Positions 1 through 64,000 of a stretch of 64,000 bases of DNA are shown in pieces. This stretch comes from Methylophilus rhizosphaerae. GTDB lineage: Bacteria > Pseudomonadota > Gammaproteobacteria > Burkholderiales > Methylophilaceae. Location of the stretch: NCBI RefSeq assembly GCF_900100975.1, contig NZ_FNFX01000002.1, positions 186,001 to 250,000 on the forward strand, given 5' to 3'. Below the pieces are notes generated by a model. It saw only the letters and a program-made list of their open reading frames with translations, was not told where the DNA came from and did no database searches. Both the position numbers and the translations under genes were made by a program. Position 1 is the first letter of the stretch. The number at the start of each line of letters is the position of its first letter.

Positions 1-1101
1 CGCCCCGTGTTGCTGGCCGTCAACAAAACCGAAGGTATGCGTAAAGCGGTTGTCAGCGCTGATTTCCACGAGCTTGGCATAGGTGAACCGCTCTCTATTT
101 CATCTGCCCATGGTGAAGGTGTACGTGACCTGATTGAGCTCGCGCTTGAATCTATCAAGGAAAAAGAAGAGGAACCCACGGAGCCGGTCAATACAGACAC
201 GCCCAGAATTGCCATCGTTGGTCGCCCCAATGTGGGCAAATCTACCTTGGTGAATGCCCTGCTCGGTGAAGATCGGGTCATTGCGTTCGACCAGCCAGGC
301 ACTACGCGCGATTCGATTGAAATCGCGCTGGAAAAAAACGGCAAGCATTACACTATTATTGATACTGCCGGGGTACGCAAGCGCGGCAAAGTGTTTGAAG
401 CAATTGAGAAGTTCTCGGTCGTTAAAACCATGCAGGCGATTGAAGATGCCAATGTGGCTATCCTTGTCGTCGATGCCAAGGAAGGCATTACCGAGCAGGA
501 TGCGCACGTGGCGGCCTATATCCTGGATGCTGGCCGTGCCCTGGTCGTAGCCATCAATAAATGGGATGGTTTACAGGATGATGAGCGCGAATGGATCAAA
601 CGCGAAATTGATAGAAAATTGCAGTTCCTGGACTTTGCCAAATTTCATTATATTTCCGCCTTGCGTAAAAAAGGCCTGAATGAATTACTAGGCTCGGTAG
701 ATGTGGCGTTCAAAGCAGCCATGGCTAAACTGGCCACTCCGCAATTAACCCGTGTGCTGGGTGAAGCCACCACACAACATCAGCCGCCTATCAGCAAAGG
801 CATCCGCCCGAAATTGCGTTATGCACACCAAGGCGGCTCCAACCCGCCGATTGTGGTCGTTCACGGCAACCATGTAGATGGCGTCAAAGCTAGCTACACC
901 CGCTACCTGGAAGGTATTTTCCGCAAGGCATTCCAGCTGGTGGGCACGCCGCTGCGCGTACAGTACCATCAAGGTGAGAACCCATTCGATAAAGAAGAGG
1001 AACGCAAAAAGGGCGAAGGCCTGGTCACCATGCGCCGCCGCAAGAACGAAATGCGCGCCAAGATGAAACAGCGCAACGAGAAGAACAAAGCCAAAAAGTA
1101 A
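1..1101 (+). CDS. der: GTPase Der (EngA), C-terminal part
   Basis: Der is a tandem-GTPase protein needed for assembly of the large ribosomal subunit. The gene is open at the left window edge, and 366 codons are visible. They hold the end of the first GTPase domain (NKTE as G4, near base 25), then a complete second one: P-loop GRPNVGKST at about 220-246, PGTTRD switch, DTAG (from about 361), NKWD at 556-567 and SAL (G5). The KH-like C-terminal domain and a very basic tail ([13 protein letters not shown]) follow. An intrinsic terminator comes 33 bases after the stop. The identity is secure; the true start lies outside the window. Confidence 0.97.
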
Positions 1102-1133
1102 TATTTGCCTGCCTGGACAAGATAAGACGAAAT

Positions 1134-1162
1134 AAAAAAGGGACATCACTGTCCCTTTTTTA
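1134..1162. terminator. Intrinsic terminator, der/sppA, probably bidirectional
   Basis: GGGACA (1140-1145) pairs with TGTCCC (1150-1155) around a TCAC loop. A-rich sequence precedes the stem and T-rich sequence follows it. It lies between the converging ends of der and sppA and can serve both strands. Confidence 0.85.
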
Positions 1163-1178
1163 TTTATCACTCAACTTG

Positions 1179-2159
1179 TTAGCGCAACGTCGGCAACAAA
1201 TTCTTGGCACTCACGCCCAGCTCTTGTGCCATGCTGGCGCCCAGTTTCTTGGCGAAACGATCTACCACCGTTTCCTGGTAAGTGAAGTCAACGATCTCTG
1301 ATTCCTTGATCACTTCGCGCGCAACAAAATCTGCACTACCTTCTGCATCAGCCAGGCCCAGCTTGATGCTTTCCTCACCGTTCCAGAACAGACCACTGAA
1401 GGTTTCCTCGCTTTCCTTCAGGCGATTGCCGCGTCCTTCGCGCACTACACGGATAAATTGCTGGTGAATCTGGTCCAGCATGCTTTGGGCAAAAGCTTTC
1501 TGTTTCGGATTCACCGGGGAGAATGGATCCAGCATGCCTTTGTTTTCACCGGCCGTCATCAGGCGGCGCTCTACCCCGACTTTTTTCATGATTTCAGTAA
1601 ATCCGTAACCATCCATCAATACACCGATAGAACCTACAATACTAGCTTTATCAACGAAAATCTTGTCCGCTGCCACCGCGATGTAATAGCCACCAGAAGC
1701 GCAGATATCTTCCACCACGGCATAGACAGGAATATCAGGATGCAGTGTACGCTGGCGATGGATTTCGTCATTGATAATCCCGGCCTGCACCGGGCTGCCA
1801 CCCGGGCTGTTGATGCGCAGAATAATGCCTTTGGTACCTTTATTATCATAGGCATCCTTCAGGCTGCTGATGACCGCATCCGCATTGACCTGGCCGCCGG
1901 CTTCAATCACGCCGGTAATATCAATCAGGGCGGTATGCGCAGCAGAGACATTTTTGTTCTGCCCTACCCAACCCAGTAACATCAGCAGCAGGAAGAAAAG
2001 ATAGATAAATGTCAGCGACTTGAACAATACCGACCAGCGCCTGGATGTTTTCTGTTCCTGCAAGCCGGCCAGCGCAATTCTCTCCAGACTTTGCTGTGCC
2101 CAGTCAGGGGAAGAAGTTGCCTGTTTCAGTTCTGGCGACTGCTGATTTTCTTCTTGCAT
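1179..2159 (-). CDS. sppA: Signal peptide peptidase SppA, S49 family
   Basis: This is a membrane-bound serine protease that degrades cleaved signal peptides. The 326-residue product has a soluble N-terminal stretch, one membrane anchor at about residues 45-65 and a single S49 domain, the short form of the family (E. coli SppA is a double-length fusion). The family's Ser/Lys dyad fits S155 in CASGGYYIA and K207 in GENKGMLDP. The oxyanion-type motif INSPGGSP lies at about 116-123. It converges with der and is the last gene of a minus-strand run with the Rieske, HAD and rluC genes. The SppA call is firm; the substrate range is inferred from the family. Confidence 0.93.
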   Translation of the reverse strand: MQEENQQSPELKQATSSPDWAQQSLERIALAGLQEQKTSRRWSVLFKSLTFIYLFFLLLMLLGWVGQNKNVSAAHTALIDITGVIEAGGQVNADAVISSLKDAYDNKGTKGIILRINSPGGSPVQAGIINDEIHRQRTLHPDIPVYAVVEDICASGGYYIAVAADKIFVDKASIVGSIGVLMDGYGFTEIMKKVGVERRLMTAGENKGMLDPFSPVNPKQKAFAQSMLDQIHQQFIRVVREGRGNRLKESEETFSGLFWNGEESIKLGLADAEGSADFVAREVIKESEIVDFTYQETVVDRFAKKLGASMAQELGVSAKNLLPTLR

Positions 2160-2245
2160 AATTCAACTTTCATCAATAATTTCAATTAATCTAATCATTT
2201 TAAGCAGGTTGCCAGCAATTAGCTATCTGCGCTGACCACGGCCCT

Positions 2246-2596
2246 TCAAAGCTGGTCCAGGTGTACAGTGACCACCCCTGCCTGTTCGCTGACAGGAATA
2301 GGAGATAATCCTTTACCCTGGCAAGGCCCCATGACACAGCGCCCGGTTTGTGGTGCATACATGGCGCCATGCGTGGCACAAATCAACCACTCCTGCGTCA
2401 TGTTAAAAAATTTCCCATGTTCCCAGTCCAGTTCCACAGGCACATGCGCACAGCGATTCACATAAGCATAAGGCTTACCCTGGAAACGCACCAGAAAGCC
2501 AGTTGCATGCGGGCCCAGTGCCGGAATGGCAAAACGCAGGCCATCACCTTTTTCCTGCAACTCTCCACTACTAAATGTCAGCACTGCTGCACTCAT
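2246..2596 (-). CDS. Rieske [2Fe-2S] domain protein
   Basis: This is a small soluble ferredoxin-like protein of about 116 residues with one Rieske cluster site: CAH in VNRCAHVP and CATH in LICATHGAM, giving the C-x-H ... C-x2-H ligand set. There is no membrane segment or signal peptide. I chose the ATG at 2596 because it overlaps the TGA of the upstream phosphatase gene (ATGA at 2593-2596), implying translational coupling; an in-frame ATG at 2614 also exists. Stand-alone proteins of this type often follow rluC and a phosphatase in betaproteobacteria. The electron partner is unknown. Confidence 0.9.
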   Translation of the reverse strand: MSAAVLTFSSGELQEKGDGLRFAIPALGPHATGFLVRFQGKPYAYVNRCAHVPVELDWEHGKFFNMTQEWLICATHGAMYAPQTGRCVMGPCQGKGLSPIPVSEQAGVVTVHLDQL

Positions 2597-3246
2597 ACTG
2601 TTTCCAGTAACCATGTGCTTAATGTTGCCACATCATGAAACATGTAATCCGGGGAATACTGCTGCAAATGCGTGGCAGTTTGCGAACCATAAGTCACGGC
2701 TGCCGTGACCACCCCGGCATTTTTGCCCATCTGCATGTCATATTGCGAGTCACCAATCATCAGCGTACGCTCTGGCATCACGACCAGTTCATCCATCAAC
2801 TCGTCCAGCATTTGCGGATGTGGCTTCGAGAAGCACTCATCCACGGTTTTGGTCGCACTGAAGTTCCTGGATAAGCCGGACAACTGCAAGGCAGTATTTA
2901 AGCCGCGGCGGCCTTTACCGGTCGCGACCGCTTGTTTACAGCCTTTCCTGTGAATCGCAGCAATCGTTTCAGCAATGCCGGAAAACAACAGGATCTGGTT
3001 CTCACCGGCATAGTAGTGACGGTGGTAATGTGCAGCAAGCGCCTGCGCCTGGTCTTGCGGAATCGCGCCATAAAGCACTTCAATCGACTCACGCAGCCCC
3101 AAACCGATGATACTGCGTGCACGGGCGTCACTCAGTGGTGGCAATCCTGCCTCAGTAGCGGCTTTGATCAGCGCCTGCGTAATCATGCCGGTGGAGTCGG
3201 CAATCGTGCCGTCCCAATCCCAAACGATTAAATCGAACTGTTTCAC
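2593..3246 (-). CDS. HAD-superfamily phosphatase, phosphoglycolate phosphatase-like
   Basis: This 217-residue HAD hydrolase of subclass IA has the nucleophile motif DWDGT near the N-terminus (D10, D12). Motif II/III is represented by TGKGRRG and SKPHP, and the metal-binding motif by GDSQYDMQMGKNAG. It resembles Gph-type phosphatases that remove 2-phosphoglycolate, but HAD substrate specificity cannot be read from these motifs. It is downstream of rluC (43-base gap) and overlaps the Rieske gene by 4 bases, so the three are probably co-transcribed. Confidence 0.88.
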   Translation of the reverse strand: MKQFDLIVWDWDGTIADSTGMITQALIKAATEAGLPPLSDARARSIIGLGLRESIEVLYGAIPQDQAQALAAHYHRHYYAGENQILLFSGIAETIAAIHRKGCKQAVATGKGRRGLNTALQLSGLSRNFSATKTVDECFSKPHPQMLDELMDELVVMPERTLMIGDSQYDMQMGKNAGVVTAAVTYGSQTATHLQQYSPDYMFHDVATLSTWLLETV

Positions 3247-3289
3247 AGCATTACTTCCGGATTATTATGTTTTATCAAAAGAATATCTA

Positions 3290-4390
3290 TTATCTGGTAT
3301 TTAGTTGACGCTGATGTTGCAGAAAATTTTCCAGCTCTGTCGGCAACTCGGCCACCAGATGCAAGGGCTCGCCCGTCAACGGGTGCGCAATACGGGTTTC
3401 GCTGGAGTGTAAAAACATGCGCTTCAGACCTTGTTTGCCCAACTGCTTGTTCAGTGCAAAATCACCATATTTGTCATCGCCCAGAATGGGGAAACCTAAA
3501 TGCGCTAACTGTACTCGCAGCTGATGGGTACGCCCGGTAATCAGTTTGGCCTGCAGAAAGCTGAATAGCCCGAGTTGCTCCTGCAGGTAAAACCAGGTTT
3601 CAGAGAGCTGCGTTTCCACTTCAAACTTTCCTTTGGCAGCCTGCTGTTTAGCCACTACCCCACTGGATTTGAGTGACTTGCGGCCACCAGGTTCAGTATT
3701 CAGGAGGGGCATACCCACGACTTGTACACGACGCTCGCCACTTTCAGTCACATACTTCTGCAAGTCCAGCGTGACTTTCTTTTTGGTCTCCTGCCACTGT
3801 CCCTGCACCAGCATCAGATAACGCTTGTCCATGCGGTGATGACGCATGGCTTCATGCAATGCTGTCAAGGCAGAGCGCTTTTTAGCGATCATCAACACAC
3901 CCGAGGTTTCACGGTCCAGTCGATGTACCAGTTCAAGGAATTTTGCTTGCGGGCGCTCCAGGCGCAGTTGCTCGATTACCCCCAGGCTGATACCGCTGCC
4001 ACCATGCACGGCTATGCCGGCAGGTTTGTTTAATGCCAGCATGGCATCATCTTCATAAATCACGTATTCGACCAGGCGAGGTTTAACTGTTGGCAAACCG
4101 GGTTTAGGTGCGCTTTCTGCAATGCGAATCGGCGGCACCCTGACCTCATCCCCCAACTGCAAGCGGTATTCGGCACCGATGCGCTTTTTATTGACCCTGA
4201 CTTCACCACTACGCAAAATGCGGTAGAGATGGCTTTTGGGTACACCTTTAAGCACCTTTGCCAGGTAGTTATCAATGCGCTGTGTTTCCGAAGCCTCATC
4301 CACGCGTAGCAGGGTAACGCGGTCACTGGCCGGTTTTTCGATACCTGCGGGCAAAGCCTTTGAGTCAGATTGGCGGGGATTTGAGGTCAT
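3290..4390 (-). CDS. rluC: 23S rRNA pseudouridine synthase RluC
   Basis: The enzyme isomerises uridines of 23S rRNA (positions 955, 2504 and 2580 in E. coli numbering) to pseudouridine. The 366-residue product has an N-terminal S4 RNA-binding domain (about 36-90, with SGEVRVNKKR) and an RluA-family catalytic domain with HRLDRETSG, whose D159 is the catalytic Asp. The gene is divergent from rne across about 590 bases, the same rluC/rne arrangement as in enterobacteria, which supports RluC over RluD. It heads the minus-strand run rluC, HAD phosphatase, Rieske, sppA. Confidence 0.93.
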   Translation of the reverse strand: MTSNPRQSDSKALPAGIEKPASDRVTLLRVDEASETQRIDNYLAKVLKGVPKSHLYRILRSGEVRVNKKRIGAEYRLQLGDEVRVPPIRIAESAPKPGLPTVKPRLVEYVIYEDDAMLALNKPAGIAVHGGSGISLGVIEQLRLERPQAKFLELVHRLDRETSGVLMIAKKRSALTALHEAMRHHRMDKRYLMLVQGQWQETKKKVTLDLQKYVTESGERRVQVVGMPLLNTEPGGRKSLKSSGVVAKQQAAKGKFEVETQLSETWFYLQEQLGLFSFLQAKLITGRTHQLRVQLAHLGFPILGDDKYGDFALNKQLGKQGLKRMFLHSSETRIAHPLTGEPLHLVAELPTELENFLQHQRQLNTR

Positions 4391-4980
4391 AGTTGCAGGT
4401 CGTGCTTTGCTTTGTCAGGACTTATGGATATACTGTCGGGATTCTGGGTCTGCGTTTTTCCGGCATTGCCGACAACATCACGCAATGCCGTCATCGAAAT
4501 AATCATCGATATTGCGGCCAAATTATTTAGGTGCGCATGTTTATTCAGAATAAAACACAAATTTTGGTGAATACCGCTCGCCATAAAGTAGCGATAATTA
4601 ATTAGAAATTACGAAACGCGACAGCTCACGCAGAATAATTAACGATATGAGCCTGGCGTTTGCCGAACCCGGATTTTAACGAATTTACATGCTGTATAGG
4701 GTTTTATTTTAGCAATTCAACAGCAATGAACCATGCAGATGGTTTCCATAACCCCACTGCCCTGCTTTGTATTTGCACCCTGTCAGATAGATTGAGTATT
4801 CATAGTGTTTGCCCTCCTGGCTCACAGTCTGCTCAACACTTGTGCATATTGATGCCTGCCATGCTTCCATAGCATCGCAATTGCCATTGCACTTAACATC
4901 ACGTTAAATTCCGGGGGTTGAATCCCAACCTGGCTCGCCCTACTCAGTAACTATTCTGCAGCTTCGCCAAGGAGTACTGC
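4391..4980. promoter_or_regulatory. rluC/rne divergent control region and rne leader
   Basis: This 590-base gap holds no convincing gene. The middle is AT-rich (about 4500-4620), as expected for divergent promoters. Near the start of rne a short hairpin can form from GGTTG (4916-4920) and CAACC (4926-4930). A clear ribosome binding site AAGGAG lies just before the rne ATG. In enterobacteria a long rne 5' UTR mediates RNase E autoregulation; that this leader does the same is inference from length and position. A 70-codon frame at 4660-4872 lacks a ribosome site and was not accepted. Confidence 0.5.
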
Positions 4981-7665
4981 ATGAAAAGAATGTTGTTTAA
5001 TGCAACGCAATCGGAAGAATTACGCGTTGCCATTGTTGATGGACAGAAACTCATCGACCTGGATATTGAACATGCTGGCAAAGAACAGCGCAAAAGCAAT
5101 ATCTACAAAGGGGTCATCACCCGCATAGAACCTTCACTCGAAGCCGCGTTTGTCGACTATGGTACTGACAGACACGGCTTTTTGCCTTTCAAGGAAATCG
5201 CCCGTAGCTATTTCCAGGACAAACCTGAAGGCCGCGCCCGTATTCAGGATGTGATCAAGGAAGGCCAGGAAGTCATTGTCCAGGTAGACAAGGACGAACG
5301 TGGCAGCAAAGGCGCCGCCCTCACCACCTTTATCTCGCTGGCTGGCCGTTACCTGGTACTGATGCCAAACAACCCACGTGGAGGCGGTGTTTCCCGCCGC
5401 ATCGAAGGTGAAGACCGCAACGAGTTGCGCGACACCATGGCGCAACTGGAAGTGCCCAATGGCATGAGCATCATTGCGCGTACTGCCGGTATCGGTCGTA
5501 CGGCTGAAGAACTGCAATGGGATCTGAACTACCTGACACAACTGTGGCAGGCGATTGAAGATGCCTCCAATTTCCAGCCTGGTGCTTACCTGATTTACCA
5601 GGAAAGCAGCCTGGTGATCCGTGCAATCCGTGACTACTTCAGTGCCGACATTGGCGAAATCCTGATTGATACAGCTGACGTGCATGAGCAAGCCTTGCAA
5701 TTCATGAACCACGTCATGCCGGGCAATGTGACACGCGTTAAACTGTACCAGGACGAAATTCCGCTGTTCTCGCGTTTCCAGATCGAGCACCAGATTGAAT
5801 CTGCGTTCTCCCGCGAAGTGCGCTTGCCTTCTGGTGGTGCGATTGTGATTGACCACACGGAAGCACTGGTCTCCATCGACGTCAACTCCGGTCGCTCCAT
5901 CAAAGGCACCGATATTGAACAAACTGCATTCAATACCAACCTGGAAGCCGCCGAAGAAGTCGCGCGCCAGATGCGCCTGCGTGACCTGGGCGGCCTGGTG
6001 GTGATTGACTTTATTGACATGGAAAACCAGCGCAACCAGCGTGAAGTGGAAAACGCCTTGCGTGATGCCCTGCATCACGACCGTGCCCGCGTGCAGATGG
6101 GCAAGATTTCCCGCTTTGGCCTGCTGGAAATGTCGCGCCAGCGCCTGCGCCCTAGCCTGGGTGAAACCAACCACATGACCTGCCCGCGTTGTAACGGTAC
6201 AGGCCATATCCGGGGCATTGAATCGACTGCCTTGCATATCCTGCGGATTACGCAGGAAGAAGCCATGAAAGACAACAGTGCGATCATCCAGGTACAGCTG
6301 CCGGTTGAAGCCGCCACTTTCCTGCTCAATGAAAAACGCGCCGATATCCACAAGATCGAGCAACGTACTGGCGTAGAAGTCATCCTGATTCCCAATATCC
6401 ACATGGAAACCCCGCACTATCAGATTATGCGTATCCGCCATGATGACGTGAATGAGGAAACGACCCAGGCCAGCTACAAGATGGTCGATTTGCCAACCGA
6501 GTCTGATTACCAGCACCGCCTGCAACAGACGGCAGCCCCTGCCAAAACAGAAGCGGTGGTCAAGGGTATTACACCTGCCACCGCAGCACCGATTGTGGAA
6601 GAAAAACCCGTGGTTGCCGTGGCCGACACCAGAAAATCCTTCTTCGGTGTCATCAAATCCTGGTTAGGCCTGGAGGAAAAAGAGGCACCGGCAGAGGCAG
6701 CGAAACCTGCACGTGAAGCAAAAGAGCACGGGCGAGACCGCAATAAAAACCGCAATCGTCGCGAACGTGGTGACCGTCAGCGTGATCGCCAGCAGGAACG
6801 TAGCGAGCGCCCGGCAAAAGAGCAGGAAGCCAGCCATAAATCCAGACAGGACAGGCAGCAGGAAAAACCGGCAGCCAAAGAAAGGCAGGAACGTCAGCCG
6901 GCACAGGAAGCCGCCAAGGCAGATCAGAACCAGCCAGTCTTGACGAATCCGGCCGATAATAAACAAGAGCGCAGCGAACGTGGCAACCGCCGTAACCGCC
7001 ATGGCCGCCGTGACCGTCGCCAACGTGATGATGCTTCCAGCAACGGTTCCCTGGAAACGACAGCCAGCAATACGCAGGCAGTTGAGCAAACAGCCGCGCA
7101 AGCTGTACCAGCGAAAGCCGCGACTAGCGAAGCCAGCAATTCCCCAGCTCCAGCCGTAAACACTCAAGCCACTGCAGAAAACGCACCTGAGGTGACAAAA
7201 GCCGCTGAGAAAGAGGTAGTTACCTCCCCTAAAGCAACTGAAGTAAATGCTGTAACTGAAGTCGCTGACAAGGTGGCGGATGATGCCAGCGCCGAGAAAC
7301 CGGCACGCGGCCGTTCACGCACAGCTAAAACCGCTGCTGGCAAAGGCCGTACCAAGCGTACAGAGGAAGCCGCGACGGCAGCAGCAGGTATCGAGCTGGT
7401 TGAAACCACTTCCGCCGAGAAAGAAGCGGTGGTGACAGAGAAAGCTGGCGCTGCTGCAAAGAAACCGGCACGCAAACGTAAACCTGCAGCCGATACGGCC
7501 GCGGATAGCGGTATTCAACTGGTGGAAACCAAGTCTGAAGCCAGTGCATCTGCGACTGACGCAGCGCCTAAAACCAGGAAGCCTCGCACCGCCGCCAAAT
7601 GGAAAAAAGATGAAGCTGCTGCTGGCGATACAGCCCAAATGGTGATGATAGAAACACAGAAATAA
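4981..7665 (+). CDS. rne: Ribonuclease E
   Basis: This is the endoribonuclease that starts mRNA decay and matures rRNA and tRNA, and it scaffolds the degradosome at the inner membrane. The 894 residues hold an S1 domain (about 37-120), the RNase H-like and 5'-sensor core, the DNase I-like active-site segment with SIDVNSG, and the Zn-link CPRCNGTGH that joins subunits in the tetramer. From about residue 560 the tail is low in complexity: an Arg-rich RNA-binding block ([19 protein letters not shown]), then an Ala/Glu/Lys-rich part carrying GIELVET (803-809), GIQLVET (844-850) and QMVMIET (886-892) at the C-terminus. The repeated motif is discussed as a finding. The start has a strong AAGGAG site. 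Confidence 0.97.
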
Positions 7666-7721
7666 ACTGTGTGATCAGGAATAACCTGGCCTCATGATTA
7701 CACATTGAAGCCAGCGTTTGA

Positions 7722-7749
7722 AAAGAGAGCCAACCGGCTCTCTTTTTTT
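7722..7749 (+). terminator. Intrinsic terminator of rne
   Basis: AGAGAGCC (7724-7731) pairs with GGCTCTCT (7736-7743) around an AACC loop, and a run of seven T follows. It sits 57 bases after the rne stop and before the convergent end of crcB. Confidence 0.88.
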
Positions 7750-7762
7750 ATCGGCATGCTGC

Positions 7763-8140
7763 TTAAACTGAGTGCAAGCGCATGACACACCAGTATCCCA
7801 CCATGGTCAGCACAATAGAGACAATGACATGGCTGGCAATATACAGGCCGGCCCAGCCATACGCCTGCTTTTGCAGCAATGTAAACGCCTCAGCCGAAAA
7901 GGTGGAAAAGGTGGTCAGGCCGCCCAGAAAACCGGTAGTCATCAGCAAACGCCACTCTGGTGACAGGCTGGGCACACTCTGCAAGATACCCAGCGCAACA
8001 CCCATCAACAAGCCGCCAATCGCATTTGCCAGAAATGTTCCCAAGGGAATAGTCCCTATGCCATTCCAGCGGATTGACAACCCCCATCTGATCCACGCCC
8101 CTATACTGGCGCCCACCGCAACTGCTAGCCAAGATTTCAT
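7763..8140 (-). CDS. crcB: Fluoride channel CrcB/FluC
   Basis: This is a small inner-membrane channel that exports fluoride as a dual-topology dimer. The 125-residue product has four hydrophobic segments and the family hallmarks GAWIRW near the N-terminus, GTFLANAIGG in the second helix, and GFLGGLTTFSTF in the third, which carries the phenylalanine box and the central Na+ site. Its length is normal. It diverges from glgA. I looked for a fluoride riboswitch in the 94 bases upstream and did not recognise one. Confidence 0.95.
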   Translation of the reverse strand: MKSWLAVAVGASIGAWIRWGLSIRWNGIGTIPLGTFLANAIGGLLMGVALGILQSVPSLSPEWRLLMTTGFLGGLTTFSTFSAEAFTLLQKQAYGWAGLYIASHVIVSIVLTMVGYWCVMRLHSV

Positions 8141-8234
8141 TGTATTTTCCTTCTAAAACCGGAGCAGGCAATGTATCATAATTTGGCCGCCACGCCGCCG
8201 GCTTATCTTACTCCGCTGATTTAAAGGGATTCTC

Positions 8235-9680
8235 TTGCGTTTATTATTTGCAACTTCAGAAGTTTTCCCACTCATCAAAACAGGAGGCTTGGCAGATATC
8301 AGTGGTGCATTACCTACCGCTCTGTTTGCCGCTGGCCTGGATATCCGGATTGTGTTACCCGCTTACCGCGGGATTCTGGCTAAATGCCAGTCTCCGCACT
8401 TGCTCGGCTCACTATCGGTGTTTGCAGATATCCGCTGCGACATTTACCAAACCGTGCTACCCGGCACGCACGTTCCACTGCTACTGATTGATTATCCGCC
8501 CTTGTATGACCGGGAGGGGGGTCCTTATCATCATCCGCAACATGGCGACTGGGAAGATAACCCATTGCGTTTTGGCCTGCTGTCCAAAGTCACCGCGCTA
8601 CTGGCTTTGCCTAACGCCCTGCAGGACTGGCAACCAGACATCGTGCATTGCAATGACTGGCAAACCGGGCTAATACCCTACTATTTGCGCCAACTGGGCA
8701 GTACGGCGAAATCTGTTTTCAGCATCCATAACCTGGCGTTCCAGGGCAACTTCCATGCTGACTGGCGTTACAGGCTCACGCTGGATGAACAGGACTTCAA
8801 ACCGGAAGGTTATGAATTCTATGGCCATGTATCCTTCATGAAAGCTGGCCTGTATTTTGCCGATGCCTTGTCCACAGTCAGCCCAACCTATGCCAGGGAA
8901 ATCCAGACGGATCAGTTTGGCTTCGGCTTTCAAGGCTTGTTACAGCACCGCTCGGCAGATCTAACCGGTATTTTGAATGGCATAGATACCCATGTGTGGA
9001 ATCCTGCCACTGACAGCTATTTGCCTGTGCATTACCACATCCAGAAACTGTCAGCCAAGAAAGAGGTAAAACATGCCCTGCAAACCGAATTGGGATTGAC
9101 ACCAAACGCCCATACACCCTTACTGGGAGTCGTCAGCCGGCTCACTTACCAGAAGGGCCTGGACATGCTGGCAGCCATTGCACATGAACTACTTGAACAG
9201 GATTGCCAGCTGGTGGTACTCGGTAGCGGAGAGCAGGCGCTGGAACAGCGGTTCCAGTCATTGATGCAGCAATATCCGGGGCAGGTCTCCGTCACTATCG
9301 GTTATCACGAACCGCTGTCGCACCGCATCATGGCAGGGGCCGATATTTTTGTCATGCCCTCGCGGTTTGAGCCATGCGGCCTGAATCAGCTGTATGGCTT
9401 GCGCTACGGCACCATTCCTGTCGTCGCCAATACTGGCGGCCTGGCAGACTCAATCCAGGGTGGGGAAATCACGGCAGACGGCAGGATGCCGACCACCATG
9501 ACGGGTTTCATCATGCCGCAACATAATCCATGGACACTTTTGGTCACCTTGCGACAAGCGCTGACTGTATTTGCCAATTCTGGACAGTGGCAGCAATTGC
9601 AAAAACAAGCGATGCAACAGGATGTCAGCTGGGAAACCCGGACAAAACGTTACCTGGCCTTATACCAGCAGCTGCTTTAA
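8235..9680 (+). CDS. glgA: Glycogen synthase (ADP-glucose)
   Basis: The enzyme transfers glucose from ADP-glucose to the end of an alpha-1,4-glucan. The 481 residues start with the GT5 signature, in which K15 of IKTGGLAD binds ADP-glucose. The C-terminal half has the GT-B motif PSRFEPCGLNQLYGLRYGT followed by NTGGLADS. Translation starts at a TTG: an in-frame TGA lies at 8217-8219, no ATG or GTG fits, and AAAGGG is well placed. The gene stands alone, with no glgB, glgC or glgP nearby. A glycogen store would buffer carbon from the RuMP pathway; that role is inference. Confidence 0.95.
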   Translation: MRLLFATSEVFPLIKTGGLADISGALPTALFAAGLDIRIVLPAYRGILAKCQSPHLLGSLSVFADIRCDIYQTVLPGTHVPLLLIDYPPLYDREGGPYHHPQHGDWEDNPLRFGLLSKVTALLALPNALQDWQPDIVHCNDWQTGLIPYYLRQLGSTAKSVFSIHNLAFQGNFHADWRYRLTLDEQDFKPEGYEFYGHVSFMKAGLYFADALSTVSPTYAREIQTDQFGFGFQGLLQHRSADLTGILNGIDTHVWNPATDSYLPVHYHIQKLSAKKEVKHALQTELGLTPNAHTPLLGVVSRLTYQKGLDMLAAIAHELLEQDCQLVVLGSGEQALEQRFQSLMQQYPGQVSVTIGYHEPLSHRIMAGADIFVMPSRFEPCGLNQLYGLRYGTIPVVANTGGLADSIQGGEITADGRMPTTMTGFIMPQHNPWTLLVTLRQALTVFANSGQWQQLQKQAMQQDVSWETRTKRYLALYQQLL

Positions 9681-9726
9681 CCCGAGTATTGCGATGTGAT
9701 AGACGAGAGTACACGGGAAGAAAAAT

Positions 9727-9742
9727 TGGCACAGAAACTGCT
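9727..9742 (+). promoter_or_regulatory. Sigma-54-like -24/-12 element
   Basis: The sequence TGGCACAGAAACTGCT has GG at 9728-9729 and GC at 9740-9741, exactly 12 bases apart start to start. It matches the consensus TGGCAC-N5-TTGC except for one T in the -12 box. It lies in a non-coding gap 46 bases after glgA, so it would drive only a short transcript ending at the terminator at 9784-9812. The match is seen in the sequence; activity is inferred. Confidence 0.45.
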
Positions 9743-9751
9743 TATGAATAG

Positions 9752-9812
9752 GCAAGCTTCTCCAAAGCTAACTTCTCCTCCCTCAAGACGCCCGATTAGG
9801 CGTCTTTTTTTT
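9752..9812 (+). ncRNA. Candidate small RNA between glgA and orn
   Basis: If the -24/-12 element at 9727-9742 is active, transcription would begin near 9753 and end at the terminator, giving an RNA of about 60 nt. It could form a small 5' hairpin (AGCTT 9755-9759 with AAGCT 9765-9769). A single-stranded C/U-rich stretch follows (9770-9783, ACTTCTCCTCCCTC) that is complementary to Shine-Dalgarno sequences, then the terminator stem. This is the usual layout of a trans-acting riboregulator. The simpler reading is that the segment is only the 3' UTR of glgA. Confidence 0.35.
9784..9812. terminator. Intrinsic terminator, glgA/orn
   Basis: AAGACGCC pairs with GGCGTCTT (stem about 9785-9805), followed by eight T. 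It closes glgA or the candidate small RNA, and lies just beyond the convergent 3' end of orn. Confidence 0.88.
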
Positions 9813-9817
9813 GCCTG

Positions 9818-10384
9818 TTATGCTGAAGTGGCGGCAGGTGTCATGATCAGGAAGTGATCGCGGTAGTATTTCAATTCATCAATAGATTCATAAATATCCG
9901 CCAACGCTTCATGACGGCTGGCTTTCTTGAAGCCGGCATAAATATCCGGCCGCCAGCGACGTGACAGCTCTTTAAATACGCTGACATCCAGGTTACGGTA
10001 GTGGAAGAACTGCTCCAGGCGTGGCATATAGCGTGCCATAAAGCGCCTGTCCTGGCAGATGGAGTTACCACACATGGGAGACTTGCCGGCAGGTACATGC
10101 TCTTTCAGGAAAGCCAGCATGATATCGGTGGCGGCCTCTTCATCCAGCGTTGATGCTTTCACCTTATCAATCAGGCCACTGCGCCCATGCGTCCCCTTGT
10201 TCCAGGCATCCATGCCATCCAGCACGGCATCCATCTGGTGCACGACCAGCACCGGAGACTCTGCAATCACATTCAGTTGGGCATCCGTCACTACCGCAGC
10301 CAGCTCAAGAATACGATCGCTATCCGGCTGCAAGCCACTCATCTCCATGTCCAGCCAGATTAAATTGTCCTGATTCGTTGCCAA
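9818..10384 (-). CDS. orn: Oligoribonuclease
   Basis: This essential 3'-5' exoribonuclease degrades 2-5 nt RNA fragments, including pGpG from c-di-GMP turnover. It is a DEDDh exonuclease with LDMEMSGL (ExoI Asp/Glu), [18 protein letters not shown] (ExoII) and the Exo[13 protein letters not shown] region. I chose a TTG start at 10384, preceded by AGAGGTG at good spacing, because [10 protein letters not shown] then aligns with the N-terminus of E. coli Orn (MSANENNLIW). ATG codons at 10402 and 10411 would add 6 or 9 residues. The gene diverges from the M48 protease gene. Confidence 0.94.
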
Positions 10385-10494
10385 TTGTGCACCTCTTGTC
10401 ATGATTTCCATTAAAATAAAACATTATATTCAGTTCAGTGAACAAGGTGGATATAAATCCATCAAAATAGCTACCCAATAATTACATTAAATCA

Positions 10495-11751
10495 GTGACC
10501 GTTATGTCTGGACTCTTTACCCAAATTTTTATTGCTGTCATTGTGATCAGCCTCGCTATCCGCCTCTGGCTGGGACTGCGCCATATCCGCCATATCCAGC
10601 AACATCGCGCACAAGTGCCTCCTGCCTTTAATCAGACCATCAGCCTGGAAGCGCATCAACGTGCCGCAGACTACACCTCAGCCAAGGTGAAACTGCGCCT
10701 GGGGGAAACGACCATGGAAATGGCCGTGCTGCTGGCCTTAACGCTAGGAGGTATCCTGCAGGGACTCGACCAGTTGTGGCAGCAATGGTTACCCGACCAT
10801 GAGATTATCCGCGGTGCACTGGTCATTTGCTCTGCCATGTTGATCTCCAGCGCGCTTACTTTGCCTTTTGAGTATATCCAGACCTTCAGCATTGATGAAA
10901 AATTTGGCTTTAACAAAATGTCGCGCAGCATGTTTTTCAGCGACCTGGTCAAACATACCATTGTCGGCCTGTTGCTGGGCGGCCCCATTTTGTTCGTGGC
11001 TTTATGGCTCATGCAAGGTGCTGGCGACTGGTGGTGGCTGTACCTGTGGCTGATCTGGAGTGCATTCAACCTGTTCATGCTGGCCGTGTATCCTATCTGG
11101 ATTGCGCCTCTGTTTAACAAATTCACCCCTATGGAAGACCAAAGCCTGAAAGCGCGTATTGAAGCCTTGCTGCGCAAATGCGGCTTTGCCAGCCAGGGCC
11201 TGTTTGTGATGGATGGCTCCACCCGCTCCGGTCATGGCAATGCCTACTTTACCGGCTTTGGTAAAAACAAGCGGGTGGTGTTTTTTGATACCTTGCTTGA
11301 AAAACTCAATGCAGATGAAATTGAAGCTGTCCTGGCACATGAATTGGGGCATTTCAAGCACCGGCACGTGATCAAGCGCATTATCATGATGTTCGGGTTA
11401 AGCCTGCTTGGCCTGGCGTTACTCGGTTTCCTGGTCACCCAGGATTGGTTCTACCATGGCCTGGGTGTGGCACAGGCCAGCAACCACATGGCACTGCTGT
11501 TATTTGTGATCGTGAGCCCGGTATTCATGTTTATCCTGCGCCCATTGCTGGCGGCTTATTCCCGCATCAATGAATTTGAAGCAGACCATTATGCCTCCCA
11601 GCAATCCAGGCCGCAGTTCCTGATTGATGCTTTGGTGAAACTATATCGTGACAATGCGTCTACCCTGACGCCTGACCCGTTGCATTCGGCTTTTTACGAC
11701 TCGCATCCGCCAGCCAGCTTGCGTATTGCAAAATTGCAAACCTACGCATGA
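10495..11751 (+). CDS. M48 family metalloprotease, Ste24/CAAX-protease type
   Basis: This integral-membrane zinc protease has 418 residues with several transmembrane segments (about 8-28, 105-125, 155-175, 180-200 and two after residue 300). The zinc motif is HELGH (282-286), and the third ligand is the Glu of EFEADHYA. Length and layout fit the M48A Ste24-like proteases of bacteria rather than HtpX (about 290 residues). A GTG at 10495 opens the frame; an ATG at 10504 is equally possible. Its stop overlaps the start of the cytochrome c gene (ATGA), so the two are coupled. The bacterial substrate is unknown. Confidence 0.9.
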   Translation: MTVMSGLFTQIFIAVIVISLAIRLWLGLRHIRHIQQHRAQVPPAFNQTISLEAHQRAADYTSAKVKLRLGETTMEMAVLLALTLGGILQGLDQLWQQWLPDHEIIRGALVICSAMLISSALTLPFEYIQTFSIDEKFGFNKMSRSMFFSDLVKHTIVGLLLGGPILFVALWLMQGAGDWWWLYLWLIWSAFNLFMLAVYPIWIAPLFNKFTPMEDQSLKARIEALLRKCGFASQGLFVMDGSTRSGHGNAYFTGFGKNKRVVFFDTLLEKLNADEIEAVLAHELGHFKHRHVIKRIIMMFGLSLLGLALLGFLVTQDWFYHGLGVAQASNHMALLLFVIVSPVFMFILRPLLAAYSRINEFEADHYASQQSRPQFLIDALVKLYRDNASTLTPDPLHSAFYDSHPPASLRIAKLQTYA

Positions 11752-12044
11752 AGGCCTGCCTCATCATCCTTTTATCTACCTTGATGATTAACGCACAGGC
11801 GGCTGACAGCGCTGATCTGGCCGCCGGTAAAAAGCTGGTCGAAACCCATTGCATCTCCTGCCATGCCAGCAGCTTTGGTGGCGATGGCAGTGGGATTTAT
11901 ACGCGGGAATACCGCAAAGTACGCTCACTCGCCGGCCTGAAAGCCCAGGTCACCAACTGTAACACCATGCTCAACCTCAAGTGGTTTGATGACGATGAGC
12001 AACAAGTGGTGCAGTATCTCAATCATACCTATTACCACTTTTAA
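11748..12044 (+). CDS. Small periplasmic cytochrome c
   Basis: This is a single-heme c-type cytochrome of 98 residues. A signal peptide (about 1-18, ending AQA) is followed by the heme attachment site CISCH (C35, C38, H39). Met74 in CNTMLNLKW is a possible sixth ligand. The start overlaps the stop of the M48 protease gene by 4 bases, and the stop is 1 base before rsgA, so the three form one tight transcription unit. Small cytochromes of this kind between orn/M48 and rsgA recur in betaproteobacteria, but no role is established that I know of. Confidence 0.88.
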   Translation: MKACLIILLSTLMINAQAADSADLAAGKKLVETHCISCHASSFGGDGSGIYTREYRKVRSLAGLKAQVTNCNTMLNLKWFDDDEQQVVQYLNHTYYHF

Positions 12045-12045
12045 C

Positions 12046-12918
12046 ATGCTGCAAGAAGGATTGATTGTTGCTGCCTACGGCAAGCGTTATAACGTTGAAC
12101 TGGCCGATGGCCGTACCCTCAGTTGTGTCACCAGGGGTAAAAAGGTCGACAATGCAGCGGGTGACCGCGTCACGGTCAAACTGACTTCGGCACAGGAAGG
12201 CGTAATTGAACAAACCGCCGAGCGCGACACCCTGCTCTATCGCAGCAATGCATACAAAAGCAAAACTCTCGCAGCCAACGTTACACAGATACTGATCGTA
12301 CTGGCGACACAACCCAGCTTTTATGAAGACCTGCTGAATCGCTGCCTGGTTGCAGCAGAAGCCAGCGGCATACGCGCAGTGATTATCCTGAACAAGTGCG
12401 ATTTGCCTAACCCGCAAGCCATGCAGAAGCTGGCGGGATATGCTGAACTTGGCTACCTCACGGTGCAACTCAATGCCAAAGAGTCCGTAGAGGCATTACG
12501 GCCGATACTTGCGGGACATACCAGCGTACTGGTCGGCCAGTCCGGCATGGGCAAGTCAACCATCATTAATGGCCTGCTGCCTGAAGCACGCAGTAAAACC
12601 CAGGAAATCAGTACGACCTTAGATAGCGGCAAGCACACCACCACAGCGACGCATTTATATCACCTGGATAGCCACAGCGCGATTATTGACTCGCCAGGTT
12701 TGCAGGAATTCGGTTTGTACCATATCGACACCGCTGCACTGGAATATGCTTTTGTCGAATTCCGGCCATTTATCGGCCACTGCAAATTCAATAATTGCAC
12801 GCATACCCACGAACCTGGTTGTGTCATCCTGGAAGCAGTCAACACGCACAAGATTGCGCCTGGACGGCATCAAATCTTCCAGCAAATACGTACAGAAAAC
12901 GCAGTACGGGTTTACTGA
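12046..12918 (+). CDS. rsgA: Ribosome small subunit-dependent GTPase RsgA
   Basis: This circularly permuted GTPase helps release RbfA and complete 30S subunit maturation. The order of motifs shows the permutation: an N-terminal OB fold (VAAYGKRYNVEL), then G4 LNKCDL, G1 GQSGMGKST and G3 DSPG. The C-terminal zinc finger follows, with Cys and His in CKFNNCTHTHEPGC. I chose the ATG at 12046 (290 residues), directly after the cytochrome stop. A longer frame from 11986 would overlap the cytochrome gene by 59 bases and add a non-homologous N-terminus. Confidence 0.95.
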   Translation: MLQEGLIVAAYGKRYNVELADGRTLSCVTRGKKVDNAAGDRVTVKLTSAQEGVIEQTAERDTLLYRSNAYKSKTLAANVTQILIVLATQPSFYEDLLNRCLVAAEASGIRAVIILNKCDLPNPQAMQKLAGYAELGYLTVQLNAKESVEALRPILAGHTSVLVGQSGMGKSTIINGLLPEARSKTQEISTTLDSGKHTTTATHLYHLDSHSAIIDSPGLQEFGLYHIDTAALEYAFVEFRPFIGHCKFNNCTHTHEPGCVILEAVNTHKIAPGRHQIFQQIRTENAVRVY

Positions 12919-12981
12919 TCACCCACCCCGCGGCCTGACAAAAATAAACAAGCCTCCCATTGCCCATCACGCCCACAAAAT

Positions 12982-13010
12982 AAAACACCCTGCCTCAGCA
13001 GGGTGTTTTT
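12982..13010. terminator. Bidirectional intrinsic terminator, rsgA/xoxF
   Basis: AACACCCTGC (12984-12993) pairs with GCAGGGTGTT (12998-13007) around CTCA, with A-rich and T-rich flanks on both sides. It ends both rsgA (plus) and xoxF (minus). Confidence 0.88.
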
Positions 13011-13046
13011 AGTGCACGTATCGCTACAAGTAACTTGAGAGGCGAA

Positions 13047-14918
13047 TTACAGCCCGAAAACGTTCAGTGATCCACCGCCAGGCGCAGCGTTGTACTTGAC
13101 CAGTTCTTTGTAACCACCGGCAGCCCCCAGTGCGTCTGTCTCTGTGGTCATCCCCAGGTTCATCGCAACGCCAGCCCAGCCCCCGATACCGGAGAAGATA
13201 CCAACGTATTGTTTACCCTTGTTGCCGTAGGTGAATGCATTACCAATCGCACCGGAGCCCACCTGGAATTTCCACAGTTCCTTGCCGGATTTAGCATCAA
13301 CCGCCTTGAACCAGCGATCCAGGGTACCGTAGAACACCAAGTCAGAAGCGGTTGTCAGGGCGCCACTCCAGGCAGAGAATTTTTCTTTGTTGTACCAGAC
13401 TTTTTTGTTGGTCATTGGATCATAAGCACCGAAACCACCCATCACCCCGTCCGGACCAGCAAACATGGTCAGTGTCGCGCCCACCCATGGCTGGCCAGCC
13501 ACATATTTGGACTCAACTGGCTCGTATGTCATACAAACGTGGTTCAACGGGGAATACATCAGGCCAGTTTTTGGAGAGTAAGCAGCAGGTTGCTGGTCTT
13601 TGGTGCCCAACGCAGCCGGGCAGATACCTTTAGCGTTGTAGTCCTGGTGAGTAGAATAACGGCCGTCTTTGCTTGGTACACCTGTTTTCAGGTCTACGTC
13701 AGCCGCCCAGTTCACGAATTGGTGTACTTTTTCTGCAGCAATCAAAGTACCTGTGACGGCATTCCATGTGTAAGCGAAACCGTTACGGTCATGGTGCCAG
13801 GCATATGTTTTGCCACCTTTGTCGAACAGGATCACTTCATTCACACCGTCGTAGTCCCACTCATCGTGTGGCGTCATTTGCATCGCCCATTTGGCCATCC
13901 CGGTATCCAGGTCACGTGCAGTCACGGTCATGGACCATTTGTTGTCACCTGGACGTACGTCCGGGTTCCAGACAGAGGGGTTACCGGCACCATAATAAAC
14001 CAGATTGGTGCGGGCATCATATGGCCACCAGCCCCATACGGAACCGCCACCATGTTGCCAGCCGTCTTTGATTGCCTGCGGTTTTAACCAGGTACGTGTA
14101 CCCAGCTCTTTTTCGCCACCCTTGATCTGGTCGGCGGACAAGCGTTTGAAAGAACCACCCTCTTTGTTACCACCGTTCACGTCCTGGTAAACAGACAGTG
14201 CGTTATACAATGGATTATCTTTGTTGGTATTGGCGTCGTGCAGTGTTTCTGCATCCGGGCCTGTTGAGTACGCTTTCCATGCTAGGGAGCCATCTTTCAG
14301 GTTGTAGGCAGCGATAAAGCAGCGGACGCCGAATTCAGCGCCTGAACAACCGGTCAGTACTTTGTCCTTGATCACGTGTGGCGCGTTAGTGTTTGTTGCA
14401 CCGACTTTTGGATCCGTGTTTTTCACTTCCCAGATTTTCTTGCCGTCTTTGGCATCCAAGGCAACCAGCATACCGTCATTCTGTTGCAGGAAAATTTTAC
14501 CGTCTCCAAAACCCAGGCCCCGAGTCACGTTGTCACAGCACAGGACAGCTTGAACGCTTGGATCCTGTTTAGGGAAGTAAGACCAGACGATTTTCTGGTT
14601 ATCGTTCAGGTCCAGTGCATAGATATTGTTTGGGAAAGCAGAGACCAGGTACATCATGTTGCCAACAACGATAGGTGAGCCTTCATGGCCACGGTTTACA
14701 CCAGTAGCGAATGACCAGGCCATTTTCAGGTTTTTGATATTGCCTTTATTGATTTTTGCCAGCGTGCTGTAACCCTGGTTATTGTGTTGGCCACGCGGGT
14801 GAGCCCAGTTATTAGGGTCTTTCATCGCAGCTTCCTGGTCAGCGGCAGCAAATGCCAGTACTGGCATGGCCATTGCCACGCTTGCAGCAATACCAAAAGC
14901 AGTTTTCATTTTGATCAT
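13047..14918 (-). CDS. xoxF: Lanthanide-dependent methanol dehydrogenase XoxF
   Basis: This periplasmic PQQ enzyme oxidises methanol (and formaldehyde) and passes electrons to a cytochrome c. The 623 residues comprise a signal peptide (about 1-24, ending AFA) and an eight-bladed quinoprotein propeller with W-docking repeats. It has the adjacent-cysteine disulfide C127-C128 and the metal/PQQ ligands E195, N313 and D355. D357 in WDYDGVNE is the extra Asp that marks lanthanide-binding XoxF; calcium MxaF has Ala there. No xoxJ or xoxG is adjacent. Lone copies of this kind are typical of the XoxF4 clade in Methylophilaceae, but clade assignment needs a tree. The start at 14918 has a GGAGA site; an ATG at 14942 would precede the signal peptide. 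Confidence 0.95.
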   Translation of the reverse strand: MIKMKTAFGIAASVAMAMPVLAFAAADQEAAMKDPNNWAHPRGQHNNQGYSTLAKINKGNIKNLKMAWSFATGVNRGHEGSPIVVGNMMYLVSAFPNNIYALDLNDNQKIVWSYFPKQDPSVQAVLCCDNVTRGLGFGDGKIFLQQNDGMLVALDAKDGKKIWEVKNTDPKVGATNTNAPHVIKDKVLTGCSGAEFGVRCFIAAYNLKDGSLAWKAYSTGPDAETLHDANTNKDNPLYNALSVYQDVNGGNKEGGSFKRLSADQIKGGEKELGTRTWLKPQAIKDGWQHGGGSVWGWWPYDARTNLVYYGAGNPSVWNPDVRPGDNKWSMTVTARDLDTGMAKWAMQMTPHDEWDYDGVNEVILFDKGGKTYAWHHDRNGFAYTWNAVTGTLIAAEKVHQFVNWAADVDLKTGVPSKDGRYSTHQDYNAKGICPAALGTKDQQPAAYSPKTGLMYSPLNHVCMTYEPVESKYVAGQPWVGATLTMFAGPDGVMGGFGAYDPMTNKKVWYNKEKFSAWSGALTTASDLVFYGTLDRWFKAVDAKSGKELWKFQVGSGAIGNAFTYGNKGKQYVGIFSGIGGWAGVAMNLGMTTETDALGAAGGYKELVKYNAAPGGGSLNVFGL

Positions 14919-15276
14919 AGTATATCTCCAAAGATAAATCACAAGATTGCAATCTTGAACATAGGGAAAATTGCATTGTGCTTAAGTTATCACTGGTACT
15001 AGGATCCCAGAACTTGATGCGGCACATTACATCTGTTTAAGCGAATGTAACTGTAATATAAATAGATCACGGTGACACTCAGCCAGTTTGCGGTTTTATT
15101 CATGGGCCAGGCCGGGAGTTTTTCCAATACCTTTATCGAATTGCTTTTTTTTTGTATCATCTGTCCATTGGAGGACATGTCCTAGTGTGACCTTCAGGTA
15201 ATTGCGCCCTTGCATCAATCGCATGCATCAATAGCGGCGCTTTTTTACTTGATAATAAAAAAGGTAAACACAGGCC
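14919..15276. promoter_or_regulatory. xoxF/MocR divergent control region
   Basis: This 358-base gap has no gene. Read on the minus strand, a possible xoxF promoter is CTTAAG - 17 - TATGTT (bases 14961-14989), with TCCTAGTACCAGTGATAA immediately upstream. On the regulator side, TGTCC repeats at 15162-15166 and 15178-15182. The second copy is part of the perfect palindrome AGGACATGTCCT (15172-15183), followed by CCTAGTGTGACC. Paired repeats are usual operator forms for MocR-type regulators. A T-tract lies at 15145-15153. Confidence 0.5.
14942..14957. promoter_or_regulatory. Perfect 16-bp palindrome in the xoxF leader
   Basis: CAAGATTGCAATCTTG is identical to its reverse complement. It lies 24 bases upstream of the xoxF start, just before the ribosome site, and would be near or inside the 5' UTR. 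It could bind a dimeric regulator, or fold as an RNA hairpin near the ribosome binding site. No specific protein is suggested by the sequence. Confidence 0.45.
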
Positions 15277-16380
15277 GTGCTAAGACCCTGGCATCATTCA
15301 CTGGTACTGGACAAAAACTCCACATCCTCCATCCATCAACAATTGATCGGGCATTTTCGTCGCATGATTGAAGGTGGTTCATGGCTAGCCGGCAGCGCAT
15401 TGCCCAGTTCGCGCGACATTGCGCAGCGCCTCCGTATCAACCGCAAGACAGTTTCCCGTGTATATGAAGAATTGTCAGCACAGGGGTTGATTTATACGCA
15501 ACCCAAACGCGGTACCTTTGTTGCAGAAACAAGGGTGACAACATCTGTTGCGCAAAACGCTTACATGCATCATCAGGAGCCACTGCTGCCGGCACTCAGC
15601 ATCCAGCACCTGATTCAGAAAACCAGCCTGCACTACACCCGCCGCGCGGCGTTGCATATGCATAAACTGCAGCCTTATGACTATGATGCAACGGGCTTGT
15701 TTAGCCTCAGGCATATGCTGGCAAATTTACTGGCACATGAAAGAAGGTTTCTGGTATCTCCGGAGCATATTGCCTGCGGTAGCTGGCTGACGCTACAAAA
15801 CGCTCTGATCGACAGCCTGCGCCTTGCGGATGAAGGTTTACTGCTGGCAGATCACTCGGTCAGCCAGCCCCTTATAAGAAGCATGAAAAAACAAGGCATG
15901 ACCGTAATCCAGCTTCCCGCAACCAATGGCAACCAGGCACAAGCCCTGGCAGAACAGGTCGAAAAATATTGCATTAACTACCCCGTTTCAGCACTATGGT
16001 GTGATACTTCGGTACTGTTTAGCCGGGAAGATGGAGAATCCGCCCAAATCACCTTTGGCCAGAAATTATCTGATTATGGCTTGCTCTTAATCGATGACCA
16101 ACGCCACAGATTACCCTTCAGTGACACCATACCGCCGCTATCCAGCCGATATGCCAGAAGCTTTATGCTTGGCAGCTTGTATGGCAGTTTTTGTGATGCA
16201 TTCAACTTATGCTACCTGACCAGCAATGAAAGCCTTTCAGCAGAATTTCTGGCGGCACTCAATGTGCAGCAACAACATGCATCATTATTGAATATGCTCG
16301 CACAAAGCGAACTGATCAAGCGTGGCGAATATAAAAAGCTGATGACAACCATACATCATTTCCTGCAAGAAAACAGTTAG
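15277..16380 (+). CDS. GntR/MocR-like transcriptional regulator with degenerate aminotransferase domain
   Basis: This is a DNA-binding regulator of 367 residues. Residues 17-84 form a GntR winged helix (ALPSSRDIAQRL, NRKTVSRVYEEL, KRGTFVAE). The rest follows the type I aminotransferase fold of MocR proteins (LLIDDQRHRLPF matches their IEDDYDSEFRY segment). The PLP motif is ruined: GSLYGSFCDAFNLCYL stands where GTFSKTLFPALRLGYL is usual, so the Schiff-base Lys is Gly303 and the phosphate Arg is Asn310. It is also about 100 residues shorter than MocR at the C-terminus. The GTG start follows a weak AGG. It is divergent from xoxF, so control of xoxF or the PepSY gene is likely but inferred. Confidence 0.85.
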   Translation: MLRPWHHSLVLDKNSTSSIHQQLIGHFRRMIEGGSWLAGSALPSSRDIAQRLRINRKTVSRVYEELSAQGLIYTQPKRGTFVAETRVTTSVAQNAYMHHQEPLLPALSIQHLIQKTSLHYTRRAALHMHKLQPYDYDATGLFSLRHMLANLLAHERRFLVSPEHIACGSWLTLQNALIDSLRLADEGLLLADHSVSQPLIRSMKKQGMTVIQLPATNGNQAQALAEQVEKYCINYPVSALWCDTSVLFSREDGESAQITFGQKLSDYGLLLIDDQRHRLPFSDTIPPLSSRYARSFMLGSLYGSFCDAFNLCYLTSNESLSAEFLAALNVQQQHASLLNMLAQSELIKRGEYKKLMTTIHHFLQENS

Positions 16381-16513
16381 CCGCAATCGGGTTGGTTAAT
16401 AACAGCCAATCAGCAACCATTTGGCTAATATAAACCGCCAGAAATACAGGAAAAACTCCTATTTACATAAAAATAATGCTTTCCTATCAGGCACTTAAAA
16501 TTTAGCCTCCTGC

Positions 16514-16529
16514 TGGCATGTTAAATGCT
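16514..16529 (+). promoter_or_regulatory. Sigma-54-like -24/-12 element
   Basis: TGGCATGTTAAATGCT has GG at 16515-16516 and GC at 16527-16528 with the canonical 12-base step. It matches TGGCACG-N4-TTGC at most positions. The predicted start falls at about 16540, at the edge of a G6 run. No open reading frame follows. The match is seen; use is inferred. Confidence 0.4.
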
Positions 16530-16539
16530 GCTCTTTTAT

Positions 16540-16660
16540 AGGGGGGTGAACTATCACTAGGACCGGTAAGCACAGAAAATATGCGCTTATCGGGGTAGAC
16601 GCTCCCTAACCTGCATATTGATCTCATGCAAAAAAGGCACCGCAGATGCGGTGCCTTTTT
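16540..16660 (+). ncRNA. Candidate structured small RNA between the MocR-like gene and the PepSY gene
   Basis: The 325-base gap 16381-16705 has no gene but shows ordered structure. CCGGTAAGC (16563-16571) pairs with GCTTATCGG (16585-16593), with one G-U pair. TAGGG (16539-16543) can close an outer stem with CCCTA (16604-16608). TGCAT (16612-16616) pairs with ATGCA (16626-16630), and the strong terminator stem 16631-16660 follows. With the -24/-12 element upstream this would make an RNA of about 120 nt. It does not match any riboswitch or housekeeping RNA I know. The terminator alone may simply serve the two converging genes. Confidence 0.4.
16631..16660. terminator. Bidirectional intrinsic terminator before the PepSY gene
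   Basis: AAAGGCACCGCA pairs with TGCGGTGCCTTT (stem about 16633-16658), with A6 before and T5 after. It lies between the convergent MocR-like and PepSY genes. Confidence 0.88.
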
Positions 16661-16705
16661 ACTGGGCACTGCCCCGTATTAGAAAATACCGGCAGGCGAC
16701 CAGAA

Positions 16706-17233
16706 TTACTCTTGGCCGATTTGGTAGATTTCGTGATGTACTTCTACGATTTTACCGGTGCTTGCATCCACTTCGACTTTGATTTCTGTTTTATCTGCCT
16801 GCGCAATATCAAACTCATAAGACGCTTTACCATCAGACTCCAGCTCGTACTCGACTTCTACCACTGAACCTGGGTATTTTGCCAGCGCCGTTGCCTTCGC
16901 GTCTGCTTCACTCACTTTAGCCAATGCCTTGAACCTGGCTTCATCAGCAGTCACTTCTTCTTCTACTTCAATAATTTTGCCGGTCTGCACATTGCACTCG
17001 ATATCCCACGCAGTGCCATCTGGGGATTCCACATCAAATTCGTATACCAGGGTTTTGTTTTCGGTTTTGGCTTCCACTTTAACAATCTTGCCATCATGTT
17101 TGGACAAGGCGGCTTTTACGCATTTGCCCAGGCTATCATAAGCTTTCGGCTTGATTGCTTCATGGTCAGCAAATGCCTGACCGGATAATACACCGCACAA
17201 TACGGCAGTGATAAGTGACACTTTTATTTGCAT
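16706..17233 (-). CDS. Periplasmic double-PepSY protein, lanpepsy-like
   Basis: This is a secreted acidic protein of 175 residues. A signal peptide (1-22, SGQAFA) precedes two PepSY repeats, about 33-92 and 103-166. Each ends in the same strand pattern ([10 protein letters not shown] ... [22 protein letters not shown] ... [12 protein letters not shown]) and is very rich in Asp and Glu. C38 and C80 could form a disulfide. In Methylobacillus flagellatus a two-PepSY periplasmic protein, lanpepsy, binds lanthanides and belongs to the lanthanide response. Family layout, acidity and nearness to xoxF make this a likely homologue; binding here is inference. The ATG at 17233 has a strong AAGGAGA site, so the longer frame from 17257 is not used. 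Confidence 0.85.
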
Positions 17234-17408
17234 GTTGATCTCCTTGTAGAAAGTCATGATTTAAGATGCAACGCGTGAGCTAGGACTCCCGCATCACTAT
17301 TCATAACGCCACAGAGAATATCAAAAAGGCAGGAAGCCGGTGGAAATATTACACCCTGTTAACAAAATGGTTAAAAACAACCACTTATAAGCAATTTATG
17401 GAGCTGGA

Positions 17409-18203
17409 CTACACAGCAACTGGCGCCCTGATTGCTGGATATGGGTCATAATTTTCCAGCGTAAAGTCTTCAAACCGGAACGCAAAAATATCTTTCACTT
17501 CCGGATTAATGCGCATGGTCGGCAATGCGCGTGGTGAACGCGACAACTGCTCCTGTACCTGCTCCATATGATTATTGTAGATATGTGCATCCCCCAGGGT
17601 ATGCACAAAATCGCCGAGCTGCAAGCCGCAGACTTGAGCCACCATCATGGTCAGCAAGGCGTAAGAAGCAATATTGAATGGTACGCCAAGGAAAATATCT
17701 GCGCTACGCTGATAAAGCTGGCAGGAAAGCTTGCCATCGGCCACATAGAACTGGAAGAACGCATGGCAAGGGGGTAGTTTCATCTGGTCCACATCGGCCA
17801 CATTCCAGGCAGACACAATCAACCGGCGTGAATCCGGTGTGTTTTTGATCTGGTTAATCACCTGCGTAATCTGGTCAATATGCGACCCATCCGGTCTCGG
17901 CCAGTTACGCCATTGATAACCATACACCGGGCCCAGGTTGCCTTCGGCATCCGCCCATTCATCCCAGATGCTGACGCCATGCTCTTTCAGGTAAGCAATA
18001 TTGGTACTGCCCTGCAAGAACCACAGCAACTCATGAATAATAGATTTGAGATGCACCTTTTTGGTGGTCAGTAGAGGAAAGCCTTCTGCCAGGTTAAAGC
18101 GCATCTGGTAGCCAAATACGGAAATCGTGCCAGTGCCGGTACGGTCGGTTTTCTGGTGCCCGTGTGCAAGCACATGATTAAGCAGGTCGTGATACTGTTG
18201 CAT
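17409..18203 (-). CDS. thyA: Thymidylate synthase
   Basis: The enzyme makes dTMP from dUMP using methylenetetrahydrofolate. The 264 residues equal the E. coli length, and the catalytic Cys is C146 in [12 protein letters not shown], the same number as in E. coli. The phosphate-binding arginines ([18 protein letters not shown]) and the nucleotide site [13 protein letters not shown] are intact, as is the conserved C-terminus IRAPVAV. It is last in the minus-strand run alaA-hom-thrC-thyA, 17 bases after thrC. Confidence 0.97.
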
Positions 18204-18220
18204 ACGCGGGCTCCCGTTAT

Positions 18221-19654
18221 TTAAGTATTGGCGGCAATAAACGCCTTGATGGCGTCAACACTGACATCCATCACGACAGATTTCTGCGGCAAGTTTTCCA
18301 GGCCATCCAGACTGGCCGGACGCTCCGGTTTTTCACCCAGCGCCTCGACAATCGCATCTTCAAATTTGGCTGGCAAGGCCGTTTCCAGTACCAGCATGGG
18401 TACCTGGGGATTACGTTTTTCCAGCGCCACTTTCAGGCCATCAGCAGTATGCGTGTCTATGGTCACGCCATATTTTTCTTTTGTCGATCGAATTGTTTGC
18501 AAGCGGTTGGCATGATTGCTGCTGCCTGAGACAAAACCAAAACTACCGACTTTATCAAACTCACCGCTGGCATTCAGGTCAAATTTGCCGCCATGATCTA
18601 CCGCAGTCCACAATTCGCGTACTTTGGCACTATCCTGCCCGACCAGGTCGTACACGAAACGCTCGAAATTAGAGGCTTTACTGATATCCATGGAGGGGCT
18701 GGAGGTATGGTAAGTATTCGCCGCGCCGCGCGGTGCATACACGCCAGTTTTAAAGAACTCGTCCAGCACATCATTTTCATTGGTCGCAACAATCAGCTGA
18801 TCCACCGGCAAACCCATCATGCGCGCAATATGGCCGGCACAAATATTGCCAAAATTGCCGCTAGGCACGCTGAAACTGACTTTCTGGCTGTTGTTGCTGG
18901 TGACTGCCAGATAACCTTTAAAGTAATACACGATCTGCGCTGCAATGCGGCCCCAGTTGATGGAGTTCACGGCACCGATTTTATATTGTGCCTTGAATGC
19001 ATGATCATTGGACACGGCCTTCACCATGTCCTGCGCATCATCAAACACGCCTTTCACGGCGATATTGAAAATATTTTCATCCTGCAGGCTGAACATTTGT
19101 GCCGTCTGGAAGCGGCTCATTTTCTGGTATGGCGACAACATGAACACACGCACGCCTTTTTTGCCACGCATCGCATATTCAGCCGCAGAACCGGTATCGC
19201 CAGAAGTGGCACCCAGAATATTGGTGGTCTGACCGGTTTTTGCCAGGACATATTCAAACAGGTTACCCAGCAACTGCATGGCCATATCTTTAAACGCCAA
19301 AGTCGGGCCGTTAGAGAGGCTTAATAGATAGAGATTTTCTTCCAGCTTGAGCGTAGGTGTAATATCCTCGGCGGACTGGCCTGGACGCGCATACTGATAT
19401 ACCTCGGCACGGTATGTCTTGTCGATAATGGCCTTGAGGTCACTATGCGGGATATCACTGTTATCCACCAGGCGAGACAGAATCGCAAACGCCAACTCTC
19501 GGTAATTCATACTGCGCATGGCCGTCAGATCAGCATCACTGAATTGCGGATATTGCTCAGGCAGGTACAGGCCACCGTCCGGCGCCAGGCCACCCAGCAG
19601 GATTGCACTAAAACTCAAGGCAGGCGATTGCCCGCGGGTACTGATATATTTCAT
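18221..19654 (-). CDS. thrC: Threonine synthase
   Basis: This PLP enzyme converts O-phosphohomoserine to threonine. The 477 residues are of the long (class II) type: N-terminal [12 protein letters not shown] lysine in [12 protein letters not shown], then [18 protein letters not shown] for the substrate phosphate, and [13 protein letters not shown] for cofactor phosphate. It follows hom by 15 bases, the order usual in betaproteobacteria, and so forms the last step of an aspartate-to-threonine unit. Confidence 0.97.
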
Positions 19655-19669
19655 GACGTGTTGACCTAA

Positions 19670-20983
19670 TTAGCGGGACAGGGTTTCCATGCGGATTTTG
19701 ATTGCAGTACCGGTGATGGCCGGCAATGCTTCAATCCGGGCAATGGCGGCATCCATGGTTTTTTCCTGGGTGATATGCGTCAGGATGACGATATCCGCTT
19801 CAACTTCGCCCTCTTGCGGTTCTTTCTGCAGCATGGCATCAATCGAAATCTGCAAGTCAGCCAGAATCTTGGTCACATCAGCCATCACGCCTGGTTTGTC
19901 GGACGCATGCAAACGCAGGTAATAAGCGGATTGCACCTCGGCAATCGGCAAGATCGGCAGCACTTGCTGCTGGTCTAATTGATAGCCCAAATAAGCCACG
20001 CGCTGCTCGGCTGTGGTACCTTGCAGACGCGCGATATCCACCAAATCTGCGACCACGGCACTCGCAGTCGGTTCAGCGCCAGCACCGGCACCGTAGTATA
20101 GGGTTGGCCCGACAGCATCGCCCTTCACCACCACGGCATTCATGGCACCATCAACATTGGCAATCAGGCGTTTTTCCGGAATCAGGGTGGGATGCACACG
20201 CAGTTCCACACCCGCCTCAGTTTTCTTGCTGATGCCCAGTAACTTGATGCGGTAACCCAGCTCTTCTGCATACTGGATATCCTTGGTTGTCAGGCTGGTA
20301 ATACCTTCGGTATACGCCTGCTCAAATTGCACTGGCATACCGAATGCAATGCTGGCCATAATGGTCAGCTTGTGCGCAGCATCGATGCCTTCCACGTCGA
20401 AAGTTGGATCGGCTTCAGCATAGCCCAACCGCTGCGCTTCCCTGAGCACATCGGCAAATGCCAGGCCTTTGTCACGCATTTCGGTCAGGATAAAGTTAGT
20501 GGTACCGTTGATAATGCCGGCTACCCATTCAATCCTGTTGGCGCTCAGGCCTTCACGCAGGGCCTTGATAATGGGAATGCCACCGGCCACTGCCGCTTCA
20601 AAGGCAACAATCACGCCTTTGTCAGCCGCAGCCTTGAAAATCTCGTTACCATGTACCGCCAGCAAGGCCTTGTTGGCGGTCACTACATGCTTGCCGTTGG
20701 CAATGGCTTTCAATACCAGCTCTTTGGCTACAGTGTAGCCGCCGATCAACTCGACCACGACATCAACGTCAGGATTATTAACGACGGCAAACGCATCGTC
20801 AGTCACCGCGACCTGGCCGCCTGTAACTTGCCTGGCCAGTTCCAGATTACGGTCTGCCACCTGCACAATACTGATTTTGCCACCAATGCGGCGTGCAATA
20901 TCGGCCTGGTTACGGCTGATCACGGTATATGTGCCGCCGCCAACAGTGCCTATGCCCAACAACCCTACTCTTAATTCTTTCAT
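19670..20983 (-). CDS. hom: Homoserine dehydrogenase
   Basis: It reduces aspartate semialdehyde to homoserine for threonine and methionine synthesis. The 437 residues show an N-terminal Rossmann fold (GLLGIGTVGGGTY), the catalytic domain (AAVAGGIPIIKALREGL, GIINGTTNFILTEM, LGYAEADPTFDVEGIDAAHK), and a C-terminal ACT domain from about residue 350 (YLRLHASDKPGVMADVTKIL), which usually gives threonine feedback inhibition. It is monofunctional, without a fused aspartokinase. It sits between alaA and thrC. Confidence 0.97.
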   Translation of the reverse strand: MKELRVGLLGIGTVGGGTYTVISRNQADIARRIGGKISIVQVADRNLELARQVTGGQVAVTDDAFAVVNNPDVDVVVELIGGYTVAKELVLKAIANGKHVVTANKALLAVHGNEIFKAAADKGVIVAFEAAVAGGIPIIKALREGLSANRIEWVAGIINGTTNFILTEMRDKGLAFADVLREAQRLGYAEADPTFDVEGIDAAHKLTIMASIAFGMPVQFEQAYTEGITSLTTKDIQYAEELGYRIKLLGISKKTEAGVELRVHPTLIPEKRLIANVDGAMNAVVVKGDAVGPTLYYGAGAGAEPTASAVVADLVDIARLQGTTAEQRVAYLGYQLDQQQVLPILPIAEVQSAYYLRLHASDKPGVMADVTKILADLQISIDAMLQKEPQEGEVEADIVILTHITQEKTMDAAIARIEALPAITGTAIKIRMETLSR

Positions 20984-21025
20984 ACTTAATACTCACTATT
21001 GATGGCTTGCGTATACGCGCTCACC

Positions 21026-22252
21026 TTATTTTGAATGTTTCTTTCGATAGCTGTCCAGGTAACGGCCAATACGGGTCATCGCTTCGGTCAGGTCATCGAC
21101 ATTGGGTAAAAATACCACGCGGAAATGGTCAGGTGCTTTCCAGTTAAAGCCGGTGCCTTGCACCAGCAGCACTTTTTCTTCCAGCAACAGATCCAGGATA
21201 AACTGCTGGTCGTCCGCAATCGGATACATGTCCGGATCCAGCTTAGGGAACAGGTACATCGCTGCCGCTGGCTTGACACAGGTCACGCCTGGCAGGGCTG
21301 TCAGCATGTCATACGCCAGGTCACGCTGTTTGCATAAACGCCCACTAGGCGCAACCAGGTCATTGATACTTTGGTAGCCACCCAATGCGGTCTGGATCGC
21401 CAGTTGCCCGGGCACATTGGCGCACAGGCGCATGGAGGCCAACATATTCAGGCCTTCGATATAATCTTTGGCATCTTTCTTTTCGCCGGAAATAATCATC
21501 CAACCGGCACGATAACCGCAGGCACGGTAGTTTTTGGACAGGCCGTTAAAAGTCACGAACAGTACATCATCAGCCAGTGAAGCGATGGAAGTATGCGTAT
21601 TGCCGTCATACAGTACTTTGTCGTAAATCTCGTCAGCAAAAATCACCAGGCCGTGGCACCGCGCAATCTCGATAATACCTTCCAGTGTTTCTTTGGGATA
21701 CAGCGCACCGGTCGGATTATTCGGGTTGATAATCACAATGCCTTTGGTACTAGCGGTGATTTTGCTCTCGATATCCTGCAGGTCAGGCAACCAGCCAGCC
21801 TGTTCATCACAGACATAATGGCGCGCAGAACCACCCGCGAGGTTTACCGCTGCCGTCCATAACGGATAGTCAGGCATAGGTATCAGAACTTCATCGCCGT
21901 TATTCAGCAAGCCCTGCATCGCCATCACAATCAGCTCGGACACACCATTACCCACGATAATGTCATCAATGGTCACGTCGGCAATATTTTTCTGCTGGGT
22001 GTAATGCATAATGGCTTTGCGCGCGGCAAACAAGCCTTTGGAATCCGTGTACCCGGAGGCCTGGTCCATATTGTGGATCACATCCTGCACAATTTCTTCC
22101 GGCGCATTAAAACCAAAAGGCATGGGATTGCCGATATTCAGCTTGATAATGCGTTGCCCGTCTTCTTCCATCTGGCGTGCGCGTTGCAGCACCGGACCAC
22201 GAATGTCGTAGCAGACGTTACTTAATTTATTTGATTTATTGACTGGCGGCAT
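21026..22252 (-). CDS. alaA: Alanine transaminase-type aminotransferase (AlaA-like)
   Basis: This class I PLP aminotransferase of 408 residues probably makes alanine from pyruvate and glutamate. It begins like AlaA of E. coli (KLSNVCYDIRGPVL, KLNIGNPMPFGF), has NPNNPTGALYP, the PLP lysine in FNGLSKNYRACGYRAGWM, and the C-terminal arginine in DHFRVVFLPN. It is 42 bases upstream of hom and probably heads the operon. This placement before hom-thrC is common in betaproteobacteria. Exact substrate preference is inferred. Confidence 0.9.
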   Translation of the reverse strand: MPPVNKSNKLSNVCYDIRGPVLQRARQMEEDGQRIIKLNIGNPMPFGFNAPEEIVQDVIHNMDQASGYTDSKGLFAARKAIMHYTQQKNIADVTIDDIIVGNGVSELIVMAMQGLLNNGDEVLIPMPDYPLWTAAVNLAGGSARHYVCDEQAGWLPDLQDIESKITASTKGIVIINPNNPTGALYPKETLEGIIEIARCHGLVIFADEIYDKVLYDGNTHTSIASLADDVLFVTFNGLSKNYRACGYRAGWMIISGEKKDAKDYIEGLNMLASMRLCANVPGQLAIQTALGGYQSINDLVAPSGRLCKQRDLAYDMLTALPGVTCVKPAAAMYLFPKLDPDMYPIADDQQFILDLLLEEKVLLVQGTGFNWKAPDHFRVVFLPNVDDLTEAMTRIGRYLDSYRKKHSK

Positions 22253-22413
22253 ACTTGTTTAACCAACACATTTAGTGTGCGTTAAGCTCTTAAAAGTAAA
22301 ACTTTCATTTTACCTGCAAACCCCTGCTTCATCAATGAACTACCTGACCGAAACATGGTCTTGTCCGGTACAATGCACGCTTTATTTTTCAACGCCACAG
22401 ACGACTCCCGCGC

Positions 22414-22803
22414 ATGAAATTACACCTGCACAAAAGCGACCTGCAATACCAGATTAATGGCGTTGATGCCGAAACGATTACCATCAACTACCAACCCTGT
22501 ACACAAAGCATCATTGTCAGTGCGGAGGCATTAAGTAGTGACTGGTTCAGCGGGCCATGGGAAACCCTGGATGCCGAGAGACTGGCGGAGATTCTGGCAT
22601 TCAAGCCTGAAGTGGTGTTACTGGGTACTGGTGACAAACAGCGCTTTATCCATCCCAGGCATATCCAGGTTTTCCTGGAACAAAACATTGCAGTGGAGTG
22701 CATGACCACGCCAGCAGCCTGCCGAACATTCAACATCCTGACGGCTGAAGGACGCCATGTGGTCGCGGCGTTATTATTAGAAAAACATCTGGCTGCAGGC
22801 TGA
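22414..22803 (+). CDS. Mth938-like (DUF498) domain protein
   Basis: This small soluble protein of 129 residues belongs to the Mth938/NDUFAF3-like family. The family pattern is visible: YQPCTQSIIVSAEAL near the N-terminus, the central PEVVLLGTGDKQRF, then AACRTFNILTAEGRHVVAALLL. The mitochondrial relative NDUFAF3 is an assembly factor for complex I; the bacterial role is not known. It is divergent from alaA and converges on the DUF1439 gene. Confidence 0.88.
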   Translation: MKLHLHKSDLQYQINGVDAETITINYQPCTQSIIVSAEALSSDWFSGPWETLDAERLAEILAFKPEVVLLGTGDKQRFIHPRHIQVFLEQNIAVECMTTPAACRTFNILTAEGRHVVAALLLEKHLAAG

Positions 22804-22804
22804 T

Positions 22805-22825
22805 GCCGCAATGCATTATTGCGGC
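22805..22825. terminator. Hairpin between converging genes
   Basis: GCCGCAA (22805-22811) pairs with TTGCGGC (22819-22825) around TGCATTA. It lies at the junction of the DUF498 and DUF1439 stop codons, overlapping the end of the latter. There is no long T run, so it is a weak or Rho-assisted terminator at best. Confidence 0.45.
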
Positions 22826-23364
22826 TTGAGTTTCACCTGGACTTCATCCGCAGTCAAAAGCAGCGCGGTCGGCTGGTAATGGACACCGGCGTACGTTAAA
22901 TCTTCAGGCCTCACTTCATACAACACCAACTGGTCCAGCCATTTGCCACCCATTTCTTTAGCGACTTTCTGCAACACTCCGTTCCATTCGCTACTGGCGC
23001 CATCCAATTGAAAAGCATCCACCGCAGGCTGGTCCAATATCACGGCATTACGGGATGCATCGAACTTAAGCAATCCAGACAAGCTGGCTGTACCGCTGGC
23101 GGTATTTGCCAGCATATCACTGCTGATAATGGCATCCATGGTGGTATGAATCCTGCCCGAAGCCGGATCCAGAGACACCAGTGCATTCGAGAACTGGACA
23201 TGGAATACGCGCATTACCGTCAATGGTTTTGCCAGTTTCTGGTTTAGTTTCTGCTGGATTTGGGTAGCACTCATGCTGACCGTGCGTTCACCCATCATGG
23301 TGGCGCATTGACTTAACAAAGCAGCCAGCATCAATCCTGAAAGTGCGGATTTTAATAAACGCAT
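22816..23364 (-). CDS. DUF1439 protein, YceB-like putative lipoprotein
   Basis: This exported protein of 182 residues resembles E. coli YceB (DUF1439): SMSATQIQQKLNQKL, then FHVQFSNALVSLDPASGRI and a long C-terminal strand-rich part. The start at 23364 gives a clean signal sequence (MRLLKSALSGLMLAALLSQC). A cysteine closes it, but the residue before the cysteine is Gln, where lipoprotein signals normally have Gly, Ala or Ser, so lipidation is doubtful. The longer frame from 23418 would put charged residues ahead of the signal. The function of the family is not known. Confidence 0.82.
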   Translation of the reverse strand: MRLLKSALSGLMLAALLSQCATMMGERTVSMSATQIQQKLNQKLAKPLTVMRVFHVQFSNALVSLDPASGRIHTTMDAIISSDMLANTASGTASLSGLLKFDASRNAVILDQPAVDAFQLDGASSEWNGVLQKVAKEMGGKWLDQLVLYEVRPEDLTYAGVHYQPTALLLTADEVQVKLKPQ

Positions 23365-23439
23365 AAGCCTTATTTCCACCTGCCTGGCTTGCCTGTTCAT
23401 GGCAGCTGCCGCGGCCATTCAACCAGGAGCCGGATTTGA

Positions 23440-23480
23440 CGAAAAAAGAAAAAGTGTGTTCCGGATAGAAACACACTTTC
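23440..23480 (-). terminator. Intrinsic terminator of fabAB
   Basis: On the minus strand AAAGTGTGTT pairs with AACACACTTT (plus bases 23451-23460 and 23470-23479), and a T-rich tail follows. It begins 8 bases after the fabB stop. Confidence 0.82.
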
Positions 23481-23487
23481 ACCTCAA

Positions 23488-24714
23488 TTAAAGATTTTTG
23501 GTAGTCAGTGTCAGTGAGGCGTTGGTGCCGCCAAAACCGAAGCTGTTGGACAAGGCCGTTTGCACACGAGTGGAAGGAATGGCCTGACGCACAATATTCA
23601 AGCCTTCTGCGGCAGGATCCAGGTTATCGATATTGGCAGACGCAGCGATAAACCCATGTTGCATCATTAGCAAGGTATAAATCGCTTCATTCACACCAGC
23701 TGCACCCAGCGCATGCCCTGACAATGACTTGGTCGAGGCAATCGCCACCCTGTTGTCATCGCCAAATACGGCCCGGATCGCTTCAAGCTCCTTGGTGTCT
23801 CCCACCGGCGTACTGGTGCCATGCGTGTTGATGTAATCAATATCATTGATATCCAGGCCCTGCAATGCCTGTTGCATGCAGCGCACAGCACCTTCACCGC
23901 TAGGCGCCACCATGTCATAGCCATCAGAAGTCGCACCATAACCCACCACTTCGGCATAAATATGGGCACCGCGGGCTTTGGCATGCTCATATTCTTCCAG
24001 CACGACAATACCGCCGCCGCCTGAAATCACAAAGCCGTCCCGGTCTGCATCGTAGGTACGTGACGCTTTATCCGGCGTCTCGTTGTATTTGCTGGACAAG
24101 GCGCCCATGGCATCAAACAGGTAGCTCATGGTCCAATGCTCTTCCTCACCACCACCGGCAAACACGATATCCTGCTTATCAAGCTGAATCTGTTCCACAC
24201 CTGCACCAATACAATGTGCACTGGTAGAACAGGCCGAGCTGATACCATAATTCACACCCTTGATTTTAGCACCTGTGGCCAGGCAGGCAGCGATACCACT
24301 ACTCATGGTTTTGGTCACCATATAGGGACCAACTCTGCGGATACCCTTTTCTGCCAGCGTATTAGTGCCCTCCAGCATACTTTCGGTAGACGTTCCACCA
24401 GCACCAACGATCAGGCCGGTGCGTACATTGGAAATCAGTTCTTCCGGCAGGCTGGCATCGGCAATCGCTTCCTGCATTGCCAGCCAGGCATAGGCATGGC
24501 CTTTGGCCATAAAGCGCAACAACTTGCGATCAATCAGCGCCTCAATATCCAGATTCTTGATAGAGCCGGCCACGTGAGAGCGCAAGCCACGCTCGGCATA
24601 TTCCGGCTGATATGTAATGCCTGAACGGCCTGCTTTCAGGCTGTCCAGTACTTCCTGTTTGTTATTACCGAGACTTGATACGATACCAAATCCTGTAATT
24701 ACTACCCGACGCAT
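23488..24714 (-). CDS. fabB: 3-oxoacyl-ACP synthase I
   Basis: This condensing enzyme elongates cis-3-decenoyl-ACP and so commits carbon to unsaturated fatty acids. The 408 residues carry the Cys-His-His triad: C162 in [11 protein letters not shown], His in [12 protein letters not shown] and His in [14 protein letters not shown]. The length and the pairing with fabA, 12 bases upstream, identify FabB rather than FabF. The operon ends in a clear terminator. Confidence 0.96.
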
Positions 24715-24726
24715 TGCGCCTCCTTA

Positions 24727-25242
24727 CTAGAAATTATCCGTGGTGGTAAACAGCCCCACACGCAAGTCACTGGCATTATAAATCTCACGACCATCGACTT
24801 CCATACGTGCGTCCGCGATCCCCATGACCAGCTTGCGCATAATGACACGCTTCAGGTCAATGTGATAACGTACCAGCCTGGCTTTAGGCAATACCTGCCC
24901 GGTAAACTTGACTTCGCCGGATCCCAATGCGCGACCGCGGCCCAGGCCGCCTTTCCAGCCAAGGAAAAAACCAACCAGTTGCCACATGGCATCCAGGCCA
25001 AGACAGCCTGGCATCACAGGGTCGCCCGTAAAGTGGCATTCAAAAAACCATAAATCAGGTCGAATATCGAGTTCTGCAATAATTTCTCCCTGGCCATATT
25101 TGCCACCTTCGTCAGAAATCTTAACGATGCGGTCAAACATCAGCATCGGTGGTAAAGGCAGTTGTGCATTTCCCTCCCCAAACATCTCACCCCGGCCACA
25201 GGCCAATAGTTCTTCTTTACTGAAACTGCTTTTCCTAGACAT
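24727..25242 (-). CDS. fabA: 3-hydroxydecanoyl-ACP dehydratase/isomerase
   Basis: It dehydrates 3-hydroxydecanoyl-ACP and isomerises trans-2 to cis-3-decenoyl-ACP, the branch point to unsaturated fatty acids. The 171 residues match the family length. Catalytic H70 lies in [15 protein letters not shown] and D84 in [12 protein letters not shown]. It is the first gene of fabAB and has a good promoter upstream (25290-25318), with an inverted repeat touching it. Confidence 0.97.
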
Positions 25243-25289
25243 GTAAATTCTAAATTTTTAGTATAAAGCCGCATTTTCGCCGGAAATTG

Positions 25290-25337
25290 CATTTAGTGAA
25301 AGCTTTTTGTCATGGCAAACCTATACAGACCTGTATA
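25290..25337 (-). promoter_or_regulatory. fabA promoter with adjacent operator-like inverted repeat
   Basis: Read on the minus strand, TTGCCA (25313-25318) and TAAATG (25290-25295) are spaced by 17 bases. Three bases upstream of the -35 box is the perfect inverted repeat TATACAG-AC-CTGTATA (25322-25337). Its position next to the -35 box suits an activator or a TetR-family regulator of unsaturated fatty acid synthesis. It also lies about 170 bases upstream of mxaR. Confidence 0.5.
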
Positions 25338-25506
25338 CTTTTTGATTAAATCTAGGTAATATCCGCTAAATTGTTACGGAATTTTACATATCGGATATCA
25401 CTAGCCGAGCAAGGATGAAGTGATATTCTGTAGCAAACAGATGATTACCGAATTACAATTCAGTTACAATTTGCCCTCAAAATTACATTACATCAGGAAA
25501 CCAGGA

Positions 25507-26523
25507 ATGCAAGATCAACAACTAGCCGATTGGCGCACACAGGCGTTAAAACTTGAGTCAGAAGTCAACAAAGTAGTGGTGGGTCAGGAAAACCCGGTGC
25601 GCCTGATCACCATTGCCGTTTTTGCGCGTGGCCACGTGCTGCTGGAAGGGGATGTTGGGGTCGGGAAAACCACCTTGCTGCGCGCATTTACCCGTGGTAT
25701 TGGCGGTGGCTACCAGCGGATCGAGGGCACGATCGACCTGATGCCTAACGACCTGGTCTACCACACTTACCTGGGTGAAGATGGCAAACCGCATGTCAGC
25801 CCTGGCCCGTTACTGATGTCCGGCCAGGATTTGTCGATTTTCTTCTTCAATGAAATTAACCGCGCGCGCCCTCAAGTACACTCACTGATGCTGCGTGTGA
25901 TGGCGGAACGTACACTGACGGCTTTCAACAAGGAGCACTACTTCCCGCACATGCTGGTATTCGCTGACCGTAACCAGGTTGAAAAAGAGGAAACTTTCGA
26001 TATCCCCTCTGCTGCGCGTGACCGCTTCATGATGGAAATACCGATTGTGGTACCACCGGCACATGACATCATGGAATCGCTGATTTTTGATACCCGTTTC
26101 CACGATGTGGATCAACTGATCACCAATGTCGAACAGGATATCCTGAAATTTGACCAGTTGAACAGCTTTGCCAAAGTGATCCAGGAAAATATTTCCGCCA
26201 GCCCGGCCCTGCGCAAGTATGCGCTGAATTTATGGCTGGCGACCAAAGACCCCGTGGCCTACGGTATCAAAGTTGCCAACGTCGATATGAAACGCCTGGT
26301 ACTGTCCGGTGCCAGCCCGCGCGGCATGGGCATGCTGTTGCGTGCCGCCCGCGTCAACGCCTGGTTGCATAACCGTGAGGCCGTGGTGCCTGAAGATATT
26401 CACGCCGTGCTGCATGAAACCATCGCACACCGCCTGGTTTTCAGCCCGGTCTACGAGATGCGGCGCACTGAAATCGCACGCGAAATGCTGTCCGGCATTG
26501 TCAATGCCGTGACTGCACCTTAA
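25507..26523 (+). CDS. mxaR: MxaR, MoxR-family AAA+ ATPase
   Basis: This is a MoxR-type chaperone ATPase required in methylotrophs for making active calcium methanol dehydrogenase. The 338 residues have Walker A GDVGVGKTT (about 49-57) and a Walker B region IFFFNEINRARPQVHS. The usual MoxR sensor loop ATQNP is replaced by ADRNQVEKEETFDIPSAARDRF-type sequence, which marks the methylotroph subgroup. The ATG at 25507 follows AGGAAACCAGGA; the frame is open up to 25420 but has no ribosome site there. It heads mxaRSACKL. MoxR ATPases typically act with VWA partners, here MxaS, MxaC and MxaL. Confidence 0.93.
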   Translation: MQDQQLADWRTQALKLESEVNKVVVGQENPVRLITIAVFARGHVLLEGDVGVGKTTLLRAFTRGIGGGYQRIEGTIDLMPNDLVYHTYLGEDGKPHVSPGPLLMSGQDLSIFFFNEINRARPQVHSLMLRVMAERTLTAFNKEHYFPHMLVFADRNQVEKEETFDIPSAARDRFMMEIPIVVPPAHDIMESLIFDTRFHDVDQLITNVEQDILKFDQLNSFAKVIQENISASPALRKYALNLWLATKDPVAYGIKVANVDMKRLVLSGASPRGMGMLLRAARVNAWLHNREAVVPEDIHAVLHETIAHRLVFSPVYEMRRTEIAREMLSGIVNAVTAP

Positions 26524-26549
26524 GGCTGGATTGAGCTGGCAACACTGCT

Positions 26550-27407
26550 ATGGATTACATCAAGGAATTCAGCTACCACATCAGCTGGCGTTCACGCTCA
26601 CGCCGCCCTGGCCGCCATAAAAGCAACCAGCGTGGCATGGGTATGGAGTTTCGCGGGCACACAACCCTGCTCTCCTACCCGGATCCGCGCCGGATTGATA
26701 TCCGCCAGACCATACGCGACCCGATGGAACAGGTGTATGTGCGCATTTTCAACCAGAAAAGCGCGACGCCGGTATTTGTCCTGTGCGATTTGTCTGGCTC
26801 CATGCAATACGGCGTACCGCATACCAAACTGACTACTGCGGCACATATCACGCGCTCGGTGGCACAATCGGCTACCCGCAACGGTGACCCGGTGGCATTT
26901 GTCGGTTTTGATGACGAATTGCGCGATGAATGGCTGTCGACTTTATCTGCCAGGCCGCACAGCATGCTGGATCTGGCCGACCGCCTGGAGAATCATTTGC
27001 CGAATGAAGTCGGTGCCAGCGCCCTGGTAGACAGCGCCCGCCTGTTACCACGTGAACGGGCGCTGATTTTCATGGTGTCTGATTTCCACATGCCGCTGGC
27101 GCAACTGGAAGAGGCTTTGTTGCTGATGCTGCGTCACCATATTGTACCGGTGGTGTTATGGAACAGTACCGAGTACAAAAACCTGCCTGAATTCGGCATC
27201 ACCAGCATCAATGACCCGGAAACCGGCGAGCGCCGCACGCTGTTCCTGCGTGCCTCCTACAGGCAGCGCATATTCGATACCTTTGCTGCCCGCCGCCAGG
27301 CCATTGAAGATCTATTTATGAAATTTGATATGCAGCCATTCTTTGTGGAAGACCAGTTTGACGCAGATTTGCTGTCCGACTATTTCCATCAATACGTGAC
27401 TGTCTGA
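26550..27407 (+). CDS. mxaS: MxaS, DUF58/VWA-like protein
   Basis: This 285-residue cytoplasmic protein is of the DUF58 type. The N-terminal region is basic (SWRSRSRRPGRHKSNQRG), followed by a von Willebrand A-like fold with the metal-site motif DLSGS (80-84). There is no signal or membrane helix. mxaS mutants of methylotrophs are affected in methanol dehydrogenase assembly, and DUF58 proteins pair with MoxR ATPases. It follows mxaR by 26 bases and precedes mxaA. Confidence 0.92.
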   Translation: MDYIKEFSYHISWRSRSRRPGRHKSNQRGMGMEFRGHTTLLSYPDPRRIDIRQTIRDPMEQVYVRIFNQKSATPVFVLCDLSGSMQYGVPHTKLTTAAHITRSVAQSATRNGDPVAFVGFDDELRDEWLSTLSARPHSMLDLADRLENHLPNEVGASALVDSARLLPRERALIFMVSDFHMPLAQLEEALLLMLRHHIVPVVLWNSTEYKNLPEFGITSINDPETGERRTLFLRASYRQRIFDTFAARRQAIEDLFMKFDMQPFFVEDQFDADLLSDYFHQYVTV

Positions 27408-27419
27408 GGAAAGCGATTG

Positions 27420-28397
27420 ATGAAAGCGCCCAAACCCTTATTCGCCGGTCTGTTCGTGGCACTGCTTGCTGTGATTACGTTACCAGCCATGGCCGATGTT
27501 ACTTTGCCGACCATTGATGACAAGTATGTCAGCGTACAGGAAATCAACCCAACCCGCGATGCCGGCTATGTGGTTGGTGACAAACTTGAACGCACCATTA
27601 TCCTGACAGTGAGAAAGCCTTATGAACTGATTAAGGAATCCTTGCCTATCGTCGGCTATGAGCATCGCTTTCGCGGCCAGGTTTCCGGTATAGAACTGGC
27701 CAGCATTGATGCGGAAGAGGAGAAATTTTCCGATCGCAGCGTGCATACCATTCACCTGGTATACCAGGTATTCAAATCCGGCCGTGTCGCCAAACCCGCT
27801 GTCCTGCGCGGGGAAATTGTCAAGCTGCGCCTGCCTGGCAAGACAGAAATGCGCCAGTACCGTATTCCTTCGTTTAACTTCAGGATATCCCCTTTATCGG
27901 TCTACGGGGAAGTCAACCTGAAAAACGAGTTGAGCCCGTTTATTCCGCCCTTTACGATCAGCACGACCAGGGAGCAGCAGGTATTCAAGATCGCTGCTGG
28001 CGTACTGGCCCTAAGCCTGCTGGGATTGCTCTACATTCTGGGCGCCCGCACCTGGTTGCCACGCATGGGGGGTGCATTTGCCAAAGCTTACCGCAAAATC
28101 GGCAAACTGCCGGATAATGAACAAGGTTCGCAGCAAGCCATTGAAATGGTTCACCAGGCACTCCAGCAAGTGGCCGGGCACAGCGTATTTGGCAACAACG
28201 TAGAACGCTTCCTGCAGGAAAAACCGGCTTATCAGGCCGCAAGACCTGAAATTGAGCGATTTTTCAACCTTTCCCGCCAGGTGTTTTTTGACGCCAAAAC
28301 CCCATTGGACCTGGGAATGCCCACCAGAGACTGGTTGAGAAAATTCTGTCGTCATATGCGTGATTGCGAACGCGGCCTGACCCCAGAGGTGAAATAA
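27420..28397 (+). CDS. mxaA: MxaA, methanol dehydrogenase calcium-insertion factor
   Basis: MxaA is reported to be needed for inserting calcium into MxaFI. The 325 residues show a signal peptide (about 1-25, ending PAMA), a periplasmic beta-rich domain, one membrane helix at about residues 184-202 (AAGVLALSLLGLLYILGA) and a cytoplasmic C-terminal part ending CERGLTPEVK. The ATG at 27420 is preferred to a TTG at 27417, with GAGGA at the right distance. The stop is 2 bases before mxaC. Confidence 0.9.
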   Translation: MKAPKPLFAGLFVALLAVITLPAMADVTLPTIDDKYVSVQEINPTRDAGYVVGDKLERTIILTVRKPYELIKESLPIVGYEHRFRGQVSGIELASIDAEEEKFSDRSVHTIHLVYQVFKSGRVAKPAVLRGEIVKLRLPGKTEMRQYRIPSFNFRISPLSVYGEVNLKNELSPFIPPFTISTTREQQVFKIAAGVLALSLLGLLYILGARTWLPRMGGAFAKAYRKIGKLPDNEQGSQQAIEMVHQALQQVAGHSVFGNNVERFLQEKPAYQAARPEIERFFNLSRQVFFDAKTPLDLGMPTRDWLRKFCRHMRDCERGLTPEVK

Positions 28398-28399
28398 CA

Positions 28400-29386
28400 A
28401 TGGCTTTTAACCATCCCTGGATATTATGGGCGATTCCACTGGCCCTGCTGCCACTATTGTTGGAACGCTCGCATAGCAAGCATTACTCATGGGTAGGTTT
28501 GCTGCCGCCTGACCCGCTTTCCAGCCTGATCGGTTTATTGCTGAAGATGCTGGCCGCCATCAGCATCCTGTTCGTGATCCTTGGCCTGGCAGGTCCGCAC
28601 ACGCTTGAACAACAGGTACAGCGTACCGGCATAGGCGCCCAGATCGGCCTGGTGCTGGACCGCAGCGCCAGTATGGATGACCCGTTCGTCGGGGATAAGG
28701 ACGGACATATTGGCGAAACCAAATCGGTGGCCGCCGCCCGTATTCTTACCCACTTCGTTCAAGGCCGCCGCAATGACATGATGGGCGTGATCACCTTCAG
28801 CAATTCCGCCATGTATGTGTTGCCGTTGACCGAAAATAAAGACGCATTACTGTCCGCCATCCAGGCAACCGCAGGCAACTCGTTGTTCCAAACCAATATC
28901 GGGGGGGGGCTGACCAGCGCTGTAGAGCTGTTTAAAAACGTACCGGATTCCGGTTCACGCGCCATCATCCTGATTTCGGATGGTGCAGGCCGGGTCAGCG
29001 AACTGGTACAACAGAAATTACGCGACTGGCTGCAACGCTACAACATCGGCTTGTACTGGATTGTGTTGCACCAGCCAGGCGGTGTGACTATTTTTGACCC
29101 TAAATACGCAGAGAGCAGTTATACCGGCCCCATGCCGGCTGAAGTGTTGCTGTACCAATATTTCCAGACTTTGCGCACGCCCTTCAGTGCCTACGAGGCC
29201 TCAGACCCGAAATCCCTGGAAGCAGCAATTGCCGATATCAACAGCAAGGAAAAAAAACCGATTCAATATATGGAAAAAATCCCCGGCCACGACTACACCA
29301 ATGTGTGTTACTGGATTGCAATCGCCATGATTGTCATCCTGCTGGCAGTTAAATATCTGGAGATCAACACATGGCGCTCAGCGTAA
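28400..29386 (+). CDS. mxaC: MxaC, membrane VWA protein
   Basis: This 328-residue protein resembles BatA: two N-terminal membrane helices (about 5-20 and 43-65), a VWA domain with an intact metal site DRSAS (87-91), and a C-terminal helix near 305-322. It faces the periplasm or membrane surface and is thought to act with MxaR in calcium-dependent maturation. Its ATG at 28400 is 2 bases after mxaA. Its last 16 bases overlap mxaK, showing tight coupling. Confidence 0.9.
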   Translation: MAFNHPWILWAIPLALLPLLLERSHSKHYSWVGLLPPDPLSSLIGLLLKMLAAISILFVILGLAGPHTLEQQVQRTGIGAQIGLVLDRSASMDDPFVGDKDGHIGETKSVAAARILTHFVQGRRNDMMGVITFSNSAMYVLPLTENKDALLSAIQATAGNSLFQTNIGGGLTSAVELFKNVPDSGSRAIILISDGAGRVSELVQQKLRDWLQRYNIGLYWIVLHQPGGVTIFDPKYAESSYTGPMPAEVLLYQYFQTLRTPFSAYEASDPKSLEAAIADINSKEKKPIQYMEKIPGHDYTNVCYWIAIAMIVILLAVKYLEINTWRSA

Positions 29387-29910
29387 ACAAACTGGTCATT
29401 GGCCTGGTCATGGTAGCCGCAGTTGCATCCGCGACCATGGCTTATACCTGGCAGCGGATCGGGCAGGTGAAAGCATTCAATGAAGCAGTGACTTCTGGCA
29501 GGACACCGCAAACAGAGAGGCAAAGCTTTGAGGCAAAATATGCCGTGGCCTACTGGCTGGCAAAAAACGAACGCTACAAGGAAGCCACCCTGTTATTTGC
29601 CAAACTGATTGATGGGAGTACACCCGTGCAACGGGCGGCTATTTTGCATAACATCGGCAATATGTTCTTCCTGAAAGCCATCCAGCTCACCGGCGGCAAC
29701 GACAACAGCACACGTGATGAAATGGAATACCTGCTGACGCAGGCCATGTCTTCCTATAAAAATGCGATGAAAACCGATAATTCTTATTGGGGCACCCGCC
29801 GCAACTATGACCGTGTGATTAGCCTGCTACCGGAAAAACCAACCCCGGGCGTGAGTGAGTCAGAGAACCCTGGTCTGATTATGGGTAATATCCCCAATGG
29901 ATTGCCTTAA
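29371..29910 (+). CDS. mxaK: MxaK
   Basis: This membrane-anchored protein of 179 residues has an N-terminal helix (about 7-26) and then an alpha-helical, TPR-like region (KYAVAYWLAKNERYKEATLLFAKL is its clearest part; bases 29538-29610). The Pro-rich end is GIMGN-like (PGLIMGNIPNGLP). MxaK lies between mxaC and mxaL in all mxa operons I know of and is part of the calcium-insertion set; its biochemical role is not settled. It overlaps mxaC by 16 bases. Confidence 0.88.
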   Translation: MALSVNKLVIGLVMVAAVASATMAYTWQRIGQVKAFNEAVTSGRTPQTERQSFEAKYAVAYWLAKNERYKEATLLFAKLIDGSTPVQRAAILHNIGNMFFLKAIQLTGGNDNSTRDEMEYLLTQAMSSYKNAMKTDNSYWGTRRNYDRVISLLPEKPTPGVSESENPGLIMGNIPNGLP

Positions 29911-29950
29911 TAACATGGTGCCCGCTGCCCTTATTTAATCCATTGTACAT

Positions 29951-30985
29951 ATGAATAATTCCTGGCTCAGACGTTTTATCAAACACCGCGACTCCACGCT
30001 GCTCGTGCTGGCGCTACTCCTGCTGCTGGGCGCTATTTTGCGCCCAGCTATTCCGTTCAGGCACAATATTTATACCTATTTCCTGATTGCGGATATCTCA
30101 CAAAGCATGAATGCCTCGGACATGACCCTGCATGGTAAAAAAGTCACACGCATGGCTTATATGCAGAATATGATGCATGAAGTAGTCTCTGCCCTACCCT
30201 GCGATACCAAAGTCAGCATAGGCCTGTTTGCCGGTAACTCCGTCGCCGCCATGTACGCCCCGATCGAAGTTTGTAAAAACTTTGCGGCCATCCAGAGTAC
30301 CATTGACCATCTGGACTGGCGCATGGCCTGGGCCGGCAACAGCCGTTTTCGTGAAAGCCTGTTTGTCACTGCCAAAGTGGTACGTGATATGCCTGAGCCT
30401 GCGCAAGTGGTTTATTTTACCGATGGTGAAGAAGCTCCTAAATTACACGTATTCAACACCAAGAATCTGGAAGACTTTCAAGGTGGTGATGACTGGATTT
30501 TTGTCGGCCTGGGGAGCGAAGAAGGCGTAGCGATTCCCAAACTGAGTGAAGACAACCAGGTCATCGGTTACTGGTCGAACGAAAGTTTTGCCATGCAGCC
30601 AGGCATTGCGCAAATCTCCGAAAGCACCATGGGTGTGAGGGATGATAATGTCGCGGTAGGCGAACATGACCGCTTTATGTCCAAGCGTGCCTCGGAATAT
30701 ATGGAAGAGGTTGCCAAGGAAATCGGTGCCAAATATATCAATGGAGATAGCAGTTACACCGTATTGCGGGCCATGAAAGAGCAAAAACCTGCGCGGCGTG
30801 ATATTGCGCCCCTACCGCTGGATTGGCTACTCGCCACCCTGGCCGGCGTATGTATCCTGGGGATCTATGCCAGCCGCCATCCTTTCCGCCAGGTCAGGCA
30901 GAATCTCAAGGTTTACCGGCAAGACATTAAATCCAGATTCTTCACCCGCAGCGAAGCCGTGGCACACGATAACCACTTCCAGTAG
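29951..30985 (+). CDS. mxaL: MxaL, membrane VWA protein (first copy)
   Basis: This 344-residue protein has an N-terminal membrane helix (about 17-35), a VWA domain with the standard metal motif DISQS (48-52), and a C-terminal membrane helix (near 296-312), then a basic cytosolic tail ending NHFQ. MxaL is required for calcium insertion into methanol dehydrogenase. Two cysteines are shared with the next gene (LPCDTKV and EVCKNF), possibly a disulfide. No clear ribosome site precedes the ATG. It is followed by a close paralogue. Confidence 0.9.
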   Translation: MNNSWLRRFIKHRDSTLLVLALLLLLGAILRPAIPFRHNIYTYFLIADISQSMNASDMTLHGKKVTRMAYMQNMMHEVVSALPCDTKVSIGLFAGNSVAAMYAPIEVCKNFAAIQSTIDHLDWRMAWAGNSRFRESLFVTAKVVRDMPEPAQVVYFTDGEEAPKLHVFNTKNLEDFQGGDDWIFVGLGSEEGVAIPKLSEDNQVIGYWSNESFAMQPGIAQISESTMGVRDDNVAVGEHDRFMSKRASEYMEEVAKEIGAKYINGDSSYTVLRAMKEQKPARRDIAPLPLDWLLATLAGVCILGIYASRHPFRQVRQNLKVYRQDIKSRFFTRSEAVAHDNHFQ

Positions 30986-31044
30986 CAGCGGCCTCCCGCT
31001 ATTTCCCCTGAAAATCCAGGTCAGCAAGGCAGGTAAACAGAACC

Positions 31045-32088
31045 ATGACCACCAGAAAACAGGGGGAATACCTTCGCCTGCAGCACCGTGACACCGGCTT
31101 GCTGCTACTGGCCCTGCTCTGCCTGCTGTGTGCTGTTATATTTCCCAGTATCCCGGTCAAGCGCCATGTCCATACCTATTTCCTGATTGCCGACGTTACC
31201 CAAAGCATGAACGCCATGGACATGGCATTGAACAACCGCCCGGCCAGCCGCCTGGAATACACCAAGCGCATGATGCATGACATGATTGCCCAGTTGCCCT
31301 GCCATACCCGGCTGGGTATCGGCGTATTTGCCGGAAGCACGGTCACTGCCTTGTACACGCCGGTAACAGTTTGCCAGAATTTTTCTGTTATTTACGACAC
31401 CATTGAACACCTGGACTGGCGCATGGCCTGGAGTGGCAATAGCCAGCTAAGGGAAAGCCTGGTCAGTACCGCACAAGTCTTACGCCAGATGCCAGGTGCC
31501 ACCAGCGTCGTCTATTTTACCGACGGCGAGGAAGCGCCATTACTGCACGCCTACAATACCTATGACCTCAGGGATTTCAAACCAGGGAGCGGCTGGTTCT
31601 TTGTCGGTATAGGCTCAGACAAAGGGACTGCCGTGCCTAAGCTGACAGAAGACAACCAGGTCATTGGTTACTGGTCGAATGAAAGTTTTGCCGTACATCC
31701 TAATGCTGCACAAGCCTCGGTCAGCAAGCAGAATAGTGAACGCAGCAATGAAGTCGCGACTTCTGATTACGACAGGTTCATTTCCAGGCGTGGCTCCCGC
31801 TACCTGCAAACGCTGGCCAGGGAAATCGGCGCACAGTATATTGATGGTGATCACACAGATGAGGTGTTGCAAACAATACAGCAGCACAACTCTCCCCGCT
31901 ATGAAACCTCACGCTTTGCGATTGACTGGATATTCGCCACACTGGCAGGCATATGCCTGTTAGCCACATGTATCCATCGTACCTCTCTGCGCGATATGCA
32001 GTACACGCTGAAACGCTATCGCAAACAAGTGAAAACCAGACTCTTTGCACATAGTGATGTAATTGCCCACGAAAACCACTTCCAATAA
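31045..32088 (+). CDS. MxaL paralogue (second, tandem copy)
   Basis: This 347-residue protein is collinear with the preceding MxaL over its whole length, including both membrane helices. Identical stretches include HLDWRMAW, VVYFTDGEEAP and EDNQVIGYWSNESFA, and the ends are near identical (HENHFQ against HDNHFQ). The metal-site motif is altered: DVTQS (50-54) with Thr in place of the first Ser. The N-terminal 25 residues and the 210-235 region differ most. The spacing of 59 bases keeps it in the operon. It looks like an old tandem duplication; whether both copies are needed is unknown. Confidence 0.85.
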   Translation: MTTRKQGEYLRLQHRDTGLLLLALLCLLCAVIFPSIPVKRHVHTYFLIADVTQSMNAMDMALNNRPASRLEYTKRMMHDMIAQLPCHTRLGIGVFAGSTVTALYTPVTVCQNFSVIYDTIEHLDWRMAWSGNSQLRESLVSTAQVLRQMPGATSVVYFTDGEEAPLLHAYNTYDLRDFKPGSGWFFVGIGSDKGTAVPKLTEDNQVIGYWSNESFAVHPNAAQASVSKQNSERSNEVATSDYDRFISRRGSRYLQTLAREIGAQYIDGDHTDEVLQTIQQHNSPRYETSRFAIDWIFATLAGICLLATCIHRTSLRDMQYTLKRYRKQVKTRLFAHSDVIAHENHFQ

Positions 32089-32096
32089 ATACGAAT

Positions 32097-32597
32097 TTAT
32101 TCGCGCAATCCCCATTTCAGCCAGACGCGTAACGCACGCTGCGAAGCGGCATCCGTATGATCGAACAGAACAAGTAAACGTGTCGGGCGCAAGCATCGCC
32201 ATATCCAAGGGGCGACTTCATTTCCATGGTCTGTTGCCACTGCCGCGTGCAGCTCAAGATAAGCAATATGCAATACGAGGCAACCGTAATGCACCACGCT
32301 GTCCGGCAACACCTGGACATGCCAGCTCTGCCCAAGGGCATTACTGACGGACATCTGCCCGAATACATCCACGCGTAGTGCCTGCACACTGAATCGCCAG
32401 CGCGTCGCCAGCAACTGTGTCCATTGCCATGCACAGGCAATCGCATAGAGGCATGTAAGCCCGCTGGCCCAGGCCACAGGCAGGCATAGCCAGAGGCAAA
32501 TCAGCACGGCAATTGAAAATAGCAGCCACCATCCCCATAAAAATCTGGAAGGATGAAAGCGCAGCATGATTTCACTTGGTAAAATGGTTCTTTTCAT
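32097..32597 (-). CDS. YgfX-like membrane protein
   Basis: This 166-residue protein has two adjacent N-terminal membrane helices (about 13-50), a middle strand region (WRFSVQALRVDVFGQMSV) and the C-terminal pattern LLVLFDHTDAASQRALRVWLKW, which is typical of the YgfX family (CptA of E. coli). E. coli YgfX has been linked to succinate dehydrogenase flavinylation and to toxin activity against the cytoskeleton; no partner SdhE/YgfY gene is adjacent here. It is divergent from ygfZ, a gene also near ygfX in E. coli. The ATG at 32597 is preferred; upstream in-frame ATGs are closer to ygfZ. Confidence 0.72.
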   Translation of the reverse strand: MKRTILPSEIMLRFHPSRFLWGWWLLFSIAVLICLWLCLPVAWASGLTCLYAIACAWQWTQLLATRWRFSVQALRVDVFGQMSVSNALGQSWHVQVLPDSVVHYGCLVLHIAYLELHAAVATDHGNEVAPWIWRCLRPTRLLVLFDHTDAASQRALRVWLKWGLRE

Positions 32598-32652
32598 CAC
32601 GTTTGTATACGGTGGCTGATCGCATATCACTCACCAAACAGGAAGGTCGTAT

Positions 32653-33657
32653 ATGTCCAGCGTTGCATGGCAACAATTTTTAATCTCCCAAGGCGCCCAA
32701 TTCAATCCACTGCTGGAGGCTACCTTTGCTTTACCGGAAACGCCGGCACCCGCACAATTATTTGACCTGTCCACCAATGGCCTGATTGCCGTCAGTGGCG
32801 ACGATGCACAGACTTTCCTGCAGGGTCAACTGACCAATGATATCAAGCAACTCGGCCAGGCAGCGCAATTCACTGGCTACTGTACGGCAAAAGGCCGTTT
32901 GCTGGCACTGTTTTATGCATTTAGTATCAACAACATTATTTACCTGCAGTGCTCTCGCACACTGGTTCCAGACCTGGTCAAACGCTTGCGCATGTTTGTC
33001 CTGCGCAGCAAAGTAGTGGTGGAAGATGTCAGCGAGCAATTCGTGATGCTGGGACTGGCCAGTGCTGATTCGGCCACACCGATACAGCACCTGCCGCTGC
33101 ATCCGCATCAGGGCAGCCAGACGCCCCTCGGCACCGTGATCCGCCTGGCAGACAGTCACGGCAAACAGCGTGCACAATTAATCATCCAGGCAGGACAAGC
33201 CGAACAGGCATGGCAAACCCTGTCTGCAACCTTCAGCCCTGCCAGCACCAGCCAATGGGAAGCACTGGAGATTCAGGCCGGTATTCCGCAGGTATATCCA
33301 GCCACGCGTGAGCAATTCGTACCGCAAATGGTCAACCTGGATGCCCTGGATGGCATCAATTTCAAAAAAGGTTGTTACACCGGCCAGGAAATTGTCGCGC
33401 GCACCCATTATCTGGGCAAAGTGAAACGCCGCACATTACTGGCAACATTGCCTGAGACAACCGCCACTCCCCAGGCGGGCGATAGCCTGCAGGATGCACA
33501 ACAACAGGAAGCCGGCCAATTAGTGCGCGTGGCACCTAACCAGCAGGGTGGCTGGTGGGTCTTGGCAGAATGCAGGCTGGAAGCCCAGCAGGCTGGCAGT
33601 ATTTTCTGGCAGGAATACGCCTTAGCTTTTGCAGACCTGCCCTACCTGTTGCCTTAG
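32653..33657 (+). CDS. ygfZ: Folate-binding protein YgfZ
   Basis: This GcvT-fold protein assists repair or assembly of some iron-sulfur enzymes in a folate-dependent way. The 334 residues have the YgfZ signature KGCYTGQEIVARTHYLGKVKR, whose Cys is essential in E. coli. The N-terminal folate-binding region (FLQGQLTNDIK) and the C-terminal barrel are present. AGGAAGG precedes the ATG. It is closed by a terminator shared with ftsB. Confidence 0.94.
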   Translation: MSSVAWQQFLISQGAQFNPLLEATFALPETPAPAQLFDLSTNGLIAVSGDDAQTFLQGQLTNDIKQLGQAAQFTGYCTAKGRLLALFYAFSINNIIYLQCSRTLVPDLVKRLRMFVLRSKVVVEDVSEQFVMLGLASADSATPIQHLPLHPHQGSQTPLGTVIRLADSHGKQRAQLIIQAGQAEQAWQTLSATFSPASTSQWEALEIQAGIPQVYPATREQFVPQMVNLDALDGINFKKGCYTGQEIVARTHYLGKVKRRTLLATLPETTATPQAGDSLQDAQQQEAGQLVRVAPNQQGGWWVLAECRLEAQQAGSIFWQEYALAFADLPYLLP

Positions 33658-33673
33658 GCGACTTTCAGTGCGT

Positions 33674-33703
33674 AAAAAAATGGCGCATCAAGCGCCATTT
33701 TTT
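33674..33703. terminator. Bidirectional intrinsic terminator, ygfZ/ftsB
   Basis: ATGGCGC (33680-33686) pairs with GCGCCAT (33692-33698) around ATCAA, with A7 before and T6 after. It lies between the converging ends of ygfZ and ftsB. Confidence 0.88.
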
Positions 33704-33723
33704 ATCACTCATGTGCTCGAGCC

Positions 33724-34104
33724 TTACTGGGCAGGCGGTATGACCGGTACAGTACCAGCGACAGCAGGATTTGCCGTCTCTTTCGATGAAATATTATTGA
33801 CCACACCACCGGGCATTGCAGGGTTAGGGTTCTTGCGCTGAATCACCTGGTAAAACACTTCATCCTGCTTGATCATGCCCAACTCACTGCGGGCACGCTC
33901 TTCAATTGCTGACTGGCCTTGTTTTAAATCACGCACCTCGGCACGCAATGTTTCATTACGCTGGCGGTAATAGTCATTGCGCTTTTCATGCGCCTCAATC
34001 TGCTGTGAATATTGCCAGACACGTGACCAACTACCTTTGCCCAGCCACAACGGATATTGCAGCAGGGCAATCAGGACAATGAAGATCACAGTCAGTTTAC
34101 GCAC
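33724..34104 (-). CDS. ftsB: Cell division protein FtsB
   Basis: This small bitopic divisome protein bridges FtsL and FtsQ. The 126 residues have a short cytosolic N-terminus, one membrane helix (about 4-20) and a periplasmic coiled coil (QQIEAHEKRNDYYRQRN and following). The family segment AIEERARSELGMIKQDEVFYQV comes next, and the tail is Pro/Ala-rich, about 30 residues longer than in E. coli. The start is GTG. It follows eno by 27 bases, the usual arrangement in betaproteobacteria. Confidence 0.92.
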   Translation of the reverse strand: MRKLTVIFIVLIALLQYPLWLGKGSWSRVWQYSQQIEAHEKRNDYYRQRNETLRAEVRDLKQGQSAIEERARSELGMIKQDEVFYQVIQRKNPNPAMPGGVVNNISSKETANPAVAGTVPVIPPAQ

Positions 34105-34131
34105 ATTATCCCAGCCAGTGAAGTGAGTAAA

Positions 34132-35418
<1,287 letters not shown>

Positions 35419-35457
35419 TTATTTTCCTTTTAAAAGTCAAATTCAAAAACGTTTTTA

Positions 35458-35531
35458 ACCGCCGATTAACGCGGATCAACGCAGATAACTGTGTTTTTAT
35501 AGATCGGCGTTTATCTGCGTGTATCGGCGGT
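35458..35531. repeat. Inverted intergenic repeat with CGC-GAT-AA units
   Basis: The left arm ACCGCCGATTAACGCGGAT (from 35459) continues to CAACGCAGATAA, and the right arm TTATCTGCGTGTATCGGCGGT (35511-35531) is its inverted partner, with the left arm carrying one extra unit. A third partial arm is ATCGGCGTTTATCTGCG. The whole can fold into a long hairpin in the kdsA-eno spacer. Similar dispersed repeats occur in many beta- and gammaproteobacteria. Only one copy is in this window. Confidence 0.65.
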
Positions 35532-35547
35532 GGAAAGAATTTAGTTT

Positions 35548-36387
35548 TTACAATGTTTGTTCTGCAAACCCGGCTTTTTTCACCAGTTTGTCCAGATCGA
35601 CCAGCAAATGCAGCAAATCTTCCATTTTGCCTAATGGCCAGGCATTCGGGCCATCGGATAAAGCCTGGCTCGGGTCAGGATGGGTTTCCATAAATACCCC
35701 GGCGATACCACTGGCCACTGCGGCACGTGCCAGCACAGGCACAAATTCGCGCTGGCCACCGCTTTTCTCGCCCTGGCCACCCGGTTGCTGTACCGAATGC
35801 GTGGCATCAAACACCACCGGGCAATTGGTTTCACGCATAATCGCCAGGCCACGCATATCAGACACCAGCGTGTTGTATCCAAAAGATGCCCCACGTTCGC
35901 AGACCATGATATTGTCTGCACCACCATTGGCTTCCTTGGCTTTGTTCACCACCTGTTTCATATCGCCAGGGGCCAGGAATTGGCCTTTTTTGATATTCAC
36001 CGGTTTACCGGATTTGGCGCACGCGACGATAAAATCGGTCTGGCGGCACAAGAAGGCCGGCGTTTGCAGCACGTCTACCACCGCGGCCACATGCGGCACC
36101 TGCTCTTCGGTATGCACATCGGTCAGGATAGGCACGCCAATTTGTGCGCGGACGTCATCCAGGATTTTCAGCCCCTCTTCCATCCCAAAACCACGGAAGG
36201 TCTTGGTGGAGCTGCGGTTGGCCTTGTCATAAGACGATTTATAAATAAACGGCACGCCTACGCGTGCTGCCATTTCTTTCAACTGGCCCGCGGTATCGAT
36301 CGCCATTTGCTTGGATTCGATCACACATGGACCGGCAATCAAAAATAATGGATGTTCGATCCCAACGTCAAAACCACATAATTTCAT
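35548..36387 (-). CDS. kdsA: KDO-8-phosphate synthase
   Basis: It condenses phosphoenolpyruvate with arabinose 5-phosphate to make KDO-8-P for lipopolysaccharide. The 279 residues start at the ATG at 36387 (AGAGGAA site): [10 protein letters not shown], then [51 protein letters not shown] and FMETHPDP. The frame stays open to 36510, but that extension overlaps pyrG and lacks homology. It follows pyrG by 11 bases. Confidence 0.96.
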
Positions 36388-36398
36388 GATGATTCCTC

Positions 36399-38051
<1,653 letters not shown>

Positions 38052-38161
38052 TTACAGACGGGAGAACATTTTACCGTAAAGCCCCCTCGCCCACAATGAA
38101 GGAGAAGGATAAAATCTCGCACTGACTCGCCAATCCGCCACCACAAGCATACAATTCACCC

Positions 38162-39013
38162 ATGCCCAACGATCAGCCCAGCTACCAGCCAAACTCCCCC
38201 GCACTCTGGCAATCATTATTGCCAAAACCAGATGCCAGCAGCCACAAATACAGCCGTGGCTATGTGCTGATACAGGGAGGGTACCCGGTCACAGGCGCAG
38301 CCAGGCTGGCTGGCTTGGCCGCCGCCCGCAGTGGTGCCGGCATCACTGCCATTGCCGTGCCTGAACATGCATTCAGCATATATGCCAGCCAACTGCTCAG
38401 CATTATGGCAAAACCTTATGCCAGCACGCCTGAGTTATACGCATTGATTGATGACCAAAGAGTCGGCGCTTTTCTGATAGGTCCCGGCGCAGATAACACG
38501 GAAGAAACTCGCCAGACCACGCTCACCATGCTGCAAACGGGTAAACCGGTGGTGATTGATGCCGATGCATTGACGGCGTTTGCCATGCAGGCAGATCGTT
38601 TAAGCAAGGCCATCAGTGGTCCCTGCGTGTTGACACCACATGACGGTGAGTTTCAACGGCTGCTTGGTGTTAAACCAACAATTGAACTCCATGAGAGAAT
38701 CCAGCAGGCATTAACGGCAAGCAGGCAAATCCATGCTGTCATCTTGTTAAAAGGTGCCAAGAGCATCATTGCGGCGCCGGACGGCAAAGTCATTGTCAAT
38801 GAAAATGCACCACCAACCCTGGCCACTGCCGGCGCTGGTGATGTGCTGGCTGGCATGATTGCCAGCTTGCTGGCGCAAGGCGTGCCTGCGCTGGAAGCCT
38901 CAGCCGCCGCCGCATGGATACATGGTGAAGCCGCGAGATTGTTTGGAACAGGATTGATTGCTGAAGATTTACCCGAACTTGTGCCGCAAGTGCTGGAATC
39001 ACTCATTGCCTGA
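38162..39013 (+). CDS. nnrD: ADP-dependent NAD(P)H-hydrate dehydratase
   Basis: This repair enzyme turns hydrated NADH or NADPH back into the active cofactor. The 283 residues form a ribokinase-like fold with the carbohydrate kinase family marks of YjeF C-terminal domains: GAARLAGLAAARSGAG, LIGPGAD, VIDADALTAFA, LTPHDGEFQRLLG, ILLKGAKSIIAAPDGK and TAGAGDVLAGMIASLL. The NnrE epimerase domain is absent, so the epimerase must be elsewhere. It is divergent from pyrG and convergent with smpB. Confidence 0.93.
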   Translation: MPNDQPSYQPNSPALWQSLLPKPDASSHKYSRGYVLIQGGYPVTGAARLAGLAAARSGAGITAIAVPEHAFSIYASQLLSIMAKPYASTPELYALIDDQRVGAFLIGPGADNTEETRQTTLTMLQTGKPVVIDADALTAFAMQADRLSKAISGPCVLTPHDGEFQRLLGVKPTIELHERIQQALTASRQIHAVILLKGAKSIIAAPDGKVIVNENAPPTLATAGAGDVLAGMIASLLAQGVPALEASAAAAWIHGEAARLFGTGLIAEDLPELVPQVLESLIA

Positions 39014-39038
39014 GCGCCCCACCCGGGCAGGCAAGAAA

Positions 39039-39494
39039 CTACCGGCCGTGCTGCTTGTTTTTCAGTAACTGGCTTTGTTCGCGCTTCCAGTCTTTTTCAC
39101 GCTCGACATCGCGCTTGTCATGCTGTTTCTTGCCTTTGGCCAAGCCAATCTGCACCTTGATGCGGCCACGCGTAAAGTGCATATCTAGTGGCACAATGGT
39201 ATAACCGGCACGTTCCACCTTCCCAATCAGCTTGGCAATTTCTTCGTTATGCAGCAATAACTTGCGGGTACGGATTGCATCAGGCCGCACATGGGTAGAA
39301 GCAGCGCCCAATGGCGTGACATGGCAGCCAATCAGGTATAACTCGCCACGCATAATCACCACATACGCTTCTTTCAGGTTGATGCGGTTGTCGCGGATCG
39401 CCTTGACTTCCCAGCCTTCGAGCACGATACCAGCCTCGTACTTCTCTTCAATAAAGTAGTCAAAAAACGCTTTTTTATTTTGCGCGATGGTCAT
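39039..39494 (-). CDS. smpB: SsrA-binding protein SmpB
   Basis: SmpB carries tmRNA to stalled ribosomes. The 151 residues start with [20 protein letters not shown] and GWEVKAIR, contain the RNA-binding barrel ([17 protein letters not shown] in the form [18 protein letters not shown]) and end in the basic tail [14 protein letters not shown] that mimics an anticodon stem. The tmRNA gene is not in the window. It is divergent from ratA, a pairing seen across proteobacteria. Confidence 0.97.
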
Positions 39495-39576
39495 AACGCT
39501 GGCTTGCTGGCTTAAATCACTTAAAATAGCATTTTAACCCAAAACCCAATTCCGTTCCGGCACTACAGTTAAACCT

Positions 39577-40011
39577 ATGGCTCAAGTAGAAAAAACCGTA
39601 TTAGTCATGCACTCGTGTGAGGCAATGTTCCAGCTGGTAGATGCTGTGGAAGATTATCCCGGCTTTTTACCCTGGTGTGGCGGCAGTGAAATTATTGAAC
39701 GTACAGAAAATGTCACCCAGGCGACCATCCATATCCGCTATCATGGCATCGCCCAGCATTTCACCACCCGCAACCACAAACAGTTCCCCGGCCGCATGGA
39801 TATCACGCTGGTAGATGGGCCATTCAAGCAGTTGACCGGTCACTGGCACTTTATCCCCTTACGTGAAGATGCCTGCAAAATTGAATTTAAGCTGGAATAC
39901 GTATTTTCCAACGGCCTGATTGAGCGCATGATTGCCCCGGTGTTCAGCCATATTGCCAATACCTTTGTCGATAGCTTTGTGAAACAGGCTGATAAACTGA
40001 ATTTGAAGTGA
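39577..40011 (+). CDS. ratA: RatA/COQ10-like START-domain protein
   Basis: This 144-residue protein of the polyketide cyclase/START fold matches YfjG/RatA: the N-terminal strand VEKTVLVMHS, then LVDAVEDYPGFLPWCGGSEI, and the end PVFSHIANTFVDSFVKQA. In eukaryotes the homologue COQ10 binds ubiquinone; E. coli RatA was described as a toxin blocking 70S assembly, a role that is debated. It is 7 bases before rnfH, as in most proteobacteria. Confidence 0.93.
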   Translation: MAQVEKTVLVMHSCEAMFQLVDAVEDYPGFLPWCGGSEIIERTENVTQATIHIRYHGIAQHFTTRNHKQFPGRMDITLVDGPFKQLTGHWHFIPLREDACKIEFKLEYVFSNGLIERMIAPVFSHIANTFVDSFVKQADKLNLK

Positions 40012-40018
40012 CCGCCAG

Positions 40019-40363
40019 ATGACCGACAATATTACGGACGTGATCACGGTAGAAGTGGCTTATGCATTGCCACAGGCACAAGTGATTATTTCCCTCGCAG
40101 TCAATAGCGGCACGACTGCACTGGAAGCAATTGAACTCTCCGGGATCCTGCAACGATTTCCAGCCATTTGCCTGACGGAGTCAAAGATAGGCATATTCGG
40201 CAAGATCATCCACAAAGAGACCGTATTAAAACCCATGGATCGCGTCGAAATCTACCGGCCATTGATCGCCAATGCCAAAGAGGCACGCAGGTTAAGGGCA
40301 GCCGCAGTAAAAAATAAAACGGCTGCCAAAACTGGTCAGCCCAGGCATCCAAATCGCACGTAA
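40019..40363 (+). CDS. RnfH/RatB family ubiquitin-like protein
   Basis: This 114-residue protein has the beta-grasp fold of the RnfH (UPF0125) family: VEVAYALPQAQVIISLAV, then KIGIFGKIIHKETVLKPMDRVEIYRPLIANAKEARR-type sequence, ending in a basic tail. It is thought to be the partner of RatA in the ratAB pair. The true function is not established. It follows ratA by 7 bases. Confidence 0.9.
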   Translation: MTDNITDVITVEVAYALPQAQVIISLAVNSGTTALEAIELSGILQRFPAICLTESKIGIFGKIIHKETVLKPMDRVEIYRPLIANAKEARRLRAAAVKNKTAAKTGQPRHPNRT

Positions 40364-40376
40364 TTGAACAGCTACG

Positions 40377-40868
40377 CTATTCCACCGGACAATTTTCGTC
40401 AATGTCCCGCTGCGCTTGTGCCAATCCTTCACGAATCTGCTCATCCGTTAAATATTCTTTTTCGCCCTGCTCGTTGACATTCTGCATGCGCCCGCCCACC
40501 GCATAATTACGATAGTTGGAGCGCGCTGCAGCACAGTTTTGCGATCTGATACGTGCTTCCATCTCATTGACCATCATGTCACTCGCCACAGCAGGCGAAT
40601 TTTCCGGCCTGCGCTGATTGGCCGCCAGCCCCTTATCTGCGGCTGGCTTCTCACCTTCCTTATAAGCGTCCGAACGGGTAAGGGGAAATTCACTGGAGAC
40701 CGTCGTAGCCTTGATACGCTGGGTATTTTGCTGGCCTGCCGGCGGTGGTGTATCAGCGTAATTCATAATGCCTTTTGCATCACGCCATTTATAAATTTCG
40801 GCATGCGCCGGCACGTGTAGCAAGCATGCAATAAACGCTATTTCCTGAACAACCCTGACCAGTCTCAC
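40377..40868 (-). CDS. DUF4124 periplasmic protein
   Basis: This exported protein of 163 residues has a short signal peptide ending PAHA, directly followed by the DUF4124 motif EIYKWRDAKGIMNYADTPP. The rest is Ala/Gln/Glu-rich with a C-terminal helical stretch, RAQRDIDENCPVE-like. I chose the GTG at 40868, which follows AGGAAT and gives a normal signal; ATGs at 40910 and 40982 would add a basic extension. The function of DUF4124 proteins is unknown. It is convergent with rnfH and divergent from guaB. Confidence 0.8.
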   Translation of the reverse strand: MRLVRVVQEIAFIACLLHVPAHAEIYKWRDAKGIMNYADTPPPAGQQNTQRIKATTVSSEFPLTRSDAYKEGEKPAADKGLAANQRRPENSPAVASDMMVNEMEARIRSQNCAAARSNYRNYAVGGRMQNVNEQGEKEYLTDEQIREGLAQAQRDIDENCPVE

Positions 40869-41021
40869 TTTAAGATTCCTGCTTCCACGGCACACGCGTG
40901 CCTTTATCATTCGGAAAAGATATGCATAAACCATGCCAGCTCCCGTCGAACTGGTTGCAAAAAATGCAAAACGCTTTGTCAAGGCAAGACGAAATCGGTA
41001 TAATTATATTTTGGAGATTAA

Positions 41022-42491
<1,470 letters not shown>

Positions 42492-42506
42492 TGACCGTTT
42501 AAACGC

Positions 42507-42539
42507 AAAAGCGCAGCAGTCCTGACCGCTGCGCTTTTG
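42507..42539 (+). terminator. Intrinsic terminator between guaB and guaA
   Basis: AAAAGCGCAGC (42507-42517) pairs with GCTGCGCTTTT (42528-42538). It lies between two genes of one pathway and so may limit read-through from guaB into guaA. The T tract is short (4), so termination may be partial. Confidence 0.75.
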
Positions 42540-42565
42540 TTCATTCTAGTGACCTGAAAACTTTT

Positions 42566-44170
42566 ATGCATTCAAAAATTCTGATTCTTGATTTTGGCTC
42601 GCAAGTGACGCAGCTGATTGCGCGTCGTGTCCGTGAAGCTCATGTCTATTGTGAAATTCACCCCTGTGATGTTTCCGATGATTTCGTCCGTAATTTTGGG
42701 GCAGATGGCGTCATCCTGAGCGGCAGCCATGCCAGCGTGTATGAAGAAGAAACTGACAAGGCACCGCAAACCGTGTTTGAGCTCGGCGTGCCCGTACTCG
42801 GCATCTGTTATGGCATGCAAACCATGGCACAGCAACTGGGCGGCAAAGTGGAAGCCGGCCATAAACGTGAATTTGGCTATGCCCAGGTGCGCGCCCGTGG
42901 CCACTCTGCCCTATTCCGCGACATCCAGGATGCCACCAATGACCAAGGCCACGGCCTGCTCGATGTATGGATGAGCCATGGGGACAAAGTGACCGGCCTG
43001 CCGGCTGGCTTTAAAGTCATTGCCAGCAACGAAACCACCCCCATTGCCGCCATGGCTGATGAAACACGCAAGTTCTATGCAGTGCAGTTCCATCCGGAAG
43101 TGACTCACACCAGGCAGGGCCAGGCCATGCTGGAGCGCTTTGTACTGGATATCTGCGCTGCCAAGCCTGACTGGATCATGGGCGACTACATCACCGAAGC
43201 AGTTGAAAAAATCAGGGCCCAGGTTGGTGAGGAAGAGGTCATTTTAGGGCTGTCCGGTGGTGTGGATTCCTCCGTAGCCGCTGCATTAATCCACCGTGCT
43301 ATTGGCGATCAACTGACCTGCGTCTTTGTTGATCATGGCCTGTTGCGCCTGGACGAAGGCAAAATGGTCATGGAAATGTTCGCCGGTCGCCTGCATGCCA
43401 AAGTCATCCATGTCGATGCCACCGGGCAATTTATGGGGCAACTGGCTGGTATCAGCGATCCGGAAGCCAAACGTAAAATCATTGGCCGTGAGTTTGTCGA
43501 AGTATTCAAGGCCGAAGCCGCCAAGCTCAAGGCCAGCGGTGCCGGCCATCAAGGGGCCACTTTCCTCGCCCAAGGCACGATCTATCCTGACGTGATTGAA
43601 TCCGGTGGTGCCAAATCGAAAAAAGCCGTCACCATCAAGAGCCACCATAACGTCGGCGGGTTACCTGAACAATTAGGCTTAAAGCTGCTCGAACCATTGC
43701 GCGACCTGTTCAAGGATGAAGTGCGCGAATTGGGTGTGGCACTCGGCCTGCCACGCGAGATGGTCTATCGCCATCCTTTCCCCGGCCCTGGCCTGGGTGT
43801 ACGCATTCTCGGTGAAGTGAAAAAAGAGTTTGCTGATCTACTGCGTCTGGCCGATGCCATTTTTATCGAAGAATTGCGCAATACCATAGACGCAAATACC
43901 GGCAAGAGCTGGTATGACCTGACCAGTCAAGCGTTTACTGTTTTCCTGCCCGTGAAATCCGTTGGTGTCATGGGCGATGGCCGTACTTATGATTATGTGG
44001 TTGCCTTGCGTGCCGTGGTCACCAGCGACTTTATGACCGCGCATTGGGCTGAGTTGCCTTACAGCCTGCTGGGCAAGGTTTCCAACCGCATTATTAACGA
44101 AGTTCGCGGTATTAACCGTGTGGTCTATGATATTTCCGGCAAACCTCCCGCAACTATTGAGTGGGAATAA
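42566..44170 (+). CDS. guaA: GMP synthase (glutamine-hydrolysing)
   Basis: It aminates XMP to GMP. The 534 residues have an N-terminal class I glutaminase domain (Cys in LGICYGMQT, His-Glu in QFHPEVTH), then an ATP-pyrophosphatase domain with the P-loop SGGVDSS and the dimer domain with [13 protein letters not shown]-like [15 protein letters not shown]. The C-terminus KPPATIEWE is the family end. It follows guaB across a terminator. Confidence 0.98.
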
Positions 44171-44217
44171 CCCTTTTTTATTCGATTCGAACTCACATTA
44201 AAACAGAGCACAAAACG

Positions 44218-45237
44218 ATGAGCACAAAATCCATTATCCTCACCGGCGATCGCCCTACCGGCCCGTTGCACCTGGGACACTTTGTCGGCAGTTTGCGCAA
44301 CCGCGTTAAATACCAGCACGAATACAAGCAGTACGTGATGCTGGCCGACGCACAGGCGCTGACCGACAATATGGATGATATTGATAAAGTGCACCGCAAT
44401 GTGGTCGAAGTGGCGCTGGATTACCTGGCCGTTGGCATAGATCCAAAGTTATCCACCATATTCATCCAGTCTCAGGTACCTGAGTTGACTGAACTGGCGT
44501 TTTATTACCTGAACCTGGTCACCGTCGCGCGCCTGGAAAGAAACCCAACTGTGAAGGAAGAAATCCGCCTGCGCGATTTCGAACGTGACATTCCGGCCGG
44601 CTTCCTCACCTACCCTGTCAGCCAGGCAGCGGATATTACCGCATTCAAGGCCACGCTGGTCCCCGTGGGTGAAGACCAGATCCCGATGATTGAGCAAACC
44701 AACGAAATCGTGCGCCGCTTTAACCGCCAGTACAAAAAACCAGGCACCAAGGAAGAAATCCTGGTCGAAACCAAGGCCCTGGTCCCGGAAATTGGCCGCT
44801 TGCCCGGCATTGATGGTAAAGCAAAAATGAGTAAATCGCTGGGCAATGTCATTAACCTGGGTGCAACCGCCGATGAAGTAACCAAGGCCGTAAAGCGGGT
44901 CTATACCGACCCGTTGCACCTGAAAATTGAGGATCCAGGCCATGTGGAAGGCAATATTGCCTTTACCTACCTGGATGCATTTGATACCGATAAAGCCGCC
45001 GTTGCCGAACTGAAAGCGCACTATACCCGCGGTGGCCTAGCAGATAGCATTGTGAAAAAACGCCTGGAAGCCGTGTTGCAGGAAATGCTGGAACCAATCC
45101 GCACCCGTCGTGCCGAATTGGCCAACGACAAAGGTTATATTTTGCAGTTATTACGTGAAGGTACTGAACAGGCCCGTGAAGTGGCGGCAAAAACCATGGA
45201 TGAAGTGAAAGCTGCGCTGGGCTTGAATTATTTCTAG
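44218..45237 (+). CDS. trpS: Tryptophanyl-tRNA synthetase
   Basis: This class I synthetase charges tRNA-Trp. The 339 residues show the HIGH-type motif [12 protein letters not shown] and KMSKSLGN. The ATG at 44218 is chosen because the longer frame from 44161 begins inside guaA and adds non-homologous sequence. It starts the short run trpS, greB, nitroreductase, all on the plus strand with gaps of 18 and 7 bases. Confidence 0.96.
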
Positions 45238-45255
45238 CAGGCATCAATTAACAAC

Positions 45256-45753
45256 ATGAGCCGTGGATTTGTAAAAGAAGATGACCTTGAACTGGCGGGA
45301 ACCGATTTACCAGAGCGCCCGCTTAGTCCGCATGTCAACTACGTGACGCCGCAAGGCCTGCAACAGTTACAATTCACCGTAAAAACGCTTGAGCATGCGC
45401 GTGCAACGCATGCAAAACGTAAAGAAGACCCGAACGCCCAGCAGAAGCTGGCAGAAATTGAGCGTGACCTGCGTTACTTTGTCGCCAGGCTGGAATCTGC
45501 ACAATTGGTAGATCCTGCGCAACAGCCACGCCATACCGCCCTGTTTGGGGCTGCCGTGACAGTGGAAGACGAAGCGGGTGAACAGCATGTGTTCCGGATT
45601 GTAGGCGAAGACGAAGCAGATATCGCACAACAGAAAGTCAGTTATGTTTCCCCGGTCGCCAAGGCATTGCTAGGACGCAAGGCTGGTGACAGCACCACGT
45701 GGCAACGCCCAGCCGGCCCGTTGCAGTTAGATATTTTAAAGATCGATTATTAA
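45256..45753 (+). CDS. greB: Transcription elongation factor GreB
   Basis: It rescues backtracked RNA polymerase by stimulating transcript cleavage. The 165 residues have an N-terminal coiled coil that begins with NYVTPQGLQQLQF and a C-terminal FKBP-like domain (FRIVGEDEADIAQQKVSYVSP, SPVAKALLGRKAGD). NYVTP and the length point to GreB rather than GreA. Confidence 0.93.
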   Translation: MSRGFVKEDDLELAGTDLPERPLSPHVNYVTPQGLQQLQFTVKTLEHARATHAKRKEDPNAQQKLAEIERDLRYFVARLESAQLVDPAQQPRHTALFGAAVTVEDEAGEQHVFRIVGEDEADIAQQKVSYVSPVAKALLGRKAGDSTTWQRPAGPLQLDILKIDY

Positions 45754-45760
45754 AAACCAA

Positions 45761-46366
45761 ATGAACGTATCACAAGCCATACAGGAACGTCGTTCCATTA
45801 AAGCCTACGATCCCAACCATCGCATGACGGAAGCTGAAATTCAGCAATTACTGTCATTAGCCATGCTGGCGCCCACCGCGTTTAATATCCAGCACTGGCG
45901 TTTTGTGGTGGTGACAGATCCGGTATTGCGCCACCAAATCCGGGCAGTGAGCTGGAACCAGGCCCAGGTCACTGATGCCTCATTACTGATTGTGCTGACG
46001 GCAGACCTCAAAGCCTGGGCGAAAGACCCTGCCCGCTACTGGATACATGCGCCGCAGCAAGTCAGTACCTATCTGGTCAATGCCATTCATGACTATTACA
46101 CCGACCACGCCCAGGCCGAACGCGATGAAGGCATGCGTTCGGGCGGTATGGCTGCGATGACACTGATGCTGGCCGCCAAGGAAATGGGGTATGACACCTG
46201 CCCCATGGATGGCTTTGACTTTGATGCTGTGGCCAAGCTGATTAATTTGCCGGCAGATCATACGCCGGTCATGTTTGTGGTCGTGGGCAAGGCACTGGAA
46301 GGGGCTAAACCGCGCAGCGGGCAGTTACCTATGGATGAAGTCGTGATTTATAACCGTTTTGAATAA
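45761..46366 (+). CDS. Nitroreductase-family protein
   Basis: This FMN-dependent oxidoreductase has 201 residues. The N-terminus has the FMN-phosphate motif RRSIKAYDP, and the middle has LAMLAPTAFNIQHWRFVVVTD. The second FMN region is AAKEMGYDTCPMDGFD. It is likely an NAD(P)H-using homodimer; the substrate cannot be inferred. It is 7 bases downstream of greB. Confidence 0.9.
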   Translation: MNVSQAIQERRSIKAYDPNHRMTEAEIQQLLSLAMLAPTAFNIQHWRFVVVTDPVLRHQIRAVSWNQAQVTDASLLIVLTADLKAWAKDPARYWIHAPQQVSTYLVNAIHDYYTDHAQAERDEGMRSGGMAAMTLMLAAKEMGYDTCPMDGFDFDAVAKLINLPADHTPVMFVVVGKALEGAKPRSGQLPMDEVVIYNRFE

Positions 46367-46422
46367 TATGGCGCCTGCTTGAAAGCGCGCATTTCTGTTA
46401 ATTACTTATTGAGAGTTCTTGC

Positions 46423-48018
46423 ATGTTAGTTGCAAACAATATCACCATGCAGTTTGGCTCCAAGCCGCTGTTTGAAAATGTCTCCGTCAAATTTGGCGAC
46501 GGTAACCGTTACGGCCTGATTGGTGCCAACGGTTGTGGTAAATCCACCTTCATGAAAATTCTTGCTGGCGTACTGGAACCTACCAGTGGCAATGTCAGCC
46601 TGGATCCGAATGAACGTATGGCTTTCCTGAAACAGGACCAGTTTGCCTACGAAGACCAGCGTGTACTGGACGTGGTCATGATGGGCCACGAACAAATGTG
46701 GAAAGCCATGCAGGAGCGCGACGCCATTTACGCCAACCTTGAAGCGACCGAAGATGACTATATGCGTGCAGCCGAGCTTGAGGGTGTATTTGCCGAATAT
46801 GACGGCTATACCGCTGAAGCACGCGCCGGTGAATTGCTGCTAGGGGTAGGGATTCCGATTGAGCAGCACAACGGTTTAATGAGTGCGGTCGCACCAGGCT
46901 GGAAATTACGTGTTTTGCTGGTGCAGGCCTTGTTTGCCAACCCGGACGTATTGCTGCTCGATGAGCCGACCAACAACCTGGACATTAACACCATCCGCTG
47001 GCTGGAAGATGTGGTCAATAATCGTGACTGCACCATGGTGATTATTTCGCATGACCGTCACTTCCTGAACCAGGTGTGCACGCATACCTGTGATATGGAC
47101 TACGGCAAAATCACCTCCTACCCTGGCAACTACGATGATTACATGGAAGCCAGTATTGCGGCCCGTAATCAGCAAGCCAAGGATAATGCCAAGGCCAAGC
47201 AACAGATTGCTGATTTGCAGGACTTTGTACGCCGCTTCTCGGCCAACGCGTCCAAAGCCAAGCAGGCTACCAGCCGCGCCAAGCAAATCGATAAAATCAA
47301 GGTGGAAGAATTCAAGCCTTCCAGCCGTCAATATCCATTTATCCGCTTTGAATTTGACGATAAAGAAAAATTGCACCGCAATGCCGTAGAGCTCAAAAAA
47401 CTGAGTCATGGTTTTGACAAGCCTTTGTTTAACAATGTGGAAATGATCTTCGAAGCTGGCGAGAAAGTCGCCATCATCGGTGAAAACGGTATTGGTAAAA
47501 CCACATTCCTTCGTGCACTGGCAGGCGATTTACAGCCCAATCACGGCGAAGCCAAATGGGCGGAAAAAGCCAAGCTGGGCTATTTTGCCCAGGATCACGA
47601 GTACGAGTTTGAAGAAGGCGAAGACTTGTTTGAATGGATGACCAAGCAACGCCAGCAAGGCGATGACGACAACACGGTACGCAGCATGCTGGGACGTTTG
47701 CTATTCCCGACTGAAGCGACCAAAAAATCCGTTAAAGTATTGTCTGGCGGTGAAAAAGGCCGCATGCTGTATGGCAAGCTGATGCTGGCAAAAACCAATG
47801 TATTGCTCATGGACGAACCCACCAACCACATGGATATGGAATCCATTGAAGCGCTGAATACCGCGCTGGATAAATACAAAGGTACCCTGTTCTTCGTCAG
47901 TCATGACCGTGAGTTCGTCAGTTCCATTGCCACGCGTATTATTGAAATCAAAGCAGATGGCATCGTTGACTTTACCGGCAACTATGAGGATTATCTCTCC
48001 AGCCAGGGTATCGAATAA
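46423..48018 (+). CDS. ABC-F ATPase, YbiT-like
   Basis: This soluble twin-ATPase protein of the ABC-F family acts on the ribosome rather than in transport. The 531 residues match YbiT in length. Two ATPase halves show Walker [10 protein letters not shown] and GENGIGKTT, signatures VAPGWK-type (first, degenerate) and LSGGEKGRM, and Walker [12 protein letters not shown] and [11 protein letters not shown]. The linker between them is basic and helical (P-site tRNA interaction motif). A terminator follows. Confidence 0.92.
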
Positions 48019-48056
48019 ACCGATACATTCCGTTACACAGCCAACCCAGCCTGACA

Positions 48057-48082
48057 AACACCCGATACATTCGGGTGTTTTA
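48057..48082 (+). terminator. Intrinsic terminator of the ABC-F gene
   Basis: AAACACCCGA (48057-48066) pairs with TCGGGTGTTT (48071-48080) around TACAT. It lies just before the control region of the Spy-like gene. Confidence 0.82.
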
Positions 48083-48086
48083 ATGT

Positions 48087-48110
48087 CAACATTGCAATTT
48101 CGCAATGTTG
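48087..48110. promoter_or_regulatory. Inverted repeat upstream of the Spy-like gene
   Basis: CAACATTGC (48087-48095) and GCAATGTTG (48102-48110) form a perfect inverted repeat with a 6-base spacer, ending 4 bases before the AAAGGA ribosome site. It could be an operator or a leader hairpin. The neighbouring two-component system is a candidate regulator, by context only. Confidence 0.5.
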
Positions 48111-48126
48111 ATTGAAAGGATACATG

Positions 48127-48573
48127 ATGAAACTGAGAAAACTGGCAATCGCAGGCGCTTTGATTTTAATGTCCGGAGCTGCCTTTGCAGATCAGGGTCA
48201 TGGTTGCGGCAAAGGGCATTTCAGCAAAGCCAACTGGCAAGAACACAGACAGGAGTTTTTCCAGAAACACCAGGAAAGATTACACACCGTATTGCAGCTG
48301 ACCGCCGCACAGGAAAACGCCTGGAAAACCTACCAGGATCAAATCAAGCCTGAGGTAAAAACAGAGCATCCTGATCGCCAGGCCTTCGCCAAGCTTACAA
48401 CCCCGGAGCGCCTGGACAAACTGGAAGCCTGGGACAAATCGCGCGATGCCCATACAGCACAGCGCGACAAAGCGATCCGTACTTTCTATGCGCAACTGAA
48501 TGATGCCCAGAAAAAAGTATTTGATGAAAATGCCTTCCCTCATCGCGATCATGGCAAACCACACCGTAAATAA
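48127..48573 (+). CDS. Spy/CpxP-like periplasmic protein (LTXXQ motif)
   Basis: This small periplasmic protein of 148 residues has a signal peptide (about 1-20, SGAAFA), then a His/Gly-rich segment (DQGHGCGKGHF) and helical repeats with the family motif LTAAQENAW and a second LNDAQKKVF. The C-terminus is His- and Lys-rich (HRDHGKPHRK), suggesting metal contact. Members of this family are chaperones or sensors of envelope stress. Of the two adjacent ATGs (48124, 48127) the second is better spaced from AAAGGA. A response regulator and kinase follow, as CpxP/CpxRA-type units do. Confidence 0.85.
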   Translation: MKLRKLAIAGALILMSGAAFADQGHGCGKGHFSKANWQEHRQEFFQKHQERLHTVLQLTAAQENAWKTYQDQIKPEVKTEHPDRQAFAKLTTPERLDKLEAWDKSRDAHTAQRDKAIRTFYAQLNDAQKKVFDENAFPHRDHGKPHRK

Positions 48574-48593
48574 CCCGACCCGGGTGTAAGCGA

Positions 48594-48619
48594 TAAAACC
48601 GGCCACCATGGCCGGTTTT
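48594..48619 (+). terminator. Intrinsic terminator of the Spy-like gene
   Basis: AAAACCGGCC (48595-48604) pairs with GGCCGGTTTT (48610-48619) around ACCAT. It separates the Spy-like gene from the two-component system. Confidence 0.85.
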
Positions 48620-48663
48620 TATGCTCAAATATTACCTTTAGCTACCCGTTGAGACCCACAGGA

Positions 48664-49428
48664 ATGACCGAGACCAACCACGACACCCATGTACTGGTGG
48701 TAGACGATGACGATGCCATTCGCGACCTGCTTTGCGATTTTTTGCACGATAATCAACTCAGTACCCAGCAAGCCGCCAATCATGCCCAGATGTGGCAGGC
48801 GCTGCAGCAAAAACTGCCTGACGTGGTGATCCTGGATATTAATATGCCGCAACGTAATGGCATTGAGCTGTGCCGGGAATTACGCGAGTCTCCCCAATAT
48901 CACCGCCTCCCCATCATCATGCTGACCGCCCGTACCAGCTCACTGGATACGATTATGGGGCTGGAAACCGGTGCAGATGACTATGTGGCCAAACCTTTTG
49001 AGCCACTGGAATTGCTTTCCCGTATCCGCAGTGTCGTCAGGCGCAGTCGCATGTCGGCAGACGCCGCAGGCAAGCATCCGCAGGAAGAGTTGAACAGTGA
49101 TATCTTGCGCTATATCGCTTTTAATGACTGGACACTGGATATCCAGAACCGCACGCTGATCGATAAGAGCAATCTCAGCATCCCGCTTTCGAACGCAGAA
49201 TTCAAGTTCTTGCGTTTTATGCTGTTGCATGCCAACCGTGCCCTTAGCCGGGACCAGCTCATGGAAGAAATGCATGGCCGCGAAGCTGGCCCCTTTGACC
49301 GCTCCATAGACTTGCAGATCAGCAGGCTCAGGCAAAAAATCGAAGTCGACAGCAAAACCCCGGCCATCATCAAAACGCTGCGCAATGAGGGTTACCTGCT
49401 CACGGCCGATGTGCGCTACCTCAAATAA
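48664..49428 (+). CDS. OmpR-family response regulator
   Basis: This DNA-binding response regulator of 254 residues has a receiver domain with the acidic pocket VVDDDD (13-16), phospho-acceptor D58 in VILDINMP, and the switch Lys in YVAKPFEPLE. The C-terminal winged helix ends with the recognition helix region DRSIDLQISRLRQKIE and RNEGYLL. The ATG at 48664 follows AGG; a TTG at 48649 is less likely. The kinase gene starts 12 bases later. Output genes are unknown; the Spy-like gene upstream is an obvious candidate. Confidence 0.93.
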   Translation: MTETNHDTHVLVVDDDDAIRDLLCDFLHDNQLSTQQAANHAQMWQALQQKLPDVVILDINMPQRNGIELCRELRESPQYHRLPIIMLTARTSSLDTIMGLETGADDYVAKPFEPLELLSRIRSVVRRSRMSADAAGKHPQEELNSDILRYIAFNDWTLDIQNRTLIDKSNLSIPLSNAEFKFLRFMLLHANRALSRDQLMEEMHGREAGPFDRSIDLQISRLRQKIEVDSKTPAIIKTLRNEGYLLTADVRYLK

Positions 49429-49440
49429 AGGAAACTGACC

Positions 49441-50832
49441 ATGTTGAAAAAATTGCTGGGGGCCATGTCAGTCCGGATTTTCCTTATCACCGCCATCGGC
49501 ATTGTACTGACAGCCATGGTCGTCAATATACTGGGACAGCGTGACTCACGTGAAAATGAATCCCAGCTGCGGGACCAGTTTGCCTTTGACCGCGTGGAAA
49601 GCATCATTCGTATCCTTGAAGTCACGGTTCCCGAGAAGCGTTCAGAAATTCAGGATGTCTTCAAGCGCATGGGCAGTTCCATGACGCTAAACGTCACGCC
49701 CCCTCCAAATACACAATCACTGCCATTGCCGCTGGAATTAGCCAACCTGAATGAATTATTGGTTCCGGAGATTGCCGACCTGGTCAGCATTACGCGCGCC
49801 GGCAATTGCGCACAACGCAACGGCCCTCCGCCCGTACCATCCAATCTGGGGCCACCGCAGTCCCGCAACCGGAGCTATTGCCTGATGGTCTATACGCATC
49901 TGCAGGACAGCACTCCCGTCCTGATCCAGCTGCGTTACGGCGGACACCGCTCGCCCGCCGCGCACCCACCTGCCGAACGCGGTCCGTTGACGATTTTCCT
50001 GGTTCTGCTGGGGCTCATTACCATCATCTGGGTCGTTGCCTCCGTGGCCACCCAGCCCTTGCGTAAACTGGCCAATGCGGCGTTGCAGCTAGCCCACAAT
50101 ATTGAGCACCCGCCTTTACCTGAAAATGAAGGCTCCACCGAAGTACGCCATGCCGCCAAAGCGTTTAATGAAATGCAGCGCAGCATTGTCAACCATATGC
50201 AGGAGCGTGGCTTTATCCTAGGTGCGATTGCACATGACCTGCAGACACCTCTCACCCGCTTGCGACTGCGTCTGGAAAAAGTCAAAGACACTGACCTCAA
50301 GCAGGACCTGATCAAAGACCTGACCGCCACCCAGGAAATGGTACGGGAAGGCCTGGATTTTGCACGCCTGTGCAGTGAGCATATCGATAAAAACCGGGTA
50401 GACCTGACCGCGCTGGCAACCGCCGTATGTGATGATTTTGAAGATGCAGGCCACTCCATTCGCAAAACCCTGCCTGCTACCCCCATCACCATCATGGGGT
50501 CGGCCCATCTGCTCACACGCTGTCTCAATAACCTGCTGGGCAATGCCATTCATTACGCACAATCGCCGGCACTCGTGCTGGAAACCAGAGAGACACATAT
50601 TTTGTGCACGATTTCTGATGACGGTCCTGGCATTCCCGAACAGGAACTGGAAACCGTGCTGGAACCCTTCCGCCGGGTGGAAGATTCACGTTCACGCCAA
50701 ACTGGTGGCACCGGTTTGGGCTTGTCCATTGCGCGCATGATTGTGGAAAAGCATGGCGGCCGTATGACCTTGAGCAACAAACCTGCACCGGCCTCCGGCC
50801 TGGTCATTCATATCGAATTGCCGATCAGCTAA
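49441..50832 (+). CDS. Sensor histidine kinase
   Basis: This inner-membrane kinase has 463 residues: membrane helices at about 11-30 and 183-203, a periplasmic loop of about 150 residues with two cysteines (C123, C147) and a Pro-rich part, then HAMP, and a dimerisation helix with phospho-acceptor H265 in GAIAHDLQTPLTRLRLR. The ATPase has the N box NNLLGNAIHYA, DDGPGIPEQE, and GGTGLGLSIARMI. It belongs with the response regulator upstream. The stimulus cannot be inferred. Confidence 0.93.
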   Translation: MLKKLLGAMSVRIFLITAIGIVLTAMVVNILGQRDSRENESQLRDQFAFDRVESIIRILEVTVPEKRSEIQDVFKRMGSSMTLNVTPPPNTQSLPLPLELANLNELLVPEIADLVSITRAGNCAQRNGPPPVPSNLGPPQSRNRSYCLMVYTHLQDSTPVLIQLRYGGHRSPAAHPPAERGPLTIFLVLLGLITIIWVVASVATQPLRKLANAALQLAHNIEHPPLPENEGSTEVRHAAKAFNEMQRSIVNHMQERGFILGAIAHDLQTPLTRLRLRLEKVKDTDLKQDLIKDLTATQEMVREGLDFARLCSEHIDKNRVDLTALATAVCDDFEDAGHSIRKTLPATPITIMGSAHLLTRCLNNLLGNAIHYAQSPALVLETRETHILCTISDDGPGIPEQELETVLEPFRRVEDSRSRQTGGTGLGLSIARMIVEKHGGRMTLSNKPAPASGLVIHIELPIS

Positions 50833-50854
50833 CCATACCTGCATCAATTTTATA

Positions 50855-50884
50855 TTGATGTCCCTTACCGGCACAGTGTAGACT
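50855..50884 (+). promoter_or_regulatory. tRNA-Ser promoter
   Basis: TTGATG (50855-50860) and TAGACT (50879-50884) are spaced by 18 bases, about 57 bases upstream of the tRNA. The -35 box overlaps a small hairpin (CATCAAT/ATTGATG, 50842-50860) after the kinase gene. Confidence 0.55.
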
Positions 50885-50940
50885 AGCGCCCTTGCCAGGC
50901 AATCGTCGCCAGATCATTGCCGTTATGTGCAAATCAAACA

Positions 50941-51031
50941 GGAGAAGTGGCAGAGCTGGTTGAATGTACCTGACTCGAAATCAGGCATACGTGAAAGCGT
51001 ATCGGGGGTTCGAATCCCCCCTTCTCCGCCA
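50941..51031 (+). tRNA. tRNA-Ser(CGA), with encoded CCA
   Basis: The acceptor stem GGAGAAG (50941-50947) pairs with CTTCTCC (51021-51027), followed by G and the encoded CCA. The anticodon loop CTCGAAA, between CCTGA and TCAGG, gives anticodon CGA, which reads UCG. The long variable arm (CATACGTGAAAGCGTAT) is typical of tRNA-Ser, and the T loop is GGTTCGAATCC. Confidence 0.97.
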
Positions 51032-51178
51032 GATTACAAATATTTCTCAGTCATTGACTGCCAGCAGAAGCTCTTCCCTTTACAATAACAGGCAAGCATC
51101 GCTGCAAACGGCATGCTGAATCGCTCCATCCACATAGATACTCCCGACTTATCGCAGTTTTTATTGAGGTGAGATCAA

Positions 51179-52072
51179 TTGCCATTAACACTTCCCAACC
51201 TGCCCAGCCTTATCCACGAAACACGCAACGCCATCGCCATTTTCGATGAAACTGACCGGCTACATTACGCCAATCCGGCTTTCCGCGCAGCGCTGCATCT
51301 GGCTGAAGAAGACTATCCGACCTGGGTAGAGCTGATGCGCCGGGGTTGGCAAACCAGTACCGGGACACATATCACCTCCTGCAACGGCGATTTCGAGAAA
51401 TGGCTGTCATCGGCGCTATCGCGGCGGGGCAAACTTCCCTTCCGTGGTTTTGAAACCAGCCTGCATGATGGTCGCTGGATATGGGTGACCGAAACCGTTG
51501 ATGCGCATGGATGGATGTTGTATATCGGCGTCGAAATCACTTCACTGGCGACGGAAGGCCGCGAGCTGCGCAGCGATCGTGACGTGGCTCTCAGGGCCTC
51601 GCAAACCGATGAACTGACCGGCATTGCCAACCGCCGTTATATGATGCAACGCCTGGACAACATGGTCTCGAACAGGATTCAGGGTTGCGTTGCCATACTG
51701 GATATTGATCACTTCAAATCCATTAACGATGCCTATGGCCATGCAGGTGGTGATGCAGTGCTGGTGGATTTTGCCCGTAAGGTTGGCCATTCAGTACGTC
51801 GGGGTGATGATTTCGGCCGGATTGGCGGCGAGGAGTTTCTTTTTCTGCTGCCTGATATTGAAGTAGATAATGCCGGGCAATTACTGGATCGTATCCGGCA
51901 CACGCTTCTTGACGCCTGCCCCATACTGCAGGCACCGGAATTCCGATATACCGTATCTATCGGAATCACCGCCATTCAGGCCGGCGACAGCACTCAAAGC
52001 CTCTTATCCCGTGCCGACAAGGCTTGCTACGAAGCCAAAAGACAGGGCCGGAATCGCTCTGTCTGCATGTGA
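51179..52072 (+). CDS. Diguanylate cyclase with N-terminal PAS domain
   Basis: This enzyme makes the second messenger c-di-GMP. The 297 residues comprise a PAS-like sensor domain (about 10-125; AIFDETDRLHYANPAFRAAL), a short linker, and a GGDEF domain with DELTGIANRR, DIDHFKSIND and the active-site GGEEF (216-220). RRGD (207-210) five residues upstream is a product-inhibition I-site. There is no membrane helix, so it is cytosolic. Translation appears to start at TTG, with GAGGTGAG well placed. A ligand for the PAS domain is not evident. Confidence 0.93.
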   Translation: MPLTLPNLPSLIHETRNAIAIFDETDRLHYANPAFRAALHLAEEDYPTWVELMRRGWQTSTGTHITSCNGDFEKWLSSALSRRGKLPFRGFETSLHDGRWIWVTETVDAHGWMLYIGVEITSLATEGRELRSDRDVALRASQTDELTGIANRRYMMQRLDNMVSNRIQGCVAILDIDHFKSINDAYGHAGGDAVLVDFARKVGHSVRRGDDFGRIGGEEFLFLLPDIEVDNAGQLLDRIRHTLLDACPILQAPEFRYTVSIGITAIQAGDSTQSLLSRADKACYEAKRQGRNRSVCM

Positions 52073-52212
52073 CATAGGCCTATCTGTATAGAAATTCAGG
52101 CTAACTAGCTTACGAACTGCTTTCCAGCGTTTGTTTAGCCGTTCGCTGATCACACCCGGAGAGAAACGAGCAATACACTGAGGTAGAATTTAAAACGGTG
52201 CCGCAATACAGA

Positions 52213-52764
52213 TTATGCTTCCCGTAACGCCCTGATTTCCGGCAAATTACGCCACCAGCCGTAGACATCCATACCACAACCGAACACATAGCGATTCGGG
52301 ACAATTAAGCCGATGACATCCGCCTGCAGAGGCTTTTCCAGGCCATTGTCTTTTTCAGTCAATACGGCAGTTACCACCTCTCTGGCTCCAGCCTGCTGGC
52401 AATGATGCACCACTTCAGCCAGGGTGATACCTTCATCCAGGATATCGTCCAGCACAACCACGGTCTGGCCTGTCAAATCCAGCTCCGGTAATTTAGTCCA
52501 GACAATTCCGCTACCTGTTATACCGTGATAACGGTTTGCCTGCAGGTAATCAAGCCGGGCCGGCAGTTGTAACCTGTGCATCAATTGCCCGGCCAGGTAA
52601 ACGCCACCACGCATCACGCATAGTAATATCACTGGCTGACCTGACAGCTTCTCCTGCAGCACGCTCGCCATACGGTCCAGCGCCTGCTCCACTTCAGCCA
52701 CTGAAAAAACAATATCAGACTGCGATAACCAGTGATCAGGAGATTGGGCATGCGGATCGGTCAT
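52213..52764 (-). CDS. hpt: Hypoxanthine(-guanine) phosphoribosyltransferase
   Basis: It salvages hypoxanthine or guanine with PRPP. The 183 residues have the PRPP loop VVVLDDILDEGITL, the early motif VMRGGVYLAGQLM, and the C-terminal base-binding segment GCGMDVYGWWRNLPEI. Hypoxanthine-specific enzymes of this short type are common in betaproteobacteria. It lies 8 bases after galU. Confidence 0.9.
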   Translation of the reverse strand: MTDPHAQSPDHWLSQSDIVFSVAEVEQALDRMASVLQEKLSGQPVILLCVMRGGVYLAGQLMHRLQLPARLDYLQANRYHGITGSGIVWTKLPELDLTGQTVVVLDDILDEGITLAEVVHHCQQAGAREVVTAVLTEKDNGLEKPLQADVIGLIVPNRYVFGCGMDVYGWWRNLPEIRALREA

Positions 52765-52772
52765 GATTGCTC

Positions 52773-53642
52773 TTAGAGTTTCAGTGTTTTCAGGTAATCT
52801 TTAAAGCTGGCAGCAATTTCAGGATGTTGCAAACCCAGTTCGACGTTGGCCTGCATAAAGCCCAGCTTGCTGCCGCAATCATAGCGCTTGCCTTTGTAGC
52901 GGTAGGCTTTTACCTTTTCATATTTCATCAGGGCTGAAATACCATCCGTCAGCTGGATCTCCCCGCCCTTACCAGGTTGAACGTGCTCAAGGCAGTCAAA
53001 GATACGTGGGGTTAATACATAACGCCCCACCACAGCCAGGTTGGAAGGTGCTTCTTCCGGCTTTGGTTTTTCCACCATGCCTTTCACTTCCAGCAAATCA
53101 TCGGATTCCGGCACGGCATCCACCACGCCATAACTGCTGGTTTCTTCAGGGGCAACGGTTTCAATACCCAGAATCGAACATTGATGCTTCTCGTAAACAT
53201 TCACCATTTGCCTGGTAATGGAAACATCCCCGCACAGCAAGTCATCCGCGAGCAATACGGCAAAAGGTTCATCGCCGACCACTGGCTTGGCGCATAACAC
53301 AGCATGACCGAGGCCGAGTGCCTGGGACTGGCGGATAAAGATACAACTGACTTCCTTGGGCAAAATACTGTGCACGACATTCAGCAGTTTCTGTTTATTG
53401 GCCGCTTCCAGTTCGGACTCCAGCTCGTAAGCCTTGTCAAAATGATCCTCAATGGAGCGCTTGTTACGGCCGGTAATGAAAATCAGCTCTGTTATCCCTG
53501 CCGCAACGGCTTCCTCTACCGCATATTGGATCAGTGGTTTATCAACGACAGGCAACATTTCCTTGGGACTGGCTTTGGTGGCGGGCAGGAAGCGAGTACC
53601 TAAGCCGGCCACCGGAAATACTGCTTTTGTAATTTTTTTCAT
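52773..53642 (-). CDS. galU: UTP-glucose-1-phosphate uridylyltransferase
   Basis: It makes UDP-glucose for polysaccharides and lipopolysaccharide. The 289 residues contain the nucleotide loop [21 protein letters not shown], then [19 protein letters not shown] and [14 protein letters not shown]-like [13 protein letters not shown] chose the ATG at 53642 because AGGA lies 7 bases upstream; the ATG at 53648 is too close. It is the first gene of a pair with hpt. Confidence 0.95.
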
Positions 53643-53785
53643 GGGCATATCCTAAATCAATTGTAGTTATCAAATCATTAACGGTTGTCTGACAGCAGGC
53701 CTGTAAAATAAATTTCAATCTTCATTGAATTTTAGCAAAATCATCATCCTTGTCAGCCATCCTCCAGTGATTCAATAGCTATTCA

Positions 53786-55819
53786 TCATTTCAAATCATC
53801 TACCTCAGCGCCAAACGCCTGCAGCTTGAGCTTTTTCAGCTGGTCACGGTATTGTGCCGCCTTTTCAAACTCCAGGTTTTTAGCCGCATCATGCATGGCT
53901 TTTTCTACACGTTTCAGCTCTTTGGTCAGCGCTTTCTCGCTCATGCTTTCGTAGCTGGCCTGCTCCTGGGCCGCTTTGCGCTCGCGTTGTGCTTCATCTT
54001 TGTCATAAACGCCATCAATAATGTCCTTGATCCGCTTGGTGACGCCTTTGGGCGTAATGCCATGCTCGGCATTGAATGCCTGCTGGATAGTGCGCCGGCG
54101 TTCGGCCTCATCCATGGCCAGTTTCATGCTGCGGGTGATCTTGTTGGCGTAAAAAATCACTTTACCGTTCAGGTTACGGGCTGCGCGGCCTGCGGTTTGA
54201 ATCAGTGAGCGTTCTGAACGCAGGAAGCCCTCCTTGTCGGCATCCAGTACCGCCACCAGCGAGACCTCCGGAATATCCAGCCCTTCACGCAGCAGGTTAA
54301 TGCCCACCAGCACATCAAACTCACCCAGGCGCAGATCGCGGATAATTTCCACGCGTTCCACAGTTTCAATATCACTGTGCAGGTAGCGTACCTTGACACC
54401 ATGTTCGGTCAGGTAGTCGGTCAAGTCCTCTGCCATGCGCTTGGTCAGTGTCGTCGTCAATACGCGCTCACCAACCGCTACCCGCTGCCTGATTTCGCCC
54501 AGCAGATCATCCACCTGCGTATCGGCCGGCTTGACAATGATTTCCGGGTCCACCAGCCCGGTCGGTCGCGCAATCATTTCCACAACCTGTTGCTGGTGGT
54601 TCTTTTCATAATCCGCCGGCGTAGCAGACACAAACACGCACTGGCGCATAATGCGTTCAAATTCTTCAAACTTGAGCGGCCGGTTATCCATGGCTGAAGG
54701 CAGGCGCCAGCCATAATCCACCAAGTTGGCTTTACGTGAACGGTCACCCAGGTACATGCCACCAATTTGCGGCACGGTGACATGGCTTTCATCAATAATC
54801 ATCAATGCCTGTTGAGGCAGATAATCAATCAGTGTCGGCGGTGGATCGCCGGGATTACGCCCAGTCAAATGCCGGCTGTAGTTTTCAATGCCTTTGCAGA
54901 AACCGATTTCATTCAGCATTTCCAGGTCGAACCGCGTGCGCTGTTCAATACGTTGCGCTTCCACCAGCTTGTTTTCACTCAGGAAGAAACTGACACGGTC
55001 GCGCAGTTCCACTTTAATCGTTTCCATGGCGCGCACGGTCGCTTCACGCGCCGTCACATAATGGCTGGAAGGGAAAATGCGGAAGTTATGGATTTTGTTG
55101 AAAATCTGCCCGGTCAGCGGGTCAAATAGCTGGATACTATCGATTTCATCATCAAACAGGCTGATACGTACCGCTGTTTCACTGTTTTCAGACGGAAACA
55201 CATCAATAATATCTCCACGCACACGGAAGCAGCCCCGGCCAAAATCAAAGTCATTGCGGTCATATTGCATACTGATCAGATGCGCCACAATATCCTTCTG
55301 CGAGATTTTCTTGCCCAGATGGATATGCAGCACCATGCCGTGATACTCGCCAGGATCACCAATACCGTAAATGGCAGAGACTGTCGCCACAATCACCGCA
55401 TCTTCGCGTTCCAGCAACGCCTTGGTCGCAGACAGCCGCATCTGTTCGATATGGTCGTTAATGCTGGAATCTTTTTCGATAAACAGGTCGCGCGAAGGCA
55501 CATAGGCTTCCGGCTGATAGTAATCGTAGTAACTGACGAAATACTCCACCGCATTATTGGGGAAAAACTCACGGAACTCGCTATACAACTGCGCAGCCAG
55601 GGTTTTGTTAGGCGCCATCACAATGGCCGGTTTGCCGGTACGCGCAATCACGTTGGCCATGGTATAGGTTTTACCGGAACCGGTGACACCCAGCAAAGTC
55701 TGGAATTTCAGGCCACCCTCAATGCCTCGGGTCAGTTTCTCAATGGCCTGAGGCTGGTCACCAGCGGGCGGAAACGGCTGGTGTAACTCATATTTGCTAC
55801 CTGGAAAAGTGACGATCAC
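53786..55819 (-). CDS. uvrB: UvrABC excinuclease subunit B
   Basis: UvrB is the damage-verifying helicase of nucleotide excision repair. The 677 residues have the Walker A GVTGSGKT, the beta-hairpin region [22 protein letters not shown] (bases near 55440-55510), helicase motifs IDESH and TAGRAARN, and the C-terminal UVR motif [21 protein letters not shown]-type that binds UvrC. Length and order are standard. It ends 137 bases before galU starts its own unit. Confidence 0.98.
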
Positions 55820-56201
55820 AACAACAATCTGGGAATAGTCGAGGGGTTTATTCTAAACTGTTTTCATTACCTCAGGCGCGGGATTTACAATTTACGTGAC
55901 CGGCCGGTGTCTCATCATCTGCATGCATGCCAACAGTACAATACAAGGCAGCATGGCAGGCCCTGCACCACGTCTCGCAACATAAACTGTCACCGCCAAA
56001 CTGAACCGTTGCCGGCATCGACTTCCCCTCATTCTCCCCAGGATAAAAAGGCTACCGGAAACAATGATTTAAACAGGGATTAAAAACCCTGCGCACCGGC
56101 TTCCACGCCAACTGGTTTTTGCGTAAAATATTTTGTTTTCATTTTTTGCAGGCCTTTCGTTCTGGCCTGTTTGTGTCACTACGATCAACAAGGAAGCCAT
56201 C
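55820..56201. other. Intergenic region between uvrB and the aminotransferase gene
   Basis: This is 382 bases without a convincing gene. It is the divergent control region of uvrB (minus) and the aminotransferase (plus). A small stem CAGGG/CCCTG around ATTAAAAA lies near 56074-56091. An AT-rich stretch with TAAAAT near 56124 may be the -10 of the aminotransferase. I see no repeat or RNA gene here. Confidence 0.5.
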
Positions 56202-57413
56202 TTGAGCAAACCTGCCGCCAGCGTGCTATCTGCGCGTGTTTTATCCATCAAAGAATCCCCTACTTTAGCGATTACTGCCAAAGCAGCCAGATATAAAGCC
56301 GAAGGTCGCCCTATTATTGGCCTGGCGGCGGGGGAACCAGATTTTGATACGCCACAGCATATTAAAGATGCAGCGAAAGCCGCGATCGATGCGGGTTACA
56401 CCAAATACACACCGGTCAGCGGCATCCCGGCGCTGAAAAAGGCCATCGTCAACAAATTCAAAAACGAGAATGGTTTTGACTATGCAGTAAATGAAGTAAT
56501 TGTCGGTGTAGGTGGCAAGCAAACCATTTTTAACTTGTGCCTGGCGGTATTAAACGCGGGGGATGAAGTGATTATCCCCGCGCCTTACTGGGTCAGCTAT
56601 GCCGATATCGCGCTGGTGGCAGAAGCCAAGCCAGTAGTATTGGAATGTGGCATTGAACAGGGCTTTAAATTACTGCCAGCGCAACTGGAAGCGGCCATTA
56701 CCCCGAAAACCAAACTGGTCATGTTTAACTCCCCTTCCAACCCGACCGGCGCGGTCTACTCCCTGCAAGAATTGAAAGCGCTGGGCGAAGTATTGCTCAA
56801 ACATCCGCATGTACTGATCGCCACTGACGACATGTATGAGCACGTCAACCTGAGTGGCCAGCCTTTCCACAACATCCTGAATGCAACACCCGGCCTGAAA
56901 GATCGCTGCATTGTGTTGAACGGCGTGTCCAAAGCCTACTCCATGACCGGCTGGCGTATTGGTTATGCGGCTGGCCCGGCCTATATCATCAAGGCGATGG
57001 AAATCCTGCAAAGCCAGTCCACCAGCAACCCGACATCCATCTCCCAATATGCAGCAGAAGCGGCCCTGAGTGGCTCGCAGGACTGTATCAAACCGATGGT
57101 GACCGCGTTCCGTGAGCGCCACGAATATGTGGTCAACCGCTTCAATGCCATGCCTGGCTTGAGTTGCCTGATGGCGGGTGGCGCATTCTATGCTTTCCCG
57201 GATGCGCGCCAGGCGATTGCCAATTTGCATAAAACCGGCAAAATCAGGGAAACCACGGACATGGCATTCGCTGAATATTTACTGGAAGAACATAATGTCG
57301 CCGTTGTGCCTGGTTCTGCCTTTGGTGCTGAAGGTTATTTCCGTATTTCGTTTGCCACCAGCATGGAAAACCTGCGCGAAGCATTAGACCGTATCGAAAA
57401 AGCGCTGGCTTAA
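56202..57413 (+). CDS. Aspartate aminotransferase, class I (AspC/AAT type)
   Basis: This PLP enzyme transfers amino groups between aspartate and 2-oxoglutarate. The 403 residues are of the Ib subgroup: SARVLSIKESPT, GLAAGEPDFDTP, NSPSNPTGAVY, the PLP lysine in VLNGVSKAYSMTGWRIGYA, and the substrate Arg in FRISFA. The start is a TTG at 56202, 6 bases after AAGGAA; the longer frame from 56133 has no ribosome site. Some enzymes of this group also transaminate prephenate. A terminator follows closely. Confidence 0.93.
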   Translation: MSKPAASVLSARVLSIKESPTLAITAKAARYKAEGRPIIGLAAGEPDFDTPQHIKDAAKAAIDAGYTKYTPVSGIPALKKAIVNKFKNENGFDYAVNEVIVGVGGKQTIFNLCLAVLNAGDEVIIPAPYWVSYADIALVAEAKPVVLECGIEQGFKLLPAQLEAAITPKTKLVMFNSPSNPTGAVYSLQELKALGEVLLKHPHVLIATDDMYEHVNLSGQPFHNILNATPGLKDRCIVLNGVSKAYSMTGWRIGYAAGPAYIIKAMEILQSQSTSNPTSISQYAAEAALSGSQDCIKPMVTAFRERHEYVVNRFNAMPGLSCLMAGGAFYAFPDARQAIANLHKTGKIRETTDMAFAEYLLEEHNVAVVPGSAFGAEGYFRISFATSMENLREALDRIEKALA

Positions 57414-57426
57414 AAATCACCGCCCA

Positions 57427-57456
57427 ATAAAAAAGCGCCACCAGGCGCTTTTTTAT
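57427..57456. terminator. Bidirectional intrinsic terminator
   Basis: AAAAGCGCC (57431-57439) pairs with GGCGCTTTT (57444-57452) around ACCA, with A-rich and T-rich flanks on both sides. It serves the aminotransferase gene and the converging retention-module-like gene. Confidence 0.88.
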
Positions 57457-57473
57457 TTTCAACCGAATTTAAA

Positions 57474-58055
57474 CTATTCATTCAGGAAGTCTTTTAACGG
57501 GCTCTGTGGCAAGCCAATATCCACTGACGCAGATGTTTGTGTCAGCAGGTCTGCAACTTCCCCGACAGACATGCCCTGTGATGGCAAAATGGTCTGGCTA
57601 TCTGAAGATACCAGCACATCATGGATATTCAACGCCTCTTCCTGGCCGTTTCCCGACCACAAAGACTCCGACACTGAAGGATGCATAATGGAAACAAATG
57701 CGGCCGGATCCTCTTGCAGTATGGAAGCCAGCGGTGGTGACAACTCCACAACATCATCCAGTTGCAATGTCGCCAGCACATGCTGAACAACAGCCGGATT
57801 GACGGCCTGCTCACTCATATCCATCATGCCGGAAGAAGCAAGTAACACGTCTGACAGCCGGATGGTTTGTTGCTCGGCAAACTGCATCATCTCGCCATCA
57901 GGGGTCTGTATGGCAAGCCGGGAGCCGGTGGCGATCACCAACTGGTCACCATCATGCAAACTGTCGCCAGCCTTGAGCAATACATGCTGGCCATGTGCAT
58001 CCACAATTTCTGCCATACCGGTCAGGCCTGTCACTTTTCCTAAAACTGTACGCAT
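57474..58055 (-). CDS. Stand-alone protein resembling an adhesin retention module
   Basis: This 193-residue protein has no signal peptide or membrane helix. Its first about 75 residues (GKVTGLTGMAEIVDAHGQ, then LKAGDSLHDGDQLVIATGSRLAIQTPDGEMMQ) follow the pattern of the N-terminal retention module of large LapA-type adhesins, which holds them in the outer membrane. In adhesins this leads into thousands of residues of repeats and a secretion signal; here the chain stops after an acidic, Ser/Asp-rich tail. No adhesin, lapBCE-type transporter or protease is next to it. The ATG at 58055 follows AGGAGAAG. It may be a remnant or a small independent protein. Confidence 0.7.
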   Translation of the reverse strand: MRTVLGKVTGLTGMAEIVDAHGQHVLLKAGDSLHDGDQLVIATGSRLAIQTPDGEMMQFAEQQTIRLSDVLLASSGMMDMSEQAVNPAVVQHVLATLQLDDVVELSPPLASILQEDPAAFVSIMHPSVSESLWSGNGQEEALNIHDVLVSSDSQTILPSQGMSVGEVADLLTQTSASVDIGLPQSPLKDFLNE

Positions 58056-58232
58056 ACTCTTCTCCTGTAGGCGTTCATTATAAATGATCTTTCCGGGGGA
58101 AAGAATTGACCCATTCGGGTAAATTGAGCACGGTTCCCCCATGCAAATCCCTTGACTTTTCCACACAGTCCAGACCAGAAACAACGATTTAAAGTGCCTC
58201 TCAAGAAATATAAAGAAATTCGCAAAAAGTGG

Positions 58233-58261
58233 TTGACCAAGGGGCGAGGTCTCAGTAATAT
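58233..58261 (+). promoter_or_regulatory. tRNA-Asn promoter
   Basis: TTGACC (58233-58238) and TAATAT (58256-58261) are spaced by 17 bases, a near-consensus sigma-70 promoter, 25 bases upstream of the tRNA. It is the best promoter in the window. Confidence 0.8.
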
Positions 58262-58285
58262 AGCGCCTTCACACGAACTACCGAT

Positions 58286-58361
58286 TCCTCAATAGCTCAG
58301 TCGGTAGAGCGCCGGACTGTTAATCCGTAGGTCCCTGGTTCGAGCCCAGGTTGAGGAGCCA
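58286..58361 (+). tRNA. tRNA-Asn(GTT), with encoded CCA
   Basis: The acceptor stem TCCTCAA (58286-58292) pairs with TTGAGGA (58351-58357), followed by G and the encoded CCA. The anticodon loop CTGTTAA gives anticodon GTT, which reads AAU and AAC. The D arm AGCTCAGTCGGTAGAGC and T loop GGTTCGAGCCC are standard. No integrated element follows it. Confidence 0.98.
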
Positions 58362-58365
58362 AATA

Positions 58366-58396
58366 AAAAAAGCCTTGCATTTTTGCAAGGCTTTTT
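58366..58396 (+). terminator. Intrinsic terminator after tRNA-Asn
   Basis: AGCCTTGCA (58371-58379) pairs with TGCAAGGCT (58384-58392), with A6 before and T5 at the end. It lies 9 bases after the tRNA. Confidence 0.88.
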
Positions 58397-58611
58397 GCTT
58401 TCCTGCAGCCAGGGTCAAATCAAATAATCGCCTGAAAACCTCCGCGCATGCAACTATCTTTACCAAATGAACTCAATGTAATAAACCCGAGACAGTCGTA
58501 GCAGATTTGCGACCAACTTTGCAATATCTCCCCTATTTCTAATATGATACTCAAGGGGCCATCCAAAGTGGCAGTGTGTCCTCGCCGGTTTACGCTCTTC
58601 AAAGGATAAGA

Positions 58612-60072
58612 ATGTCTGATTTAGCATTGACGTTGGCCAGATTCCAGTTTGGATTCACGATTTCTTTTCATATTATTTTCCCGGCAATTACCATCGGCCT
58701 GGCCAGCTACCTGGCTGTACTGGAAGCCAGCTGGCTCAAAAGCAGAAATACCGTCTATCTGGATCTTTACCATTTCTGGGTCAAAATCTTTTCCTTGTGT
58801 TTTGGGATGGGCGTGGTTTCCGGCCTGGTCATGGCCTATCAGTTCGGCACCAACTGGGCCGGTTTTTCCAGTGTGGCCGGCAGCGTGACCGGCCCTTTAC
58901 TGGCCTATGAGGTGCTAACGGCTTTCTTTCTTGAAGCTGGCTTCCTGGGCGTGATGCTGTTTGGCTGGAACAAGGTCGGCCCAGAGCTGCACTTCACCTC
59001 AACCGTGATGGTTGCGCTGGGTACGCTGGTTTCCGCTACGTGGATACTGGCCTCCAACAGCTGGATGCAGACCCCGCAGGGATTTGAACTGGTCGACGGT
59101 AAGGTCATTCCGCTGGACTGGTTCAAGATCATTTTCAACCCTTCCTTCCCTTATCGGCTGATACACATGGTGATTGCTGCCTATCTCGCTACGGCCTTGT
59201 TCGTCGTGGCAGCCGGTGGCTGGCAATTACTGCATGGTAAGAATAATCCTGCCGTACGAAAAATGCTCTCTATGGGCTTATGGCTGATCCTGCTGCTCGC
59301 CCCGCTGCAAGTGGTGATCGGTGATATGCATGGCTTGAATACGCTCAAGCACCAGCCGGCCAAGATCGCCGCGATAGAAGCCCATTGGGAAAACAAGGGA
59401 GAGGAAGCCACGCCACTGGTGCTACTTGCCTGGCCGGACATGGCACAGGAGAAAAACCTCTTTGCCGTGGAAATTCCTGTGCTAGGCAGCCTGATCCTGC
59501 GTCATTCCCTTACAGAGCAAATTCCTGCCCTGAAAGACTTCCCGGCCCGGGACCGACCCAATGCCACCATTATTTTCTGGAGTTTCCGCGTGATGGTCGG
59601 GCTGGGCATGCTGATGATTCTACTGGCAGTGACATCAGCCTGGTTGCGCTGGAAAGGCACCCTGTACCAGAACAGCACTTTCCAGAAATTCTGCATCCTC
59701 ATGGGGCCGGCCGGCCTGATTGCCATCCTGGCAGGCTGGTTTACCACAGAGATCGGCCGCCAGCCCTGGGTAGTGTATGGTTTACTCCGTACTGTCGATG
59801 CCGTGACACCGCATACCGCCGGCGAAGTCGGACTGACACTGGCCTTGTTTGTCGTGATTTATTTCGCGCTATTCGGCATGGGTACCGTATATGTCTTGCG
59901 ACTGGTCAATGGTGGGCCGAAAACCGGTGAAGCGCTGCAAGGCGACGCGATCTCCATCAACCGCACCGAGCTGGATGAGTTTATGGTTGCCCCTGAATTT
60001 CATCCGGATCCCCAGCCATCACCGCCCACAACATCCACATCAACGGGCAAAAACGCACCAAAGGATCACTAA
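58612..60072 (+). CDS. cioA: Cyanide-insensitive quinol oxidase subunit I (bd-type)
   Basis: This is the heme-bearing subunit of a cytochrome bd-type oxidase that moves electrons from quinol to oxygen. The 486 residues begin ALTLARFQFGFTISFHIIFP, in which H20 is the heme ligand equivalent to H19 of E. coli CydA, and have about nine membrane helices. The GWNKVGP, HMVIAAYLATALFV and GEWTTEIGRQPW-type (GWFTTEIGRQPW) segments are conserved. The quinol (Q) loop is short, the CioA type. AAGGA precedes the ATG at 58612. cioB starts immediately after the stop. Confidence 0.94.
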   Translation: MSDLALTLARFQFGFTISFHIIFPAITIGLASYLAVLEASWLKSRNTVYLDLYHFWVKIFSLCFGMGVVSGLVMAYQFGTNWAGFSSVAGSVTGPLLAYEVLTAFFLEAGFLGVMLFGWNKVGPELHFTSTVMVALGTLVSATWILASNSWMQTPQGFELVDGKVIPLDWFKIIFNPSFPYRLIHMVIAAYLATALFVVAAGGWQLLHGKNNPAVRKMLSMGLWLILLLAPLQVVIGDMHGLNTLKHQPAKIAAIEAHWENKGEEATPLVLLAWPDMAQEKNLFAVEIPVLGSLILRHSLTEQIPALKDFPARDRPNATIIFWSFRVMVGLGMLMILLAVTSAWLRWKGTLYQNSTFQKFCILMGPAGLIAILAGWFTTEIGRQPWVVYGLLRTVDAVTPHTAGEVGLTLALFVVIYFALFGMGTVYVLRLVNGGPKTGEALQGDAISINRTELDEFMVAPEFHPDPQPSPPTTSTSTGKNAPKDH

Positions 60073-61074
60073 ATGGACTTATCTCTGGTCTGGGCAGTCA
60101 TTATTCTGTTTGGCATCATGATGTATATCATCATGGATGGCTTTGATTTAGGCATAGGTATCCTCTATGCATTTTTTAAAGAGAAAGGCGACCGGGACCT
60201 GATGATGAATACTGTCGCCCCGATCTGGGACGGCAACGAAACCTGGCTGGTCCTGGGGGGCGCCGGGTTACTGGCCGCTTTTCCGCTCGCCTATTCCGTG
60301 ATTCTGAGCGCCCTCTCGCTGCCCTTGCTGTTTATGCTGATGGCCCTGATTTTCAGGGGTGTGGCCTTTGAGTTCAGGTTCAGGGCACATGATACGGAAC
60401 GCCATTTCTGGGATAAGGCCTTTTTATGCGGTTCCATCGCAGCGACATTCTTCCAGGGCATGACCTTGGGTGCTTATTTGCAGGGAATCAAAGTGGTCAA
60501 TCAGGTATATGCAGGCGGTCCGCTGGACTGGATTTCGCCATTCTCCGTTTTTACCGGCCTAGGCTTGCTGGTGACCTATGCCCTATTGGGCTGCACCTGG
60601 CTGATCATGAAAACAGACGGTGAGTTGCAGTCTTGTTGCTACAAGCTTTCACAGCGCATTTCAGTGTGCCTGTTCACCATTATTATCGTGATCAGTATCT
60701 GGACACCATTGATGGATAGCCGCATTGCCGAACGCTGGTTCAGCATGCCCAATTTCCTATGGTTATCACCGGTGCCGTTACTGGTAGCCATTGTTTTTTA
60801 CCGGCTACAGAAGTCGCTACAGGCAAAATCGGAAACCACGCCTTTTATTTATACGCTCTGCCTGATATTGCTGGGTTATATGGGCCTGGGTATCAGTATC
60901 TGGCCCAATATCATCCCGCCCGACATTTCCATCCAGGCCGCCGCCGCCCCGCAACAAAGCCAGATATTCGCCCTGATAGGCGCCCTGGTCATCATTCCGG
61001 TCATCCTGATTTATACCGGGTGGGCCTATTATGTTTTCCGCGGCAAAGTGAACCCCGATGAGGCTTATCATTAA
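60073..61074 (+). CDS. cioB: Cyanide-insensitive quinol oxidase subunit II
   Basis: This 333-residue partner of CioA has about eight to nine membrane helices. It starts with DGFDLGIGIL, where the E. coli CydB metal ligand region lies, then GNETWLVLGGAGLLAAFPLAYS and RGVAFEFRFR. The stop of cioA directly abuts its ATG, and its own stop abuts the DUF2474 gene. The two subunits form a proton-motive but non-pumping oxidase, helpful under low oxygen or cyanide. Confidence 0.94.
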   Translation: MDLSLVWAVIILFGIMMYIIMDGFDLGIGILYAFFKEKGDRDLMMNTVAPIWDGNETWLVLGGAGLLAAFPLAYSVILSALSLPLLFMLMALIFRGVAFEFRFRAHDTERHFWDKAFLCGSIAATFFQGMTLGAYLQGIKVVNQVYAGGPLDWISPFSVFTGLGLLVTYALLGCTWLIMKTDGELQSCCYKLSQRISVCLFTIIIVISIWTPLMDSRIAERWFSMPNFLWLSPVPLLVAIVFYRLQKSLQAKSETTPFIYTLCLILLGYMGLGISIWPNIIPPDISIQAAAAPQQSQIFALIGALVIIPVILIYTGWAYYVFRGKVNPDEAYH

Positions 61075-61215
61075 ATGACAGCCACCAACGAAAAGAGTAG
61101 TTTTGGGAAAAAGCTGGGCTGGCTGGTACTGATATGGGCCGCAAGCATAACCAGCCTGGCCGTCGTCAGCCTGCTGATCAAATTAATCATGAATACGGTT
61201 GGATTCAGCAGTTAG
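61075..61215 (+). CDS. DUF2474 small membrane protein of the oxidase
   Basis: This 46-residue protein starts at the base after the cioB stop. It has a short polar N-terminus (MTATNEKSSFGKKLGW) and one membrane helix (about 16-40, LVLIWAASITSLAVVSLLIKLI), matching the DUF2474 pattern KLGWLVLIWAASI. Such tiny proteins follow cioAB as CydX follows cydAB, and probably stabilise or assemble the oxidase. It is too short for most gene finders. Confidence 0.85.
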   Translation: MTATNEKSSFGKKLGWLVLIWAASITSLAVVSLLIKLIMNTVGFSS

Positions 61216-61235
61216 CCGCACCTAATGTATCTTAT

Positions 61236-61271
61236 ACGATGCATATTACTTGCACGATGCGTTTTACTTGC
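61236..61271. repeat. Tandem 18-bp direct repeat upstream of pqiA
   Basis: Unit one is ACGATGCATATTACTTGC (61236-61253) and unit two ACGATGCGTTTTACTTGC (61254-61271), contiguous with two mismatches. It lies between the DUF2474 gene and pqiA, in a 126-base spacer that would hold the pqi promoter. Confidence 0.6.
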
Positions 61272-61341
61272 CTGTTCAAATCCAATCCGTTTACCATGCG
61301 ATTAACAGTTAAATGACCTCTTAACAGATCCATCCAGCCGT

Positions 61342-62616
61342 ATGACGACTACCCGGCAAAAAATAAAATGGCGGCGTTTGCGTGCCTGCAGTGCCTGCGA
61401 CATGGTCAGCGCCATTCCCGTGCTGCGGCCGGGCGAGCATGCCAGCTGCCCGCAGTGTGGGCACGTGCTGGCAAGGCGGCACTTGCACCCGGTCCAGCGC
61501 AGCATTGCCCTGGCGACCAGTGCATTGCTCAGTTTACTGATTGCCATCGCTTTCCCGTTTATCAGTATGGATACCAATGGGCTAGATACGCAAATTGAAC
61601 TGCCGCAAACTGCTGTGACCCTGGTCGATGTCCAGCAACCCATGGTGGCGCTTATCGTCAGTTGCACTGCCATTATCCTGCCTGCCTTATACCTGATAGG
61701 AGTGATGATCATGCAGGCCAATGTCCTGCGCACCGTCCCACGCGCCTACAGTGATGTCATCGCCCGCCTGTTCTCGCACCTGCACCCCTGGATGATGGCC
61801 GATGTGTTTATCATCGCCGCGCTGGTGAGCCTGGTAAAGCTGACCGAAATCGGTGAAGTACAACTCGGTGTCTCATTCTGGGCCTATTGCGTGTTTGCGG
61901 CCCTGTTACTGATGACTACCCGCTCGGTGGATATCGACTGGCTGTGGCTGCGGCTGGCCGGCGAGCCAGCTGCCGATACCCGTATTCGTTGTGGCATCAG
62001 CGCCGCTGCACAGCATGTCACCGGTTGTACGACGTGCGGATTGGTCAATACACTCCCAACGATTGCCGGTGCGGCCGCTGTTTGCAAACGTTGTGGCAGT
62101 AAACTGCATATGCGCAAACCCAACAGCCTGGAGTTTACCTGGGCACTGCTTTTCACGGCGGTGATTCTATATATTCCTGCCAACGCCTATCCGATGATGA
62201 TTACGACCTCGCTGGGCCAGACTCACGCTTCCACCATTATTGGCGGCATGCTGGAGTTATGGCAGCATGGCTCCGAGCCAATTGCCGTGGTTATTTTTGT
62301 GGCCAGCGTACTGGTACCGATTATTAAAATGCTGATATTGATCCTGCTTTCCTGGCTGGTCAAACATCCGGGGCCATTAAATGCACAGCAGAAAACCAGG
62401 CTTTACCACCTGACCGAGTTGATTGGCCGCTGGTCCATGGTCGATGTTTTTGTCGTTGCCATCATGGTGGCATTGATACAATCCGGCAACCTGATGTCGG
62501 TACTACCCGGCCCGGCCGCACTCGCTTTCTGTGCAGTCGTGATTACCACCATGCTGGCTGCGATGGCGCTTGACCCGCGCCTGCTCTGGGATACCCAAGG
62601 AAACACACATGACTGA
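61342..62616 (+). CDS. pqiA: PqiA-like membrane protein
   Basis: This inner-membrane protein of 424 residues has two homologous halves. Each starts with a zinc-ribbon pair, ACSACDMVSAIP / CPQCGHVLA, and CTTCGLVN / CKRCGSKL, and then carries about four membrane helices. It is the partner of PqiB, thought to bring lipids to or from the periplasmic MCE tunnel. In E. coli the pqi operon responds to paraquat and envelope stress. Its stop overlaps pqiB by 8 bases. Confidence 0.92.
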   Translation: MTTTRQKIKWRRLRACSACDMVSAIPVLRPGEHASCPQCGHVLARRHLHPVQRSIALATSALLSLLIAIAFPFISMDTNGLDTQIELPQTAVTLVDVQQPMVALIVSCTAIILPALYLIGVMIMQANVLRTVPRAYSDVIARLFSHLHPWMMADVFIIAALVSLVKLTEIGEVQLGVSFWAYCVFAALLLMTTRSVDIDWLWLRLAGEPAADTRIRCGISAAAQHVTGCTTCGLVNTLPTIAGAAAVCKRCGSKLHMRKPNSLEFTWALLFTAVILYIPANAYPMMITTSLGQTHASTIIGGMLELWQHGSEPIAVVIFVASVLVPIIKMLILILLSWLVKHPGPLNAQQKTRLYHLTELIGRWSMVDVFVVAIMVALIQSGNLMSVLPGPAALAFCAVVITTMLAAMALDPRLLWDTQGNTHD

Positions 62617-64000
62617 CTCAAACAATCATCATTTGCTGGCCAAAGTCGGCAAACAAACCAGGCTGTCGCCGATATGGATTGTCCCTATCGTCGCCTTGCT
62701 GATCGGTGTATGGCTGGTCTATGACAATTACACCAAGGCAGGCAAGCAAATCACCTTGTCCATGACCAATGCTGAGGGTATTGAAGCCGGCAAAACCAAA
62801 ATCAAGGTGCATAGCGTGGATATCGGCCTGGTCGAACAAGTCACCTTGTCCAAAGACCTCACGCATATCCAGGTCATTGCCCGTATTACGCCGAAAGCCC
62901 AGCCCATGCTGGTCAAGGATACCCAGCTATGGGTCGTGAAACCGCGTATTGGCCTGGAGGGCATCAGCGGCCTGAACACGGTGATTTCCGGTGCCTATAT
63001 CCAGTTGCAGCCAGGTAAAAGTATCGAAGAAACCGACCAGTTCACCGTACTGGACCAGCCGCCTATCTCGCCAAATGGCGCCCAGGGCGTTCATGTCAAC
63101 CTGATTGGGAAAGTCGGCAATGCGCTGCGGGTCGGCGACCCGGTCACCTACCAGGGCATGCGGGTCGGGCGTGTAGTCAGTGCAGTGTTTGATCCAAAAC
63201 AGCGCCAGATGCAACATGAGGTATTTATTGAACATCCTTATGATGTGCTGGTTACCGAAAACTCCCGCTTCTGGACTGCCGTCGGCATTGATGTCAGGCT
63301 GGACGCCGATGGCTTCAAAGCTAATATTCCGACCGTGGAGTCACTGATTGCCGGTGGCGTCAGCTTTGGTCATGCCGATGACCTGCCTATGGGCAAACCG
63401 GTCGCCTCCGAAACCACGTTTGAACTGTATACCAATGAAGAGGCCGCCCGCCAGCAAACTTATAACCAGCACCTGGAATATGTATTACTGGTCAATGATA
63501 CGGTGCGCGGCTTATCCAAAGGCGCGCCGGTAGAATTCAGGGGGCTGCGTATAGGGACAGTCATCAGCGTACCGTGGAAATTCAACTCACCGGAACGCAA
63601 AAAAGACTTCCGTTATGCGATTCCCGTACTGATTCACCTGGAGCCAGGCCGCCTGGCCGAGAATGGCCAGGCCGACCTGGAGGAATGGAAAGCCAGGATT
63701 GATCGTATGCTGCAGCGCGGGTTACACGCCACGTTGAAGTCGGGCAACCTGCTCACCGGCTCGGTCTTCGTCGACCTGAATATGGAACAGAAAGCGCATA
63801 CGACCTATCGTCGACAACGTTTTGAAGGCATACCGGTATTGCCGACCAGCGCCACCGGCCTGGCCCAAATCGAGCAGAAACTGACAGACCTGCTGGATAA
63901 ACTGAATCGCCTGAATGTAGAACCGGTGCTTTCCGGGCTGGATAAAAACCTGCAGCAATCCGAGCAAACCATGCAGGAAATCCGTACACTGAGCCGCCAG
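62609..64000 (+). CDS. pqiB: PqiB-like MCE protein, 3' end outside the window
   Basis: This periplasmic lipid-transport protein has at least 464 residues, still open at the window edge. An N-terminal anchor helix (about 21-38, SPIWIVPIVALLIGVWLVYD) is followed by repeated MCE domains: ITLSMTNAEGIEAGKTKIKV, HVNLIGKVGNALRVGDPVTYQ, and VNDTVRGLSKGAPVEFRGLRI. A helical region begins at the edge (QIEQKLTDLLDKLNRL), which in PqiB forms the long needle. It starts in an ATGACTGA overlap with pqiA, implying coupling. Confidence 0.94.
   Translation, partial: MTDSNNHHLLAKVGKQTRLSPIWIVPIVALLIGVWLVYDNYTKAGKQITLSMTNAEGIEAGKTKIKVHSVDIGLVEQVTLSKDLTHIQVIARITPKAQPMLVKDTQLWVVKPRIGLEGISGLNTVISGAYIQLQPGKSIEETDQFTVLDQPPISPNGAQGVHVNLIGKVGNALRVGDPVTYQGMRVGRVVSAVFDPKQRQMQHEVFIEHPYDVLVTENSRFWTAVGIDVRLDADGFKANIPTVESLIAGGVSFGHADDLPMGKPVASETTFELYTNEEAARQQTYNQHLEYVLLVNDTVRGLSKGAPVEFRGLRIGTVISVPWKFNSPERKKDFRYAIPVLIHLEPGRLAENGQADLEEWKARIDRMLQRGLHATLKSGNLLTGSVFVDLNMEQKAHTTYRRQRFEGIPVLPTSATGLAQIEQKLTDLLDKLNRLNVEPVLSGLDKNLQQSEQTMQEIRTLSRQ

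Follow-up and report, generated by a model that had tools for sequence, protein, structure and literature searches.

A conserved small RNA gene at a xoxF and lanpepsy-like locus of Methylophilus, with predicted pairing to xoxF and lanpepsy start regions

A window of 64,000 nucleotides from Methylophilus rhizosphaerae (contig NZ_FNFX01000002.1, positions 186,001 to 250,000; all coordinates below are those of the window) carries a conserved locus in which xoxF is accompanied by a degenerate MocR-like regulator gene, a gene for a lanpepsy-like double-PepSY protein and, between the latter two, a conserved small RNA (sRNA) gene (Table 1). Comparative analysis of the DNA establishes the genes, their synteny, the fold of the RNA, a promoter pattern and a set of complementarities, and these suggest that a sigma-54-driven, trans-acting sRNA probably tunes translation of XoxF isozymes and lanpepsy. 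An earlier, sequence-only reading had proposed one lanthanide locus made of three protein genes. All three lie at one place as described (xoxF with the lanthanide Asp, the divergent regulator and the gene for a secreted, acidic double-PepSY protein), and the idea of a single locus is borne out by its conservation, by the lanpepsy relative and by the divergent MocR-like regulator; it was nevertheless incomplete, as the conserved sRNA had been missed. Similarly, the description of the three genes as unbroken by other genes holds for protein genes of at least 80 aa, no further real-looking one lying between them, but not for the RNA gene that intervenes.

Table 1. Features of the locus
Feature	Position	Strand	Description
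xoxF	13047..14918	-	predicted lanthanide-dependent methanol dehydrogenase, 623 aa, D355/D357
xoxF leader site	14993..15010	-	CUGG-GAUCCUAGUA-CCAG; possible small hairpin showing UCCUAGU, complementary to sRNA bulge
Conserved CCAG repeats	15080..15110	.	between divergent promoters; candidate operator of regulator
Regulator leader site	15173..15189	+	contains GUCCUAGUG, complementary to sRNA bulge
Regulator gene	15277..16380	+	degenerate MocR-like, 367 aa; GntR domain and remnant aminotransferase domain
Upstream dyad region of sRNA promoter	16390..16436	.	GGTTG-N4-CAACC type, 2 mismatches here
Sigma-54-type -24/-12 promoter of sRNA	16514..16529	+	TGGCATGTTAAATGCT, by pattern
Small RNA gene	about 16540..16660	+	between regulator and pepSY
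sRNA bulge ACUAGGA	16556..16562	+	complementary to UCCUAG in leaders of three neighbours
sRNA tail	16610..16625	+	CCUGCAUAUUGAUCUC, antisense to xoxF and pepSY start regions
Intrinsic terminator of sRNA	16631..16660	+	14-bp arms
pepSY gene	16706..17233	-	lanpepsy-like secreted double-PepSY protein, 175 aa
pepSY ribosome-binding site and start	17227..17243	-	GAGAUCAACAUGCA, 13/14 complementary to sRNA tail
pepSY leader site	17278..17289	-	contains GUCCUAG, complementary to sRNA bulge

Protein genes and synteny of the locus

The xoxF product belongs to the PQQ methanol/ethanol dehydrogenase family (TIGR03075; 604 bits, cut-off 480), its closest solved relatives are lanthanide-dependent XoxF chains (6dam, 6oc5), and its DEWDYDG motif places a second Asp two residues past the catalytic one, whereas the MxaF-like gene elsewhere in the genome reads DEWDFAG instead. 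In domain, solved relatives and lanthanide Asp it is an ordinary member of the XoxF-type methanol dehydrogenases, and its sequence predicts a lanthanide-dependent enzyme. The lanthanide Asp also occurs in four XoxF genes elsewhere in the genome (making five in total, with one MxaF-like gene besides), so that the window locus is not the sole lanthanide system of the cell.

For the regulator, the earlier label MocR-like is justified by a GntR domain (PF00392; 47.8 bits, cut-off 27) and a weak match along the full length of GabR, both in common with the MocR/GabR family, but it needs a qualifier. While this family has a PLP lysine and an aminotransferase-like domain, the lysine is missing from all six aligned Methylophilus regulator proteins (the window protein has G there), and the aminotransferase-type domain of the window protein is truncated, lacking the C-terminus and any Pfam aminotransferase match. 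By sequence, the protein is a degenerate MocR that has lost the PLP lysine.

Lanpepsy is characterized as a secreted, roughly 19-kDa protein with two PepSY domains. The window PepSY protein has an N-terminal signal-like stretch and two PepSY stretches (95 bits), contains 34 acidic versus 19 basic residues between positions 23 and 175, and is identical in 91 of 148 aligned columns (61%) to a solved double-PepSY protein, PDB 9vy3, which is one of eight entries of the same sequence and is probably lanpepsy. A fold search with the PepSY model returned generic PepSY proteins at the top, 9vy3 being absent among the best 50 rows. Like lanpepsy (LanP) of Methylobacillus flagellatus, the window protein appears to be secreted, acidic and double-PepSY, and it is a likely lanthanide-binding protein; unlike LanP, it shares its locus with xoxF, a regulator gene and an sRNA gene.

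Conserved synteny, whose absence had been named beforehand as a possible refutation of the three-gene proposal, was found: the order of xoxF, divergent regulator, convergent pepSY and thyA is kept in 15/15 Methylophilus loci that encode the short regulator, the one described here included, and the co-occurrence of these four genes exceeds chance. The pepSY gene is absent near xoxF in 3 of the 18 RNA-bearing Methylophilus genomes (L069-L071) and is therefore a non-obligate part of the locus.

A conserved small RNA gene

The ends of the sRNA were placed from the -12 box (5') and the terminator (3'). The fold of the window copy has z = -7.0, and over 37 sequences two-sided changes occur at 18 of 23 pairs, with 94.5% of cells paired and 0 of 500 shuffles as high. 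These values come from a model-fitted alignment; when 15 sequences are aligned plainly, two-sided changes are seen at 4 of the 23 pairs and 97.1% are paired. Alignment A5 was cut at E 0.0004, a value chosen after the matches were seen, leaving out 27 of 64 matches; these lay on the antisense strand or at pepSY starts, apart from one true copy (L067).

The refined model matches 34 of 187 Methylophilaceae genomes, and named records of Methylophilus methylotrophus and Methylotenera versatilis carry the sRNA in the same locus. It was not found in 4 of the 22 Methylophilus genomes, which are drafts, nor did the model match viral contigs. An Rfam search of positions 14900-17450 gave nothing over the gathering score (best 24.2 bits versus 50). 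Model and text pattern agree for 19 of 20 pattern matches, the remaining one, a Bacteroidia match (L090), having been dropped without model support; one copy (L056) was missed by the pattern yet matched by the model.

Two classes of copies can be distinguished by their upstream sequence. A sigma-54-type pattern, GGYAY-N7-GC, is present at a fixed place in 31/31 first-class loci but upstream of only 1 of 15 second-class copies, as a matter of pattern only; the looser word GG-N10-GC, weak alone, also precedes 7 of those 15, at varying places. Further upstream, a dyad with at most two mismatches is found in all 31 first-class loci versus 15 of 620 shuffles and is the probable site of a sigma-54 activator. 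In a scan of 665,387 bases of the own genome, no strict dyad had a strict -24/-12 site downstream of it; one of the seven full activator loci (L224) has a dyad-like word.

Predicted pairing of the tail and the bulge

At a second xoxF, the tail of the sRNA matches both ribosome-binding site and start codon in antisense, over 14 unbroken nucleotides here and up to 19 in relatives. A search of the whole genome allowing at most one mismatch gives the sRNA gene, the starts of three xoxF genes and that of pepSY, and nothing else; at the same threshold, 28/28 sites in the 10 genomes listed of 22 from Methylophilus are xoxF starts, lanpepsy starts or RNAs. The start of the local xoxF is no tail target in the start-site comparison. 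Own tail and own second xoxF start pair in 17/17 genomes (10.5-19, mean 16.3, versus a shuffled mean of 5.8), with one matching change on both sides in G066, G069 and G078, although pairing is hardly better than with the xoxF of other species (16.3 versus 15.4). A lenient duplex-energy ranking against 391 ORFs placed lanpepsy 70th and the xoxF of contig C9 50th; after it failed to single out lanpepsy, the ranking was switched to one start per ORF, where both were still non-unique and 3 of 391, lanpepsy included, reach 13 pairs. In G068, lanpepsy-tail pairing spans only 8 nt, the G069 tail carries an insertion, and the Methylophilus tail sequence is missing from most Methylotenera tails. These complementarities suggest that RNA pairing helps control rare-earth use. 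A weaker tail match is also seen at a porin-like gene (C8:363395).

The second putative pairing surface is the bulge. On the sense strand, CCTAG occurs upstream of xoxF in 30/31 cases, of the regulator in 30/30 and of pepSY in 19/25, against a background of 9/327. As a rare DNA word, CTAGGAC was rejected on counts (4 in the window versus 2.3 expected, not significant alone) and has weight only together with orientation and conservation; ACTAGGAYNNNNC with one mismatch is rarer than expected (5 versus 12.2). DTCCTAGTR has 11 sites in the own genome, 3 of them in the window locus, and the other 8 indicate no obvious further target.

The strongest competing explanation, which we consider plausible but hold to be the less probable one, is that CCTAG serves as a DNA operator, bound by the MocR-like protein or some other regulator, instead of pairing as RNA, and that the sRNA acts via its tail only. 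The sites are close to promoters and have flanking letters in common, they are kept together with the regulator, and the near-palindrome CTAG suits a dimeric protein. However, relative to transcription the sites face one way in all three mRNAs and the other way in the RNA, which is what antisense pairing would require, and second-class RNA copies elsewhere keep the bulge at the same unpaired place. It is unlikely that the sRNA is an activator, opening ribosome-binding sites or stabilising mRNAs by leader pairing, or that its bulge titrates a CsrA-like protein: the leader sites do lie 39-118 nt from the start codon and the AGGA of the bulge is invariant in 37 rows, but the longest pairing takes in both ribosome-binding site and start codon, where repression usually takes place, and Csr sponges usually carry several GGA whereas each RNA core has one such GGA. 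Least credible is the absence of any regulatory RNA, with the MocR-like protein alone switching xoxF, the PepSY protein storing or sensing the metal and the conserved intergenic sequence being a 3' UTR or terminator region, which fits the conserved divergent pair, the lanpepsy relative and the need for a terminator at that place but leaves the RNA's own promoter pattern (31/31 loci), the two-sided changes in the fold and the antisense complementarity to the starts of xoxF genes located on other contigs unexplained.

Proposed mechanism and comparison with known systems

In the preferred reading, that of a translation-tuning sRNA, the locus would be a regulatory island for lanthanide methylotrophy, comprising xoxF, a MocR-derived regulator, a lanpepsy-type periplasmic protein and the sRNA. 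The RNA, presumably transcribed from the sigma-54 promoter, would form a long hairpin with the unpaired ACUAGGA bulge, followed by the tail and the terminator. In the cell, the tail would bind across the ribosome-binding site and start codon in the mRNAs of other xoxF genes and of lanpepsy, most likely blocking their translation and probably assisted by Hfq, which is encoded in the genome, while the possible partner of the bulge is the UCCUAG carried by the 5' leader of each local mRNA (xoxF, regulator and lanpepsy). In this way a sigma-54 activator would adjust the choice of XoxF isozymes and the amount of lanpepsy, and the MocR-like protein would act on xoxF transcription; the signal might be lanthanide, methanol, or nitrogen or energy state. 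More speculatively, and in our view with slightly less than an even chance, the dual-surface sRNA constitutes a post-transcriptional lanthanide switch, under a dedicated sigma-54 activator, that selects among the five XoxF isozymes and sets lanpepsy, the PLP-free MocR descendant is a new regulator of lanthanide use, and the second-class copies, with their different upstream pattern, connect a further signal to these targets.

With its best whole-genome matches at xoxF and lanpepsy starts, the sRNA makes XoxF choice in Methylophilaceae directly testable in Methylophilus methylotrophus and Methylotenera versatilis. If the proposal is true, an RNA layer would be added to rare-earth metabolism, and strains for rare-earth biotechnology would gain a handle.

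Qrr of Vibrio and NrsZ and CrcZ of Pseudomonas are sigma-54-dependent trans-acting sRNAs. The window sRNA resembles them in its sigma-54-type promoter and its own terminator, and its antisense match to ribosome-binding sites is Qrr-like; it differs in having no Rfam match over threshold, in its predicted targets, xoxF and lanpepsy, and in the second pairing surface in the bulge. As for lanthanide regulation, passages of a review (PMC11845868) describe the lanthanide switch as protein signalling, MxbDM, MxcQE, MxaY/MxaB and PedS2/R2 being two-component protein systems, and report that La leaves the protein levels of two two-component systems unchanged in M. flagellatus. The window sRNA would likewise set XoxF levels, but whereas those switches, as presented in these passages, are two-component proteins, the window locus combines an sRNA with a MocR relative.

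Protein genes of the locus and their order

The sequence-only reading had joined xoxF, a MocR-like regulator and a lanpepsy-like PepSY protein in one lanthanide locus, and all three genes were confirmed in the places it gave them (see table). The local xoxF product carries the lanthanide-marking Asp it had been credited with, its nearest relatives among solved chains being lanthanide XoxF enzymes. The PepSY protein has a sole strong match among solved chains (91 of 148 aligned columns identical to PDB 9vy3), which we infer to be lanpepsy from the name and kind of that entry. About 1 kb past the 3' end of xoxF, on the far side of rsgA, is a 98-aa reading frame for a c-type cytochrome.

Synteny upholds the proposal of a single conserved locus: a family-wide search for the regulator in 187 genomes (E 1e-20) gave matches in 19, and the order xoxF, divergent regulator, pepSY, thyA is shared by 15/15 loci with a short regulator (Methylophilus, own included). 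At the other 4 of the 19 loci, xoxF is divergent from a full-length relative instead; pepSY is near in one (L021) and absent from the longer stretches, 11-12 kb, of three Methylophilus loci (L069-L071). Named carriers in a pattern scan of GTDB contigs include Methylophilus methylotrophus DSM 46235, other Methylophilus, Methylotenera versatilis 7 and MAGs.

The description of the regulator as MocR-like held for its GntR domain and weak GabR alignment, but the PLP lysine is absent, the GabR motif GTFSKSL reading GSLYGSF, and Pfam matches no Aminotran_1_2 domain in it. The lysine is missing in all 6 Methylophilus rows of a 7-protein alignment and retained in the Methylotenera-type L063 (GSFSKILAPGF); both L063 and L069, a full-length relative from Methylophilus, match Aminotran_1_2. 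Given the changed motif and unmatched domain, the regulator looks, from these alignments, like a MocR that lost first its cofactor lysine and afterwards its C-terminus. A second xoxF (85%) likewise has a weak MocR-like match (24%) running divergently from it, and the genome may hence contain two xoxF-MocR pairs. The literature searched yielded no paper pairing xoxF with MocR or xoxF4 with GntR, although others are possible.

Features of the locus and of related regions (window coordinates unless a contig is named; G000, own genome)
Feature	Position	Strand	Basis or remark
xoxF	13047-14918	-	passes TIGR03075; D355/D357
Regulator	15277-16380	+	GntR domain; weak alignment to GabR along its length
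CCAG repeats	15080-15110		conserved, between divergent promoters; candidate operator
Small RNA	~16540-16660	+	hairpin, bulge, tail, terminator
Bulge of small RNA	16556-16562	+	ACUAGGA
Tail of small RNA	16610-16625	+	antisense to start regions
Secreted double-PepSY protein (pepSY)	16706-17233	-	match to PDB 9vy3
c-type cytochrome reading frame	11748-12044	+	98 aa
71% xoxF region	G000:C5:247562-249403 and 250686-251177 (L096, L229)		sigma-54 promoter, GAF-type activator
85% xoxF, with divergent MocR-like match	G000:C9:60712-62580 (L095)		24%

A predicted structured small RNA between regulator and pepSY

Alignment of the space between regulator and pepSY revealed a conserved element amid variable sequence, present in 19/19 loci from the regulator search, whose copy in the window folds at -55.4 kcal/mol (z = -7.0). 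A plain alignment limited to 15 Methylophilus copies has 97.1% of its cells paired and two-sided changes at 4/23 pairs. An alignment of 37 sequences including second-class copies (defined below) and Methylotenera copies, which was fitted to the model and hence biased to it, and from which a cut excluded 27 weaker matches, shows two-sided changes at 18/23 pairs and 94.5% pairing, versus 42.5-53.4% when partners were slid. The bulge ACUAGGA is invariant across the 37 rows, amid variable helices.

An initial RNA model (R1) matched 25/187 family genomes and the refined one (R2) 34/187, in 3/24 genera and in 18/22 Methylophilus genomes; an order-level search of 399 genomes gave 3 matches, every one Methylophilus. 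A sigma-54-type -24/-12 element (GGYAY-N7-GC) precedes the RNA at a nearly constant place in 31/31 loci (31 of 34 RNA-bearing genomes). At 90-136 bp ahead of the -24 box, 31/31 also have a dyad GGTTG-N4-CAACC (<=2 mismatches), versus 15/620 simple shuffles. Across 17 Methylotenera-side loci (L046, L062-L068, L207-L215), within the stretch examined, a full-length regulator adjoins the RNA in 13/17, xoxF is found in 13/17 and pepSY in 11/17: L062 (genome G139) has ~450 nt, free of any regulator match, separating the RNA from the start of an xoxF, L208 has pepSY and thyA and no regulator in its remaining 1.5 kb, and L212 has none of regulator, xoxF and pepSY. Another RNA copy in G139 adjoins pepSY (L046).

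Further, second-class copies lie elsewhere in Methylophilus genomes (L049-L061, L216, L217), with identical bulge and often identical tail; 10 of the 15 examined carry GCAUAUUGAU in the tail and 1/15 the strict -24/-12 form, and they share a different upstream pattern, about CTCCYATA ... CATGATG. Reading frames judged by inspection to be ArsR-like and PilZ-like lie alongside the L049 copy. Titles and abstract beginnings in the literature searched mention no such RNA or regulator for xoxF, lanthanides or Methylophilus, though other papers could know it, and the parts consulted of PMC12482762, PMC11845868, PMC6028718, PMC12403871, PMC6373157 and PMC8262872 describe no sRNA for xoxF.

Complementarity of tail and bulge to other genes

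Besides five XoxF proteins (all DEWDYDG), the genome encodes one MxaF-like protein (DEWDFAG) and a further, more distant PQQ enzyme. The tail is complementary over 14 unbroken nt to the start region of the xoxF on contig C7, GGAGATCAATATGCAAG, and GAGATCAATATGCA occurs genome-wide (<=1 mismatch) at five sites: one in the RNA itself, three at xoxF starts (contigs C7, C5 and C9) and one at the start of pepSY. At <=2 mismatches the pattern gave 42 matches versus 1 for its reverse. The three xoxF starts are not independent, since the genes are paralogous; pepSY is unrelated to them. Among the matches listed, from 10 of 22 Methylophilus genomes searched, 28 sites (<=1 mismatch to GGAGATCAATATGCA) were assigned by coordinates to 12 xoxF starts, 9 pepSY starts and 7 RNA copies. 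No tail pairing was found at the starts of the local xoxF, the 71% xoxF or the MxaF-like gene.

In 17 genomes with the RNA and a second xoxF, own tail against own start region scores 10.5-19 (mean 16.3), versus a mean of 5.8 and maximum of 10.5 for shuffled start regions (n=342), and little better than cross-species pairing (15.4). G066, G069 and G078 show a matching two-partner change, one event (AAC for AAU in the start region, GUU for AUU in the RNA); an insertion in the G069 tail shortens the match to the xoxF start. Lanpepsy-tail pairing spans only 8 nt in G068 and 15/15 in G062. In a lenient energy ranking, 2, 11, 50 and 70 of 391 background ORFs lie at or below the C7, C5 and C9 xoxF and lanpepsy, respectively; with one start per ORF, the C7 and C5 xoxF rank above all 391, and the count for lanpepsy and the C9 xoxF is matched by 3/391, lanpepsy itself among the three. 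Several Methylotenera RNAs (L207, L209, L211, L213, L066) have a shorter tail, mostly retaining UUUGCAU; as this complements AUGCAAA, a start-codon target with another sequence may persist there.

CCTAG occurs on the sense strand within 200 nt upstream of xoxF in 30/31 loci, the regulator in 30/30 and pepSY in 19/25 (background 9/327 ORFs of the own genome), and in the opposite orientation at 0, 5 and 0 (background 14/327). This orientation is the one that antisense pairing with the bulge would predict; the sites may alternatively be a DNA operator. In the xoxF leader, CUGG and CCAG, or near variants of them, flank the site and might fold into a small hairpin.

A possible sigma-54-dependent circuit

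We propose that a sigma-54 activator would switch the sRNA on, that its tail would block translation of lanpepsy and alternative xoxF mRNAs by masking their ribosome-binding sites and start codons, and that its bulge would touch the leaders of the local genes' mRNAs. The genome encodes Hfq and seven full sigma-54 activators. The dyad of the sRNA was not found at the locus of the 71% xoxF and its GAF-type activator. Sigma-54 control of lanthanide enzymes in this genome is nevertheless plausible, because the 71% xoxF has its own consensus sigma-54-type promoter, TGGCACGTGCATTGCA, and adjoins this 635-aa activator.
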